Source: Pomphorhynchus laevis (Eukaryota > Acanthocephala > Palaeacanthocephala > Echinorhynchida > Pomphorhynchidae). Taken from it: DNA of 64,000 bases. Positions within the stretch are counted from its first letter, which is position 1; each line of letters begins with the position of its first letter. A program made the translations under genes and the position numbers. This document shows, piece after piece, positions 1 through 64,000 of this stretch. The notes below the pieces were generated by a model. The model searched no databases and had not been told where the DNA came from. It worked only from the letters and a program-made list of their open reading frames with translations. The stretch spans positions 124,001 through 188,000 of the forward strand of contig WNNJ02001507.1 in the NCBI GenBank assembly GCA_012934845.2, given 5' to 3'.

Positions 1-3000
1 TCCTTCCACCTCCTTATCTCCACAAGCACGTCTCGACCAAGATGTTTCCGCCTTCAGATTCATCCTCTCGTCTCTAGTTCTTGCGGATAAACCATCATTT
101 TTTAAGGACATCTCTCCTGTCGCATTCATCCGCCGAAACAAATATTCTCAATCTAATCCTTTTAAGCCCCCTCTCCTGAAAATTGTTTTCAAGCATCACT
201 ACCACGCGTCCTCTGTCCTCTCTCAACGATTAAAACTCATCTTATCTTCCACCTTTCAAATTTCCCCAATTGCACCCCTTCCGAAATCGCTCAACTCTCT
301 TCTGCCCTAATCGAAAACGCAGTCGCGAAGAAAACGGCGAAACATCTCTCTCCATGGGAAACATAGACGGAAATTTTCAAGTTGTCCACACACGCCCCTA
401 AATTCGATGGCGCTCTATATCCCCTATGTGTATTCTCCGGTAAACCCTTACACCACCACACACGGTTTCCGACTCGGCCTCCTCAACACTAGATATATTC
501 TCAATAAATCAGATCTTATACTCAACTTATTCATCAAGCAATCTATCGATATCTTCTTCCTCACCGAATCCTGGCACTCAGAATCCGACGACCTCTCCAT
601 TCGCCGTCTGCTCTCTGCCGGTTGCTGACTAGTCGAATCAACCCGCCCTCTCAGCTTATCCCATTCTAAATTCTCTAATATGGCGGCATCGTCGCATTCG
701 AACGTTATCCCGCGTCTCTTCGCAAAATCACTCCACCTTTCAGTCCTTGCTCTTTTAAATTGCTCACTTGTCGTTCTTCTAGCCCGATCACTTTAGATCT
801 CGCCATTGTATACCGTCCTGGTTCATCAGCTCCTACATCCTTATTTTTTAGCGAACTCGCTGACCTCCTTTCAATTGTTTTTTGTCCTCAATCCCTTTAC
901 TCGTTCTAGGCGACTTCAACATCCGCCTTGACCGCCACTCTTCCACTAATTCAATCCGGTTCATCAACATTCTATCCAACTACAATTACAAACTCATCTC
1001 AATTGCCCCCACACATATCATTGGCGGGCGCACTCGACATCTTGGCTGTCCCCGATCGGATTACTGCCTACACCTCACTGTCTATCTCCGATCCTGGTCT
1101 ATCCGATCACTATCTCGCCACCCTTGATCTCACTTCCAACCACTCTCCGCTTCACACACCTACCATCCTTTGTCGCCCTTGGAGAAAACTTAGCATACCC
1201 TTCTCCGCTCCGCCTTAATTATATCGTATCGATCTTCTCACACAATAACATCATCCTCTCCTCACGATCTTGCCTTTCCTTTCGACTCTGAACTCACATC
1301 CACTCTCGATCTTCTCTTGCCCTTCAAGTCTCACCCTCACTGTCGCTTGCACTGTACCCTATGGATTGATATCCAATGCCTACTCTCAAAACGTCGACTC
1401 CGTCATGCTTTTCGAGTCTATCACCGCTCTGTCAGACGTGATATCCGCTTGCTCACTCCGTCTCTCCGTGATTCCTATCTTGCTCTTCGTCGGTCTCATC
1501 TCTACCTACTACGTATCAAATGCAACTCATTATGGCAGCATAAAATCAACACTTCATTAAACTCCAAGTCTATCTGGCATACTTTTAACTTAATCCTTTC
1601 TCGCTCCTCTTCTTATTGCAACATCAATCCCCATGATTATTCGTTATTTCTTCAGACCAAATTATCCACGTTGCTCTCTCAATATCCTGTCTCCATTCCA
1701 TCTCACTGCTACTCGCTTCGCCTCGTCCTCCCGGAACTCTTTCACATTCTCCCTATCTCACTTGTCGAAGTATCATCTGTCCTCATGTATTTGCCCAACA
1801 AAACCTCACCTGCCGATCCCCTGCCTACTCACATATTAAAATCTATATGCTCATCGATATCCTCTTTCCTCACTACCTTGTTTAACTCGTCCATGCGCAG
1901 TCGTATCTTTCCATTACACTGGAAATCCATCACTGTTCGTCCGCTCCTTAAGAAACAATCGCTCGACCCCTCACTTCCTTCTAGCTATCGCTCCATTTCA
2001 CTCCTTACTACTCTTTCCAAGCTCTTAGAATGCCTTATCTTAATACAGATCAACGTTTATCTATCTTCATCTAATCTGTACCCTCCTTTCCAATCCGCTT
2101 TCCTCTCTAATCACTCCACAAAAAACGCGTGCTTGAAAGTTTGCAACTACCTACTCATTTCTCGTTACAAGGCTATATATAGTGTTCTCATCTCCCTCGA
2201 CCTTTCATCCGCCTTCGACATCGTCGAATACTCCATCCTCCTTCCTCGCCTTTGTTATTATTACGGATTTTCTTCCTCCTCCGTAGCATAGCTTGCCTAA
2301 TATCTATCTGACCGTTCCTTTCGCGTCTGTTCTAATTTATCATCCTCCCCTCCCATCCCAATTTCCTGCGGGGTCCCACAACGTTCAGTCCTAGGACCCC
2401 CGCTTTTATCTTTTCTACTTGGCGATCTCTCTGCGTTTAATAAACATTACTCCTTTAACGTCATGTAATACGCCGATGACATCCTCATATATGCTCATGC
2501 ATCCGCCATCGCATACACGATATCGGCATTTCTGCCTCCAACTGTCTTTCTTCTATCTACGAACGTCTCTTCAATCTCCATCTCGTTCTAAACCCCGAAA
2601 AGTCCAAAATAATGTAGATCCTCCCCCGTAAACCAAACATATCTCCTCCCACTGTATATTTTGCCTCATCGATCATCCCCATAGCCCACGATCTCACTTT
2701 CTTAGGCTTCCATTTCGATGATCACCTTTCCCTTAAACCCTTCGTCCGTGACAAGGTCCGCTCATCTAACTTAATTCTCCGTGACATCCGCCGTATTCAC
2801 CCCCTTATCGACTTCCGTTCTTGTATGTCTCTTTCATCGCTTCTTTTCCCTAAAATCGATTAATGCCTTAGCCTTTTCGCCAATTCTCCAAAATCCATCA
2901 TCCTACCTCTACAACGAATAATCAACACCGCCGTTCGAGTGCTCTTTCATCTCCGTCGCTTCGACCACACATCCACATATTTTGCCCAACTCTCCTGGCC

Positions 3001-3113
3001 CACCATTCACATCCGCATCCAACTCTGCCTTCTCGTAACTGTTCATATCATCGCTGTCGGCTCCCTATCCTTCATCAACCTTACTTTCTTAAATGACACT
3101 CGCCCCACCTCTC
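1..3113 (+). mobile_element. Degenerate L2/CR1-like LINE, copy A
   Basis: A non-LTR retrotransposon read in several broken frames. Positions 60-240 translate to a basic ORF1 C-terminal-like stretch (core FKPPLLKIVF). The endonuclease lies at about 480-1150, with TESWHSE near 565, VLGDFNIRLDRH near 900-940, HIIGG near 1015 and SDHYLA near 1100. The reverse transcriptase follows at 1317-2950. Stops and frameshifts are frequent, so it is dead. The same family recurs at 32115-33500 (+), as a 3' fragment at 30660-30950 (-), and at 59950-61980 (-). The element is C-rich and T-rich on this strand, unlike the AT-rich flanks. The left end is outside the window. Confidence 0.85.
1317..2291 (+). pseudogene. 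LINE reverse transcriptase, N-terminal two thirds (copy A)
   Basis: A 324-codon open stretch of LINE reverse transcriptase. It shows the fingers motif YRSISLLTTLSKLLE, the template-binding FQSAFLSNHST and motif A as SLDLSSAFDIV, with the first catalytic Asp retained. It stops just before the segment matching WF.SYLSDR in the sister copy at 32430. Motif B (PQ.SVLGP, about 2370-2400) and the catalytic YADD (about 2468-2480) follow in other frames, so the protein is interrupted by a stop and frameshifts. Motif order and spacing are those of L2/CR1-type LINEs. The start codon is only the first ATG of the open frame, not a true initiation site. Confidence 0.75.
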
Positions 3114-3261
3114 TGTCATGTAAGCATGCGCCAGCACGCATTTGCCACGTATTAATAAATCGTTTTTTAACAAGAAGGCGGAGTTGTTGTCATGTAAGCA
3201 TGCGCCAGCACGCATTTGCCACGTATTAATAAATCGTTTTTTAACAAGAAGGCGGAGTTGG
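3114..3261 (+). repeat. Two tandem 74-bp copies of a LINE 3' tip
   Basis: Units 3114-3187 and 3188-3261 are nearly identical direct repeats. Each holds the LINE 3' terminal motif (a GC-rich hairpin around GCGCCAGCACGC followed by an AT-rich tail with AATAAAT) and ends with AAGAAGGCGGAGTTG. The last part is already antisense LINE sequence, matching the complement of about 3018-3034. Confidence 0.8.
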
Positions 3262-3317
3262 ATGCGGATGGTAGGCCAGGAGAGTTGGGCAAGATATGTG
3301 GATGTGGTCAAAGCGAC
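3247..3317 (-). mobile_element. Inverted LINE 3' fragment (snap-back of copy A)
   Basis: These bases are the near-perfect reverse complement of 2955-3035 in copy A. The antisense translation TSTYLAQLSWPTI mirrors TSTYFAQLSWPTI on the + strand. Together with the tandem tip repeats this forms a foldback, 3' end against 3' end. It may come from an aberrant target-primed insertion or two insertions at one site. Confidence 0.75.
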
Positions 3318-3330
3318 AAAGACGTAGGAT

Positions 3331-3966
3331 AGTCATACGCTTTTAAATTTGAGCGTATAAATTTTGGGCGTTTTAATTTGATGGTCAGATGCTTTTAAAT
3401 TTTTATATATTTTATGTGTCCAAGAATAATTTTTTGAATGATGAAATTAAACGATTTCTTTGCGATTAAGGGAGACAATGACAAATACGAGCTTCAAAGA
3501 ATAGTCGTGGAGTTGCAAAAGTCACCTCATATCGGTCGAAGAATAATTGTTTTATAATTATCTTTTATTTAAAAGGCTATTTTTGAAATTTGTATATTAT
3601 TTGATTTAAACTTCTTTCATAAAGCTGTTCTTCTATACAATAGAAGTAGCTATTCTTCTATACAAATATTACTTACATAATCCGGCATATAATTGTTTGC
3701 GAATAGTAATTCTTCTGCAATATAACAATATTTGCGTTTACACACTTTGCTGATGGTTAAAAATGTTCAACTTAAACGAACGTGCAAATCAAACATCGAA
3801 TTCGTTTAATTTTTGAGAACCTTATTACATTAACCGTCAGAAAACAAAAATTGTTCAAATTTCTTTAATGAAAAGGAAATTATAATTTCCTTATTGTAGC
3901 TGCATTCCTTATATGCAACTATAATACAATAAATTTTTAAGAAATATATCCATCTTGATCTATATT
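3331..3966. other. AT-rich spacer, nothing recognised
   Basis: No open frame with a recognisable family, no repeat shared with the rest of the window that I could see. Confidence 0.5.
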
Positions 3967-4178
3967 TTAAAATATTCAGGAACGATCAGTTTAAATTGAA
4001 AGACAAAATTATTTTGATATTTCGCTAGTAACTACTAGTATTTTCAGAAATTAGTAACCTAATTTCTAAAGATGTTTCTGAAGATGTTTCTAATTTCTGA
4101 AGATGCTAGTAGTTACTAGCGAAATATCGAAATAATTTTGTCTCTCAATTTTACCAGATCGTTCTTAAATATTTTATG
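3967..4178. repeat. Foldback element with inverted 86-88 bp arms
   Basis: Left arm 3967-4052 and right arm 4091-4178 are inverted copies at roughly 88 percent identity around a 38-bp centre holding a GAAGATGTTTCT duplication. Each arm carries a CUGA(N)GA-hairpin-GAAA motif (see 4097-4128). The right arm keeps the core, the left arm has CUGAAAA. Related motifs occur in the arm of the Penelope-like element at 48858, so both may be termini of Penelope-like elements (inference). Confidence 0.7.
4097..4128 (+). ncRNA. Hammerhead-ribozyme-like motif with minimal stem III
   Basis: CTGAAGA (4097-4103) is followed by a 6-bp stem II, GCTAGT paired with ACTAGC around loop AGTT (4105-4120), then GAAA (4121-4124) and TATC. 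This gives the catalytic core CUGANGA and GAAA in canonical order. The segment after GAA is the self-complementary AUAU followed by C, which could form stem III only between two molecules, as in minimal dimeric hammerheads described for Penelope-like elements. Stem I is weak (about 3 bp). A decayed partner lies inverted at 4016-4047. Confidence 0.5.
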
Positions 4179-4588
4179 TCTTTATTTTTAAATAAAGATA
4201 ATATATCAAATGTTATTAAAAATAATATTTAATATCTTCATATATTAATATATATTTATTTTATCAAATACATGGTATTTTATCTATTAGTGGGTTCATA
4301 AATCGCTGAGTTATTACATTTCTTTTTAAGGATTGAGATATTTATATTTGTTTAAATTTTTTTGAATACAAAATATACATTCTAAATATATAATATAAAT
4401 ATAATATATTTATATATTATATAAATATATACGAACATCAAAAGATTGGTGTTTTTCACCGGCACGAAATCAAACCTCTAATATATATATGTTATATTAT
4501 ATATAATGATTTAGATGCTCGGTAGTTCCGCTTTTCGAGCTTTGAACACTTGTTAAGGTGCTTATGGATGATAATTGTTGTCACGGTA

Positions 4589-4618
4589 CTGATGAGCTCT
4601 GTCAGAGCGAAACGCGTT
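4589..4618 (+). ncRNA. Hammerhead ribozyme motif, minimal type
   Basis: CTGATGA (4589-4595), stem II GCTC (4596-4599) with GAGC (4605-4608) around loop TGTCA, GAAA (4609-4612), then the palindrome ACGCGT (4612-4617) followed by T. This matches the minimal hammerhead in which a self-complementary ACGCGU makes stem III between two RNAs. Stem I could form between CACG (4582-4585) and CGTG (about 4622-4625) across a 3x3 internal loop. The H17 position is U, weaker than the common C. The + strand around it has no recognisable ORF, so it is probably a leftover Penelope-like terminal repeat. Confidence 0.6.
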
Positions 4619-4639
4619 CGGCGTGGTTAAAGTTTGGGT

Positions 4640-6260
4640 CGTTCTTTAGGAACCACGCATTTAGCGTGTCATATTAATGTGATAGAATGTGTATACTCGA
4701 CTACGTCCACCCTGCAAGCTTTTTTTCATGCTAATGAGGTGTACAAAATTAAAAATTTTAAGTTTTTATTCGCTGAATCTATTTCACTGTTAGTAACCTT
4801 CACGCTGTATGCCGTCAATCGATGACATATACTTTTTATTACAAACTAGAACTAGAACACTTATCCTTTTTTCTGGATCTTTTAGTCAATTATTTCTTTG
4901 GGAATACATTTGTATAAAGTTAACCCTTTTATTAAATATGGCTGCGATATTATTTGTATAATACAGTGCACTGACCTTTCAAAACGGAGCGAGCGATGTG
5001 AACGTAAGAGGCAATGGGGATAAAAATTAAATAATGAAACTTATTATTACAAAGCATATAATAATCGCGCAGTGAAAGACTTTATTTGCTTTAAATAATT
5101 AACATAATTGAATGTAATTTAGGTTGTATAATGCAGGGCACTAACTGGTAACGGAGCGAGTGAAGTGAACCCCATATTTACAAACTAAAAATTTGTTGTT
5201 TTGACTTCCTCCCTTGGAAGCAGACATGTATAGTTTCTTATCTGCTACATATTTCGTGTAGCTGATTACGAAGTATATCGATCCTATTTTTACCAATTCG
5301 TTATACTTAATACTAGCCAGACATTATAATACACCATTGACCAATGCAATTTTAGAAATTTGTTCTAAATTTAAAATAATTAAAAATCTTAACACTGGTT
5401 TAAATTTTAAAGGAGGCTGACGACTAAGAAACAACGAGATATAATTCTCTATAGCTCTAAAATTAATCGGTAAGTAGCGAGCACATTCTGTTTTTCGAGA
5501 GATTAGTAAGATAGTCAGTTCGCTGAATCAGAAAATAAATGACAAAAATTATAAATTTTTACATTTAAGTTGTTATTATTGTTACACAGCTTTATCCAAA
5601 ATGACTGTTTTGTCCGCTCACAAAATTGTAACATTCAAATTAACACAAATTTCAAAGAAAACGTTGGCAGTTTTCGTTTATAATAGAAAAACCTTGAATT
5701 GCGAACTTAAATTGGTTTAGTTCAGATCTATCTACTTCATATGGAGTAGCCAGTAAGCCTCGAGTAATGACCATGTGATGATTTTATGGTGTCCTGGAAT
5801 GACCCCTCTGAGACTGCCATTTAAGTTTATGTTTTTTGAGGGGTACCCCTCGTGGTTTTGTGACCATGTACCACATTGCTGTTATATCTAATGAAACAGG
5901 CTAGCGCAGATACTCTTAAGAATTGACTACCTGTCCCAATAATTATGTCAATACAATTTCAGACAATTTACTACATCACCTAAAAATCTTAATGAAGATT
6001 AATATTTTTATCTAATTAGATTAAGATTAAATTAATTAGATTAGATTAATCTATAGGATTAAGATTTTGCTTAATCTTATAGCATTTTTCGAGCTTTGGT
6101 AACGCATCTATCTGACCTGCTCTTGTCTTGAGACTACGTTTCCATACAATTCTAGATGTCAATACAATTCATTTTACATAATGACAGTAATCCGATACGG
6201 TGCCTATTCCGAATTTGCGGAGACTCAAGATTGCGTAAACAGCCATTCATGCTAAAACGT
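4640..6260. other. AT-rich spacer with a short direct repeat
   Basis: No gene recognised. A block containing GGAGCGAG followed by GTGAAC occurs at about 4955-5005 and again at 5127-5172, each next to a TATAATRCAG sequence and GGCACTAAC or TGCACTGACC, suggesting two small related insertions. The rest is unremarkable. Confidence 0.45.
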
Positions 6261-6269
6261 AGAAAATGA

Positions 6270-7100
6270 AGAAAAAACGTCACATAAATTTTGCTGTAAG
6301 AGTAGCACCTGATTGGAATAGCATACCGCTCGAGGTAGTGAATAATGTAAATGGACGTACGTTAATGCCATCTCTAAAGTCTCTGAAGTTTGTATGATAT
6401 CATATAAAAATTCTCTGGTTATTAACCACATTTACGGTTACTATGGCATTTAATCCCAACATGTATTCCGAAGACAGGATCGAATTACCTGTACGTAAAT
6501 AATAGAATTTTTGGACATTTAATAATAGACAAGTATCATGACTCCAAGGTAATATTTTATCACTATTATCTTGTAGGTGACGATAATCTGCTAAAGACTC
6601 CATCTTGCTGTAAATCATCTTAACTTCCTCTGTGTAAACAAGGTATCCACAACTTATTATCTTCATAAGGGTGTTTATGAAAACATTGAAAATTAACGGA
6701 CTTAAGACACCCTTGAGACTCACCTGAATTTATGCTACGCGATGATAATTAAAAATCTCCCAATCGAACATGAAAGTTTCGCTTACCGAAACCCTATCCA
6801 GTTGAGAAAATAGCTGTCGATTCCGCAATTACGTAATGCTTAAAGAACACGATGAACACGTTCGAACGCCCGACAGATGCCAAATAACAAGTCGACCGTA
6901 GCTTTCTGATATGCTAAATATACCCACGATTCCCTTGCAATAACAAATTTGTCAAACATAATCTTGCTTTACAGAAGCCGTGCTTGCCAATATTTGTTTG
7001 CTAATAATACATGATTTTACTAACATGATTTGTTAAACTAATAGGCAAATAGTTTACAGGATCTGAACGTTTGGACGATTTTCAACTGTAAATTCCAGTC
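6270..7100 (-). mobile_element. LINE reverse transcriptase fragment, antisense
   Basis: On the - strand 6400-6723 reads GVLSPLIFNVFINTL, then LVYTEEVKMIY at the place of the YADD motif (both Asp changed to Glu), then a thumb-like region ending about 6400. Upstream (6720-6900) broken frames give a motif-A-proximal region with CGIDSYFLNWIGF. Order and spacing are those of a Jockey/CR1-type reverse transcriptase. It is inactive by loss of the catalytic aspartates and by stops. Confidence 0.6.
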
Positions 7101-7284
7101 ACGTTTAAATGTCGATTCAATCAACCTAAACCGGGCAAATATTCGTCCTCGAGCTGAAATGGCGAAAAATTCCTCAGCTGGCTATCGCGCAGTCCGCTCA
7201 AATGTAGGCACAAACAGTGGTCGATATCGAGCAGTTATTGTAGCGAATGTTGAGGAGTCATCATCTGTGAATTATCAGTAACGC

Positions 7285-9900
7285 ATGAATGACGGTCTCA
7301 ATAAGGTTAGTTTAATTTTGCCATTGGTTTTATCGGGTTGCGATCATAATGAGGTGAGCTCTTTGAGGGTTTTATCGCTATTTCGTCTTGGAAAGAGTGT
7401 ACCGGGTAGCTTGAGACCTTGTTTGCTTAAGGTGATATTAAATACTCGTGAGTCAGCTAAATCACTCTTCAGACACGCATACCGTCTGTGTGGATCCGGC
7501 ATTAGATTTTTACGGGACCTTGATCTTCAAGATAGAGAAAAACTTAAAACTGCAAACTTAAAACTGCGGACTGTAGCAGGCGAAACAAACCTGACTATTC
7601 AAAATTTTATGGTAATGCGGCGGCGTGTTTGGGTTCACTGGACGCATCTTGTTCTTGCGCAGCAAGTAGACCCTGTCACCTTGCGTTACGCCGCATTAAA
7701 CTCTCTACCAGGCCAACAATAATGACGTGTTCACTCCATTTTCGTGATCGCGGTCATTCGGAAGATTTTCAATCTCGCAACCCACTATTCATGATCAACA
7801 AGACTACCATATACCTAACTTGCATCTCCTATATACAAATATACTTAGTATATCAACTAAGTTATCTGAACTTTCCTTTATTGTCAACCAAAAACATGCG
7901 GATATTGTAGCACTCACGGAAACCTGGCTTAATCCACAAATATGTGATGATGAAATTAGTCTAGATAGATACTCTCTTGTTTGTATGGATCAGCTATCTT
8001 CAAGAGGTGGTGGAGTCATCATCTTCGCGCGAGATTATTTGTCGGTAAGACTAATCGATGCATACGCTGACGAGGTGTCCCTAAATGAGTACATTTGGGT
8101 TAAACTAACAGCGACAGATAATCGTCATTTCATTGTGGGCTTATTCTATCGATCACCTCGTTCATCCACAGTGTCTATCTGTAACTCATTGCGAAAACAT
8201 TTAAGAACTAAGTCATCGGCGATAGTTCTTGGTGATTTCAATATGCCCCACGTTGACTGGATAAACTTCGTGCCTCTACCTGGTTGTGACCCTGAATCAG
8301 AAATTTTCTCGACGCTATTAATGACTTGAACCTTAATCAGCACATTCACGAATTCACACGCGCTCGTGGACATAGTGCTTCTCTACTTGATATATGCCTA
8401 TCGGTTGATGCCTCTATCATTGACCGGATTAATTATGATCAACCAATCAGTTCTAGTGACCATCGTATAATTGATATTGTAGTTTCGCTCAGATGCCCTC
8501 GCTTAATCAAAACAGTTCCACAAGTCAATCCAATGAAGGCTAACTTTCTCAGTATAGAACGTATACTCAGTACGGTAGCATGGCCCAATCCTTTTATCAT
8601 TGGTACTAACCCTGCATGGAATCATCTCAAACGTACTCTGATTGAGTTATTGACATTCTTCTCACCAATTCAACATAAGAAAACGAGCATCCGTATTCCA
8701 ATTTGGTTTGACTCTGAAATTAAGCATGCGATCAGATCACGGGATATCTATTTTTCTGCGTACAAATATGGTAGACTATCCTTTGATAAATACCTATTAT
8801 TAAGAAACAAGGAACTTATATTAAGAGACTGAAGAGGAAAAATTTCATTTCTAACATATGTAGGGCTGCATCCTTGAACCCTAAGCAGTTATTCAATCAC
8901 CTACTGCGCCGTAATAACGCGGGTGATTTAATTGTTGACCCTATCAAAGTTGCAGAGCTCTTTTCCGCTCATTTTGCAATTCAAGAAGCGAAGTTGGATT
9001 ACGACTATTTGTCCCATTACATTCTCATATTCATTCGATCATATCATAATGACATATTTATTAGCGAAGAGGACGTCCGTACAGAGCTACTCAAGCTTCC
9101 ACGTACTCGCGTTTCCGGACCGGATGGCCTTCCATCTATACTTTTCCGCGAGCTGGCTACATTGTTGACAAGTCCGCTATCTGCTATATTCTAGAGTTCT
9201 CTATACTCTGGAAGTTTACCGGATGACTGGAAAAGGTCTATAATCTGCCCAGTGTTCAAAAAGGGTGATCGCAGTCAGACTAACAGTTATCGTCCCATAA
9301 GTCTAACTTCTATTGCGTTCAAAGTAATGGAGAGGATTCAGCTTAGCATCGCACAGTAAGTTTACTTTTAAAAGACAATAACATCTTCAACGATGCCCAG
9401 CACGGTTTCAGACCTCACCGTTCTTCGGTAACTAACCTTGTATTCTCCCGAAATAGTTATTTGAATGCGGTGCAAGCAGGAACGGGAGTGGACACGCTCT
9501 TTTTCGATTTATCAAAGGCTTTTGATAGGGTCGTATACCGTATTCTTATCAATCAACTATCGTTATGTGGGATTGGTGGTCGCGCTAAAACTTGGATTCA
9601 GTGATTCCTAACTGATCGTTACTGTGTCGTGCGCATCAAAGGTTGTATATCTAAGTGGTCAGTATATATTTTTCGGTCGAGAATTTACAGTGCCAGTTAG
9701 AGGTACATTATCAGATGCTTTAAAAATACTGAAAGAGTCCCTCAAAGATCTTTGCTTAGACCTTTCTCATTAAATATATATCAATGGATTAACTCTAGTA
9801 AAAAATGGCTGTATCATGTTTGATGATTATACCAATGATTACACCAATGGTCATGTGCCAATGATTAAGTCGATATCAACGTTCTTCAAGTATATTAATC
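7285..9900 (+). mobile_element. CR1-like LINE, copy B (ORF1 end, EN, RT)
   Basis: 7285-7722 is an ORF1 C-terminal region (FRLGKSVPGSLRPCLLKV, GSGIRFLRDLDLQDRE, GETNLTIQNF). 7820-8330 and 8326-8832 are endonuclease (ADIVALTETWL, RGGGVIIFARD, VLGDFNMPHVDW, SSSDHRIID). 8874-9194 is the RT N-terminal (RVSGPDGLP), continued in broken frames by PVFKKGDRSQTNSYRPISLTS (9250-9310), AQHGFRPHRS (9400), LFFDLSKAFDRV (9500) and a decayed VPQRSLLRPFS (9740). Several stops and one-base shifts separate the parts. It ends near 9900 without a clear tail. Confidence 0.85.
7820..8832 (+). pseudogene. LINE endonuclease domain (copy B)
   Basis: An apurinic-type exonuclease-endonuclease-phosphatase domain that would nick the target site. 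The catalytic Glu of the TETWL motif, the GDFN motif and the final SDH motif with its His are all present. The frame changes once: one frame reads to 8329 and the next starts at 8326. The 5' part overlaps the end of ORF1-like sequence. Length and motif spacing fit CR1/Jockey elements. It is the best-preserved endonuclease in the window. Confidence 0.75.
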
Positions 9901-10556
9901 TCACGGTTTGCCGGTAAGTGAATCCAAATGCCGCCATATGCATATTGGTTTATTTATTAAAAGGTTGAACGAACGGACTGAATAAATTGAACGATTTAAC
10001 TGAACGAACAAGATGAACGAACGGACTGAAAACACACACACTGAATTCGTCTGCGAAATTATTATCAGTGGGCTTTTAAGCGCATCGTTGGCACGCATTT
10101 ACCACTCGAAATAAATTTATCTTGCTTTTTAATCTATCCAAATCCCCATACCTTCTGCTGCAAAATTTGATTACATCCATCTGTTATTGGTAGTGCATTA
10201 ATAACTGAAATTGATGAACTATTAATACTGCTATTTTAGTAAATTTTGAACCTTTTTAGTTTGGAACTATTTATTTAAGTTTGGAACTATTATTCGGAAC
10301 TATTTTATTTAAGTTTGAAATATTTTAGTTAAATTTCCGTAGAAAACGTTTGAGAGATAATGCATAAAATTTTCCAGATTTTTAAGATTTTCCAGATTTT
10401 TAAGATTCTCCACATTTTCCTGATTTTCCAGATTATCATTTTTCAGAGTTTTCAGATTTTCCAGATTATCATGACCATGACCAAACGCAAGACTACAAAA
10501 AATAACGGAGACACAAGTTGCTTGTAATAACGATAGTTGTAATTGTTGGATCATCA
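9901..10556. repeat. Low-complexity short-period repeats
   Basis: 9968-10034 contains GAACGAACGGACTGAA twice. 10248-10318 repeats TTTAGTTTGGAACTATT. 10370-10470 is a degenerate ~15-bp array that on the - strand would encode LENLKN-type repeats. No gene recognised. Confidence 0.55.
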
Positions 10557-11213
10557 TTGTCTATCCGGCTAATGACGAATCATTGAGCCAACGTGATTTC
10601 ATGTGTAGATTATGTGCCACTCGGGCTATAAATGAGTTTACTGCTAAAGTGGATGAACTTAATCAACTCGTTAATTACTTATCTACATACTGACATCCAA
10701 CAAAACAAACCGTTAACATATTGAATTCTAGTCATACAGACATTGATTATCATTTCAAATCAAATAATATTGACAAACAAGCGACGGTTAATGTTGGGAA
10801 TTGTGATGTTAATAATCGGTTGATAACTCAAGTTGAGAATCGCTTTACATCAGAAAAGGTCGACAAGCAGACATGTTATTTATTATAAGAACTTGAACTT
10901 TATCAGGAAAATCAATCATGCGGCAGAAATAATTCTTTCTAAACATGATTTCAAAAAATTGCAACCAAGGAAGCTAAAATCATTCGTACTTGGACTCGAG
11001 ATCAACGACATTTACGATTACTTAGTATACCGAATTCTTCAAACAACGTTGTGGATCTTGTAACGAACGAGAATTATATACACAAAAAAAGCATCATCAC
11101 TGTAAACGATACTAATTGTACTGGTTCTTTAATCGAATTATCTCACGCTGATCAAGCTGATGGGATTCCTGCTGATAACTAACCAATCATTGCCCAGTCT
11201 CAACAAGTCACAT
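10557..11213 (+). mobile_element. CR1-like LINE ORF1 fragment, copy C (left piece)
   Basis: 10557-10690 translates with a C-x2-C pair (FMCRLCATRAINEFTAKVDE) and a helical segment as in CR1-type ORF1 proteins, then a stop. 10740-11213 is repeated almost identically at 25222-25692, where the element continues through EN. The two pieces flank a 14-kb block of other retroelements. Confidence 0.65.
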
Positions 11214-11222
11214 GTACACCAA

Positions 11223-11520
11223 AAAATAGATAAATATACACACAAAAATATACATATGCAAATAGAAACTATAAGCAAAAAAAACTTAACCTATCGTCTG
11301 AAGCCGAACATTAGGCTATTAGGCTTTGTCAAGATAGGATCAACTCTTGATAGGAAATTAGCTCAAATAGATTTTTTTAAGGCGGGGGATACTGCTTGCA
11401 AATAATACACTTGGACACAGAATTCTATACTTGAACACGAAAAAAAATGCCTTTCCTTGTCAAACAAAAACGCTTTATACAAAATATTAACAGCGCGGTG
11501 CTGCTTTTATGCTTTTAACA
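11223..11520 (+). repeat. About 300-bp direct repeat, left copy
   Basis: Matches 24908-25216 in the same orientation. Contains no recognisable ORF. It abuts the ORF1 repeat on its left here but on its right in the other copy, so the order is swapped. It could be an LTR-like end or a non-autonomous element; I cannot tell which. Confidence 0.7.
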
Positions 11521-12184
11521 ATCAAAATAATAAATAAATAAAGACTTTCTTAACTACAAAAAAACATGATAACATGCAACAAAAAGATCAGACATTACAA
11601 TAGAAAGTCAAGTCGAACAGCAGCTCATCAGTCTCCCAATTCTTTTCTTCTATGACCTCAGGTCCAGGGGGATCTGAGCCCCCAACTGATCCAACACGCC
11701 ACCTTCCTACTGAACCACCCGGGGTCTTCTTTGATTCCGGTAATACTATAGAAGCTGGTACGGAGGGATTGGGCTCCACCGCACCCAGGGCCATCAGGAT
11801 TAGATTCTGTAGCTTCTATATGAAACTTCATTTGTCGCATCAATCAATTTTATAAAGTCCGCATCATCCATCTGATGAGAGGATGCTTGTGCAAAGGAGG
11901 CAGGAGTCATAGATGGCTTATGAAAACGTTTCCTATAGTCTTTGGAAACTCCACAATTCCTGCCCTAGGTAGGATGGCACTCTTTCGCAGTTAGAGCAGA
12001 ACGGGGGGGGGGCACACAACGTACGTCGGACAGTAAGGCGGGGCAATTAGCGGAACCGCATACCCCACAGGTAGGTGTCCCACTGCAGCTGGAGGACCAA
12101 TGCCCCCATTTGTGACACCGACTGCAGTGGAGAAGAGTGAATTCATCACTTTAATAAACTGAAACCTGAGGTTGAGACCGATAA

Positions 12185-12500
12185 ACGGGTTGTTTTTTGA
12201 CTTGTCAAGTGTTTCTGCCCTATCTATAGGGGCGGAGCAAAATCCGACGGGGATAGGTATCCCGTCAGATTTTGTCGAGTATTTGACTTGTCAAACACTT
12301 GACAAGTCAAACACTTCACTTGTCATGTGTTTCTACCCTATCTATAGAGGCGGAGCAAAATCCGACGGGGATAGGTATCCCATCAGATTTTGTCGAGTGT
12401 TTGACTTGTCAAACACTTGACGAGTCAAACACTTTACTTGTCAGGTGTTTCTACCCTATCCATAGAGGCGGAGCAAAATCCGACGGGGATAGGTATCCCT
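12185..12500 (-). repeat. 118-bp tandem repeat inside LINE ORF1
   Basis: The AATCCGACGGGGATAGG block recurs at 12241, 12359 and 12477, period 118 bp, about 2.7 copies. In the - strand frame it encodes the IPIPVGFCSA segment of ORF1. The homologous ORF1 of copy F has it once (FPIPVAFCNA, about 24310). 118 is not a multiple of three, so each copy shifts the frame. Confidence 0.85.
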
Positions 12501-12790
12501 TCCTTTCCTTTCAATAGTCTAAAGTTACTGACCTTAAAAGAGGCGCAGAGATTTTCGAAGTCTCCATCGTCAACCCAACAGGGGAGGTTCGTTACTTTCA
12601 AGGTAGATAGGATACCTATCTACCAAGGTATCTACCAAGGTAGATTCCTTCCTTTCCTTTCAATAGTCTAAAGTTACTGACCTTAAAAGAGGCGCAGAGA
12701 TTTTCGAGGTATCCATCGTCAACCCAACCGGGGAAGTTCATTACTTTCAAGGTAGATAGGTTTCGCAGTAATTTCACCAAAGTTAGCCAA
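12499..12790 (-). repeat. 149-bp tandem duplication inside LINE ORF1
   Basis: CCTTCCTTTCCTTTCAATAG starts at 12499 and again at 12648. Each unit carries the NFPGWVDDG / SNFRLLKG part of ORF1 with a few substitutions. Small GATACCTATC palindromes mark the junction near 12610. Confidence 0.8.
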
Positions 12791-13422
12791 ATACGATCTG
12801 AAAACCCCAGTATACTCTTTTGCCAGGTCCGCCGTGACAAAGAAGATTTTGATTTCGGAATGAAGATACTTTACGTTATTGAATATTATCCTCGAGAAAT
12901 AATTGGCACAAAAATTCTTTAGAAATTTATCGAATAGATTATGTCGTTGTATCGGAAGTTTAGGCTTAATAATTATAAGATACATTTGTTTTGGTATGGG
13001 GGAGCATCTCCTCACCATCAGAAAAAGCAGAAACATTACTGACCTTCGTGTTGTGTTGAATTTCATCTAGAAACGCTTGTTTTAGTCCTTCTTTAATAGG
13101 AATTTCGGCGAAATTCGTTGAACTGCACATCATAGAATTCCTTTGAAGCTTCGCAATTACTGTTTTCGACATTTTTCGACGTTTACAACAATCAAAATAA
13201 CAAACCAAGTTCCATTGTGATTGCCGCGTTGCTTCCACCGCTATTAATGTTGTCAACCAAAATGGCAACACTTTTTGAGATTAATAATACCGCAACACCT
13301 CATCTTAATCACAACATTCATAGCCACTCATTCAAGTCACTGTACCTTTTTTACTAATTTAAAACATTTTGCCATGTCTGATCTCCAGTGCAGCCTTGAT
13401 TCGAAGACATATCCCAGTATCA

Positions 13423-13990
13423 TTATTTGTCTTTTCCGATTCCCCGGAAGAGCACCAAATAATTTAGCATGGCGTTCTGATTTCGAAATCTGTAGTGAAT
13501 GAAATTGCTTTTCGTTGGGTTTAACGACAAACCCAACTTAGACAAGCGTCTAGCAATTTCATTCACCACAGATTTCACTCTGTCTTCGAATCTCCTGTTA
13601 GACAAGGAATCTCTTTTAAACACTAGCGATATATCGTCCGCATAGATAGTACCACTGGTGTTTCTATCCAAAAGTCCATCCAAGACTCCCCTTGTCATAA
13701 TCATGTAAAGGATTGGCGATAAAATGGACCCTTGAGGAATACCCTTGGTATTTGAATACCCTCATACTCTCCAAAATTCCACACACTTGACGGAGAATGT
13801 TCAGTTGAACAACATCTTTTCTCAACGTTTCCATTACTGAGTCGAGTGTGATGTTGTCAAAGGCTGCAGACACGTCAAGAGAATACAGCAGTGCCGGCTG
13901 TGTATCCTTGGTTAGAAAACCCTGCAACGCCCTGACTATTTTTACAGTTCCCCTACCACTACAAAACCCGTGAATGGGGTCACCCAACAA
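13423..13990 (-). pseudogene. LINE reverse transcriptase catalytic region (copy E)
   Basis: Two overlapping open frames (13664-13990 and 13423-13704). The first has the template motif HGFCSGRGT and motif A LDVSAAFDN; the second has the catalytic YADD as IYADDISL. A frameshift with loss of the PQGS motif separates them (13700-13750 on the + strand still reads as IPQGSILSPILY in a third frame). The catalytic residues are retained, but one polypeptide is no longer possible. Confidence 0.7.
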
Positions 13991-15665
13991 TCCAGGCGAC
14001 TCCTAGTGGCAAGCCAGGTATCTTGCCAGAGCTCTCTCATCTACCATCACCATATTATTGGATATGGTGATTGGTCTCGTGTCCTTAGCCGTTGACACCC
14101 ATTGACACTTGGGAGGAAATATCACTTTCCCGAGTGCAATATCTGGCCAGGCTGCTAGCGGTGAAGCTATCAGTTTAGTCGCGATTTGCCCTCGGAGTTC
14201 CTCGTTGATCAGCTTGGTAGCAGCCGCGCACGCTGATATGCCATTAGATGAAGTCTTAAGCGTGATCGGCCATGCATCCAAGAGATCTTCAAGTGCGATA
14301 TCCTCTTCCAATGGGTCAATATGATGGAGAGTAGGCTTCGACCTATTTTGAAGCTGCACATCCTTGGAGCATATCATTGCATTTGAGAGATGTTTCTTTT
14401 TCATTTCCCCTAATACAATCTTAATGTCCTTTGAAACAATTCACTTGGAAACCGCTCCTCTCAAAGACCGTAAGGTGGTCTTCCTTATGGATGACCACTA
14501 TTCTTTTAAGAACGTCTTGTAGAACAGCATCTTTCGTGCATCACGCTTCAACGATTCTTCATCGATTTGATCTTGGAGTCGGCACATGAGAAACCTCCTC
14601 CGATCGGACGGATTAGGATCAGCTCTTAATCCCCATAGGAGTTTGTTCATGTGCAAGGCCTTAGGATTGCATTTTGGCAATGGTGGCCGTTTTGTCCGCA
14701 AGTGTTTATTTGCTGAATTATATAATTCAGCATATAAGGTGTATAAAAAATTATTATTTAAAAAATACAATTGATTATTTATAAAATTTGAACTAAAATC
14801 AATAGTCTATTCATTTTAACATTCACTCTCAATTCGTTAAAAATTTCCATGTACTCGCACACATTCTAACATTCATTCTTTATATAATTTAAAATTTCAT
14901 TAATATCATTATCATTATTATTGGTTACAAACATTTTAATTTTTTGGTTGTAAGCTTGTATACCAGCTTTGGTCGGTTGAAATCTGTTTTTTTTTGACCA
15001 TTTCTTCCTTCCAAAACCTGGTATACAAGCTTATATCCGTCATTAAACCCGTCCCATTCTATGTTTTTTAACTATTTTATTTTAAACTTGACATTTTTTA
15101 GATTAATTGCGATATCTAAAATAGATTGGTAACCTGTATGACGCCGAAGAAACGTTCCCTTTAGTGGGATTATGACCTCACCGATTTGGTCAATCAGTGA
15201 TCCCACTCGATCTCCTCCGAAGTAATTTAGGTCACCAACAATGTGGTGGGCACCGGCATTAAACAATCTATGCAGCAACTTCTTGACGGACTTCTTACTC
15301 CTTCGTCCGTCTGCCACCCGTTTTTATGTAGCAGTTTGCTACATACGCCGGACGGCGCGAAATTAAGAATTTCAGAAGTTGATAGAGCCCACGTCACTAG
15401 ACCTTCTGAAATCAAGCAAGCGTTAAGACGCTCGCTTGTCATTGAGACTAGGGTGAGCTCTAACTTACTGTCAACTTGATATTTGAAAATTTTGTAATTT
15501 TCGAAACTGTTTAAAGTGTTTCAAACCTGTGGAGAACGCGCCTCCTGCAGAAAGAGGACATCCCCGTGATCTAAACTGAAATATTCAACTAGGTTCCTAA
15601 CGGTTCCTATATTCCAACTTATCAACGAGATATCCTCCAACGAATTGTACTCAATGCGCCGCTTT

Positions 15666-16067
15666 TTACACGGCTGCATCTGCATGAGGACGTTGTTCCC
15701 CTAACTTGGTGCCTCCTCCTTTTGAAGAGCTATCTTTCGTTGCCTGTTTGTGCACGACTTTAAAAAAAGCAGATCCTTCCGAGTCTGAGGAAACTAACGA
15801 GCCAAACTCCATGTTTTCGTCATCCCCTTCTAGATCATTATAGTTTTTGTAATTACTTATTGATATTCTGCTTATATCTTTTTTCAAATTTTGTATTGCA
15901 TTCGCTTTTGATATTAATTTTGTTTTTAGATTTTTATTTTCCGCGGACACTATCGTCACCTCTTTTTTCAGTTCGTTTAGTCGGTCACTCAATATTCTCA
16001 CTTCGGATACATGTTGATCACCCGATTGTTTTTTTTGCGGCTTGTAAAAAGGCCTCTGCTCCTTCAC
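15666..16067 (-). pseudogene. LINE ORF1 C-terminal coiled-coil region (copy E)
   Basis: A 133-codon open stretch with a long heptad-like charged region (SDRLNELKKEVTIVSAEN, then LKTKLISKANAIQNLKKD) and an acidic serine-rich tail. It follows the two zinc knuckles of the same ORF1 on the - strand. The expected role is RNA binding and oligomerisation of the LINE RNP. The first ATG at 16067 is internal to the original ORF1. Confidence 0.55.
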
Positions 16068-16875
16068 ACGCTATTTTATTCTCACCATCAACCAACTTTT
16101 AATATTCTTTAAAATTGGTGCATGTGTGAGAATAAGCCCTATGTGAATGTGTACAGTTAGGGCTTTCGGACCTTTTTTTCACAATTTTGTGATTCATGCT
16201 CGTCTCCACAGTGCACACAGCGAGAACAACTTTCCAAACACATGTTTGAAAAGTGACCCCATCGCTGACAACGGTAGCACTGCGGATATCGGAATTTAAA
16301 GTTATCCTAATCGAAAATTACCAATTTGATTAGATGACTCAAAATTCCAGGTCGATAGTCGCAGCTTTTGTAAATCACTTACAGCTCCTTTCACAAAAAA
16401 AGAGCTGTAAGCTTGGTTATAGGATTTACATTTTTTATTACAGTTATTCCGTACTTATCTGGCAAATTCTTGACATCCTCTTCATCTGCGAACGACGGGA
16501 CATCCCTAAGGATTCTTGTTGCACGCAGAGAAGTGTCAGTGACTTTGATTCATTTTATTTGTTGTAGCTTTATCCTGAATGTTTCTTTTATATTTACATT
16601 TTTGAATGTTATTTTGGCAAAACCATCTTACAAAATCTACCGCTCAAAGATACTTTCCCGAGAGATGTTATCTTTGACGGTACCTTTAATATTCTTTTGA
16701 AAGGTTGTTTTGCCTTCGTCATTATCCCAAGTTATTTTCAGCGCAAAAAAGCGTCCTGTCTTATTGACAGGAGCATCTTTAGCGATGGAAATGCCTTCTC
16801 TACCTCTTTTATAAGTGTATTAATCGATACAGGTGATTTGCGTTTTTTAATGTCTTGTATTTCACAAGACATGCG

Positions 16876-16986
16876 TGTAGTAAATATCAAGTCTAAAATC
16901 TTTATTTAACTATCTAGAAATACAAGGAAGTAATATCAGTCACAAATATATAGTTATTACAAATATAGCTATTTTCTTATATGACA
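16876..16986 (-). repeat. Gypsy 3' LTR (111 bp)
   Basis: Pairs with 20516-20626. Read on the - strand it starts TGTCATATAAG and ends TACTACA, the usual TG...CA ends, and contains AATAAAGA as a possible polyadenylation signal. Confidence 0.8.
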
Positions 16987-17002
16987 TTCTCCCAGGCTTC
17001 TG

Positions 17003-17314
17003 TTAAGAACTTCGTCCGAAGTCTTGTAAGTATTTGGGTGTTTTCATCTCTCTGCCATACCTGCTGACTCTGGCGTCTTGAGAACGGGTATTGCTGCGAT
17101 CTAGACGATAATACTCTGACGTTGAAACGTTATCTGTATCTGTCTCGTCCCCACGAAGTGACATCATGATCTCGTCCAAGATGCTCATCTGATCATCAAG
17201 TGACGGCGTTGGTGAACCATTTACGAGGGTATAAAGACCGCACGGAATCGAAGGCTGACAGTGATTATTCTCGTCGTCCACGTGCGAAAACGGGACCAGG
17301 TGCTTCAGGGACAC
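17003..17314 (-). pseudogene. Gypsy pol C-terminal tail
   Basis: A hydrophilic tail with a SLKHLVPF segment, an acidic region (SLRGDETDTDN) and the motif RVSRYGREMKTPKYL typical of the end of Gypsy pol polyproteins. The same tail is repeated at 20643-20963 with about 90 percent identity, showing a second element copy. Confidence 0.7.
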
Positions 17315-17493
17315 GACGGTTTTTTACCCATCGGATCGTTCTACAACTGCTGTTGTAGAATTGCTTTCCTCGAGCCTCACAATTTCCGTTTTTCATCATA
17401 TTTGCTCGACGTATTGTGTCGCTACTGCGACACAATACGTGTTGCTACAGCAAGTTCGATCGTTCTCCAAATAGTACCGTTCGCACGTTCTAC

Positions 17494-17859
17494 TTATGAA
17501 TTTCCTGTCGGGTTGTACGGGCTCGAATGGCTTAGTTCGATACCATGTCGTAAAAGGAAGGACTTAAAATTTCTGGCTATAAAGGCGGGCCCTTGATCGC
17601 AATGTACACACTCCAGAAGACCGAATAAGAAAAATAGGCTATTCAGACACGAAATTACCGTATCGACAGACATATCACTACATGCAAATGCGAATAGATA
17701 TCTCGAGAATTCTTCTATCACTGTGAGCAGGTATCGGTTATTGTTGTGAGTAGGAAGAGGACCTTTAAAGTCCATGGAAATCCTTTCAAAAGGTCGGGTG
17801 GCTTTGATCATCTGGTTTGGCTGTATCTTATGATATTGTTGCTTTAGCCTCGCACACAT
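17494..17859 (-). pseudogene. Gypsy integrase catalytic core
   Basis: Starts in the CC half of the zinc finger, then DDE core: ISMDFKGPLP (first Asp), HCDQGPAFIA (second Asp), SPYNPTGNS (just before the third catalytic residue). The following VERT segment with Glu reads at 17490-17440 in a shifted frame. A chromodomain was not recognised. Inactive because of the frame breaks. Confidence 0.8.
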
Positions 17860-17895
17860 TAAACAATTTGAAATAACTTGACGTATCTCGGAGAT

Positions 17896-18462
17896 TTAGA
17901 ATGGTAAATTCTTTGCTCGTACGAAGTGATACAACCTCGTTACGCCGGGGTGACAGTATGTATCATGAATTTCTCTCAATCTGATTAGATCGTTGGACGT
18001 GCAGGCGGAACAGGTTATCCTGAATAACGCATCAGCAGTATGATTTTCAGAGCCTGGACGATAAGCTATATCGAATGAGAATGCAGCTAGTTCCATCCTC
18101 CACCGAGTTAACTTTTCGTTCTTGATTTGGCTACGGTGGCTCTTCTTGAAAATGAAAGAAACGCTACGTTGGTCTGTTATTACACGGATATGTTTTCTCA
18201 GAAAGTAATGCCGCCATGATTTCAATGCTTCGACGATAGCTACTGCTTCCTTTACAATCGAAGAATACGTGCGGGCTGATGCCTGGAGAGTTTTCGAGAA
18301 AAAAGCGACGGGGCGATGGTCTTGTGGCAGAACTGTTCTTATCGCGTGATTCGATGCATCCGTTTCTACAGTGAGCAACTTGGTGAGATCTATTATTGTA
18401 AGTACCGCATTCATAACATAACTGCGCATGTCCGGAAAGGTGTTGTCCGCTTTGCGCTGCAA
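17896..18462 (-). pseudogene. Gypsy RNase H and integrase zinc finger start
   Basis: A 188-codon stretch. RNase H is seen as TVETDASNHAI, FFSKTL, KEAVAIVEALKSWRHYF, VITDQRSVSF, WRMELAAFSFDIAYRPG and NHTADALFR: the catalytic Asp, Glu and Asp order is kept. It ends in the first two His of the integrase HHCC finger (EIHDTYCHPG); the two Cys follow after a stop as NCLMCARL (about 17860). The RT-RNase H connection is broken at about 18480. Confidence 0.8.
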
Positions 18463-18783
18463 CGGAAACGATTTTCATTCGATTAAGGATCGGATGCTTC
18501 GGAATAATTCTTTATCCATCTTGAATAATGTGCTAGCATCCCTAACAGTCTTTTCATTTCTCTTTCACACGTTGGTTCCGTCATGTCTTGTAGCGTCTTA
18601 GTACGGGCTGGATCTGGGCGAAGTTGATTGTGTTCGATTACATAGCCGAGTATGCTAAGGCGAAGAACAGATTTTTTGCACTTTTCGTCATTCAGAGTTA
18701 TATTGTATTTCTAGATAGTTTTCGATAGTTTATCCAAGTTATAGTCATGATCCGAAGCAGAATGGCCGCATACCACCAAGTCG

Positions 18784-20106
18784 TCAAAATAGGCAAAAGT
18801 ACCCTCTAGCTTTTCTGTTTGAATGATCTGGTCGATCACACGCTGGAACAGCTGGAGCATTCATAAGTCCAAAAGGAAGTCGTTTAAACTGATATATTGC
18901 TTCATTGGCTCCAAACGCTGTAAATTGGTGATTGGCCGGTTGGAGTCCCAATTGATGATATGCCGCTTTAAGGTCGAATTTACTATAGACTCTGTATCGT
19001 GCGATTTGCTCTGCGATCGTATCGATGCGCGGTAGAGGGTAAGCGTCGAGCAGCGTAAATTTATTAATGGTTGTGGAGTAATCAAAAACTAGCAGCGGCC
19101 TGCCGCTATCACTATTGACCACGACGACTTGTGCCCTCCATGGTGCTTGACACCTCTCGATTATCTTTTCCTTCAACATCCTCGAAATTTCTGATTTAAT
19201 TATCGTCATATGATGCGGTGCATAGCGTCTGGACTTTACCGCAACTGGTTGGCAGTCGGTTGTCATGGTAGAAAAAGGAGAAGGTGTCTGAACCTTGATA
19301 GTACAAACAGCTCCTATAGACAGCGGCGGCCTACCTCCGCGAAATTTCATAGTGAATGATTCATGACTCGAGAGAAATGGATGTCCCAGAATTACGTCAC
19401 AGCATAAATTATTGAGACACAAGAAGCGGACCGACTTATATACTGCTTTCTTGATAGATACATCAGCCACGCAGCAGAAACGTATAGCAGATCCGTAGTC
19501 ACTGGACGCCATATACACTTTATGCGTGTAGGGCCTTCGTCGTAACTTCAAGCGTAAAGCCACGATGGAGTCGATAAAGTTTTCACCGCTTTCCGTATCT
19601 ATCAATGCCGTCACGTGACAATTATTAATGCGTACTTGAATTTTTGCTTGGGCTATATCATCGGATATTGTGGTAGATAATGAGAGCGTAGCTACAGATG
19701 GAAATTGATCAGTAGCTTCTGTAGTTGTAGCGGCAGAACGAGATAGAGCAACAGGAACTGACCGGCAGACAATCGAACAATGGCCGATCTTATTGCATGT
19801 TCGACAGTGTGCAAGCCTGACAGGACGTTTACTTCGTGGGTGTCTCTCACGACCACAGAAGAAACATGCCGATTTTGAATACGAGACTGCGGCACAGGGA
19901 GACGAAGCCTCACCCGTGACAATTTGGTCAGAAACTACTGACACATTAATATATGTCACTCGGTATGCTTCCGCGTTCAGCTGAGCCGATTCAAGCGTTC
20001 TGGTCTTTTCAACTGCCGCCAGCAATGTGAGTTGAGGCACTTTAAGCAATCGTTGTCTAATCGCACCCGATCTTAGTCCTGAAATTAAAGCGTCGCGGAC
20101 GTACAA
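18784..20106 (-). pseudogene. Gypsy gag C-terminus, protease and RT N-terminus
   Basis: A 440-codon open stretch. In order: gag C-terminal helices, zinc knuckles CFFCGRERHP (last Cys replaced) and CRTCNKIGHCSIVC, protease motif LIDTESGENFI, then RT with RRYAPHHMTIIKSEI, WRAQVVVV, LLDAYPLPRIDTI, motif A SKFDLKAAYHQL and motif B RLPFGLMNAP. After this the frame breaks; the catalytic YFDDLVV reads in another frame at about 18790-18770. It is the longest intact part of the element. Confidence 0.85.
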
Positions 20107-20515
20107 GCAACGATGCTCGTCTGCATTGAATTCGCAATTATTTGTAAGTTAATCTAACGCTCGGACGAAATCGTCTATCGACTGATTCTGTAACTGCTTA
20201 CACGTACTAAGCTAAACACGTTCGAGTACGTCGTGTCTTGGCTTCAAGACTAGGTCGTCGAGTCGTCTGAGAGCAAGTGGGTAATCATTGATTGTCGAAA
20301 TGTAACTGTAGACGTTAGCAGCAACGTGATTGATCAAGACATCCAGCTTATCGTTTTCCTCTAAGTCGGGAACCTTTGACAGATACTTTCCGAACCGCCG
20401 TTTCCAATGTGTCCACAAGTTTTCCTATTCAGCTGTGTTGACTGGCGTTGTAAATATCTCTGGTTTAAAAAGCTTGTCCATGGCTGTCTGAGCTTCCAAC
20501 AATAGTTAAATAAAC

Positions 20516-20626
20516 TGTAGTAAATGGCAAGTCTATAATCTTTATTTAACTATCTCGAAATACAAGGGAGTAATATCAGTCACAAATATATAGTTATTAC
20601 AAATATCGTTATTTCCTTATATGACA
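20516..20626 (-). repeat. Gypsy LTR shared by two tandem copies
   Basis: Acts as 5' LTR of the 16876-20626 element and as 3' LTR of a second, mostly deleted element whose pol tail is at 20627-20960. Identical termini to the LTR at 16876. Confidence 0.8.
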
Positions 20627-20985
20627 TTCTCCCAGGCTTCTGTTAAGAACTTCGATCGTAATCTTGTAAGTATTTGGGTGTTTTTATCTCTCTGCCATAC
20701 CTGCTGACTCTGGCGTCTTGAGAACGGGTATTGCTGCGATTTAGACGATAATACTCTGACGTTGAAACGTCATCTGTATCTGTCTCATCCCCACGAAGTG
20801 ACATCGTGCTCTCGTCCAAGATGCTCATCTGATCATTAAGTGACGGCGTTGGTGAACCATTTACGAGTGTATCAAGACTGAACGGAATCGAAGGCTGACA
20901 GTGACTATTCTCGTCGTCCACGTGCAGGAACGGGGCTAGGTGCTTCAGTGACACGACGGTCACAAATATATAGTTATTAAATAAA
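20627..20985 (-). mobile_element. Second Gypsy copy: pol tail plus LTR scrap
   Basis: 20643-20963 encodes the same pol tail as 17003-17314. It ends at about 20957 and joins directly to 20958-20985, a piece of LTR interior (CACAAATATATAGTTATT). The rest of this LTR appears at 24806-24850 beyond LINE copy F, so copy F inserted in the LTR. Confidence 0.7.
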
Positions 20986-21626
20986 TAAGGGTTTTATTAA
21001 TAACTAATAACCGATAAAAGCTTAAGAAACAAAAACATCAAAAGACAACTTTAAATAGAAGCCGTTCACGACGAGTATTTTGGAATCTTCAACTTATATT
21101 CACGGCCTCAGGTCCAGAAGGATCTGAGCCCCTCGGCCGCACCAGCACGCCGCCCTCTGACTGAACCATTCGAGGTCTTTCACACACCTAAGAGTCCAGT
21201 CAAGGCGGACTATGGTTGGTAATCTCGAGATGAGGAGCTTGAGAAACCTTAGTCTTTGTTCTGGGGGACGTCCTCGTGAGAAGAAGACTAATCCCGAGAT
21301 AGCCCAAGTACCCCAGAGGCGCACTTGGGTTATCCCATTCAATGACAGATGCTGGGCCCGTTTCAGAGCCCACCTAGCTTTCTTCAGGATACGTTTAAGT
21401 CTATCCATGTAAGCTTTCGCCGACCAATTCACCGTAATGGTGAACCCCAGGTATTATTCTCGACTCGTGAAGATGGGGAGTGGTTTATGCTGCAAAATGG
21501 AGGAGAGTGCAGAGAGTGCTAGTCTCTTAAGTTTCTTTTTGGTGGCAGGAACGCCATGAAAGACTACCACCTGCGATTTAGAGGAGTTTAAAATAAGATT
21601 GGATGGGGGCAACTGATCTTTTAATC

Positions 21627-22118
21627 TTAAAAGAAACGGCTGATGTCAGAGATTACATCTTTGCACCTGCGTCCAGAGAACAAGGCTGTGGTATCATCAG
21701 CATATATCACTAGATGTTGATCACGTTTAAAATTCTTGAATTGTACAATGGATGCAGCAAGATATAAGATAGGAGAAAGTGTGGATCCTTGAGGTACACC
21801 CGTAATAGGGTAGAACTCACGCGCATCATGGTCGTCTTCATAGTAGAACCGCTTGGTGTACAACAATATTTTCAGCCTGTTAACAATTCTCGCAGGCAGC
21901 CTAAGGGACCTGAGAGAGGAGAAAACGAAGGGAATGGAGATCCGGTTAAATGCAGCTGAAAAATCAAGAAAAACAGCCACAGCAAGCTGATGACTATTAT
22001 CCTGACAAAACTGATGCACTTCACCAATTGCTAAATGGACCGAGCGCCCTTTGACAAACCCATGAAAACTCGGTGGGATCAAATTACGCCCACATAAATG
22101 AACGCGGATTCTACGCAC
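21627..22118 (-). pseudogene. LINE reverse transcriptase core (copy F)
   Basis: A 163-codon open stretch with all catalytic motifs: template grip PSFHGFVKGRS, motif A AVFLDFSAAFNRI, motif B TGVPQGSTLSPILYLA and motif C VIYADDTTALF. Two of the three catalytic carboxylates are in YADD. Frame breaks on both sides isolate it from the fingers (22079-22300) and the C-terminal part (21100-21432). Confidence 0.8.
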
Positions 22119-22503
22119 AAGCGCTTTCTCGTAAATGGATATGAGGGCGTTTTAAATCGAGATGGGCCGCAGATCTTTTGGACAAGTGATTTATCTCTTT
22201 TCAGGTAAAAAACTCGACGGCTGATGTTGATGTCTGCTATGTCGGACGGGGAGGCTAATAGCATTGTGATGGCGACCTCCTTTCTCTGACTGTATGTCAA
22301 AAGCTGACAGACACGAGTGGTGAGTGGCGCGTGAGATTTGGAGGTGCCGGGAGTAATCCCCAGGAGTTAAGGATATCTGTAACAGATAAGTCCTTACTCC
22401 TGAAGTCACACCAAGGCGGGATTGGTTGGGGAGATTTAGTGGCTCCATAATTATGTAAGGAAAGTGACTCCTCTAAAACTTTGTCAAGGCCTATGCTACC
22501 AAA

Positions 22504-22989
22504 TTAAGCCAAGGCTCTATCCTTCCAGCAGACGAACTTCTCCTTCTTGAATATCTTCCAGAAGGAAGCCTGAGAAGGGTTTAGGTGAGCAATGCTTGTC
22601 CTATCCCTGCTCAGCTGGAGCTTATATCTAGAGCTCCAATATTCATTTGAGAGGATCTGTTTGGCGGAAACATAGAGATTGGGAAGGTGTAACATTTTAG
22701 CTAGGACCTTGAGCTTTGTTGGAGTAGGATTGTATATTCGACCTTTATAGGTAGTCGAAAGGATCGCGGTAGCTTGCGATGAGAGGTAGGAATTAAATTC
22801 GGTCAAACTCTTAATTCCAATTCTGGGGAAGAGTTGGATAGCTGCCTGAAAGAAGGCCACTCTAATAGGGTCAAAGTGAAACCTTCTTCTAAGCAACGTA
22901 TCGTCCTCTAGCCGCCAGCGAATTAGGTCATGAGAGGTGGTCTGTTGTTGACGCGACTGCTCGGTGCAAATGGGTTTCAACAACCACAT
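22504..22989 (-). pseudogene. LINE EN-RT linker region (copy F)
   Basis: A 161-codon open stretch between endonuclease and RT of copy F, with a helical, basic composition (WRLEDDTLLRRRFHF, FWKIFKKEKFVCWKDRAL). No catalytic motif is expected here. The FWKIFKKEKF segment is the usual position of the entry to the RT domain. Confidence 0.55.
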
Positions 22990-23587
22990 CTTATGTAGCA
23001 GTAATATGTCGAGGAGAGAATTTGTTGTAGAGCAATGAAAGGTGTGGGAAGGTGGTTTATGAATAAGATAGTCGATCCTTGCTCTGCGAAGTGCTGCATT
23101 AATCCAACGACCAGTTCAGTCGTTGAAGTCACCAAGTAACATGTCATAACCGCTCCCTAATATTCGATCCAGGAGGTCACGGTTCTTGTGAATTTCTCCT
23201 TGCCGAATATAGACATTGGCTATGCTTATACGCTTACCGTTCTTACAAAGTGATATAGCTAAACAAGATAGGGCTGGACAAGAGTAGTTTAATAGGAGGG
23301 ATGATCTTAAGGAGCTTTTCACTAGGGTTAAAAGACCTTGAGATAAAGAGGAGTGAGGGGTAATGTAAGGAGTAAAGTGGGTGTATATGTGCTTAAGGAT
23401 AAATCGAGTAATATCCTGGAGGAGACGGATAGACCGCGTCTCCTGAAGGACTATAACATCTGCATCTCTACCAGATAGAAGGCTAAGGGCGGAAGCACCT
23501 CCCGAATTCCACTGAAGGATATTCAGTGAAAAAGGCCCATGATTACTTTTTATTGCGTAAGTGTTACCGAAGTGGGACGCCCTTCAC

Positions 23588-24109
23588 CTAGTCGCAACTA
23601 GAGGTGGAAAGGTCGCCTTTACCTCTTCCCGTCACGACAAATGGAGTCGCTTGCCCACGGGCGATATCTTCATTTCCCTCGTTAGCCATAGCCCATATCG
23701 AATTTTTCCGAGCAAGCTTCAGAGCAGCTATGCTTAGCGCTGACCCGTTTCGTTTCTTAGATTTTGGTGGTTTCTTAATATTGTTGGTCTTCCCAGAAGG
23801 AGCAGTACGAAAATATTCCGCTAATTGACCCACCAATTTTTGGACCAATTTTTCAAGTTGAATCATTGATGCCTGATGCTGCATTTCAATGAGTTTCAGG
23901 ATTTCCGTATCCAGCATCCTGTCATCTTTCTTGTTAGACGAGACAGCTTTCACGAAGCTAGTCGATTTTGCTGTCACACTCCTGTGTCTCTTTTGGTACG
24001 CCTTAAAGATTTTACACTTTTTTGACCATGCGGGGTGCTCACCACCGCAGTTTGCGCAAAATGGCTTACATTCGCACTTCTCAGGATGAATAGCAGTTGT
24101 ACCACACAC
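23588..24109 (-). pseudogene. LINE ORF1 C-terminal part with zinc knuckles (copy F)
   Basis: 173 codons. It begins in the zinc-knuckle region (CGTTAIHPEKCECKPFCANC, then a GEHPAWSKKC knuckle), followed by a basic segment and a long helical/basic tail (KKPPKSKKRNG). The knuckle series begins upstream at CNNCHQ near 24155 in another frame. Typical of ORF1 proteins of the I/Jockey/R1 type; binds element RNA. Confidence 0.65.
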
Positions 24110-24805
24110 GCCGCACTTATGGGGTAAAGAACAGCCAGTGGACCACTGCCTTCACTGATGACAATTGTTGCAGTGAGGGTACGTTAGTGAATCGGTTTCG
24201 ATTATTGAAAATCTCAAATTATACCCCATAAAAGGATTGCATGTCGAAATCGACAGTTTTAGAGCTTCATCCACCAGGGCATTGCAGAACGCCACGGGAA
24301 TGGGGAAGCCTTTAATCCCTTTTATAAAGCGCACGTTAGAGATTTTGTAATCAGTTTCTAGGGCTGATATATCTTCTTCTGAAATGTATGTGGGCATGTT
24401 ATTTATCTTTATTGTTGCCAGGATTGGTTTGGAAGCAATTATACCTTGTTCCGAATGCTCTTTTTAAAGTAGTCGACGTACGACATTGCCAGATCAGGAG
24501 TGCAGAATGAGATTTTAATCTCAGATTCATAATATTTAATCGCATTGAACAATATCCTTTTTTAAATCGATCGGCAAAGCCCCTTATAAAAACATTGAAC
24601 ATGTTCTGCCTTTCCAGAGGCACCAAAAGTCTGATAATCACCAGGTTGGATAATTTTGGTACCGGGGGAGTTCCCCTTTCGAAATATATTCAAGAGAAGC
24701 TAAATCTCCACTTACCTCGTTTATTGCATTGGCAGGAAAATTAGTTTTTATTGAGTTCTTTGAACGCTCCGACATGCTTAATTTACTCATTTTCCCTGTA
24801 TGTGT

Positions 24806-24850
24806 TAAAGTGTATAGTTATTGCAAATATAGTTATTTCCTTATATTACA
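24806..24850 (-). repeat. Gypsy LTR scrap right of LINE copy F
   Basis: TATAGTTATTGCAAATATAG and following bases match the LTR end at 20590-20626. With 20958-20985 it brackets LINE copy F. Confidence 0.65.
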
Positions 24851-24907
24851 ATGCGATTTTTATGCTATATAAGTGAAAATAAAGAAAAAAATATAAATAA
24901 AAAAGAT

Positions 24908-25216
24908 AGATATGCAAAAATTAGATAAATATACACACAAAAATATACATGTGCAAATAGAAATTATAAGCAAAAAAACTTAACCTATCGTCTGAAGCCG
25001 ACCAATTAGGCTATTAGGCTTTGTCAAGATAGGATTAACTCTTGATAGGAAATTAGCTCAAATATAATTCTTTGAGGCGGGGGATACTGCTTGCAAATAA
25101 TACACTTGAACACGAAATTTTACACTTGAACACAAAAAAATGCCTTTTCTTGTCAAACAAAAAAGCTTAATACAAAATATTAATAGCGCGGTGCTTCTTT
25201 TATGCTTTTAACAATC
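24908..25216 (+). repeat. About 300-bp direct repeat, right copy
   Basis: Direct copy of 11223-11520 at roughly 90 percent identity, here followed (not preceded) by the LINE ORF1 repeat. Confidence 0.7.
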
Positions 25217-25221
25217 AAATG

Positions 25222-27345
25222 ATCACTTCAAATCAAATAATATTGACAAACGAGCGACGGTTAATGTTGGGAATTGTGATGTTAATAATCGGTTGATAAC
25301 TCAAGTTGAGAATCGCTTTACATCAGAAAAGGTCGACAAGCAGACATGTTATTTATTATGGTAACTTGAACTTTATCAGGAAAATCAATCATGCGGCAGA
25401 AATAATTCTTTCTAAACATGATTTCAAAACATTGCAACCAAGGAAGCTAAAATCATTCGTACTTGGACTCGAGATCAACGACATTTACGACTACTTAGTA
25501 TACCGAATTCTTCAAACAACGTTGTGGATCTTGTAACGAACGAGAATTATATACACAAAAAAAGCATCATCACTGTAAACGATACTAATTGTACTGGTTC
25601 TTTAATCGAATTACCTCACGCTGATCAAGCTGATGGGATTCCTGCTGATAACTAACCAATCATTGCACAGTCTCAACGAGTCACATGTACACCAACTAAT
25701 GGTAGCAATACGGGTTTTTCTTCATCTATGCAACTACACTCTAAACTGTTGAAAAATCATGACCATTCTCGAGCAATAATTTGTACTAATATACCAGAAT
25801 CTGATTCTATGAACATTCAACATCGCCTGAATGATGATCTTATCCGCGTTCGCAATGTCATTTCGAATATGTCGTGCGATCTACCTCATGACAAATTACT
25901 GTAAATCAAAATAGTGCTCCTTTTCCGTTTGGGAAACAATGTGCAGAAAATAATTGCCACCAAAGATTATTAAAAGCTATTCTATGTAATGATGAATTTG
26001 CTGGAATGATTCTACGAAATTCTTTTCGATTATCAGTAACTCGAATTCGAATTTTACAAGATCTTACCATTGATCAGCATAATCAATTTCTTCAAGCAAA
26101 ATAACTCTTAAGACAACGCATTAAAGGCGGAGAGAATAATCTGACTATTCGGAATTTTCAAGTTGTACGCCACAGAACGTGGATTCGTTTGGTTCCATTG
26201 GGAATACACCTAGGTTCTCCTCTGCCGATACCTATGCATATTCAGTAACTACGAACATATTTAAAAGGACATCATATGATATAATAGAGCATAAATCTCC
26301 GTTGTGGTTTGCTAACAACGGTACACGGCAGCGAATTGTAAAAAGGAATATAAACGATTATCGTTGTATGGTACTTTACTCTAACACTCGCAGTCTTCTA
26401 AACAAGATCCGTGAGCTAAGATCATTGTATATAGCACTAATCATTTGTTGGCTGCGTTAATTGAAACTTGGCTGAATTCTGATATTTCTGATGTCGAGAT
26501 TAAATTGTCCAACTACATATGTTATCGTGCCGATTGTTGCGGTCGGAGAGGTGGTGCAGTAATACTTTACATAAATTGCAGTATTGTTGAGACATTACTT
26601 GGAGTTAAAAATCATCTGATTATATTGACAATTTATGGACAAATAGGTGATTTGAATATGCCACATGTAGACTGGGAAAATTATACACTTGAACCCGGTT
26701 GTGATGATTTTTCGTGCGAACTCCTAATTCTATTAATACTCTTAATCTTGTTTAACATGTGCGTCATTTCACACGTTTTACTGGTAATCAACGATATTTA
26801 CTAAACATATGTCTTACTTCTGATAAACAGCTTATAGAAAAAGTTACATCTCGAACCTTTAGGAGCATCTGATCACTGCATTATGCTTTTGGATTCCTAC
26901 ATTTCGCTAGACTTTTCATCCGTAATTTATCATTCAAATTCAATTCATTATTTTAAAACAAATTTGCCTTAAGTTCGTCGGTACCTTTTTCCATCGTGTG
27001 CTGGCAAAATCTTTTTGTAATTGGTGTCAATAGTTCATGGGAACAGTCTCAAACGGTATTATTGGATTTGCTTCGTCGTCATTCTCCAAACAAAGTTCAC
27101 GAAGTTAGTATGCATAGCTAACCTTGGTTTGACAGTAAGCTTCAAAGATCATTAAAAGTTAAACATATTTCATTTATTAAATTTAAACCTGGCCAACTAG
27201 TTCACAATTCTCTTATTGTCCGCAAGTAGTTTACATCGTTGAAACGGCAAAAACGTCGAAATTTTGAAGAGCGATTGGTTCAGCAATCTGTCTTTAATCC
27301 GAGCTCTTTGTTCAAGTATGCAAAATTAAAAAATAGAGATGTGTG
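25222..27345 (+). mobile_element. CR1-like LINE copy C (right piece): ORF1 to pre-RT
   Basis: 25222-25692 repeats 10740-11213. 25915-26170 gives the ORF1 C-terminal module (FRLGNNVQKII, SVTRIRILQDLTIDQ, ENNLTIRNFQVV). 26340-26900 is endonuclease (CMVLYSNTRSLLNKI, LIETWLNSDI, GRRGGAVILY, GDLNMPHVDWENY, and a GASDHC segment near 26870). 26990-27345 is the EN-RT linker (RNFEERLVQQSVFNPSSLFK). It stops where copy G (opposite strand) sequence begins. Multiple frameshifts. Confidence 0.8.
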
Positions 27346-27419
27346 TGCGCGTAAACCCATATCTGAATGTGGAAAATATCTAATCCAAAACAGTGATATG
27401 AAAGACTGATCACACTGAA

Positions 27420-27722
27420 TTGATTATCTTCTTTTGAGGCCAATTTATCATAGATCATGTGTGCGGACATATTACAATTATCAGATGGTAAGTTCAGCAA
27501 GTTTGTTTCGTTGTCCTTGTCTCTACAGATTGTATCAAAGAAAGGCCAAGATTCAGTCAAGTTATCGTAATTAGATAGTTGGTCCATGTCCCTTTGCATA
27601 TCATTTTCAAGTGCCGAGTAAGATAAACATTTCGAATCAGCTGTATCATTATTAATATTTTGGTCTGTGACACTGTTTAGTTTTAATTTTGCTGTAAAAC
27701 TGTAAATTTGTAATTCAGTGAA
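27420..27722 (-). pseudogene. ORF1-like hydrophilic fragment, uncertain
   Basis: An open - strand stretch of about 100 codons, hydrophilic and Asn/Asp-rich. Its first part (KFTELQIYSFTAKLKLNSV) resembles the FTAKVDELNQLVN helix of copy C ORF1 at 10630-10680, so I read it as a LINE ORF1 piece lying just beyond the 3' tail of copy G. It could also be chance open sequence. Confidence 0.35.
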
Positions 27723-29546
27723 CTTATTATTATTATTATTATTTCGACAAACAGACGAGCAAAGCTCACAGTTGCACTGTTAAAAAAAGAAAAGAAAAAG
27801 TAAAGAAAAAAAAAGACTCACAAACAAAAGTCACAAAAGTTTATGTTTGAATGCTGAAACCGATCTTGAGTTGACAATTTCTTCACTTAATCGGTTCCAC
27901 TTACTTACGATTCGGTGTCCAAATTGTACAGTTTTAGAGCGTATAACTCGGCGATGGGCTAAAGTAAAATTGTGTCCACGCAAAGCTCGACTTTTCCGAA
28001 CAGTCATCAATTCTCTTAAGACGTGATTTCCCTTGTGTAAAGCTTCCCATGTTGAACACATATCTCGCCTAAACCGAAGGTCGCTTATAGAAACCATACC
28101 AAGTTTTTTTAGCCTTTCATTATAAGGTAAGGCTTTAACTGAATTTACGAGCTTAGTTGCCTTGCGCAGCACATTTTCAATTCTACTTTTCTCGTATACT
28201 GTTCTTGGGAACGAACATTGTGATGCATAGGTAAGATGACTGATCACAAATGCGTTGGCGAGTGCTCTAAATGAAACTGGACTCAACACACTAAAAGTTC
28301 TACGAATCATCCCAACCATTCGATTTGCTTTCGAGCAAGCCAACTCAGTATTCCAACTAGTCGAAAAATCATTCGCAACTACTATTCCAAGGTCGCTAAG
28401 ACGAGTTACTACTTTAATGTTCTGATCCTCAAGATGATAAGTTGGATACACACTATGACTGCGTGATTGTAAACGCATACAAGCACACTTTGATATATTC
28501 AGTGACAGACCATTCATATAAGCCCAGTTGGAAATGCTGTCGATATCCGATTGAACTAGCACCGTGTCCGAATCTGACCGGATAGCCTGCCAAATTTTTA
28601 GGTCGTCTGCATATAAAAGAGAGTGTGAGTTCAAAATGGAAGGAAGGTCATTAATGAAAATACAGAATAACAATGGGCCGAGGACCGAACCCTGCGGAAC
28701 TCCAACATTGACCGGATAAGGATCAGAAAGAGAACCATTTACAACAACCTGATAGAATCTGTTAGATAAAAATTCTTTTATCCAGCGAATAATAAGTGGA
28801 TCAATGTTTAGAGCACGCATTTTCTGAATCAAGATGTCATGTGGAACCATATCAAACGCTTTTGAAAAATCAAAAAATACTATATCAACATCAAAGCCCT
28901 TATCAACTAACGAACCCCAGCTATTCTGGGCAATCAAGAGATTAGTGATTGTTGAGCGATCCCTTCGAAATCCATGTTGATTGTTACACAATAATTTGTT
29001 GGATTCTAGATAATCGCTTAGAATGCGGTATATTATCCTTTCCAAAACTCGACAGAATACACACGTTAGACTTATCGGGCGATAATTTTCAACTGAAGAT
29101 GGATCACCTTTCTTCAAAATAGGCCTTATCAACGAAAGTTTCCAATTCATCGGGACACAACCGAAGTACAAGGAGGCGACACAAATCCAATATAGTGGTA
29201 TGCCGATAACATCAGCGATATTCTTGAGAAATACCGGTGGTAAACGATCAGGACAAATAGAACCTGACGATTTAAGCCGCTTGAGCTCTAGCACTACATC
29301 ATTAACAGAAAACATCTGAAGAATGTTTATATTCGATGGACAGTACGAGGCATAGGTGACGGAGGAGGATTTACGAACTCCTATGCAAAAATGTTGAGCG
29401 AAAGCATTCGCTATGTCATCATATTTAATCAATGTGCAACCATCAGTATCAACAAGTGAACCAATGTGTTTATTTTTGTTGTTGAAATTAGCATAATTGA
29501 ATAAGGATTTAGGATTATGAACTTGTAAGTATATCCACAATGGCAA
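27723..29546 (-). mobile_element. CR1-like LINE copy G, 5'-truncated, with AAT tail
   Basis: A 571-codon RT frame plus a short 3' UTR ending in an (AAT)n tail (27725-27745 on the + strand as TTATTATTATT). The 5' end is truncated just before the conserved NPKSLFNYAN linker. It is the best-preserved element in the window and probably the youngest insertion. Confidence 0.88.
27831..29546 (-). CDS. LINE reverse transcriptase (5'-truncated ORF2), intact RT
   Basis: An uninterrupted 571-codon frame. From the N-terminus: EN-RT linker (NPKSLFNYANF), CPDRLPPVFLKN near 97-108, fingers PILKKGDPSSVENYRPISL near 141-160, HGFRRDRST near 193-201, motif A FFDFSKAFDMV near 228-238, motif B GVPQGSVLGPLLF near 285-297, motif C LLYADDLKIW near 318-327, thumb, and the C-terminal region with YASQCSFPRTVYEKSRI. 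All three catalytic Asp are present. The endonuclease is missing because the copy is 5'-truncated, so it cannot move by itself. The first ATG is an accident of truncation. Close in sequence to CR1-type elements. Confidence 0.88.
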   Translation of the reverse strand: MPLWIYLQVHNPKSLFNYANFNNKNKHIGSLVDTDGCTLIKYDDIANAFAQHFCIGVRKSSSVTYASYCPSNINILQMFSVNDVVLELKRLKSSGSICPDRLPPVFLKNIADVIGIPLYWICVASLYFGCVPMNWKLSLIRPILKKGDPSSVENYRPISLTCVFCRVLERIIYRILSDYLESNKLLCNNQHGFRRDRSTITNLLIAQNSWGSLVDKGFDVDIVFFDFSKAFDMVPHDILIQKMRALNIDPLIIRWIKEFLSNRFYQVVVNGSLSDPYPVNVGVPQGSVLGPLLFCIFINDLPSILNSHSLLYADDLKIWQAIRSDSDTVLVQSDIDSISNWAYMNGLSLNISKCACMRLQSRSHSVYPTYHLEDQNIKVVTRLSDLGIVVANDFSTSWNTELACSKANRMVGMIRRTFSVLSPVSFRALANAFVISHLTYASQCSFPRTVYEKSRIENVLRKATKLVNSVKALPYNERLKKLGMVSISDLRFRRDMCSTWEALHKGNHVLRELMTVRKSRALRGHNFTLAHRRVIRSKTVQFGHRIVSKWNRLSEEIVNSRSVSAFKHKLL

Positions 29547-30500
29547 CTTTAATAAGTCTGTACTTTTTTAGTTTTAATCTTAAATTTAGTTGTGACATAG
29601 CTAACCTGGTTAACTTGTAAAGCGTCTTTGAATCAATCAGATGCTTCGTAAATTTGTCCCCGATCCCGTCGGGGTTTTCTTTTTTATTACTGTTCCCATT
29701 CTCTGGAATAAACTAATTCCTGTCATACGCTCAACTGCCTAATTTCCATCCTTCAAACATAGTCTCCACTATTTTTGTCGCTTAATAACCAATTCAATTA
29801 TTCTAACTTTTTAAACTGCCCCTCACTCTCCCACACATCAACCTCAACCTATTGACATACTTTTGTTTTTTGTTTTATCGTTAAACTGTAAATTTGTAAG
29901 ATAGTGATTTTATAACATTGACCTGGTCATAAAAGGATACATACTGATATATAATTATATGACATAATACTCAAAAAATATTCAGGTTGAGAATTAAGGG
30001 CTCAGAAAAGTACAACTTATCGGAGAGAATACCGATAGATGATTTTATTCAATAAATCTAAAAACAGTTATATGAGTGGGTGTACATAAAGTTATAGAGT
30101 AGATAGAAACTTATCAGTAGATAATTTATACTTTAAAAATGTCTAAGAAATGGCTGATTTATTTTACAAATATTTAAATTTCACAATTCTTGATTTTTGA
30201 TATTCTAAATAATAAGCGTAGTCTACAAGACCATGAAGAACGGAAACAAATTTAGACGGCACCAGCTAATTTTCCTTTTTAGTACTCTGTATTGGTGTAC
30301 CATAATAAATTGTTAAAGATGAGTTTCAATTCGATTTTCAGAATGGAACCGTGCTCCATTATTAATATAGTACTATAAAAATTGAAATAAATCCACTATA
30401 TTCCACTTTCTCGAATCTTGATCCCGAATGATGTCGCAGATTTGTCAGAAAGTTTCGACTGAAAATAAATTAAATATACACTGATGTCAATGACGTTTGC
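29547..30500. other. Spacer, no gene recognised
   Basis: Upstream of copy G. Contains a short GC hairpin at about 29664-29681 (CCCCGATCCCGTCGGGG). No family match seen. It could hold the TTC14-like promoter further right, but no element is evident. Confidence 0.4.
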
Positions 30501-30509
30501 TGATCAACC

Positions 30510-30960
30510 GTTAAAAAGAGGATTTATTTTTACAGGCAAATGCGTTCCGACACACGCTTACATTACCACAACAAAAAAAACTAAGTTCAGATTACCATAT
30601 TACCATGTGGTAAATACAGTATATATACCATTTGTTTATATGCTATTAATAAAAAGGATTTATTTTTACGTGGCAAATGCGTGCTGGTGCACGCTTAAAT
30701 GACCACAACAAAACAAAAATCTAAATCATGTGTCAAGGTGTGAACGGATGAGGTGTTTGAATGTGATGAAGAAGGGAGCGCGGCGGACGTCGAGAGGGAG
30801 GTGATTCCAGGCGAGTGGGGCAGCGGCGAGGAAGGATCGGAGACCATAGTTGTTGGAGTAATTGGGAACGCGGAGTTAAAGGGTATGAAGGGAACGCAGC
30901 GATAGAGAGGTGAGGCGAATGTCGTCTAAGAAAGGGAGGTATATACGGGACTATTTAACC
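30510..30960 (-). mobile_element. L2-like LINE 3' end, antisense
   Basis: 30660-30950 is the reverse complement of the 3' end of the LINE at 33200-33500, including the terminal hairpin GCGTGC-TGGT-GCACGC (30679-30694). A second, shorter tip copy lies at 30512-30575. Only the 3' end is present. Confidence 0.75.
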
Positions 30961-31799
30961 AATGGTTATATATTCAGGTGTATACAATGTGGATACTAGA
31001 TTCTTTATCTAATAAACTTAGGTACATGGCATAAAATGTTAGATACATAATGCATAAAAGAAATGATTGACTCTTTAGTTATCGATTTATCATTCTATTT
31101 TAAATCTTATTAATCAAATTTGATTCATAGTCAAAGAGTTTTTTATATACAATTTTATTAAAATTGGTGCTGATCTTATTTTCAAACTTAATCATAATTT
31201 CACACTTTAATCTTTTAAATTTGTTCCGAAATGCAAAATTATATGAATAATCAATGTGCTTATATTCGGGTAAAAATATAAATTTTAAGCATTACTTTTA
31301 ATTAAGGAAATTAAATTAATTCGATTTGTTGAATTGCCTATGGAAGCATGATTTATTGGGTGAGCCGATTTTGAGTTGCGGCATGCACATTTCTAAAAAC
31401 AAACAGATACGATTCTAAGTTATGATGGAATGTATCTATCCGAGCAATTGGGGTAGACACAGTTGATTTATTTTGGGTAGACAATATTCGAGCAATTGAT
31501 GCTAAAAATTAGTTTTACGGCTACAATTTTGGTTTTTTGGATTCACACAACACGCAAGTTGTGTTAAATCACGGGTAGACAGAAAACGCGGGTTGTTTGT
31601 TACTAGATAATTAAGAGTTTATAGGCAGCTAGCAAACGATGTTCACTCTATTCCATTATAAATTAAGTATAAATTATTAAATCATTATTAAATTTTATAA
31701 TTTTAAATTCTAAAATTATAAATTGTATACCTAAATACTAATTTCAATACTTAAATTGAAAGATTAACCTTGTTGGATACTCAACGATGTACTAATTAG
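30961..31799. other. Region upstream of the TTC14-like start
   Basis: AT-rich, no ORF. A GGGTAGACA word with nearby CGAGCAATTG occurs in two imperfect copies at 31440-31500. Presumed 5' flank or 5' UTR of the gene; no core promoter motif can be claimed. Confidence 0.4.
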
Positions 31800-34700
31800 A
31801 TGGATGATAAACAACTGAATGAGCTTGTGGAAAGTAATAGCTCTGCATTATTAGAGCAAATATGCTATCGTCAAAACGCAGATATCTTGAAAAGAATAAA
31901 AGTTCTTAACGAAAACTATTCCGAAGATCTACATATGAAATTAAGGTTTGTACAAGTTTTAAAAGTTACTTTCTAATTATGAAATACAACAAAATTGGGT
32001 AAAACTAAACCGAAGCATCTCTATTTTCATTGTTAGTATTCCCTACGAGCAGGAACTGACTTTCACGACTAATTCTCAACATGCAATATTCATTTTCGTC
32101 ACAACTGAAAGGTTGTGACGGAACCTTCTAGCTATCGCTCCATTTCACTACTCCCCACTCTTTCTAAGCTCTTAGAACGCCTCATGTTAGTACATATCAA
32201 CTCATATCTCTCCTCATTAAATCTGTACCCTCTTTTCCAATCCGCTTTCTGCTCTAATCACTCCACAGAAATCGTCTGCATAAAAGTGTACAACGACTTA
32301 CTCATTTCTCGAGACAAGGCTCTATATAGTGTTCTCATCTCCCTCGACCTCTCCTCCGCATTCAACATTGTCGACCACTCCGTCCTCCTTTCTCGCCTTC
32401 GTTATGATTACGGCTTTTCTTCCTCCTCCGTAGCATGGTTTGCCTCATATCTATCCGACCGTTTCTTTCACGTCTGTTCTAATTCATCATCCTCCCCTCC
32501 CCTCCCTATTTTTGCGGGGACCCACAAGGTTCAGTCCTAGGTCCCCTGCTTTTCTCTCTTCTGCTTGGCGATCTATCTCTATTCACCTAACCCTTCTCAT
32601 TTAACGTCATCCAATACGCCGATGACCTCATCTATGCTCATGCACCCGCACATCATGGCATACATGATATCGGCATTTCTGCCTCCAACTGTATTTCTCC
32701 TATCTACAAACGTCTCTTCAATCTCCATCTCGTTATAAACCTCGACAAGTCTAAAATAATGTGGATCATTTCTCGTAAACCAAACATATCTCCTCCCAAT
32801 GTATCTTTTGCCTCATCGATCATCCCCATAGTCCGCAATCTCACTTTCTTAGGCTTCCATTTCGATGATAACCTTTTACTTAAACCCTTTGTCCGTGACA
32901 AGGCCCGCTCGTCTAACTTAGTTCTTCGTTACATCCACCTTATCCGCCCCCTTATCGACTTCCGTTCTTGTATGTCTCTTCTTTCATCGCTTCTCTTCCC
33001 TAAAATCGATTACTGCATCAGCCTTTTCGACAATTCTCTAAAATACATCAACCTACCCCTACAACGAATAATAAACTCCGCCATTCGACTGCTCCTACAT
33101 CTCCGTCGCTTCGACCACACATCCACATATCTCGCCCAACTCTCCTGGCTACCATCCACATCCGCATACAACTCCGCCTTCTCGTAACTTTTCGTATCAT
33201 CGCTGTCGGCTCCCCATTGTTCATCAACCTTCCTTTCTTAGACGACACTCGCCCCACCTCGATATCGCTGCGTTCCCGTCATACCATCTTACTCCACGTT
33301 CCCAATTACTCCAACAGCTATGGTCTCCGATCCTTCCTCGTCGCCGCCTCACTCGCCTGGAATCAACTTTCTATCGACGTCCGTCGCGCTCCCTCCTTTA
33401 TCACATTCATAACACCTCCGTTCACACCTTCACGACACATGATTTAGATTTTTGTTTTGTTGTGGTCATTTAAGCGTGCGCTGGCACGCATATGCCACGT
33501 TAAAATAAATCTTTTTTTTTGCGACCACCTGAAAGGTTTCAACAACAATCCTTATGATTATTCGTCATTTCTCAAGACCAAAGTATCCATGTTGTCTCTT
33601 ACAACCCCGTCTCCATTCCATCTCGTACTCGCCTCGCCTCGTGGCTTTTTCAATTGATGACAAAATACACTTTAATTATTGTAATAGTCCCAAGCATCCA
33701 TCTTCGAACTCAACAACCATTGCTTGACTAATATCTTGAACGAGTAGAAGTTGGAGTCATAGTCAATTTTCTTAGGCAGCCATTCCGAATATTTAAACAG
33801 CGGTGGGAAAGTCTAGCAACACTGGCCATTTTGCCATGTCCAAATTTATATAAAGCAATGCGATGGGTAGCTATAGGCGGAATGAACTAACTGCCGCTAT
33901 TAGATCTAGATAAAGCAATCTTTTTGCTGTGAATGATAATTTTAATCGGTCATGATATGACAATGCATAATTAACGCATAATCTAGATCCTCTGCGTAGT
34001 ATCGACTCAATATCTAGATCATCTGTGTAGTATCGACATTAGTGGATGAAAATGTTGCATGGACACAATACTCAATATGTGAACGAACTAACGTTTAATA
34101 AAGTCATTTAAAACTCGACGGATTTAACCTTGCAAAAGTTTGTTTTAAATACAATTTATAACGCTCTAAATTGTTTAACATAAATATGATTAGTATTTGA
34201 GCTGTTTTCAATGACCTGCTCAAAATGATTCCAAAATTTTTATATTTTGTGACAAAATTAAGTTTCGCAGCTCCCAAGTTCAACCTGTAGTGTCGCTCTA
34301 TTTATTTATTTGATCAAGGCCATCCTGTAAGAAGTGACCATCTACATAATTGATATTGTCAGGCCACAGCTTAAGGTCATCAGCAAAGGCCAGACAATGA
34401 CTAAATCCATAAAAGTAGTCATGAAAATAATAAAGAGTAGTGGGCCAAATGCAGTACCTTGGTGAACCCCACAATGATCATGCTTTGCTGATGAAAGATA
34501 TCCACCAACTCTAACTCGAAAAAATCTATTGTGAAGAAAATAACGAATCCAATTACACAAGGTTAAGGAAACTCTATAATGAGATAGCAAGCTAAGTAAT
34601 TGTAATGTGGAACTCGGTAAAATACTTTGGATAAATCAAAAAAAATTACATTAATTGATCCACTGATACTATATGTTTTAGTCAGTATTTCAAATCAATT

Positions 34701-37700
34701 CGGTAGATATAATTGACCGAAGCGGAAACCGTGTTAGGAAGGCGCTATCAAACCGTGTAAATTCGAAGGAATCCAAATTATACGAGCGATTAAACGTTCG
34801 AGAACCTTACACATATACCTGATTAGGCTAATAAGTCTATAATTTCCTCGAAAGGTTGGAATGAGCTTCTTTGGAAATGGAACAATGATCGCATATTTCT
34901 AAACGGCAAGGAACTACCAGTAGTAATAATATTGCGAAAGATTTTGGCAAGACAAGGAGCTAAGAAATTAGGTAATGTTTTGAGAAGAAACGGCGAAATA
35001 TCATAGGGATCCGAATCACTAAATATGTGATTTGTCATAAATTTATAATGTGTGGAAGACCACGCGATTACGAACAATCAATAATTGTCTGAACCCTCGA
35101 TCTATTCATGTAGGTAGTCTAGCAATTGTTGAAATCACACGCATCTAAGCAATTTTATGAGACAATTTTGATCGCAAATAGTTTCCAGACAAAGATTACC
35201 TGATCCTGAAATAAGAGCGGAGAACATTGTTAAAGCGTTAAAAGTTGATTTATCCGAACTCTTGACCAGTTGCGCTCTAGAACTATTGATTGTTTAGGCA
35301 ATATTTGAAATTTGGTACAACTGGTAGTGAGAGAACACAATGATCACTACTTCCCAATGAAGGGAGATTATTGACTCTGACGACGTCATTCACGCGTTTT
35401 GAAAATATCAAATCAAACACCGAACCATCTCTAAATGAAAAACAAGTTGGTTTTTCAATGTGCTGGATCAGTAGATGCTCATCAGCAAGAAACTCGGAAA
35501 TATTCCTTTCTACGACACTACCTGCAGTAAACACATATTCTGACCAATTAGAACGCGGTAGGTTAAAATCTTCCATTAGAATAAAGTGTGAAGAAAGACA
35601 GCTCTATTGTAAAATTGGGACTAAGAGATCACAATCAGTGGCCATAGAAGGGCAGCGATACACTATACAAAAATTTATACCAATATATTCATGTTTGATA
35701 TGGAAGCAAGACTTTCAAAGTAGCCATTAGGGTCGCAAATGCTAGAAACGTCAGAAATAATAAAATTATCGCGAATGTAAGCGTCAACACAACCATGATT
35801 TTTCGAAGTAGCCGAAAACCCGGGGTATTAGCATCGACATCGACAATATACTAATGAAGCCATGACTCAGTGATACAGAATACATCGTAGGTCTTTGAAA
35901 GAATATGATATCTAAATTATACAATTTGTGAAGTTAAATTACCAAGAGTTGAATAGTTTACTGACAAATTGCGCGTGATTTCATTGGAAATGATTTTGAT
36001 CTATGAGAGTTTATGTTATCTAATGAGATTTTGCACCCCAACGTATTATCTACACCAACTCTAACACTGAAGATCAAAGATTAAAACAGATTTGTTTCAC
36101 CGTTAGTCGGACAGCTTCGCAGTTCAGTGGTCGCTTCTTTTAACTCTAAGCGCTCCTCAAGAGGAAGGTCACGAAGTATATGATACGGAATACCTTTAAG
36201 ACGATATCCACATCTTAATAAGATACGCGCATGATCAGGAAAATGCAATATAGTATCTTCAATAATCTAGACTTATAAATTTTGTATGCAAAGATTTGTT
36301 TCACCGTTAGCCGGACAGCTTCGCAGTTCAGTGGTCGCTTCTTTTAACTCTAAGCGCTCCTCAAGAGGAAGGTCACGAAGTATACGATACGGAATACCTT
36401 TAAGACGATATCCACATCTTAATAAGATACGCGCATGATCAGGAAAATGCAATATAGTATCTTCAATAATCTAGACTTATAAATTTTGTATGCAAAGATT
36501 TGTTTCACCGTTAGTCGGACAGCTTCGCAGTTCAGTGGTCGCTACTTTTAACTCTAAGCGCTCCTCAAGAGGAAGGTCACGAAGTATATGATACGGAATA
36601 CCTTTAAGACGATATCCACATCTTAATAAGATACGCGCATGATCAGGAAAATGCAATATAGTATCTTCAATAATCTAGACTTATAAATTTTGTATGCAAA
36701 GATTTGTTTCACCGTTAGCCGGACAGCTTCGCAGTTCAGTGGTCGCTTCTTTTAACTCTAAGCGCTCCTCAAGAGGAAGGTCACGAAGTATACGATACGG
36801 AATACCTTTAAGACGATATCCACATCTTAATAAGATACGCGCATGATCAGGAAAATGCAATATAGTATCTTCAATAATCTAGACTTATAAATTTTGTATG
36901 CAAAGATTTGTTTCACCGTTAGCCGGACAGCTTCGCAGTTCAGTGGTCGCTACTTTTAACTCTAAGCGCTCCTCAAGAGGAAGGTCACGAAGTATACGAT
37001 ACGGAATACCTTTAAGACGATATCCACATCTTAATAAGATACGCGCATGATCAGGAAAATGCAATATAGTATCTTCAATAATCTAGACTTATAAATTTTG
37101 TATGCAAAGATTTGTTTCACCGTTAGCCGGACAGCTTCGCAGTTCAGTGGTCGCTACTTTTAACTCTAAGCGCTCCTCAAGAGGAAGGTCACGAAGTATA
37201 CGATACGGAATACCTTTAAGACGATATCCACATCTTAATAAGATACGCGCATGATCAGGAAAAGGCAATATAGTATCTTCAATAATCTAGACTCATAAAT
37301 TTTGTATGCAAAGATTTGTTTCACCGTTAGCCGGACAGCTTCGCAGTTCAGTGGTCGCTTCTTTTAACTCTAAGCGCTCCTCAAGAGGAAGGTCACGAAG
37401 TATACGATACGGAATACCTTTAAGACGATATTCACATCTTAATAAGATACGCGCATGATTAGGAAAAGGCAATATAGTATCTTCAATAATCTAGACTTAT
37501 AAGTTGCTTTTTTTTTGCCAATGCGAAATAATTTCCTTATCTCAATAGGAGATGCCATTATTTCATCACCCTTCTGTAAAATCTGAGACAAAACGTCACG
37601 TAAATAGAGAACGTCACTAATAGAAATACTTTGTGATTCGGCATTAAGTGGATACTTACTGGTTTCTGATTGCTGGAATATTATAGGATTCGGTATGAAT

Positions 37701-40700
37701 TCCTGTGTTCAGAGCCTTGGTTCTATTTCTGAAATGCTGTTGCCTAAAGAAACACACTGGTAATTGAACGCTGCTGATTGACCATGCTCCATCCCATTCT
37801 CAAAAGCCTGGATTTGAATGTCACCAACACAGCTCTCTACGACTAGATGCCTTAGTACAAAAATGTTCGAGTTTACACTGTACGCACCATGTTCTGCGTG
37901 ATCTGTTGAAATTAATTGTGACTATGCAGACGAGGATGAATTATCAAATGCGCGATATTGATTTTACTTCAATGAGGACGTCATTGTTGGCTTCAATACA
38001 GTTTCCTACATCAAAATGCATTCCGAATGATCTTTAGTAGTGGATCAGGATAGGGGTGTTAATTTAAGAGGTGAACAAAAGACGCTTATCAGTTTTAGCT
38101 TGTAAACATTCAGGTACTTTCATTATAGTCCGAATTTCACATTTAGTAAAGAATCGCAACCAATTTCGAGTGCCACAAAATCGGTTTTGCATTCATTGTT
38201 GATTTTGGCACAATATCACCTACTGTTTTGTTCTTACTTGTCTTTTTTATTTGTAACTGTTAAACACATTAGAACATTTTATTAATTCTCGTTTAAATCG
38301 ATTAATTGTAATAAGTTAAAACTGATCATTTTTGAACTGAATAATCAGTTCACATATTTGAATCCTTATTTCGTGTAAATTGAATTGTAGGGGACGAAAT
38401 AAATTTATTTAGCCAACTTTGAAGTATTTTGCTGATTACTAATATCGTCATCAGTTAAATAGAAAACTAGTATAAACTAGTAAGCTAAAACCTATTCAGA
38501 AAGATTTATAGCGAACTAAAGAAATGCAGTAATTAATGAATAAACTAAATATCAGATGGCCTATCAAATTTGTACAACATCATGTCATTCTCCGGTTTAT
38601 AGTTTTCAGACAGCTGATCCTTTATGCGATTCTTATAAATTTCTTCTTTAAGCAAATCTAATTCCAGTTATGCCAAATAAGTCTTGTAGTCCTCGACACC
38701 TAAACATTATCCGGAAATTTTAATCGCTTTGATACATTACTTAAGCAAAACATCAGTCAATTAACCTTTGGATAATTCGTCTTATAAACAGTGGGTTTTA
38801 AATGACATGACGTTATATATGGAATGTAAGCATTACCTAAATAACTTTGAATACTGGTAACTTAAATGAATATATTTTTTTACATCTTAGATTAAATTAA
38901 TGCTTTAATCGGATAAACTCTAATGTCATCTCTATGTGAATTTTTAGTTTGAGATACAAAATTGGTCATAGTTTTTTGTCTTCACTGTTGATTTTGTCAC
39001 TATTCAATTTAACCAAATGTAGTTTTTATTTGTAGTCTTTTATTGATAATAAATTTCGATTAATTTACACATAGATTATTGTTCAATTTGTGCCATAGTA
39101 TTGAATATTGCAAAGATATTTTTTAAATTACTATCTCAGATGTTTTTAAAATTCTATTTTTAGAGTAATTTACCTCAAGTATTTACTTATAAAGAAAATT
39201 TTATGCCAAAATGTATGCATTAGACTGAAGTTCATATCGACATTTGCATGATAGCAACGTTAAATATGATGAATGTATTGAGATAGTACTCTTCGATAAT
39301 AATTCATATTTCAAAATAAAGTGATATGAATCACAATGCCAAAACATTTTATTGAGTATTTATCTATACTCTGAAACTTAGAGATAATGCATGAATTTCA
39401 GCGTTAATTTTCGTTACGTTTATTATTAACATATATTAATATATTCCGTTACTGCTTATCTAATAGTTGACCTTTATACGCTTCAGACATAAAATAACGC
39501 TCAACTCACAAAATATGCGAATATTTTGAATTTAAATGTTGTTGATATTCTTCGTTTGAATTTTGTATTTTTAACAAAATTTTTATCGATTTTGTAATGA
39601 AATATTTTTTCTCAAGGGTAAACGATGACGAACTGGACAAATCTGTTTATAAATTTATTGCCAATCAGATAAATATATATCCAATAAAAGAAACCGGCAA
39701 GCGCCTGCACGAAACCGTAGCTGTAAATTCGTTCGATGATGTAGTTGGCATTGAATCGTTTTCAACTATTTCTTCAAACGATAAGAAAAACTTTATTCTT
39801 AACAAGGTAAAGTGTGTTTTGGAAAATAAATATTAATGTTTTTATACATAATTTACTCGATTAAATATCCTTAATTTTATTTAAATTAAAATGTGATTAT
39901 AATATCTTTCGGGTTGTTAATAATTTTGCTCTTTTATCGTTCGGGTTGTTTATAATTATGTTCTTTATCTTTCGGGTTGTTGATAATTATGTTCTTAATA
40001 TAACATTTATTCAGCCTTTCAGCTGACTGAATATTTTATTTTTTTATTAATTTTTTTTATAATTTAATTTTTATTTTATTTTTTTCTATATTTATTTAAT
40101 TTTTTTTTGTTTATTTTAACTATAAAATTATTTAATTTATAATATTAAAATATTATAAATTTAAATTTAATATATAAGGTCAAATTTAATATATAAGAGT
40201 CTTGTTAAATAATAGGGCGCTTACGTCATCTCGGAAGGACCTCATTATTTTAGATTTGGTAAAAGGCGGTGTATCTACTACGTAAAATCTTAAATAGATA
40301 TGTTTCGAACATATTCACTTGATTGTTTCATGTTGATTATTTTATTATCAGACAGACAAAGTCGTCAAATTATGTTCCAAATTTATTCAAAGAATTTTAA
40401 TTAATAGACTGAAATAAATTTTTCCTACGAGTTCGTATATTTAATTAAAACAAATTATAATTTAACTAATTATAATAATTAGTTATAATTTTTAGTTAGT
40501 GCTAAAATGTCTTTGCTTATAGAACTTAATTATAATTATAATAATTAATTAGTTATAAATATAATTAATTATTAATTATAATTAGAATGTAATTAATTAT
40601 TAATTATATTTTTAGTCAGTGCTGAAAAGTCTATTGAATTCTTAAATTGTAGTTAGCATTTTTAATTCATTTGGTTTTTTACTTTATTTAATTTTAGGTT

Positions 40701-43700
40701 TTAAAGATAAACGATGTTGTTTATTGCGAAATCACAAACATTTCAAGTAAAGGAGCACTTGTCCGACTCATTTGTTGTGATTTACCTAATATCGCAGACC
40801 TAGAAGATGCCAGTATTTGCGTAGGAGTTTAAATTGTTTTTATTTAAAAATTGTTCTTATATTATCTTATTTTTGTATTCTAGCAGTCAAGAAATAACAT
40901 TGTAACCATAGAGTTTAACCATAAACTCATTCCATAGAGTTTTCTTACTTGAAAGTTATTTTTAAAGAAAAATATAAGTTTTTATTGACTTGTTCACAGG
41001 CTTTTTTATCTGCTAAAAAGATCGGATATTTTCAGTTTGAGGCACTTTATCCAAATTACGCAAAAAGTCTGTTTATTGTACATCTTCATGTGCTCTTTCA
41101 AATGGCGTATAATTTTTTTAGAGAAATGCGTTTTGGTTAAACATTTTAAAATAACAAATTTTTCATAAAAATTTCAAATTTAATTTCAAAGTTAGAAACT
41201 TAAAAATGTATTTTTAAGTATTTTTTATATATCTTATCAATATACAATGATTTGAGATTTTTTCTATGCTCTCACGGTAAAACATACAATTTTTGTATTT
41301 TTTTGTTCAAAAAGTAATTTGAATTTGAAATATCTCAAAATTTTGCAATGATTACATATAATTTTTATTGCGTTATCGTAAACATCACAGTTATATTGAC
41401 TTAAATTGAAAATATTAATATATTTGAATCATTCAAAAAAGAGTTATTTAAAATGTTCTTTCAAAATATGCATATTTTTAAGCATATTTTAATTTTGGTC
41501 AAACAATCGATCCCGAATAAGAAATTAAATCCATTTTGTTGCAACTTATCTTCATTATTCCTTTTATATTCCCTTTCCTCCCCTCCGCTTGATGTCGGTG
41601 GACCTCGACAATTGGGATCTTATTTACTGGAATAGTGAATGAGGTCCCAAATTGTTGATGGTAAGCGACATCAAGCGGAGGGGAGGAAAGGGGATAAATA
41701 TGTGATTAAACTATGCGGTTGCATTCAATAGGACTAACATATTAAAATCCGTTTTACTTATAATTTTTTAATAAGGCACAACGGTGGCAAATATTTACCG
41801 AATAAGTAAAATTAACGGCATAGCTAAAAATTACTTAGACACTTGAATATGGACTCTAATTTATTGTCATTTCGATGACGTCATTACTTCGATTGAAGAT
41901 CGAATGTCAATATTTTTTGTATGTAAAATAGTAATCCAAATGTAAATGTATCTTAATCGTAACGAAATTGACTGGTATTTGAGTAATCTAGAGCTAAAAA
42001 GATTTAAATAAATTTAAATATTTGACAATGCGTACCCCATCGCTTTCTATTGCCTGATTTAACCTGGTTCCATGTTGACTCAATTTGTTGAGTATGAATT
42101 CCTTCTGAATGAATGAGCGATCCAGGTAGTATGCACTGTTTTATGCACCCGTTAAGAGTTTTAGCATTTCTATGATCGACAGCAAAAAGAAACACTTTAG
42201 ATGTTTCTCTACACACGCCACCGAATACCCATTGTTGTGGCAGCATGCGTCTCCTATTATATTTCCGACGGGCGAAAACTGTTTCATCGATTCCAACTAT
42301 TATATTTTCACCTTTTATCTTACATGGATTTTGTAATATTTCATCATCACAAGCCTCGCGCATGTAACTATTGTAGTCAACGGTCGTGTTGTGATCAATC
42401 GCTAATTCTTCTTCGCGAAATTTAATGTGGGTTAATTGTTTAGACCAACAGTACATGAACATAATTGTTTTACGAAGCAGTAATCGCGCTCCTTCAAACC
42501 AAGTCCCTTTTCGAACTGTAGTTGAAACAAAGCATTTCGATTTTTGGCATCTCCAATATACCTTATTACCTCTGACACTTAATGTCATGAGATGCTTATG
42601 ACAGCATCTTATTTCTACAAAAGAAGATAAATATATAATTATTTCGAACCAAATATCACTATTTCATACCACTTGTAATTAATTGATAATTCTATAAAAA
42701 CTTGACAGCATCTAATTCTGTAGAAATGTTTCGCAATATCCACTTTAAATTAATATTATTAGACATCTAAAATTATGTAGTTATTCAAATAATAGCATCA
42801 CATCTTTACAACAACAATCGATTGATCGATCAAAATTGAAAAAATAAAAACTATTTGCAATTAATTTGGAATAACTTTTTAAAGCAAAATACAAATAATT
42901 ACATATTTAAAAACTAGGTCATAGTATATGTGTCGATTGGAATGGCGCGTTTAAAATAATAGGGTATTATTTATATTTTTCGAGATATTTTGAAATAATC
43001 TTGAATAAAAAAACGAAATTTAAATATTTTTTAAATCCTTTATTGAAATATTTTTAAATGATTACAATTACAAAAGTAATTGTGATCATAGTGGCTTGAA
43101 AATGTTTTTAAATTAAATTTTTAATTTGTATGAAAACATATAAATTTTAAATATACAAATAACTACATATATGAAAATAATAGGGTAGTATTGGTATTTA
43201 AAATATATTTAAAATATACTCCATAGTGAATATGGAGTATATTATATATATGGATACTATATAATATAATATATAAAAATATACAATATAATATATTGTA
43301 TAATATACAATATATTATATTGTATATATAATATATACAATATATAATATAATATATATAATATATATTATTATATATTAATATTATACATATTAATATA
43401 TAACTACATATTATAACTACATATATAAAAATAACAGGGTAATATTAGTATTTTCGAGATATTTTGAAATAAAATCTTAAATTTTAGAGAAAAAAAAAAC
43501 GAAATTTAAATACTTTTTGAATTTTTTATTGAAATATTTTTAAATGATTACAATTACAAAGTTTAGTGATATATTTTACTAAAATTAAGTTTTGAGTTCA
43601 TCAATAATGGATCATTATCAACTATTTTAAATAAATTAACTCTGCCAATCAGTTGAACATTTTTCAAACGCATCTAATATAAATGGTCTGTTGGCATACT

Positions 43701-46700
43701 ATTTATAGAACACGAAATAAAATAAATATTTTAATTCCAACTCTGCCTCGTAACTGTTAGGCTCAATATATTTTTAAATATTGACGAAAAAGAAATAATT
43801 AATCTTTATGAACAAATTTAAATATTAAAATTTTTTAGCCACAAACGCATTTCTCCAAAAACATTATAAGCCATTTGAAAGAGCACATGAAGATGTACAG
43901 TAAACAGACTTTTTGTGTAATTTGGACAAAGTGCATCAAGCTGAAAAGATCCGAAAGATCAAACCGGCATTGATTTGTGTGAATTTTTAACATATATCGA
44001 AGAAGATTTAACTTGTTGATTTTAGTCTCTAATAATTTCACTTTATCAGTACGGAATGTATTTTGCAGTTACGAAACAAAATTTTATTTCTAAATTATAA
44101 ATAATGTGTAATCAAAATCAATAGTTAAGGATAAGAAATATAAAAATAAGCATTAGCTTATTTTTAGATGCAGATTGACGAAAATATACACGTTCTTTTT
44201 TCTTCAGCGTTTGTTCCGCTTTGTTACGGAGTCCGCGTTTTCCACTGTCACGCATATGGGTCTTATTGATGGTTGATGTTCGTTTGCGCGAAGAACGCGG
44301 CCTATCATTGTAGTCGCATTTCGCGAAGTTTATTGATACACCATTTCATACTGTAGATACGACGTTTTGTTTTACGACGTGGCTTGTCACGAAGTCTATC
44401 GCCAACCCTCCTGTCTCAGCACGGGCTTTTGCCTGGCCATGGCGAAATAGTAACATTCGTACATGACACTAAAATTTATTTTATATATTTTTTAATCTCG
44501 CACTTTTAAATGTATATAAAATTTTGTCGACATTTAAAATTTTATAAACATTTTCAATCGCAAATGTTTTCTAATCGAAAATGTTTTTTTTAACTCAGAT
44601 CGGAAAGAATCTAACACTACATTGTAACATAGAGATGTATAGCTTACGGTGTTTATTTCTAGATGCAGTTTGACGAAAATATATACGTTAATATTAATTA
44701 TTATTTACGTGCTCAATTTGATAATTAATCTCATCATTAATTGTTTAGGGATTTATTCGCCACAACCTTTTAAGCGATAATTTAAATGAAGGGGATCTGA
44801 TAAAAGGTATTATTATGCTTCCGCCTTCTGTTTTATAAGGTTTAAATTTTTTAAATTGCTTAAACCTTTAAAATCACAAAATTAATTATGATTAACATAA
44901 TTTGATACAATTTTCCAAACTAAAATTATTATATTCAAATTATGTTTCGAAATATAAATTAGAATGCATTAATAACATTTTTATTGTTAATTTATAGTTA
45001 AATAATCTCTTTTATTTGTATTGATGTGGTACATATATTCACACTGCGAAATATGGAATGTAAATTTAGTTGTTAAATTGCCTCGGTAGTTACCATATTT
45101 AATATAATTCGATATAATAAAATATAATATGATATTCTGTATTTAATAATACAGAACGTGTAAATTTGGTTTTAGTTATAGGCAATCACTTAAATGCCTT
45201 TATTACATGTTCACACAATCGCATTTATAATCATAGATCATTAAAAAATAGTTTACATAAAGAAATGTTTTCTTACTTAAACTTCATTAATTCATTCAAA
45301 CATAAATTTTTCATTCAAACTCTTTTGATTTTCTTTAACCACGATATATGATGAGAATGTTGTCTATTGCCACTGTCTTGCGTTTGAAAATCGCCATTTG
45401 TGAAAGCCTATTTTTATTGCTAGGCAATTATCTTTGAATCAGAAATCAATCAGCTGTCCAATTTTATGTAACAAGCTTATTAGCAAAGAAGTAGTAAGCA
45501 TTTAACGAAGTAGTTAAAGGAACGGTCGGATAGATATGAGGCAAACTATGCTACGGAACAGGAACATTGTATTTTGTTTTCTTATTTGTTTTAACTTTTT
45601 CTTTTACATGGGCTTGCAAGCACGCATAAGAGCGCATTTGATACTATAAATAAATATCTAACAAATTTTCAATTTGTATTTATTAACGACTAAATTCACT
45701 GTCGTCTTAAAAACCATCAAATTTGTGATCCTTTGCATCAGAAATCAATCAGCTGTCCAATTTCATGTAACAAGCTTATTGGCAAGAAATTATCGGCAAT
45801 CAATATTACATTCGTCAAACTCTCTTAAAACTAATTAAAATGAAAAATACATTCATTTATAATGACATTATTACACACTTTTTCCATGCAGCTTTAAACA
45901 TTTACAAAAATAGTTTATTTATCATTCATTTGCACCTCGTCCTTATAAACGAATGATCACTTCGTTTAGATTGATTTCCCCCGAAATATTCTAAATTTTG
46001 CATTAAAAGATATTTTCACTGATATACAATGGCTGAAGAAGTTTAGTCAACCCCCCAAAATAACCGACAGTATTTAACTTGACTGAATTGCAGTCTTAAC
46101 GGACGTCTAGTGCTCTTAACTGTTTCTTTACGGTATTTCTTAAATGCTGTATTGAATAATAGATCAATAGGAAATTGTTTACGTGAACGAACCTCATTTT
46201 ATTCTTACTTAAACATCCTTAATCTATTCAAACATTAGTTTTAAATTCATTTAAACTTATTTGATTTTATCTAACCATTACATCCGAGGAAAGTTTCAAT
46301 TGACATTGTCCTTATTTTGAAAATCACCATTTGTGAAAGCGTATTTCCATTGGCTAGGCACTCAAGAACATCTGCAAAAGAGATGATATTTTAATTTCAA
46401 CTGTTGAGATTCCTCTACCTTATGCCGACTGCAAACTGGTCCATCCCTCAACATCATCCACCATATGAAGTTATATGGCATTTCATCCTTTGAAACTATT
46501 CTTCATTTTTGATTTTTCTTAAAAACCATCAAATTTGTTATCCACACACTGCCACAAATTGTGTAAAGGGTGTTCAGGTTTAAATTTAATAATTTAATGA
46601 ATTTATTTAATTCACTTTACTTCATAAATATTTACTTCATAAATGTTTTTTTTCCATTTCTTATCTTCCCGCGATAATTTGGTCATTTTCAGACATTTCA

Positions 46701-49243
46701 AAATATTTGGATAACAATTTATATTAAAATCGGCATCGCTATTTAACGTGTTCATTGTTACTTTGTCATCAAACACTCTTTAATAAGTTTTTCCAAATAT
46801 AATTTTGTCGTCTTAGCAAAAATTGTTAACATCGCTCATGCTCAATCAATACTAACTTTAAGCTGTTCAAAAGATGATGAGTCGGTGGGTTTATCTATTA
46901 ATTTATATGAAATTCCTAATTAGTTTGTTTTTTCTAACCTACATGTTAAAGGGCCAAGTAAAAGTTGAAAATCTTCCCTTGTTCTTTAGGTAAGCTTTAT
47001 AATTTGTAATTTAATATCATCTTATAATAGATTAATGCTCAAAATGCATTTTTATATTAGAAAAATGTATATTTAATATTTACATTTTTATATGAACATT
47101 TACGCTTTTGTTTGAACATAAAAATTTACATTTATATCTGAACATGAATACAATCATTTATATAGTATAAACATGAATTTTAATATTTGGAACTTAACGA
47201 ATGTAATGAAATGTATGTTAAAGTATATATCACTTTAATGATAAATTAAAGAAATCAGCATACAATTTAAGCTTAAATTAACCTATTTAAAGACCTATTA
47301 ATAAATAGGTAATAATATTAGTAATAAATATTAAAATTATATTACTAAAATAGTAATAACCTATTAATAAATAGGTAATTAATATTATTATAAAATTAAC
47401 TAATCAAATGGCTCTTTTATCAGATTGATTTTTCATTATTCAGTGAATCGATAACGTACTTGATTTCTGCGCTATCTTTGTATACAAAGTGACACTGCCC
47501 TTACCAAATAAATTAAAACTTTCAAGTTTTGAGAAAAAAATTTCATTTGTTGATAACGGGAAACGGTTACCCTCTAGCGAGTCTAAATATATTGCACTCG
47601 AAAAACAAAATTTAATTTTTTGTAATTATATCAATTACAAATTAATTAATAATTTTAATTAATTTAAAATAAATTTAAATAAATTTAATTTTAATTTAAT
47701 TTTAAATTTTATTTACATTAAGAATAATAATCCGAAAATTTTTAATTATTATTTTTTATTTGTTGATAAATAAACTTACGTAAAACTGTTACCCGCTGGT
47801 AACAGTTTAATTAATTAATAATTATTAATTAATAAAAATCTGAAAAGTTATTTATTAATGTCTACTGCAGCCTCTCGGTTTTGAGCTGAAAGCAAAATAT
47901 ACATCATTTACATAATTGAAAACAAAAATGTTCGCTACTTGTAGGCTCCTTAACTTTGATTTGAAGAAGATTTGATATTTTGATCGTTTGATCAGATTGC
48001 ATGTTGAGATATTATGGTTGGATCTACAGGTAGTGAATTGATTTTACGAAATCAATTGTAGAAATAATTGTACAAGAGGAATATGAGAGAGATTTGGACA
48101 TTATAGGTGACAAAACTTGCAGCGACAACATTGAACGTTCGTGGCAGGGAATGTGGATAGTGCACAGCTTCTCGTGATAGCCGTGACAGTAGGCGCGAAC
48201 GATGATAGGTATTTTGATGGCTTGATGTTGAAGCCAAAGATATTGTACGCCAGTGGCTGCTGGGATGACCCCATGATCGACCACATTGATCTTTTTATGT
48301 ACTTTCGAAAGTGCTGCTCGAAAGCCGGTGATTCGAATAGCAAATGCGTTGTTGGTAGTCAATTGGGATTACTACTTTGGATGTTAGGGCAGAAAGTGGA
48401 ATCGAGTGGATTTTCGGTGATATGCCGAGTACCTTTTTTGACGAAACTTCATTTACAGGAGTCGAGTTGTTTGAAGTTATAGTATATGTTAATAATGTGC
48501 AAGCATTTAAAGACGACAAATCGACAATTACCTATTTTGGCAACTCAGAATTGTAACATGATTTACAAAAAAGGAGAGATAATAAATTTAAGAGAAATAA
48601 ATAAATTCATAAATTAATTCTCTCTTAAATAAATTTATCTTTATTTATAAATTAATTAAAATAAAGTTAATAAATTATCTCTATTAAATAAATTGTATCC
48701 ATTAATAAATTAATTAAAATGGATTTATAGAACATGTAATAGTGAATCCATAGAATTAACGATAAAAGAATTATATAAATTGTAAATAGTAGAAAATGAT
48801 CCATTATTAATAAAGAATTATTGGAGCTGGATCAAAGAAAGTAGAAAAGTTTTATTTGATATTTCGCTAACTTCTGATAGCATCTTCACAAAATTACAGT
48901 TTTAAAAAAAATTATAAAAAAATTCAAAGCGATCGCTGCCATTTTCTTTGAGCAAATGATGCTGTTTTTAGTGATAACCAGCCCCTTTTAGTGTTGTTTG
49001 AATTGTTGTGGCACGATTTCTGCATATTTTAAAAGTACACAAAACGCAATAAAAAAGGATGATTCAAAATTGTTTAGAAACAAAACAAAAATAATTACCA
49101 TAATATTTTCATTCAAAATAAATAATTTGCAAAAATTAGAAAAATAAAAAAAATAATAATTAAAAGTACTAGAAAAAATAAATAAAGTATGAAACTAACA
49201 TAGAAAAGATTATTTAAACAGAAAAATCGTTTACCTCATCTTT

Positions 49244-49300
<57 letters not shown>

Positions 49301-52300
49301 AGTTTTTAATAATGTAATATAAGCCTCAAGAATTTTTTTATTTAAACAATTGGTTTCTTTTGCTAAAACAACAGTATTATTATAGTCAATATTGTGATCT
49401 AAATTTAAACTATGGTCGCACTACTGAGGCCCTTTTTGAGTGTGTACTTGTGTTGTTTTAATCTAGTCTCTAATGGTTAACATGTTTGACTCACATAAAT
49501 TTTATGGCATCCTAAACAAGAAATTTATAAGCAACTCCATCATTATCATATTTGGTTTTCTTTTTCAAAATGTTCTGTAACTTCGGTATTTTACTATTAT
49601 TCAAAACAATATTTGAAGTATTTAATGTTTTATTGTTTAAAACAAATCTTTTGAAATTAATAATCAAAAATTATCTATAAATGGTAATCCTATGTATTTC
49701 TTTTCTCTTTCTGGTCTAAAAGCAACGTATTTACGAGTTTTGGTACTTTAGTAAAAAGCCTTTTTAATTAACTATGATGGTAAACCGTTTTTATTTAATA
49801 GAATTATAATTATCTTGTTATTTACTTCAAGTTCATTTAAATTGGTAACAATCATTTTAATCCGTTAAAACAAAGAATTGGCAGCAGATATTTTCCAAGA
49901 TGTTGAGACATTGGTATTCCACGAAACAATATTTAAATTATTTGAATTTTTATAATAAACGGATGTTTTTAAAATATCATTTGATGTTCTACTAACGACG
50001 ACATCTAAAAATGTTAATCTATAATCTAATTCTAATTCTATTGTCCACTGAATATTTCCATCAAAACAATTTATTGCTCTTAATATGTCCTGTATATCAA
50101 TTGTGTACTCACAAATAGCAAACTTATCATCGACATATCCAATCCACATAACAATTCCATCCATCTTAGTGATATTTAATTTCTAATTTCTCAGATATAA
50201 TTCACTAAGAAGGAGTGCTAGAGGATTTCCTATTGCGAACCCATCATTTTGCTCGTATACTTCTGCATTAAATATTTAAATATTCTTATTCTAATTCTAT
50301 CGTCCACTGAATATTTTCATCAATATACTTTTATTTAATTTTTCTAGTAATTTTAATTATTATTTTTTATATTTTATTTATTTATTTTTAAATTATTTAT
50401 TTTGAATGGAAATATTATGGTTATAATTTATGTTGTGTTTCTAAACTATTTTGAATCATCCTTTTTTATTGCTTCTTGTGTACCTTTAAAACTTGTCGAA
50501 ATCGTGTCACAACAATTCAAACAACACTGAAAGTAGCTGTTTATCGCTAATAACATCACACCCGCTCAAAGAAAATGGCAGCGATCGTTTTGAACTTTTT
50601 TATATTATGCTAACAGAGGTTAGCATAATATCAAATAAAATTTTCCTCCATCTTTGATCCAGCTCCAATAATACTTTATTAATAATCGATCATTATCAAA
50701 TAGTTAAAATATATTTCTATACATAAATATAGAACATAAATATTTTAATTACAACATAAATAATTAATAATTAATATGCTTTCCCTATCCCCTTATCCCA
50801 TCTACCACTCCTCCTCTTATTGCTTCGTCTTTGGTAAAAGCAAATATAATCTGCATAAAATATGAATATAAATTGAAGATTTTTATTGAGTCTCCTTATG
50901 CCTTTTCCGGAGATAATAAAATTATAATGCAAAAAATTTTTTTAGAAAAAATTTAATCGGGCAATTTCGGTCTTTGTGTAAAAATTAAAGTTAATTATCG
51001 AATTTTTATTTTTAAATATATAAAGGCAACACCGATGTAATTAAATAATTGAACGTACGTGATTCAAATGCTACAATTATATAAATTGAATAGACTAAAA
51101 TCCGTACGTTTATTAATCGTGCACATAAATAATCAAAGTAAATCTTACTGCCTGTATTAGAAAAATGACAATCATTGCATTGAATATTGAGCCGTCAATT
51201 TAATGGTCTTTTGTATTAATTGTAAAATCTTTCCGTCAGCGAAATGATATCACGATAAGTATATTTATCATGATAAGTGAGTGTATTTTAGTTTAAAAAT
51301 TTAGTTATTTGTTTTATTTCATATGGATATTATGGATATTAATGTAGAGTTCAAAATAATGTTTAAACTAGAACTCCAGCGTATTAATTTAACTATAACT
51401 CAAGCTTATCACGTGGATATTAATTTTATGTTCTCTTAATCTAAACTGTTCACCAACAAACAATTAATAAATCAAAGCACAAGTAAGTATAAATGACGAG
51501 ATTTACGTTCATTTATCGTAAATTCATTACAGTTTATTTTCATGACATTTATTTCAATTTACCTATTCGATGTTTTCTAGAATGCATAATGTTGACCGAA
51601 GACGAGATATGACTTTTAACAAAATGTTACGCTCCAACCAGAAATATTTAAGTCCAGGTTTTGATTGGAAATTAATCGCTCTCTGTAAAATTAATATGAG
51701 TTCAGAATCGCTAATAAAGAAATCATTGTTGATGAATATAAAAAAGTAAGATGAAGCAAGTTAGAAAGTTACTATTGTTTATTATTTTAGTGAAGTGATT
51801 AATGATGTAGAAAAAGCAGCAAATATTCGTTCAATGCAAGATCTGGAATCAGCCAATAATTTGTAAGCGTTTTTACGATAATCATCAAAGCTATTTTCTG
51901 GTCAGCAAAATATAAAAATAAAAGAATTCTTTTGAAATTATAAAATTAATTAATTTTAAATATTAATTGAATTATAAATATTTTTAATATTTAAATTACA
52001 TTTATTAAGATCATGTCTAGCTATAGTTTGACATACTTGTGCCGTCTGCCTGTACTCCTCTGCATTTAGTAGTGAGATGAGTCAAAACAATGACGAATTT
52101 GTTTTGTCGATTCTTTCGTTGATGATAAATTAACTGATGATAAATTACTTCATGCGGAATTATCTCATTGCTCTTAAATGACAGTATTCAGTATTAGATT
52201 GGCAATTAAAGAGACGGTGTTATTCGTTAGATTCGCATATCGAATTAACTCCTTTAGATTAACACTTTCCACTGTGGCTCTCCTTTGAGCCACACTCCAT

Positions 52301-55300
52301 TAATATTTACTATAGAAAGTTAAAAATGGAAATTTAATAAAAATTGTCAGTATAATACTGAATACTGTCAGTTTAATTTCAGCTACACATTGAATTTCCT
52401 ATTTGTCTACTCTTATCTTTAAGAGTAGACAAATAGGAAAATTTAGTTATATTATTTTATCTAATCTGATCATATTGGATGTGATAATATCACAATTTTT
52501 ATTTTACATTATTCGGTTCTTTAAGAACATTCTTTATTTTTTTTATTCTTTTATTTTTATCCTTTGTTACTAATAAAAAATATATTTTTTATATACAGAT
52601 TTTTTAGAATTAAAATTCTTTAAAACATTAAAGTTTGCTTTTTGTTTTACAGATACGCTAAAGGAATGAATTTTTTCCAAACCAATAATGAATCAAACGC
52701 AATACGTTGCTTTAACGCTGCACTTGAATATGCAGAATATCACGTGGAATCTTTGTTGGCGAGAGGTGCTATGTAAGTTAATTTATAACACTTTGTATGG
52801 CGTTTAGAAATTTTTGATAATTATTTCTTTGTATTTGACTTTCTAAAATTATAAACCTTTTACTTTCACAATTTTCTCTCTCGACGAGACAGCCTGATAT
52901 GGAAATCAACACACGATATAAATCGTGTAATCTCCGACAGCATTAAACGTTGCATAGCCGCCTCTCTGCAAAGTTATGATATGATATGAGTTTATCAATG
53001 AATCATACAAGGCAAGACGAGGAGATTCACTCAAAAGGTTGTAAGTCGCTGGAATATCCTCGTTGAGCGGATAGTGATGACTTAATGCTTTCTAGAATCT
53101 CAGAAACGCTACTGGTTTCGCTAAAGGAACGAACAACGAAGAGGACACATTTATTTTACTTTTATTTATTGATTTTTATGTTACGCAATTCTATAGCATA
53201 TTCTCGTAAATGAAGTACAAAAGAATGGACAAAATTTGAACAAAAAGAGGCACGAATTTTGTCCATCGCATAATGAATAATAATTTTTACTTTTCAATTA
53301 TTTGAGGAGTGAAATTATTATTTGTTTATTACAATAAGCAATTATTATATTAAACACAAAAATACAGACAATTGGAACATTATCAGGAACTGGACCGGAT
53401 AAATTAAATTTGCTAGTACAGAAAATATTAATATATTAATCTTTTATAAATATATTTTTTAATATGTTTTATAGTTTAAAGAGTTTGACATTTTTGGTCC
53501 TTCATCTGAACATCAAATATTTCTTCAATATTTTCATATACATAACATCGTTTCTATGTGATTTGCATCGATATTCATGATCATCATTGTTATGATTTTA
53601 CAAACTTTAAGAAATACAGCTCTTGCAGCCTGTCTTCGCAATTAGTTTTATTATTGCATGGTCCATCCACTAGTCGACTAATGTTCCAAATAGAAGTAAT
53701 CAACTAATGAAAAAGAAATGATAAAAAGTCCAAAAATTCGTCATGTACTTTACCTTCTTCACATTGTCTGATATGCCTTTAACTCTCACTCTAACTCATT
53801 ATTTACTGCGTACCGTACATGTTCATTTTATCATAAAGTGCTTAGAATAGAAGAATATAATGAGGGTTAATATCCAGATGATATTATTATATTATTATTA
53901 TTCGGCTATTATTAGTTGGCTAATCAGATGATACCGGATACTGGATATTAAATTTTTGTACTTTAGTAAACCTTTTTTCGACAAATAGCAGCCGTGAAGA
54001 TATATAATGCATATAATGTCATATATACAAATTATGCTACTGAAAGCATCTAGCATCTTGATTTTTTACTCGTAAACAATTGTTTTCTAATTTTTGTAAA
54101 TTCCGAATAACCTTGTAAATATGTATAATAGCGTCATTTGGAATTTTATATCAGGATCAGCAAAACACTATTTTTTATTTTGCAAGCTGCTGCTTTTAAT
54201 CTATCAGAAACAAAAACAAAACAGACATTGATGTTTGTTTTGTGCAACAAAAATTTGATTGTGTTTGTAAAATCAAAAAAAAGTTTACAAAAAATGTTTT
54301 TGTTGTAAATAGAAAAATTATGAACAAAAATTCAGTTTATATTTTTTATAATATTTTTTCAGGCAAGCGAACAAGCATAATTTTAAGGAAGCACTTAAGG
54401 ATTTACAATATGCTTACGATCTTAACCCAGAAAACAAGACAGTAATAAAATACTTGTGCCGAGTTCTATGCGCTCTTGCCAATTGGTATGCATATCGTTT
54501 TATATTTGATTACCATAATCTTCTTTACTGGACAAGAATGTGTTTATTTGTTATATAAATATAAAATTTTATATTAAATATTAAATAAATTTATTACTAT
54601 AATATATTATTTGTATATTAAATATTATTTATATATTTAATAAAATTTAAAATAAAAAAATGTGATTTTCGTATTCATATTTGCTTGAAATACAAGTACT
54701 TGTTTTTAGATATTTGATTTTTATCTGTGCTGAGATTACTTCTGATAATGTATTGTTTGCTACATTCATCTACACCAAGTTCAACACCTGTAACAATGCT
54801 CTGTCTTTGGAATGTTTGAATCGATCCCTCAAGTTAGAGATAAAACCAAAAATTAGCCAATCTGTGTTGTTTATATTCACTTTATAGAGTCCCAAAAAAC
54901 CTTCCTTTTGGTAAATATTCACAAAGTATGCAAGAAGGGACATTTTCGGGCCGCTTTTTGTTGTTTTGGCAGCTTGTAGACGAACCTATGATACAAGCAA
55001 TTATTTAAACATTTAATCGAATTAAAAAGAAAGTATATAGTAAGTATTCATTTCTGAAGAATGCTACAAAAATCAGTTAAGAAACGTTTCGTTGGTAGAT
55101 ACAGTGAACAAAAGCGAAAATTACAAATCAACGTCTTGTTGTAAAAATCGTAATTTTTCTTCGTTCAGATCAATTAAAATAGTTATTTTGATATGAATAT
55201 AAATGCTTAAAATTAACTTTTGTTTCATTCTTCGATATAAATTTAGAGAAAGAATTAAATTTATTGCGATTCATATTATTACGATATTCTTTAAATTCAC

Positions 55301-57532
55301 GATAAATCGTTTTGATAATTGTGAGCAACACGTCTTGGCAAAACAGCATAGGATACATACATTATGTTATTTACTACAATAATATATATATTGAAAATCA
55401 TAACTTTTACAGATCGTAGACTGATACAATACTGTCTTTCCTGAATCAGCATCTACAATTCTTTCATATTTTGCTTCTTTATACGTTTTCATTCAATATT
55501 TGAGTATCCGAACAAAATATTCCTTATGTCATCTTCAAAATTCCTCAACGCAGTTTTCCGTAGACCACCTCGCGGCGCTTCAATTATGAATTCGCTTTCG
55601 ACAGTAGAGGTATTTAAGGAATTGTATCGTTTACTATGCGAAGTGCTGGCTTAGATACCTTTGCCTGATATTTTTGATTTTACAATTGATAGGTGTTTTC
55701 GAACCGCATCTTTTGTACACCATATCGTTTGTGTGGATTTATCTTTAAAACGTTTAACAGCTAATTGTTTCTATTATTTTCTTTAATGTGACTTTTGAAG
55801 GTCATCATTCCGAGCAGTGTAGTAGCACTGGGAGCACTATTAAGTAATAAATTTTTGGTTGTAGTGATATATTTTTATTTGGATTCAGGAGACTGAAAGT
55901 TGCAGTAGCCTTTGAAATCCAGTTCATCACTTTTGTGCCACCGATACAGATGTTGGATATCGCAGTACCTAAGTAGTTAAATGTGCGAACATTTTCAATC
56001 ACCTTGTAGTCCTTAATCTTGCATTATTGATGACATATAGACAGTACGAGACACTAAGATCTTTAAAAAACACAACATCCTCGTTAAAAATTCAGTAATT
56101 CAAAATAATTGACAGATAGCATGACGACTTAAGCTGTATAAAGCCACCTTGAAATCCAGGAACGCAAAAATAGTTGGCTAACGAAATTTCAAAATCAATT
56201 CCATTAAGAGATATGTTATGCGAATATCTGATATACGCATTCCCTTTGTGATTAAAATTTAGCCTGGCATTGCCTTAGATGAGTTTCTCTGGATGGACTT
56301 ATACACCATTGAGTGTCCCAGGGCAGGTGTAACAACAAATTATATATAAACAAGAAAGAAATATAATATTATATATTATATATAATTTATATATATCACT
56401 ATGAAGAGGCATATATATACCCCTTCACGAGGAAAACATAGTGATTTATAAATATAAATTATATATATTCAGAGATGCTGACTCAAATATATAATAGTAT
56501 GTCATGGATGTGCTGAGTATATAACGGTCCAGGATTTCTTACGAAATACGGCATTTATACTAAATGGTGTTGCTTGATAGACTGGACTTCGATTCACGAC
56601 TTTCAGTCACCATGTCACTTCTAGACGACCACTTCAGCATCAAAATGATGAGTACCCGGCAACACTCATCAGTAGAATGAGGTACACACTGGTCGTTTCG
56701 GTTGCCTGTGTGACATTGTGAATAAAGGCGTTTCCGACACTTTGCTTAATTGTCTGAGGCTTACGCTCTTAACCAGATCGAATTGCTGTGCGGACCATCC
56801 TTAAACACTAGGCAAAGATTGTTGCTGAATTGTCACTGCACTCGTTGGATCCTAAATGGATACGGCAGGTATAATAGTAGTGCACGGATGTGCTGAGTAA
56901 ACAACGGTCCAGGATTTCTTACGAAATACGGCATTTATACTAAATGGTGTTGCTTGATAGACTGGACTTCGATTCACGACTTTCAGTCACCATGTCACTT
57001 CTAAACGACCACTTCAGCATCGAAATGATGAGTACCCGGCAACACTCATCAGTAGAATGAGGCTTAATTGTCTGAGGCGTAAGCCTCAGACAATTAAGCA
57101 AAGTGTCGGAAACGCCTTTATTCACAATGTCACACAGGCAACCGAACGACCAGTGTGTACATCATTCTACTGATGAATGCTGCCGGGTACTCATCATTTA
57201 GATGTTGAAGTGGTCGTCTAGAAGTGACATGGTGACTGAAAGTCGTGAATCGAAGTCTAGTCTATCAAGCAACACCATTTAGTATAAATGCCGTATTTCG
57301 TAAGAAATCCTGGACCGTTGTTTACTCAGCACATCCGTGCACTACTATTATATATATTGTAAGTATAAATTATAATCAATTTATAAACAAAAATATTTAA
57401 TAGCTTTAACACACAATGTTTGTGAAAATTGTGTGTTAAAATGGCGAAATTGTGAAAATTGTGAAAATGGCGAAACGTAAATTGAAGAAGTAATCTTTGT
57501 TTTTTGTTGGTAGAGACCAATAATCATATTTC

Positions 57533-57602
<70 letters not shown>

Positions 57603-59214
57603 GGATGTGTTAAACTGTGCTCCGGGAGCTAATAAGCTTCAGTTTCATAATTGTAGATGTTGCCAAAAACCGGAGTTCGATTACAAGTAGAGCAGACTTC
57701 CTTATCACTCCTAGACGAGCTGATGGTAGCCGGCAGCACTCATCAGTAGGGTGAACTACCATCAGTCGTTTCGGCTGCCTTGTGATATATTAAATAGGCA
57801 TTTCCGACAATTTGCTAACGTGGTAGTATGTGCCTAGCCTCTCTAAACTAACCATGTGTTTTCTGGACTATCCTAATCTTATTCGGCAGGAATTTTACTT
57901 GCTGTTGTTCTTGATTTCTCACAGAATCCTTTGGAGGATACATTTTTATAATTTTTGTATCTGACTGGGTTAAGCTGTTCTCTGGGATTTATTAAAATTC
58001 AGATTTAAAATCGTAAATATTGCCAAAAATCGGAGTTCGATTACAAGTAGAGCAGACTTTCTTATCACTCCTAGACAAGCTGATGGTAGCCGGCAGCACT
58101 CACCAGTAGGGTGAACTACCATCAGTCGTTTTGGCTGACTTGTGATATATTAACTAGGCATTTCCGAGAATTTGCTAACGTGGTAGCACCTTATCACTCC
58201 TAGACGAGCTTATGGTAGCCAGCAGCACTCATCAGTAGGGTGAGCTACCATCAGTCGTTTCGGCTGCTTTGTGATATATTAACTAGGCATTTCCGAGAAT
58301 TTGCTAACGTGGTAGCAAATTGTATCCTCCAAAGGATCCTGTGAGAAAGCAAGAACGACAGCGAGTAAAATTCCTGCCGAATAAGATTAAAATGGTCCGG
58401 AAAGCACATTCTATTTACAAGTGTTGATGCAAAAAATATATCTTAAAATGTAGAAGGTAGATACCAAAGAATAATAACTATTTAATTATTTAAATATCAT
58501 TTTCTTAAAGCAAATATTAACAAATCATTTTTTTTGTAAAAATTAACATTTTAAATATTTTATCTTGCAAAGGTGTGCCTATAGGAAGGACAACGACAGT
58601 GCCTTAAAATTTTATCAACGAGTGCTTGATTATGACAAAAATTTCCAGACTGCGATTGATGGAATTGACAAGATTAAACGATCGGTCAGAAATGAACGAA
58701 CAATTTGTTGTTGATATGACTACAGAGATTTAGATCGAGAAGAAATTAGAAATTTTCGACCACACTCCTGCACTACCTAGACAAATAAGAACGAATGAAA
58801 CAAATGATTCATGCTCTTTTAACAGGTGTTTTTTCAATTATTAATTTCGATTAAAATTAATTGTTTTTAGTGATACGACGAGTACGGAATCTTGCCAGTC
58901 ATCACAGTGAGCTGAATGCTTGATATCATATTTTTACGTAAACGTTGACATTTAGATCGTCAAGTTCAAGTGAATGCAGTATTTCGTGTTCATCATCATC
59001 TTCAAATGAAGATAAACATTCACAACGATTGAAAGGTATGAAATTCGATAAACAGTATAAGCTTGAAAAAATGGACGTTACTTCATCGACGAATCGCAAA
59101 AAGGCTAATCATGGAAGTTCAAGGACAGTGTTAAAGCGAAATAAACAGCACTGCGACAAGATAGATTCGAATATTGTTGATTTTTTTCATCGTTTGAAGA
59201 ATAGAAAAAGATGA
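31800..59214 (+). CDS. TTC14: TTC14-like protein, 14 exons, 533 aa
   Basis: Exons: 31800-31945, 39617-39806, 40698-40820, 44749-44806, 46817-46884, 46952-46989, 51581-51745, 51791-51862, 52653-52772, 54363-54485, 58573-58684, 58734-58825, 58871-58906, 58956-59214 (stop TGA). Every intron is GT-AG, all phases join, and the sum is 1602 nt. The N-terminus MDDKQLNELVESNSSALL aligns with the start of vertebrate TTC14. Residues about 113-195 form an S1-like nucleic-acid-binding domain (NDVVYCEITNISSKGALVRL, NEGDLIKAKIVNI). 196-262 match the TTC14 linker (VENLPLFFR, NQKYLSPG). TPRs lie near 287-320 (YAKGMNFFQTN), 321-354 (RGAMQANKHNFKEAL) and 369-402 (DSALKFYQRVLDYD). The tail has an SSSSSECSISCSSSSSNEDK run and ends DFFHRLKNRKR. 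TTC14 is a poorly characterised, probably nuclear RNA-associated protein. Intron sizes run from 45 nt to 7.7 kb; intron growth is partly due to mobile elements. The start is the first ATG and matches the family. Confidence 0.87.
32115..32540 (+). pseudogene. LINE RT fingers and palm start
   Basis: 142 codons from the truncation point. Carries RT motifs 1-3 and motif A with its Asp (SLDLSSAFNIVDHS). The frame is lost at the GGGTCCCACAAGG motif-B site, where one base is missing relative to PQGSVLG. The catalytic YADD is in the next frame. No longer able to make a complete RT. Confidence 0.75.
32115..33530 (+). mobile_element. L2-like LINE, 3' half, in TTC14-like intron 1
   Basis: RT from the fingers to the 3' end: YRSISLLPTLSKLLERLM, FQSAFCSNHST, SLDLSSAFNIVDHS, WFASYLSDRF, then after a one-base deletion PQGSVLGPLLF (32510-32560), YADDLIYAH (32615), and a thumb/C-terminal region open at 32759-33187. 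The 3' UTR ends with hairpin GCGTGC-GCTG-GCACGC (33474-33489) and a TAAAATAAAT tail. 5'-truncated at about 32110. Better preserved than copy A of the same family. Confidence 0.85.
33531..34285. other. Intron 1 spacer
   Basis: No gene recognised. 33535-33650 has a short antisense-free fragment similar to LINE copy A around 1640-1740 (NNNPYDYSSFLKTKVS, compare NPHDYSLFLQTKLS), so a further small L2-like piece. Confidence 0.5.
34342..35077 (-). pseudogene. LINE RT fragments (copy H)
   Basis: Two open pieces. 34823-35077 holds the pre-RT and fingers region (SPFLLKTLPNFLAPCLAKIF). 34342-34590 holds WIRYFLHNRFFRVRVGGYLS, the motif-B remnant VHQGTAFGPLLFIIF and, frame-shifted, the catalytic loop. 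The palm between them (34600-34820), including motif A, is recognisable only as short broken pieces. Confidence 0.65.
35283..35576 (-). pseudogene. LINE endonuclease C-terminal part (copy H)
   Basis: 97 codons: MEDFNLPRSNWSEYVF corresponds to the GDFN motif (Gly changed to Glu), then FDLIFSKRVNDVV and the terminal GSSDHCVLSLP with catalytic SDH. The N-terminal half with VFCITESWL is in another frame at about 35900. Confidence 0.7.
36091..37503 (-). repeat. 204-bp tandem array, 7 copies, from LINE ORF1
   Basis: TTTGTTTCACCGTTAG recurs at 36091, 36295, 36499, 36703, 36907, 37111 and 37315: exact period 204. Copies differ at only a few positions. On the - strand each unit encodes the CR1 ORF1 C-terminal module (HARILLRCGYRLKG, YRILRDLPLEERLELKEA, GETNLCIQN). 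The period is 68 codons, but TAA and TAG stops and a frameshift recur in every unit, so it is not a growing protein. Confidence 0.93.
37761..39616. other. Rest of TTC14-like intron 1
   Basis: 37761-38060 may hold further decayed ORF1 of copy H. The remainder is AT-rich with nothing recognised. Confidence 0.4.
39905..39996 (+). repeat. 31-32 bp tandem repeat in intron 2
   Basis: TTCGGGTTGTT recurs at 39908, 39940 and 39971, each followed by a TAATTWTG(C/T)TCTT block: three copies. Confidence 0.75.
41571..41692. repeat. Hairpin with perfect 27-bp arms
   Basis: 41571-41597 (CCCTTTCCTCCCCTCCGCTT and on) is the exact reverse complement of 41666-41692. The inner part also pairs partly (GACCTCGACAATTGGGA with TCCCAAATTGTTG). 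GC-rich in an AT-rich intron. May be a small foldback element or a pre-miRNA-like stem. Confidence 0.85.
42004..42588 (-). pseudogene. Merlin / ISXO2-like transposase, internally deleted
   Basis: 194 codons. An N-terminal zinc-ribbon-like segment begins upstream of the ATG (CCHKHL) and continues with YWRCQKSKCF and VRKGTWFEGARL. The catalytic domain starts with IVGIDETVFARRKYNRR (first Asp) and QQWVFGGVCRETSKVFLFAV, then CILPGSLIHSE and HTQQIESTWNQVK (third catalytic Glu). Between IHSE and GIHTQ the usual 30-40 residues, including the second Asp and the conserved His/Asn-His region, are missing. Therefore it is not a functional DDE enzyme. Family: ISXO2-like/IS1595 domain, Merlin superfamily in animals. 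Confidence 0.8.
42950..43562. repeat. Direct repeats and AT-rich tract
   Basis: 42952-43085 and 43427-43562 are diverged direct copies (AGGGTAATATT, TTTTCGAGATATTTTGAAATA, then GAAATTTAAATA and TTTTAAATGATTACAATTAC). A shorter third copy starts near 43168. Between them 43240-43400 is TATA-rich. Confidence 0.65.
44190..44435 (-). pseudogene. Lys/Arg-rich coding-like island, unrecognised
   Basis: A GC-richer block in AT-rich intron 3. One - strand frame reads RLRDKPRRKTKRRIYSMKW and INKLREMRL before two stops. A +1 frame carries on as YNDRPRSSRKRTSTINKTHM and GKRGLRNKAEQTLKKKE. This suggests a single-frameshift remnant of a basic protein. I do not recognise the family. It could instead be a structured RNA or chance. 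Confidence 0.3.
45240..46370. repeat. Intronic direct repeats and a 40-bp LINE scrap
   Basis: ATCAATCAGCTGTCCAATTT with flanks occurs at 45446-45490 and 45746-45785. Another pair, 45290-45420 and 46210-46360, shares GAAAATCRCCATTTGTGAAA. 45519-45557 is an antisense scrap of the L2-like RT (complement of 32430-32467). Confidence 0.6.
46990..48000. other. TTC14-like intron 6, left part
   Basis: AT-rich. Has short repeats of CCTATTAATAAATAGGTAATA at 47285-47390. No gene recognised. Confidence 0.4.
48024..48557 (+). pseudogene. Unrecognised frameshifted ORF
   Basis: A less AT-rich block. One + frame reads from 48141 (GLMLKPKILYASGCWDDPMI, DHIDLFMYFRKCC) to about 48365. A second + frame continues GITTLDVRAESGIEWIFGD and VELFEVIVYVNN to a stop at 48557 (TYFGNSEL). 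The - strand also has long open frames over the same bases, so strand is uncertain. Looks like a decayed single-exon insert within intron 6. No family recognised. Confidence 0.3.
48858..48889 (-). ncRNA. Decayed hammerhead-like motif in PLE arm
   Basis: On the - strand: GTGAAGA (C3 changed to G), stem II GCTA with TAGC, GAAA, TATC. Same layout as 4097-4128 but the core is mutated. Confidence 0.4.
49247..49298. repeat. (AT)n microsatellite
   Basis: 52 bp of uninterrupted AT dinucleotide within the Penelope-like element. Confidence 0.97.
49865..50265 (-). pseudogene. Penelope-like reverse transcriptase, C-terminal part
   Basis: Upstream of an in-frame TAG near 50185 it reads YEQNDGFAIGNPLALLLSELYL, the AMGSPLSP-type motif of Penelope RTs. 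After it come MWIGYVDDKFAIC (catalytic YVDD), INCFDGNIQWTIELE, LTFLDVVVSRTSND and LKTSVYYK. These are diagnostic of Penelope-like elements, which are distinct from LINEs. The N-terminal RT motifs are missing and there is a stop, so it is inactive. The ATG at 50164 is internal. Confidence 0.82.
50704..51580. other. TTC14-like intron 6, right part
   Basis: AT-rich, no gene recognised. Confidence 0.4.
52395..52440. repeat. Perfect 21-bp inverted repeat, 4-nt loop
   Basis: 52395-52415 (TTTCCTATTTGTCTACTCTT plus A) is the exact complement of 52420-52440, loop TCTT. A wider, weaker pairing of GACAGTATTCAGTATTA (52181-52197) with TAATACTGAATACTGTC (52353-52369) lies to the left. In intron 8. Confidence 0.9.
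52773..54362. other. TTC14-like intron 9
   Basis: No gene recognised. 52890-53120 is less AT-rich with some short words (CTCCGACAGCATTAAACG) but no open frame of note. Confidence 0.4.
55430..56330 (-). mobile_element. RTE-like LINE reverse transcriptase fragment
   Basis: On the - strand 55805-56002 reads VRTFNYLGTAISN, VMNWISKATATFSLL, PKIYYLIVLPVLLHCSE: the post-palm YLG / RI.KA...F / LP.LLYG.E signature of RTE-type LINEs. Upstream (56100-56330) motif A remains as FLDFKVALYS in a broken frame. No complete ORF. Lies in intron 10. Confidence 0.65.
56612..56716 (-). ncRNA. Hammerhead-core RNA element, family 2, intact
   Basis: On the - strand: GAAAC (56699-56695), CTGATGA (56672-56666), GTC (56626-56624). 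Stem II GGCAAC with GTTGCC, stem III CGACCA with TGGTCG, stem I TTCTA with TAGAA, closing helix ATGTCAC with GTGACAT. Segment order is GAAA, CUGAUGA, GUC, unlike standard hammerheads. Confidence 0.5.
57127..57230 (+). ncRNA. Hammerhead-core element, family 2, inverted and decayed
   Basis: Same layout on the + strand. GAAAC is reduced to GAAC, and stem II (GGCAAC with GCTGCC) has a mismatch. CTGATGA and GTC are kept, and so is the closing helix. Confidence 0.4.
57534..57600. repeat. (AT)n microsatellite
   Basis: 67 bp of AT dinucleotide. Confidence 0.97.
57703..57787 (-). ncRNA. Hammerhead-core RNA element, family 1, copy 1, intact
   Basis: On the - strand: GAAAC (57772-57768), CTGATGA (57746-57740), GTC (57716-57714). 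Stem II GGCAGC with GCTGCC, stem III CGACTGATGGTAG with CTACCATCAG(C)TCG (13 bp, one bulge), stem I CCTA with TAGG (extendable), closing helix TATCAC with GTGATA. Confidence 0.55.
58063..58147 (-). ncRNA. Hammerhead-core element, family 1, copy 2, decayed
   Basis: Core changed to CTGGTGA and AAAAC, with GTC kept. Stem III still pairs through a G-U. Confidence 0.4.
58192..58276 (-). ncRNA. Hammerhead-core RNA element, family 1, copy 3, intact
   Basis: Core intact: GAAAC (58261-58257), CTGATGA (58235-58229), GTC (58205-58203). Stem II is AGCAGC with GCTGCT, a G-C to A-U compensatory change relative to copy 1. Stem III has one mismatch (CTACCATAAG). Confidence 0.55.
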
Positions 59215-59254
59215 CAACATTTTTATTTGTTAGCAAAAGTTGTATTTTTACAAA

Positions 59255-59260
59255 ATAAAA
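59255..59260 (+). terminator. Candidate polyadenylation signal of TTC14-like gene
   Basis: AATAAA 41 bp after the stop codon, followed by a T-rich stretch. Confidence 0.5.
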
Positions 59261-59284
59261 TATATTTTTTACATTTTTATTCAT

Positions 59285-59317
59285 TTTGGTTTTCTTCGCG
59301 TTTCTTTTTGGCTGTAG
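59285..59317 (+). promoter_or_regulatory. 3' splice acceptor abutting the ATG16-like start codon
   Basis: A T-rich tract (TTTCTTTTTGGCTGTAG) ends in AG immediately before the ATG at 59318. It lies only 58 bp after the AATAAA of the upstream gene. It fits a trans-splicing acceptor of a downstream operon gene, or a cis acceptor of a 5' UTR intron whose donor would then lie in or before the TTC14-like gene. Confidence 0.45.
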
Positions 59318-62300
59318 ATGAACGAACTTACAGAGTACCTAACTCTAGTACAAGTAAGAAACGAAAGAGAATCCATATTCAATGAAATAATCAAATCATG
59401 TAAATAATAAAAAACTTCCCATTTTATAAAAGCACTATTTCTATTTAGATATTAGAGTTTTAGGAGGTGAGTTTAATTCTCGAATCGGTTCAATTGATCA
59501 TATCACCCAAAGGTAACGTGTTCATTATCATTTCGTATTGATTTAAATGGTATTTTTTCAAAATTATTTGTTTGTTAATGAAATGTCTATATATATTTAT
59601 GATAATATAAATATATTATTAATATATTAATAATTATAATTATGTAATAATTATTATGTGATATTATTGCATAATATTTATATAAATAAAATATTATTTA
59701 GGTATAACGAATTTTAAGTGTAACATTTATGATATGTTGTAATATTAAGGCTATCTACAATCCGTTGCAACTAATCAGTTGCAATCTAGTGATCAGACAT
59801 AAAGAATTTTTTTAATTTTGCAAATGAATACAAACTGTATGCTTACTAGCCCACAAAAGCGATACAGATTGAGAACAATAGTTACTCGTTTAGAAGCATA
59901 GAACGTAGTTGCTTTTTGAAAAAAGGAATTAAGGATTAAGATTGTATGTGATCAGATATAGAATTCCAATGTAGAGGAGCAGCAATATGTAGAGATCGAA
60001 GGCCGAAGTTGGTTGAATAATATGTTACGTGTTGCATAAAATAAGCAAGGAAAGTAGGTGAGTGGAATGATGGCGGGATTCACTTTGAATTTTCAGAAAG
60101 AGATAAGAAGGATAATAACAATGGAGAATGCGACAAGTTAGACAAAGAAAACGAAAACGAACACGGTGTTCAATCTTTAGCCTTATAATTTTTGATAAAT
60201 AGGAAAAGCTATGATCATATTTACGAAATCGAAATAGGTGGCGGACACCAGTGTTAATGAGGCACTGATAAGGCTTAAGCGATGACTTTTGAGAGAAGAC
60301 GAGAAGGATAATACAGTACTAAATACGTGTGGAAAGAAGGAAGGAGATAAGAGATTTGCAGGAACTAGCCTAGAGAATTTCTGACGAGATTAATATTACG
60401 GAGAATAATATTTGAGGATCTAATTTTAGCTCGAATGAAGGGATCGAAATGCAGATTATTGACTAAGTACGCATCTAGAAAAACTAAATCTTCTACATGA
60501 ATAATTGTAAATTGAAGATACAGAGAAGGAGGAGAAACATAAATTGAAGAGGGTAAAATTTATAACACATTAGATTTGGTAGGATTGAGATACATTTTCA
60601 AAAAAATAGATGTTCTGACATATCACGATGACAATTCCACGAAGATATGAAAAGTAGGTTGCCTATGCGAACAACGAAGAGCAAAGAATTGGTTACGATA
60701 AACTGAGTAGTCAAGTTCTGAAGATAGTATGAGATAACGATGATAAGTTCTGAAAGAACGACGCAGTAGGCGTTTTGAAGTCACACACTCAGAGTCGAAT
60801 CATGTTGCACGATAGTGACATGATTGAACAAAAGTTTTAAGGGGAAGAATTTCATCGAGGATAGAGCAAAATACATTGTTAAAGATGGTACATAAGTAAT
60901 TAGGGGATTGGTAGATAGAAGAAGGATACATTAATGGAGAGCAGTTAATATGAGGGCGAAGAAGGGAAAAGTCGAGAAATTTCTAAGAACGACACAAGAT
61001 AATTTTTACCTTAACATTGATTTTTAACAAAGGGAGAGAACATGTAACAAGGAACTGGTCAGATAGAGCATGATCATATATACACAATGAATTGACAAGG
61101 CAAAATGTGAAGTAGGGCAACAATATCGAGGGTACCGCCAATAATATGGATAGCGGAAGAATAATGAGGAGACATGATTTGAAAATCATCATCACTAAAT
61201 GTAAAAATGGTCTTTAGGGTATTGGAATCACAAAGACGGTCTAAACGAACATTTATATCACCTAGTACAACGCAAGGTAAATCGGCGAGGAGGATGAAAG
61301 TAAGTTTGACAGTTCACAGAAAAAAGAGTCAGACGGATGACATGATCCAGGTTGATAGAATAAGTAGATATTGAGAGATAACGAGACTGTTTTTACACAG
61401 AACCCAAGTAGTTCGAAAGTAAGAGGAACAAATTTCAACGATAACGATTGCAACGGAGATTAATTGTGATATAAAGCTATAAGACCAACGTGGTTAATTG
61501 ATTTATTTGAACTTAAAGATAGTTGACGAGCCTTATCAACTACAGTGAGGTTTAAAGAGCTGAAGTGTTTAATAGAGTAATCATTCTGATCAACGTGCCA
61601 AGATTCGTTTAATCACATAACATCTAAAGATTTATGAAGGAAAACATCATATACTGAATCAACCTTGTAATTAAGAGAGCGGATATTTAAGACGGCCAAT
61701 TTCTAAGAAGACTTGGGAATCCACGGAGTCGAGTCAATTTTAAGATACACTGGATGATTTACTGGGAGATTTGTTAGATGATTTACTGAATGCTTTACTG
61801 CATAACTTACTTTTTTACTGAAGGCTTTACTGGAGAGTTTACTGGAAGATTTACTCGATAACCTTTGGATGATTTGATGGAGAATATACTGGAGGATTTA
61901 CTTGAGGAGTTACTGGTGGATTTACTGGAGGATATACTTGATTTGTAGGCTTTGATAGTCAAATGTGGGAGCGTGATAAACTCGCAGTGTTGTTATTGTC
62001 TAGATTTATTTTCAATTTACGAGATCGTATAACCCTATTATTACGTTTAATGAATGTGGAGGAACGGTCAATGTTTCCAATCTCGTTAAATTAGACATGG
62101 AGAGTTTTTTAAGCATCACGTTCTACTGGTGATAGATCAGGAATGATATTGACTATGGAAAATGCTAGGTGAATATTGTAGCTTACTACAATAGGAAGGT
62201 GGTCGACGTGATATCGATTCGTCAGTTGAAACAAGCAACCATGGAGGAATATCAGTTTATTTAGCTGAAAATCGATTGAGTCGAAGATATCGACATGTTG

Positions 62301-63566
62301 ATAGATTTATCCCAATCTCAGAAAAAATTTTCTTGACTACGTCTTGATCATTCGATGAAACATGTAACCCTCTATTGATTACGTTACACGAGCTGCTTTA
62401 CACTCTTGCAAGAATTTAAGTTTGGTCAGATCCATGTTTAAATGATTGACCGTAAAAACAGTTAATAAAATCTCATGTCGAACCACACCTGCAAATGTTT
62501 GCGATATAGTTAAGCTAGATTTTTCACCATCATATGAGGTTATTTCTAAAGCATTATTCTTAAAGTTTTTGAGCTCTGTCGTCAATTCAGCGGTTTCGAT
62601 TCTTGAGCGCTCAACATCTTCTTAAATTAATGATAAGCGTTTTGTTGAACAATATCCACAATGGAACTTTCGCAGAAAGAAATCTCTATTGACGCTACGA
62701 GAAACTTTCACATAGGTTCTCATAGTGCAACCAGGACTTTAGCATTTGATATAAAGGGTTACAAAATCAGCCGTATCCAACTTGCCAGTAGCAAACTTCC
62801 TAAGATCAATTTACTGACGAACATGTTAATGCTCGTCAGCAATAGAGTATTTTCACATAATGATGTTCACAACCAAACGCGACATACATAAATCACAGAT
62901 TCATCACTTATAAATCAGTGATGCATTTAAATTTGCTAATTTTAAATTAGCATCATATTTTATTGAACGATAAGTTTTAATATTTTGATATTTTTTGTTG
63001 GCATGGATCTTGCCAAGCTTTTAACGGATTTAATATTTTGTAAGCAATTAAGCAAATACAAATATAATTAATGAAAACGTACATGAGCGTCTAAAATATG
63101 GTCGCTCGAATGACCTGCGAGTATTCGGCGTTTTGCCTATATTTAAATAAACAACCAGACAAATTAAAAATAGTAAAACAAGTAAAGTAGCGCATATCCT
63201 AGCAACAATTATTTGTATTTTTTTGTTATGGATGTTTTTGTTAATTGAAATATTTTTCATTAAAAATATTTTAATTGAAAAAATATTTTCATCTTTTCAT
63301 TTTTAAATGCTTATTATATTTTTATATCAATGTATTCAATATATTCAATATATTGCTTACCTTGACCATTTTAAAATTTACTAAATGATCGTTAAGACAA
63401 AGTCTTTATTACCATCTAAATTAATGTTTTTATAAATATTTTAGCTCTAAACTAAAATAACCATTTGTTTAGCGAATCTAATTCGAAAAATGTACAGCAA
63501 TTAAAAGATGTCAGGATTGCATTACTACAAACTGAGTTAGTTGACGTTCATTTTAAGCGAAACGAG
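59318..63566 (+). CDS. ATG16: ATG16-like autophagy protein, N-terminal 80 aa (partial)
   Basis: Exons 59318-59399, 59449-59512 and 63473-63566, GT-AG introns of 49 nt and 3960 nt, phases exact, 240 nt. The product begins MNELTEYLTLVQVRNERES and continues with IFNEIIKSYIRVL; exon 3 gives NVQQLKDVRIALLQTELVDV, then HFKRNE. This aligns with the ATG5-binding helix of ATG16 (RN or RD, then F..II..Y..LL) and the start of its coiled coil (QL...LR...EL...HK.R.E). ATG16 binds ATG5-ATG12 and directs LC3/ATG8 lipidation at autophagosome membranes; the rest of the coiled coil and the WD40 domain are not seen. The start is supported by an in-frame stop directly upstream (TAG before ATG). Only 103 bp separate it from the TTC14-like stop codon. 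The family call rests on a short region. Confidence 0.68.
61262..61453 (-). pseudogene. LINE endonuclease middle part
   Basis: 63 codons carrying VSLSLNIYLFYQPGSC and SFFCELSNLLSS, the mid endonuclease region just before the GDFN motif, which follows in the next bases as VVLGDINVRLDR. Inactive fragment. Confidence 0.65.
61740..61945. repeat. Degenerate TTTACTGGAGGA minisatellite
   Basis: About 12 imperfect 15-18 bp repeats of GATTTACTGGAG. The - strand frame would encode SSSK-type repeats (for example SSSKSTSNSSSKSS). Confidence 0.7.
61981..63472. other. Right part of ATG16-like intron 2
   Basis: Holds two modest open frames: - strand 62379-62585 (SLTISQTFAGVVRHEILLTV) and + strand 62661-62891 (MELSQKEISIDATRNFH). 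Neither is recognised, and neither fits an ATG16 exon. Possibly LINE-derived. Confidence 0.35.
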
Positions 63567-63698
63567 GTATATTTAAAAATTGTTTTGATCAAACATGTGT
63601 TTAACCTTGAAATATTTAGCCCATTTTTTTCTTAATTTAAAAGATGCTAGTTTAATCAAGTCTTCATTTTAGTATAAATTATAAGGAAAATCTTAAAT

Positions 63699-64000
63699 TT
63701 AAACATCTATTAGTTTTACTGTCACAAATTCCACTAAATGATATAATGTTATTATAGAATAGAACCATAAAAACGACACCTTATTCGATAAAAAGGTTCT
63801 GTTCAGTATTTTAATAGCTTCTGTTATTAAAATATACACTGAGATTTGCACGATGCGACCATGTCGAATGACAAAGCGTTGGGTTAGATTTTCTCTTTGC
63901 ATCTCTCTGCGGAGTTGGCGCAGATTGTATTTACGAGTGCGGTCTTCTTTCGAGAGGTCTTGTTGCACGTAAACTGAATGACACACAGGATTTGTTCGTA
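63699..64000 (-). pseudogene. LINE ORF1 C-terminal fragment
   Basis: The - strand reads VYVQQDLSKEDRTRKYNLRQ, then REMQRENLTQRFVIRHGRIVQ, the LT.E.R...R.LR...  / NLTIRNGKIV signature of LINE ORF1 C-termini (compare 7540-7600). It continues beyond the window. Lies in an ATG16-like intron. Confidence 0.6.

Follow-up and report, generated by a model that had tools for sequence, protein, structure and literature searches.

Candidate type-GCS hammerhead ribozymes on small retrozyme-like elements in the genome of the acanthocephalan Pomphorhynchus laevis

A group of repeats in the genome of Pomphorhynchus laevis carries the conserved blocks of the hammerhead ribozyme in an order that cannot be reached by cyclic permutation of the classical one, which raises the question of whether these repeats are hammerheads at all and, if so, of which kind. 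Hammerheads consist of three blocks, C (CUGANGA), G (GAAA) and S (the cleavage site), which can be arranged in six orders (Eckert et al. 2023, PMC10085705). Types I, II and III correspond to CGS, GSC and SCG, respectively; of the remaining orders, SGC is reported from 583 sequences, CSG from 2 and GCS from one bacterial sequence (PMC10085705). The latter, GCS-1 from Caballeronia peredens, cleaves in vitro, albeit slowly (0.014 per min), shows no covariation, and its biological relevance is called unclear by the authors (PMC10085705). A helix that ties stems I and II together is stated in the same paper for SGC and CSG and merely suggested for GCS. The repeats described here are very probably non-circular type-GCS hammerheads residing on small retrozyme-like elements, with cleavage predicted from their sequence.

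The window, that is, the whole stretch of 64 kb that was analysed, harbors three units on the minus strand (57703-57787, 58192-58276 and 56612-56716). A preliminary description of this DNA had claimed all three, and they are found letter for letter; its pairs for stems I, II and III are the same as those read in the minus-strand sequence, and its linear order of GAAA, CUGAUGA and GUC is borne out by a descriptor scan, which returns all three units as GCS. The descriptor fixes the cores and the stem registers, with 4 pairs in stem I, 1+4 pairs in stem II (at most one unpaired base) and 4 pairs in stem III, and covers spans of up to 150 in all six block orders. Its matches in the window are exactly the three named units for GCS, plus one CGS match at 4579-4703. 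The same descriptor finds 2 GCS matches in 150 dinucleotide shuffles (0.013 per window) and 10 matches of any order, by which a chance origin of the three GCS units is rejected. An already annotated RNA is rejected as well, with an Rfam scan of the window at the gathering score giving no match and a scan of 56300-58500 at E<=5 giving no hammerhead family.

Stem II of the units contains an unpaired U that separates a first pair, which we take to be G10.1-C11.1 in the usual hammerhead numbering, from a part of 6 bp. Stem III of unit 57703-57787 extends beyond a bulged C by 10 further pairs, 9 of which are present in unit 58192-58276. The features of the window are as follows.

57703..57787, minus strand: putative type-GCS hammerhead unit, family 1, core intact (sequence and descriptor)
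57769..57772, minus strand: block G, GAAA, of unit 57703 (sequence)
57774-57779, minus strand: 5' strand of stem II, GGCAGC, with C11.1 at 57773 (sequence, unit 57703)
57740..57746, minus strand: block C, CTGATGA, of unit 57703 (sequence)
57747-57750, minus strand: stem I strand CCTA of unit 57703, with stem II strand GCTGCC at 57732-57737 and the unpaired U at 57738
57714..57716, minus strand: block S, GTC, of unit 57703 (sequence), with stem I strand TAGG at 57710-57713
57714/57713, minus strand: cleavage predicted between these two positions, by analogy with the published type (PMC10085705)
57756..57765, minus strand: 5' strand of P4, or distal stem III, CTGATGGTAG, with its partner CTACCATCAG at 57720-57729 and the bulged C at 57719
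57782..57787, minus strand: closing helix P0 of unit 57703, TATCAC, paired with GTGATA at 57703-57708
58192..58276, minus strand: putative type-GCS unit, family 1, core intact, stem II AGCAGC/GCTGCT
56612..56716, minus strand: putative type-GCS unit, long form of family 2, core intact, cleavage predicted between 56624 and 56623
58063..58146, minus strand: decayed fourth copy of the family 1 unit (AAAA for GAAA, CTGGTGA for CTGATGA)
56992..57062, minus strand: family 2 unit with its 5' end cut off, without block G
57127..57230, plus strand: family 2 unit, decayed in blocks G and C
56490..57352: family 2 element, a minus-strand array (56490-57062) head to head with a plus-strand array (57077-57352)
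57577..58409: family 1 element, a minus-strand array (57577-58315) head to head with a plus-strand piece (58317-58409)

The long inverted repeats of the window are these head-to-head array pairs. Both 3' ends of the family 2 element lie at the junction TATTATA/TAT, and the minus array of the family 1 element runs into (TA)n. Folded as single units, the three family 1 units are more stable than their shuffles (z of -2.2 to -2.4), whereas unit 56612 is not (z = -0.68). Stems I and II are absent from the minimum free energy folds of single units, which is expected for pseudoknots and provides no support either. A further block, which reads AGCAAAnTGTCGGAAAnGCC on the ribozyme strand, is located 10-40 bases upstream of the ribozyme, at 56726-56746, 57796-57816, 58156-58176 and 58285-58305 of the window (plus-strand positions). 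Families 1 and 2 share it as a conserved stretch, and it can be recognised by eye in families 3 and 5; it may represent an extra contact, a promoter or a signal for reverse transcription.

The preliminary description had proposed a search of the genome for more copies. Patterns were searched in all 249,390,268 bases, and about the first hundred places per pattern were read. The family 2 pattern has 1,517 matches (704+813) and the family 1 pattern 994 (575+419), with no match to either reversed pattern. A pattern with a base other than A before CTGATGAG and a base other than T after GTC gives 869 matches (451+418; reversed pattern 46+41 = 87), and one with A before CTGATGAG, T after GTC and next bases unlike those of families 1 and 2 gives 339 (175+164; reversed pattern 0); the two patterns revealed two new high-copy families. 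A search for CTGAVGAG resulted in 101 matches (control 29), a number that is not a count of units, as some units entered twice, once per GTC; it comprises two small new families and many variants of the others. When one unit was compared with the genome by DNA similarity, using a method that skips very common words, 0 matches were returned. Among the places read there are thus four large and two small families, listed here with their helices.

Family 1 (window unit 57703): P0 TATCAC/GTGATA, stem II GGCAGC/GCTGCC, stem III ACGA/TCGT, P4 CTGATGGTAG/CTACCATCAG, stem I TAGG/CCTA
Family 2 (window unit 56612): P0 ATGTCAC/GTGACAT, stem II GGCAAC/GTTGCC, stem III ACGACCA/TGGTCGT, P4 GTACC/GGTAC (short form AGTAC/GTACT), stem I TAGAA/TTCTA
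Family 3: P0 weak (GATA/TATC), stem II GGGTC/GACCC, stem III ACG/CGT, P4 GTCTGGGT/ACCCAGAC, stem I CTGCTG/CAGCAG
Family 4: P0 GCATGCT/AGCATGC, stem II GGGAC/GTCCC, stem III ACAAC/GTTGT, P4 ACAGAG/CTCTGT, stem I TGGAC/GTCCA
Family 5 (six copies): P0 GTCAC/GTGAC, stem II GGCAGC/GCTGCC, stem III ACGTCA/TGACGT, P4 GAGATG/CATCTC, stem I TAGTA/TACTA
Family 6 (two copies): P0 TATCAC/GTGATA, stem II AGCAGT/ACTGCT, stem III ACG/CGT, P4 TTACCAC/GTGGTAA, stem I TCGGA/TCCGA

The block order is G-C-S in all six families. Stem I differs in each of the six and stem II in five, and both are fully paired everywhere in the register that the core sets. The registers of P0 and P4 were chosen by eye, family by family, with P0 of family 3 being weak. 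The patterns for families 3 to 6 fixed core letters only, among them the first pair of stem II and the first two pairs of stem III; the pattern with 339 matches (family 4) also fixed the first pair of stem I, leaving the remaining pairs free. The three intact window units have the CUGANGA/GAAA/NUH core, and the core columns are near-invariant over the 69 sequences aligned below, an invariance that is partly built in since the rows were chosen by core-containing patterns.

We also note relatives of these families. At three loci (L064, L065 and L066), family 3 has diverged relatives in which the cleavage site is GUA or shifted and some of the stem sequence has changed; in L065 and L066 paired double changes in stem II are kept. 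A 24-bp tandem repeat on contig C2085 (46299-46503) consists solely of the module formed by hammerhead block C, stem II and block G (CTGAAGAGTCCCGTAAGGACGAAA), which gives the impression that just the catalytic half was amplified.

The covariation set comprises 69 of 126 distinct rows, namely the complete families 1, 3 and 4 (19, 15 and 15 rows) and 20 of the 77 rows of family 2, with families 5 and 6 left out. Of its 1,587 cells, 89.2% are paired, compared to 62.3 +/- 0.9% with reshuffled partners and 34-45% with partners slid by 1-3 columns. Cells that differ from the commonest pair on both sides number 466 (162 +/- 12 in shuffles), and the covariation score is 0.705 (0.225 shuffled); none of 500 shuffles reaches the observed value in any of these three measures. 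Two coarser measures for the same 69 rows, pairs with any both-side change (19 of 23, shuffled mean 19.0) and further pair types (58, compared to 61.3 shuffled), show no excess. For P0, 82.3% of the cells in this set are paired; in family 4, it is 69 of 75 cells, compared to 7% in a register one base off. The support for stem III comes mostly from shared letters, with changes in its third and fourth pairs.

In a comparison across all six families, each strand is confronted with the partners of its own and of the other families. With own partners, stem I forms 24 of 24 pairs, stem II (not counting the fixed pair) 28 of 28, stem III 23 of 24, P4 30 of 30 and P0 29 of 30; the corresponding numbers for other-family partners are 74 of 120, 87 of 132, 98 of 120, 55 of 150 and 79 of 150. 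Full pairing is attained with own versus other-family partners in 6/6 versus 2/30 cases for stem I, 6/6 versus 7/30 for stem II, 5/6 versus 10/30 for stem III, 6/6 versus 0/30 for P4 and 5/6 versus 8/30 for P0. Within families, only 6 double changes in stems I and II occur among 236 units, 3 of them paired; the covariation therefore lies between families and represents a small number of independent events for each helix. Between families 1 and 2, the monomers are 70-78% identical in the ribozyme and about 45 bases upstream of it and about 45% identical elsewhere, with a shuffled baseline of 31%. Taken as evidence from sequence, this makes a strong case for a type-GCS hammerhead that is kept paired across families.

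When read as a nested structure, each unit is a single hairpin in which P0, an internal loop, stem III, P4 and a terminal loop follow one another. On its 5' side, the internal loop has one strand of stem II and GAAA, and on its 3' side GUC and one strand of stem I; the terminal loop holds the complementary strand of stem I, CUGAUGA and the complementary strand of stem II, and P0 connects stems I and II at their outer strands. The terminal loop would dock into the internal loop, either that of its own unit or that of a neighbouring identical unit, and such docking would build a normal hammerhead core that is cut after GUC. This agrees with the preliminary description, which had proposed either a pseudoknotted hammerhead-like fold or one formed between units, given the non-cyclic order: the order matches the published type GCS (PMC10085705), and the families keep its pairs.

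Whether the core is formed within one unit or between two is a separate matter. In families 3 and 4, the joint between stem III and P4 has 9-10 nt and 6/3 nt unpaired, respectively, which would let a single unit fold back on itself and speaks against a need for a second unit, as does the published GCS-1, which was cut during transcription of a single-unit construct (PMC10085705). Stem III and P4 run almost without a break over 14-15 bp in family 1 and in short-form family 2, so that docking within a unit would, on geometric grounds, be hard without opening P4, and a second identical unit is more easily imagined as the docking partner. A ribozyme formed between units would have block C, in the terminal loop of one unit, dock into G and S of another (a neighbour or a second identical one); it would restrict catalysis to multimers or dimers and leave monomer circles intact. 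Within tandem transcripts, combining block C of one unit with G and S of the following one would restore the classical order. Near-identical units are indeed 258-399 nt apart in tandem arrays, and in the genome's classical type-I family stem III is palindromic and has no loop (ACACGTGT). A stem III of this kind needs a dimer. Dimeric hammerheads are also described for amphibian retrozymes (PMC7229834). The preliminary description preferred pairing inside one unit, or between identical RNAs, on the strength of a single compensated change; among 56 adjacent non-identical pairs of units, own partners fit better in 1, swapped partners in 3, and both equally in 52, which favours neither fold. That the active ribozyme forms only between units is possible, though somewhat less likely than not.

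A more far-reaching idea, which we consider rather doubtful, is that the permuted hammerheads are partner-dependent by design, that some families later came to cut alone, and that the genome holds an evolutionary series. If so, CUGAUGA in the hairpin loop of its own stem III would be usable solely on another unit, multimeric transcripts would cut themselves while monomer circles stay whole, other families would have gained solo cutting by a longer joint between stem III and P4, and the series would lead from dimeric classical (CGS) over trans-acting GCS to cis-acting GCS hammerheads in one genome.

The units reside in tandem repeats with monomers of 360 bp (family 1), 380 bp (family 2), 399 bp (family 3) and 258 bp (family 4). 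The 3' ends of family 2 arrays were collected on the ribozyme strand from 61 loci (L001-L061) and the window, with identical junctions merged and cross-matches to family 1 dropped. Of the 64 distinct ends, 34 fall on two positions of the monomer, 134 (22 ends) and 71 (12 ends), and the other 30 on positions with at most 2 ends each. The only two TATA sites of the family 2 monomer end at 134 and 68, so that the recurrent 3' ends are at or 3 bases past these sites, and 18 of the 22 ends at position 134 continue into flanking TATA. The 5' ends of family 2 arrays are scattered; the 3' ends of family 3 are AT-rich and do not coincide with its TATA sites. A set of 72 loci (10 overlapping loci left out) contains 109 arrays that are 120 bp or longer, with 16 head-to-head and 2 tail-to-tail pairs, a count that is not a random sample since several loci were fetched for showing both strands. 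In L024, L028, L029, L062, L063, L069 and others, as well as in both elements of the window, the arrays meet 5' to 5' with their 3' ends outward, often in TA-rich sequence, an arrangement suggestive of reverse transcription that started at both sides of a single break. No target-site duplication is seen by eye in the few flanks compared, in which (TA)n would obscure such duplications.

This anatomy of the arrays supports a retrozyme-like context well, as far as sequence can tell. Multimeric transcripts of the tandem arrays would be cut into monomers, which would become circular and then template target-primed reverse transcription at TA-rich sites, sometimes primed from both sides of a break. 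Target-primed reverse transcription would give tandem arrays, scattered 5' ends and 3' ends at TATA for about half of the family 2 arrays. An unusually stable circular fold of the monomers is rejected for families 1 and 2 (z of -0.15 to -0.67 on either strand, 60 shuffles each), and by this measure the monomers are not viroid-like rods.

Two further explanations deny the ribozyme a role. One holds that the units are a feature of the DNA alone, palindromic hairpins of foldback repeats in which the hammerhead motifs are accidental or dead relics. The elements are often arranged head to head (16 pairs), stem III with P4 is a plain hairpin, and many copies are decayed, for example 58063-58146 in the window; yet stems I and II cross this hairpin and have no reason to pair in a DNA palindrome, and they are paired in six families. 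With the core letters, in addition, near-invariant while the stems change (in part a result of how the rows were chosen) and a chance expectation of 0.013 per window, this explanation is highly improbable. The other holds that the permuted hammerheads are real but belong to satellite DNA that is spread by recombination, with no part for self-cleavage. It would fit contig C1034, on which family 4 matches are spaced by multiples of about 258 bp over some 85 kb. Against it, the short arrays, with 5' ends that scatter and 3' ends that recur in TA-rich flanks, resemble the outcome of reverse transcription, and no part of the monomer is better conserved between families 1 and 2 than the ribozyme; we regard this explanation as quite unlikely. 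Type-GCS hammerheads on retrozyme-like elements remain the preferred reading.

Like GCS-1, the units have the linear order GAAA, CUGANGA, cleavage site, with stems I, II and III pseudoknotted (PMC10085705). In contrast to the single bacterial sequence, there are six animal families with thousands of pattern matches and covariation between families, and P0, P4 and tandem elements of mobile appearance are found here, with the comparison to GCS-1 being one by description, not by sequence. The units share with SGC and CSG hammerheads the non-circular, pseudoknotted arrangement and a helix joining stems I and II, here P0 and perhaps P4, but differ from both in block order (PMC10085705). SGC is reported from metatranscriptomes beside hairpin ribozymes, and the text of that paper drawn on here describes no retroelement context for it. 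Classical types I-III are set apart by their cyclic C-G-S order, which does not occur in the six families. As in metazoan retrozymes, which are small tandem repeats (150-450 bp) with one hammerhead each, families 1-4 have one unit per small monomer, and the spread proposed above matches the life cycle proposed for those elements (PMC7229834). Metazoan retrozymes are further characterised by the lack of an LTR, a primer binding site and a polypurine tract, by monomer RNA in linear and circular form, and by a target-site duplication in some cases. Metazoan retrozymes, however, carry type-I (CGS) hammerheads (Cervera and de la Pena 2020, PMC7229834), whereas the present ones are GCS, and for this reason we call the elements retrozyme-like and do not file them as metazoan retrozymes.

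Before, GCS was the only one of the six orders without covariation support, its single example being called doubtful by the 2023 paper (PMC10085705). New are the occurrence of this order in a single animal genome, with pattern matches in the thousands and six sequence families, the compensatory differences between families in every helix, and the recurrent extra helix. If confirmed, non-circular RNA permutations would be a working solution in animal mobile elements, dozens of natural variants would be at hand for studies of structure and kinetics, and a ribozyme that is active in multimers and quiet in circles could be tested directly. An HSP70 encoded in the genome analysed here is 100% identical to a Pomphorhynchus laevis protein over 652 aa. 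The published draft genome of P. laevis has ca. 260 Mb with about 63% repeats, and the main text of that paper mentions neither ribozymes nor Penelope (PMC7310846). A search of the literature, with subscription journals and preprints mostly outside its scope and hence weak as evidence, found, judging by titles, no report of an acanthocephalan hammerhead, and one paper on type-GCS hammerheads; for non-circular permutations of the hammerhead from 2023 on, it added two papers that by title concern structure-alignment tools.

With respect to other sequences in these loci, family 3 monomers in L062 (600-690) contain a tRNA-like stretch upstream of the ribozyme, with words (CAGCTTAGTGGATG and GAGTTCAAATCC) that by eye resemble A-box and B-box; the stretch is a possible pol III promoter. 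A tRNA gene is rejected, as ARAGORN reports 0 genes in L015, L062, L063, L067 and L069. A 99-aa frame of the window (49865-50164, minus strand; YVDD.. LTFLDVVVSR) has no Pfam match and presumably resembles a Penelope-like reverse transcriptase. Eight other frames of the window match Pfam families of reverse transcriptase, protease, integrase, RNase H, endonuclease or transposase, and the best match of the window reverse transcriptase is at 58%.

The genome also contains classical hammerheads. Matches to RF00163 (type I) number at least 65, 62 of them above the cut-off, a lower bound given that 73 of 40,608 candidates were scored; there are none in 14 control genomes. These matches are often found in tandem repeats of about 296 bp with alternating strands (L086-L089, contigs C2913 and C1798, and others), so that permuted and classical hammerheads coexist in this genome within repeats of a similar kind. 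The unit in L086 has a palindromic, loopless stem III (ACACGTGT), which suggests a dimeric ribozyme. Searched for in the CSG order, the genome has 36 matches (control 2), many of which look by eye like family 2 units or like classical cores whose loop II is long; CSG is rejected for six of the recurring loci, all of which read by eye as classical CGS. The hammerhead-like sequences in L100-L105, in the classical CGS order, belong to at least two further kinds, with stem III ACGCC/GGCGT and stem I CCACA/TGTGG, by eye, in L103 and L104. The window itself includes a decayed piece resembling a classical hammerhead (4487-4635, plus strand; CTGATGAGCTCTGTCAGAGCGAAACGCG..), which is 73% identical to part of L089, where the unit of this kind reads GGTACTGATGAGCTCCGTTAGAGCGAAACGCGTATACC.
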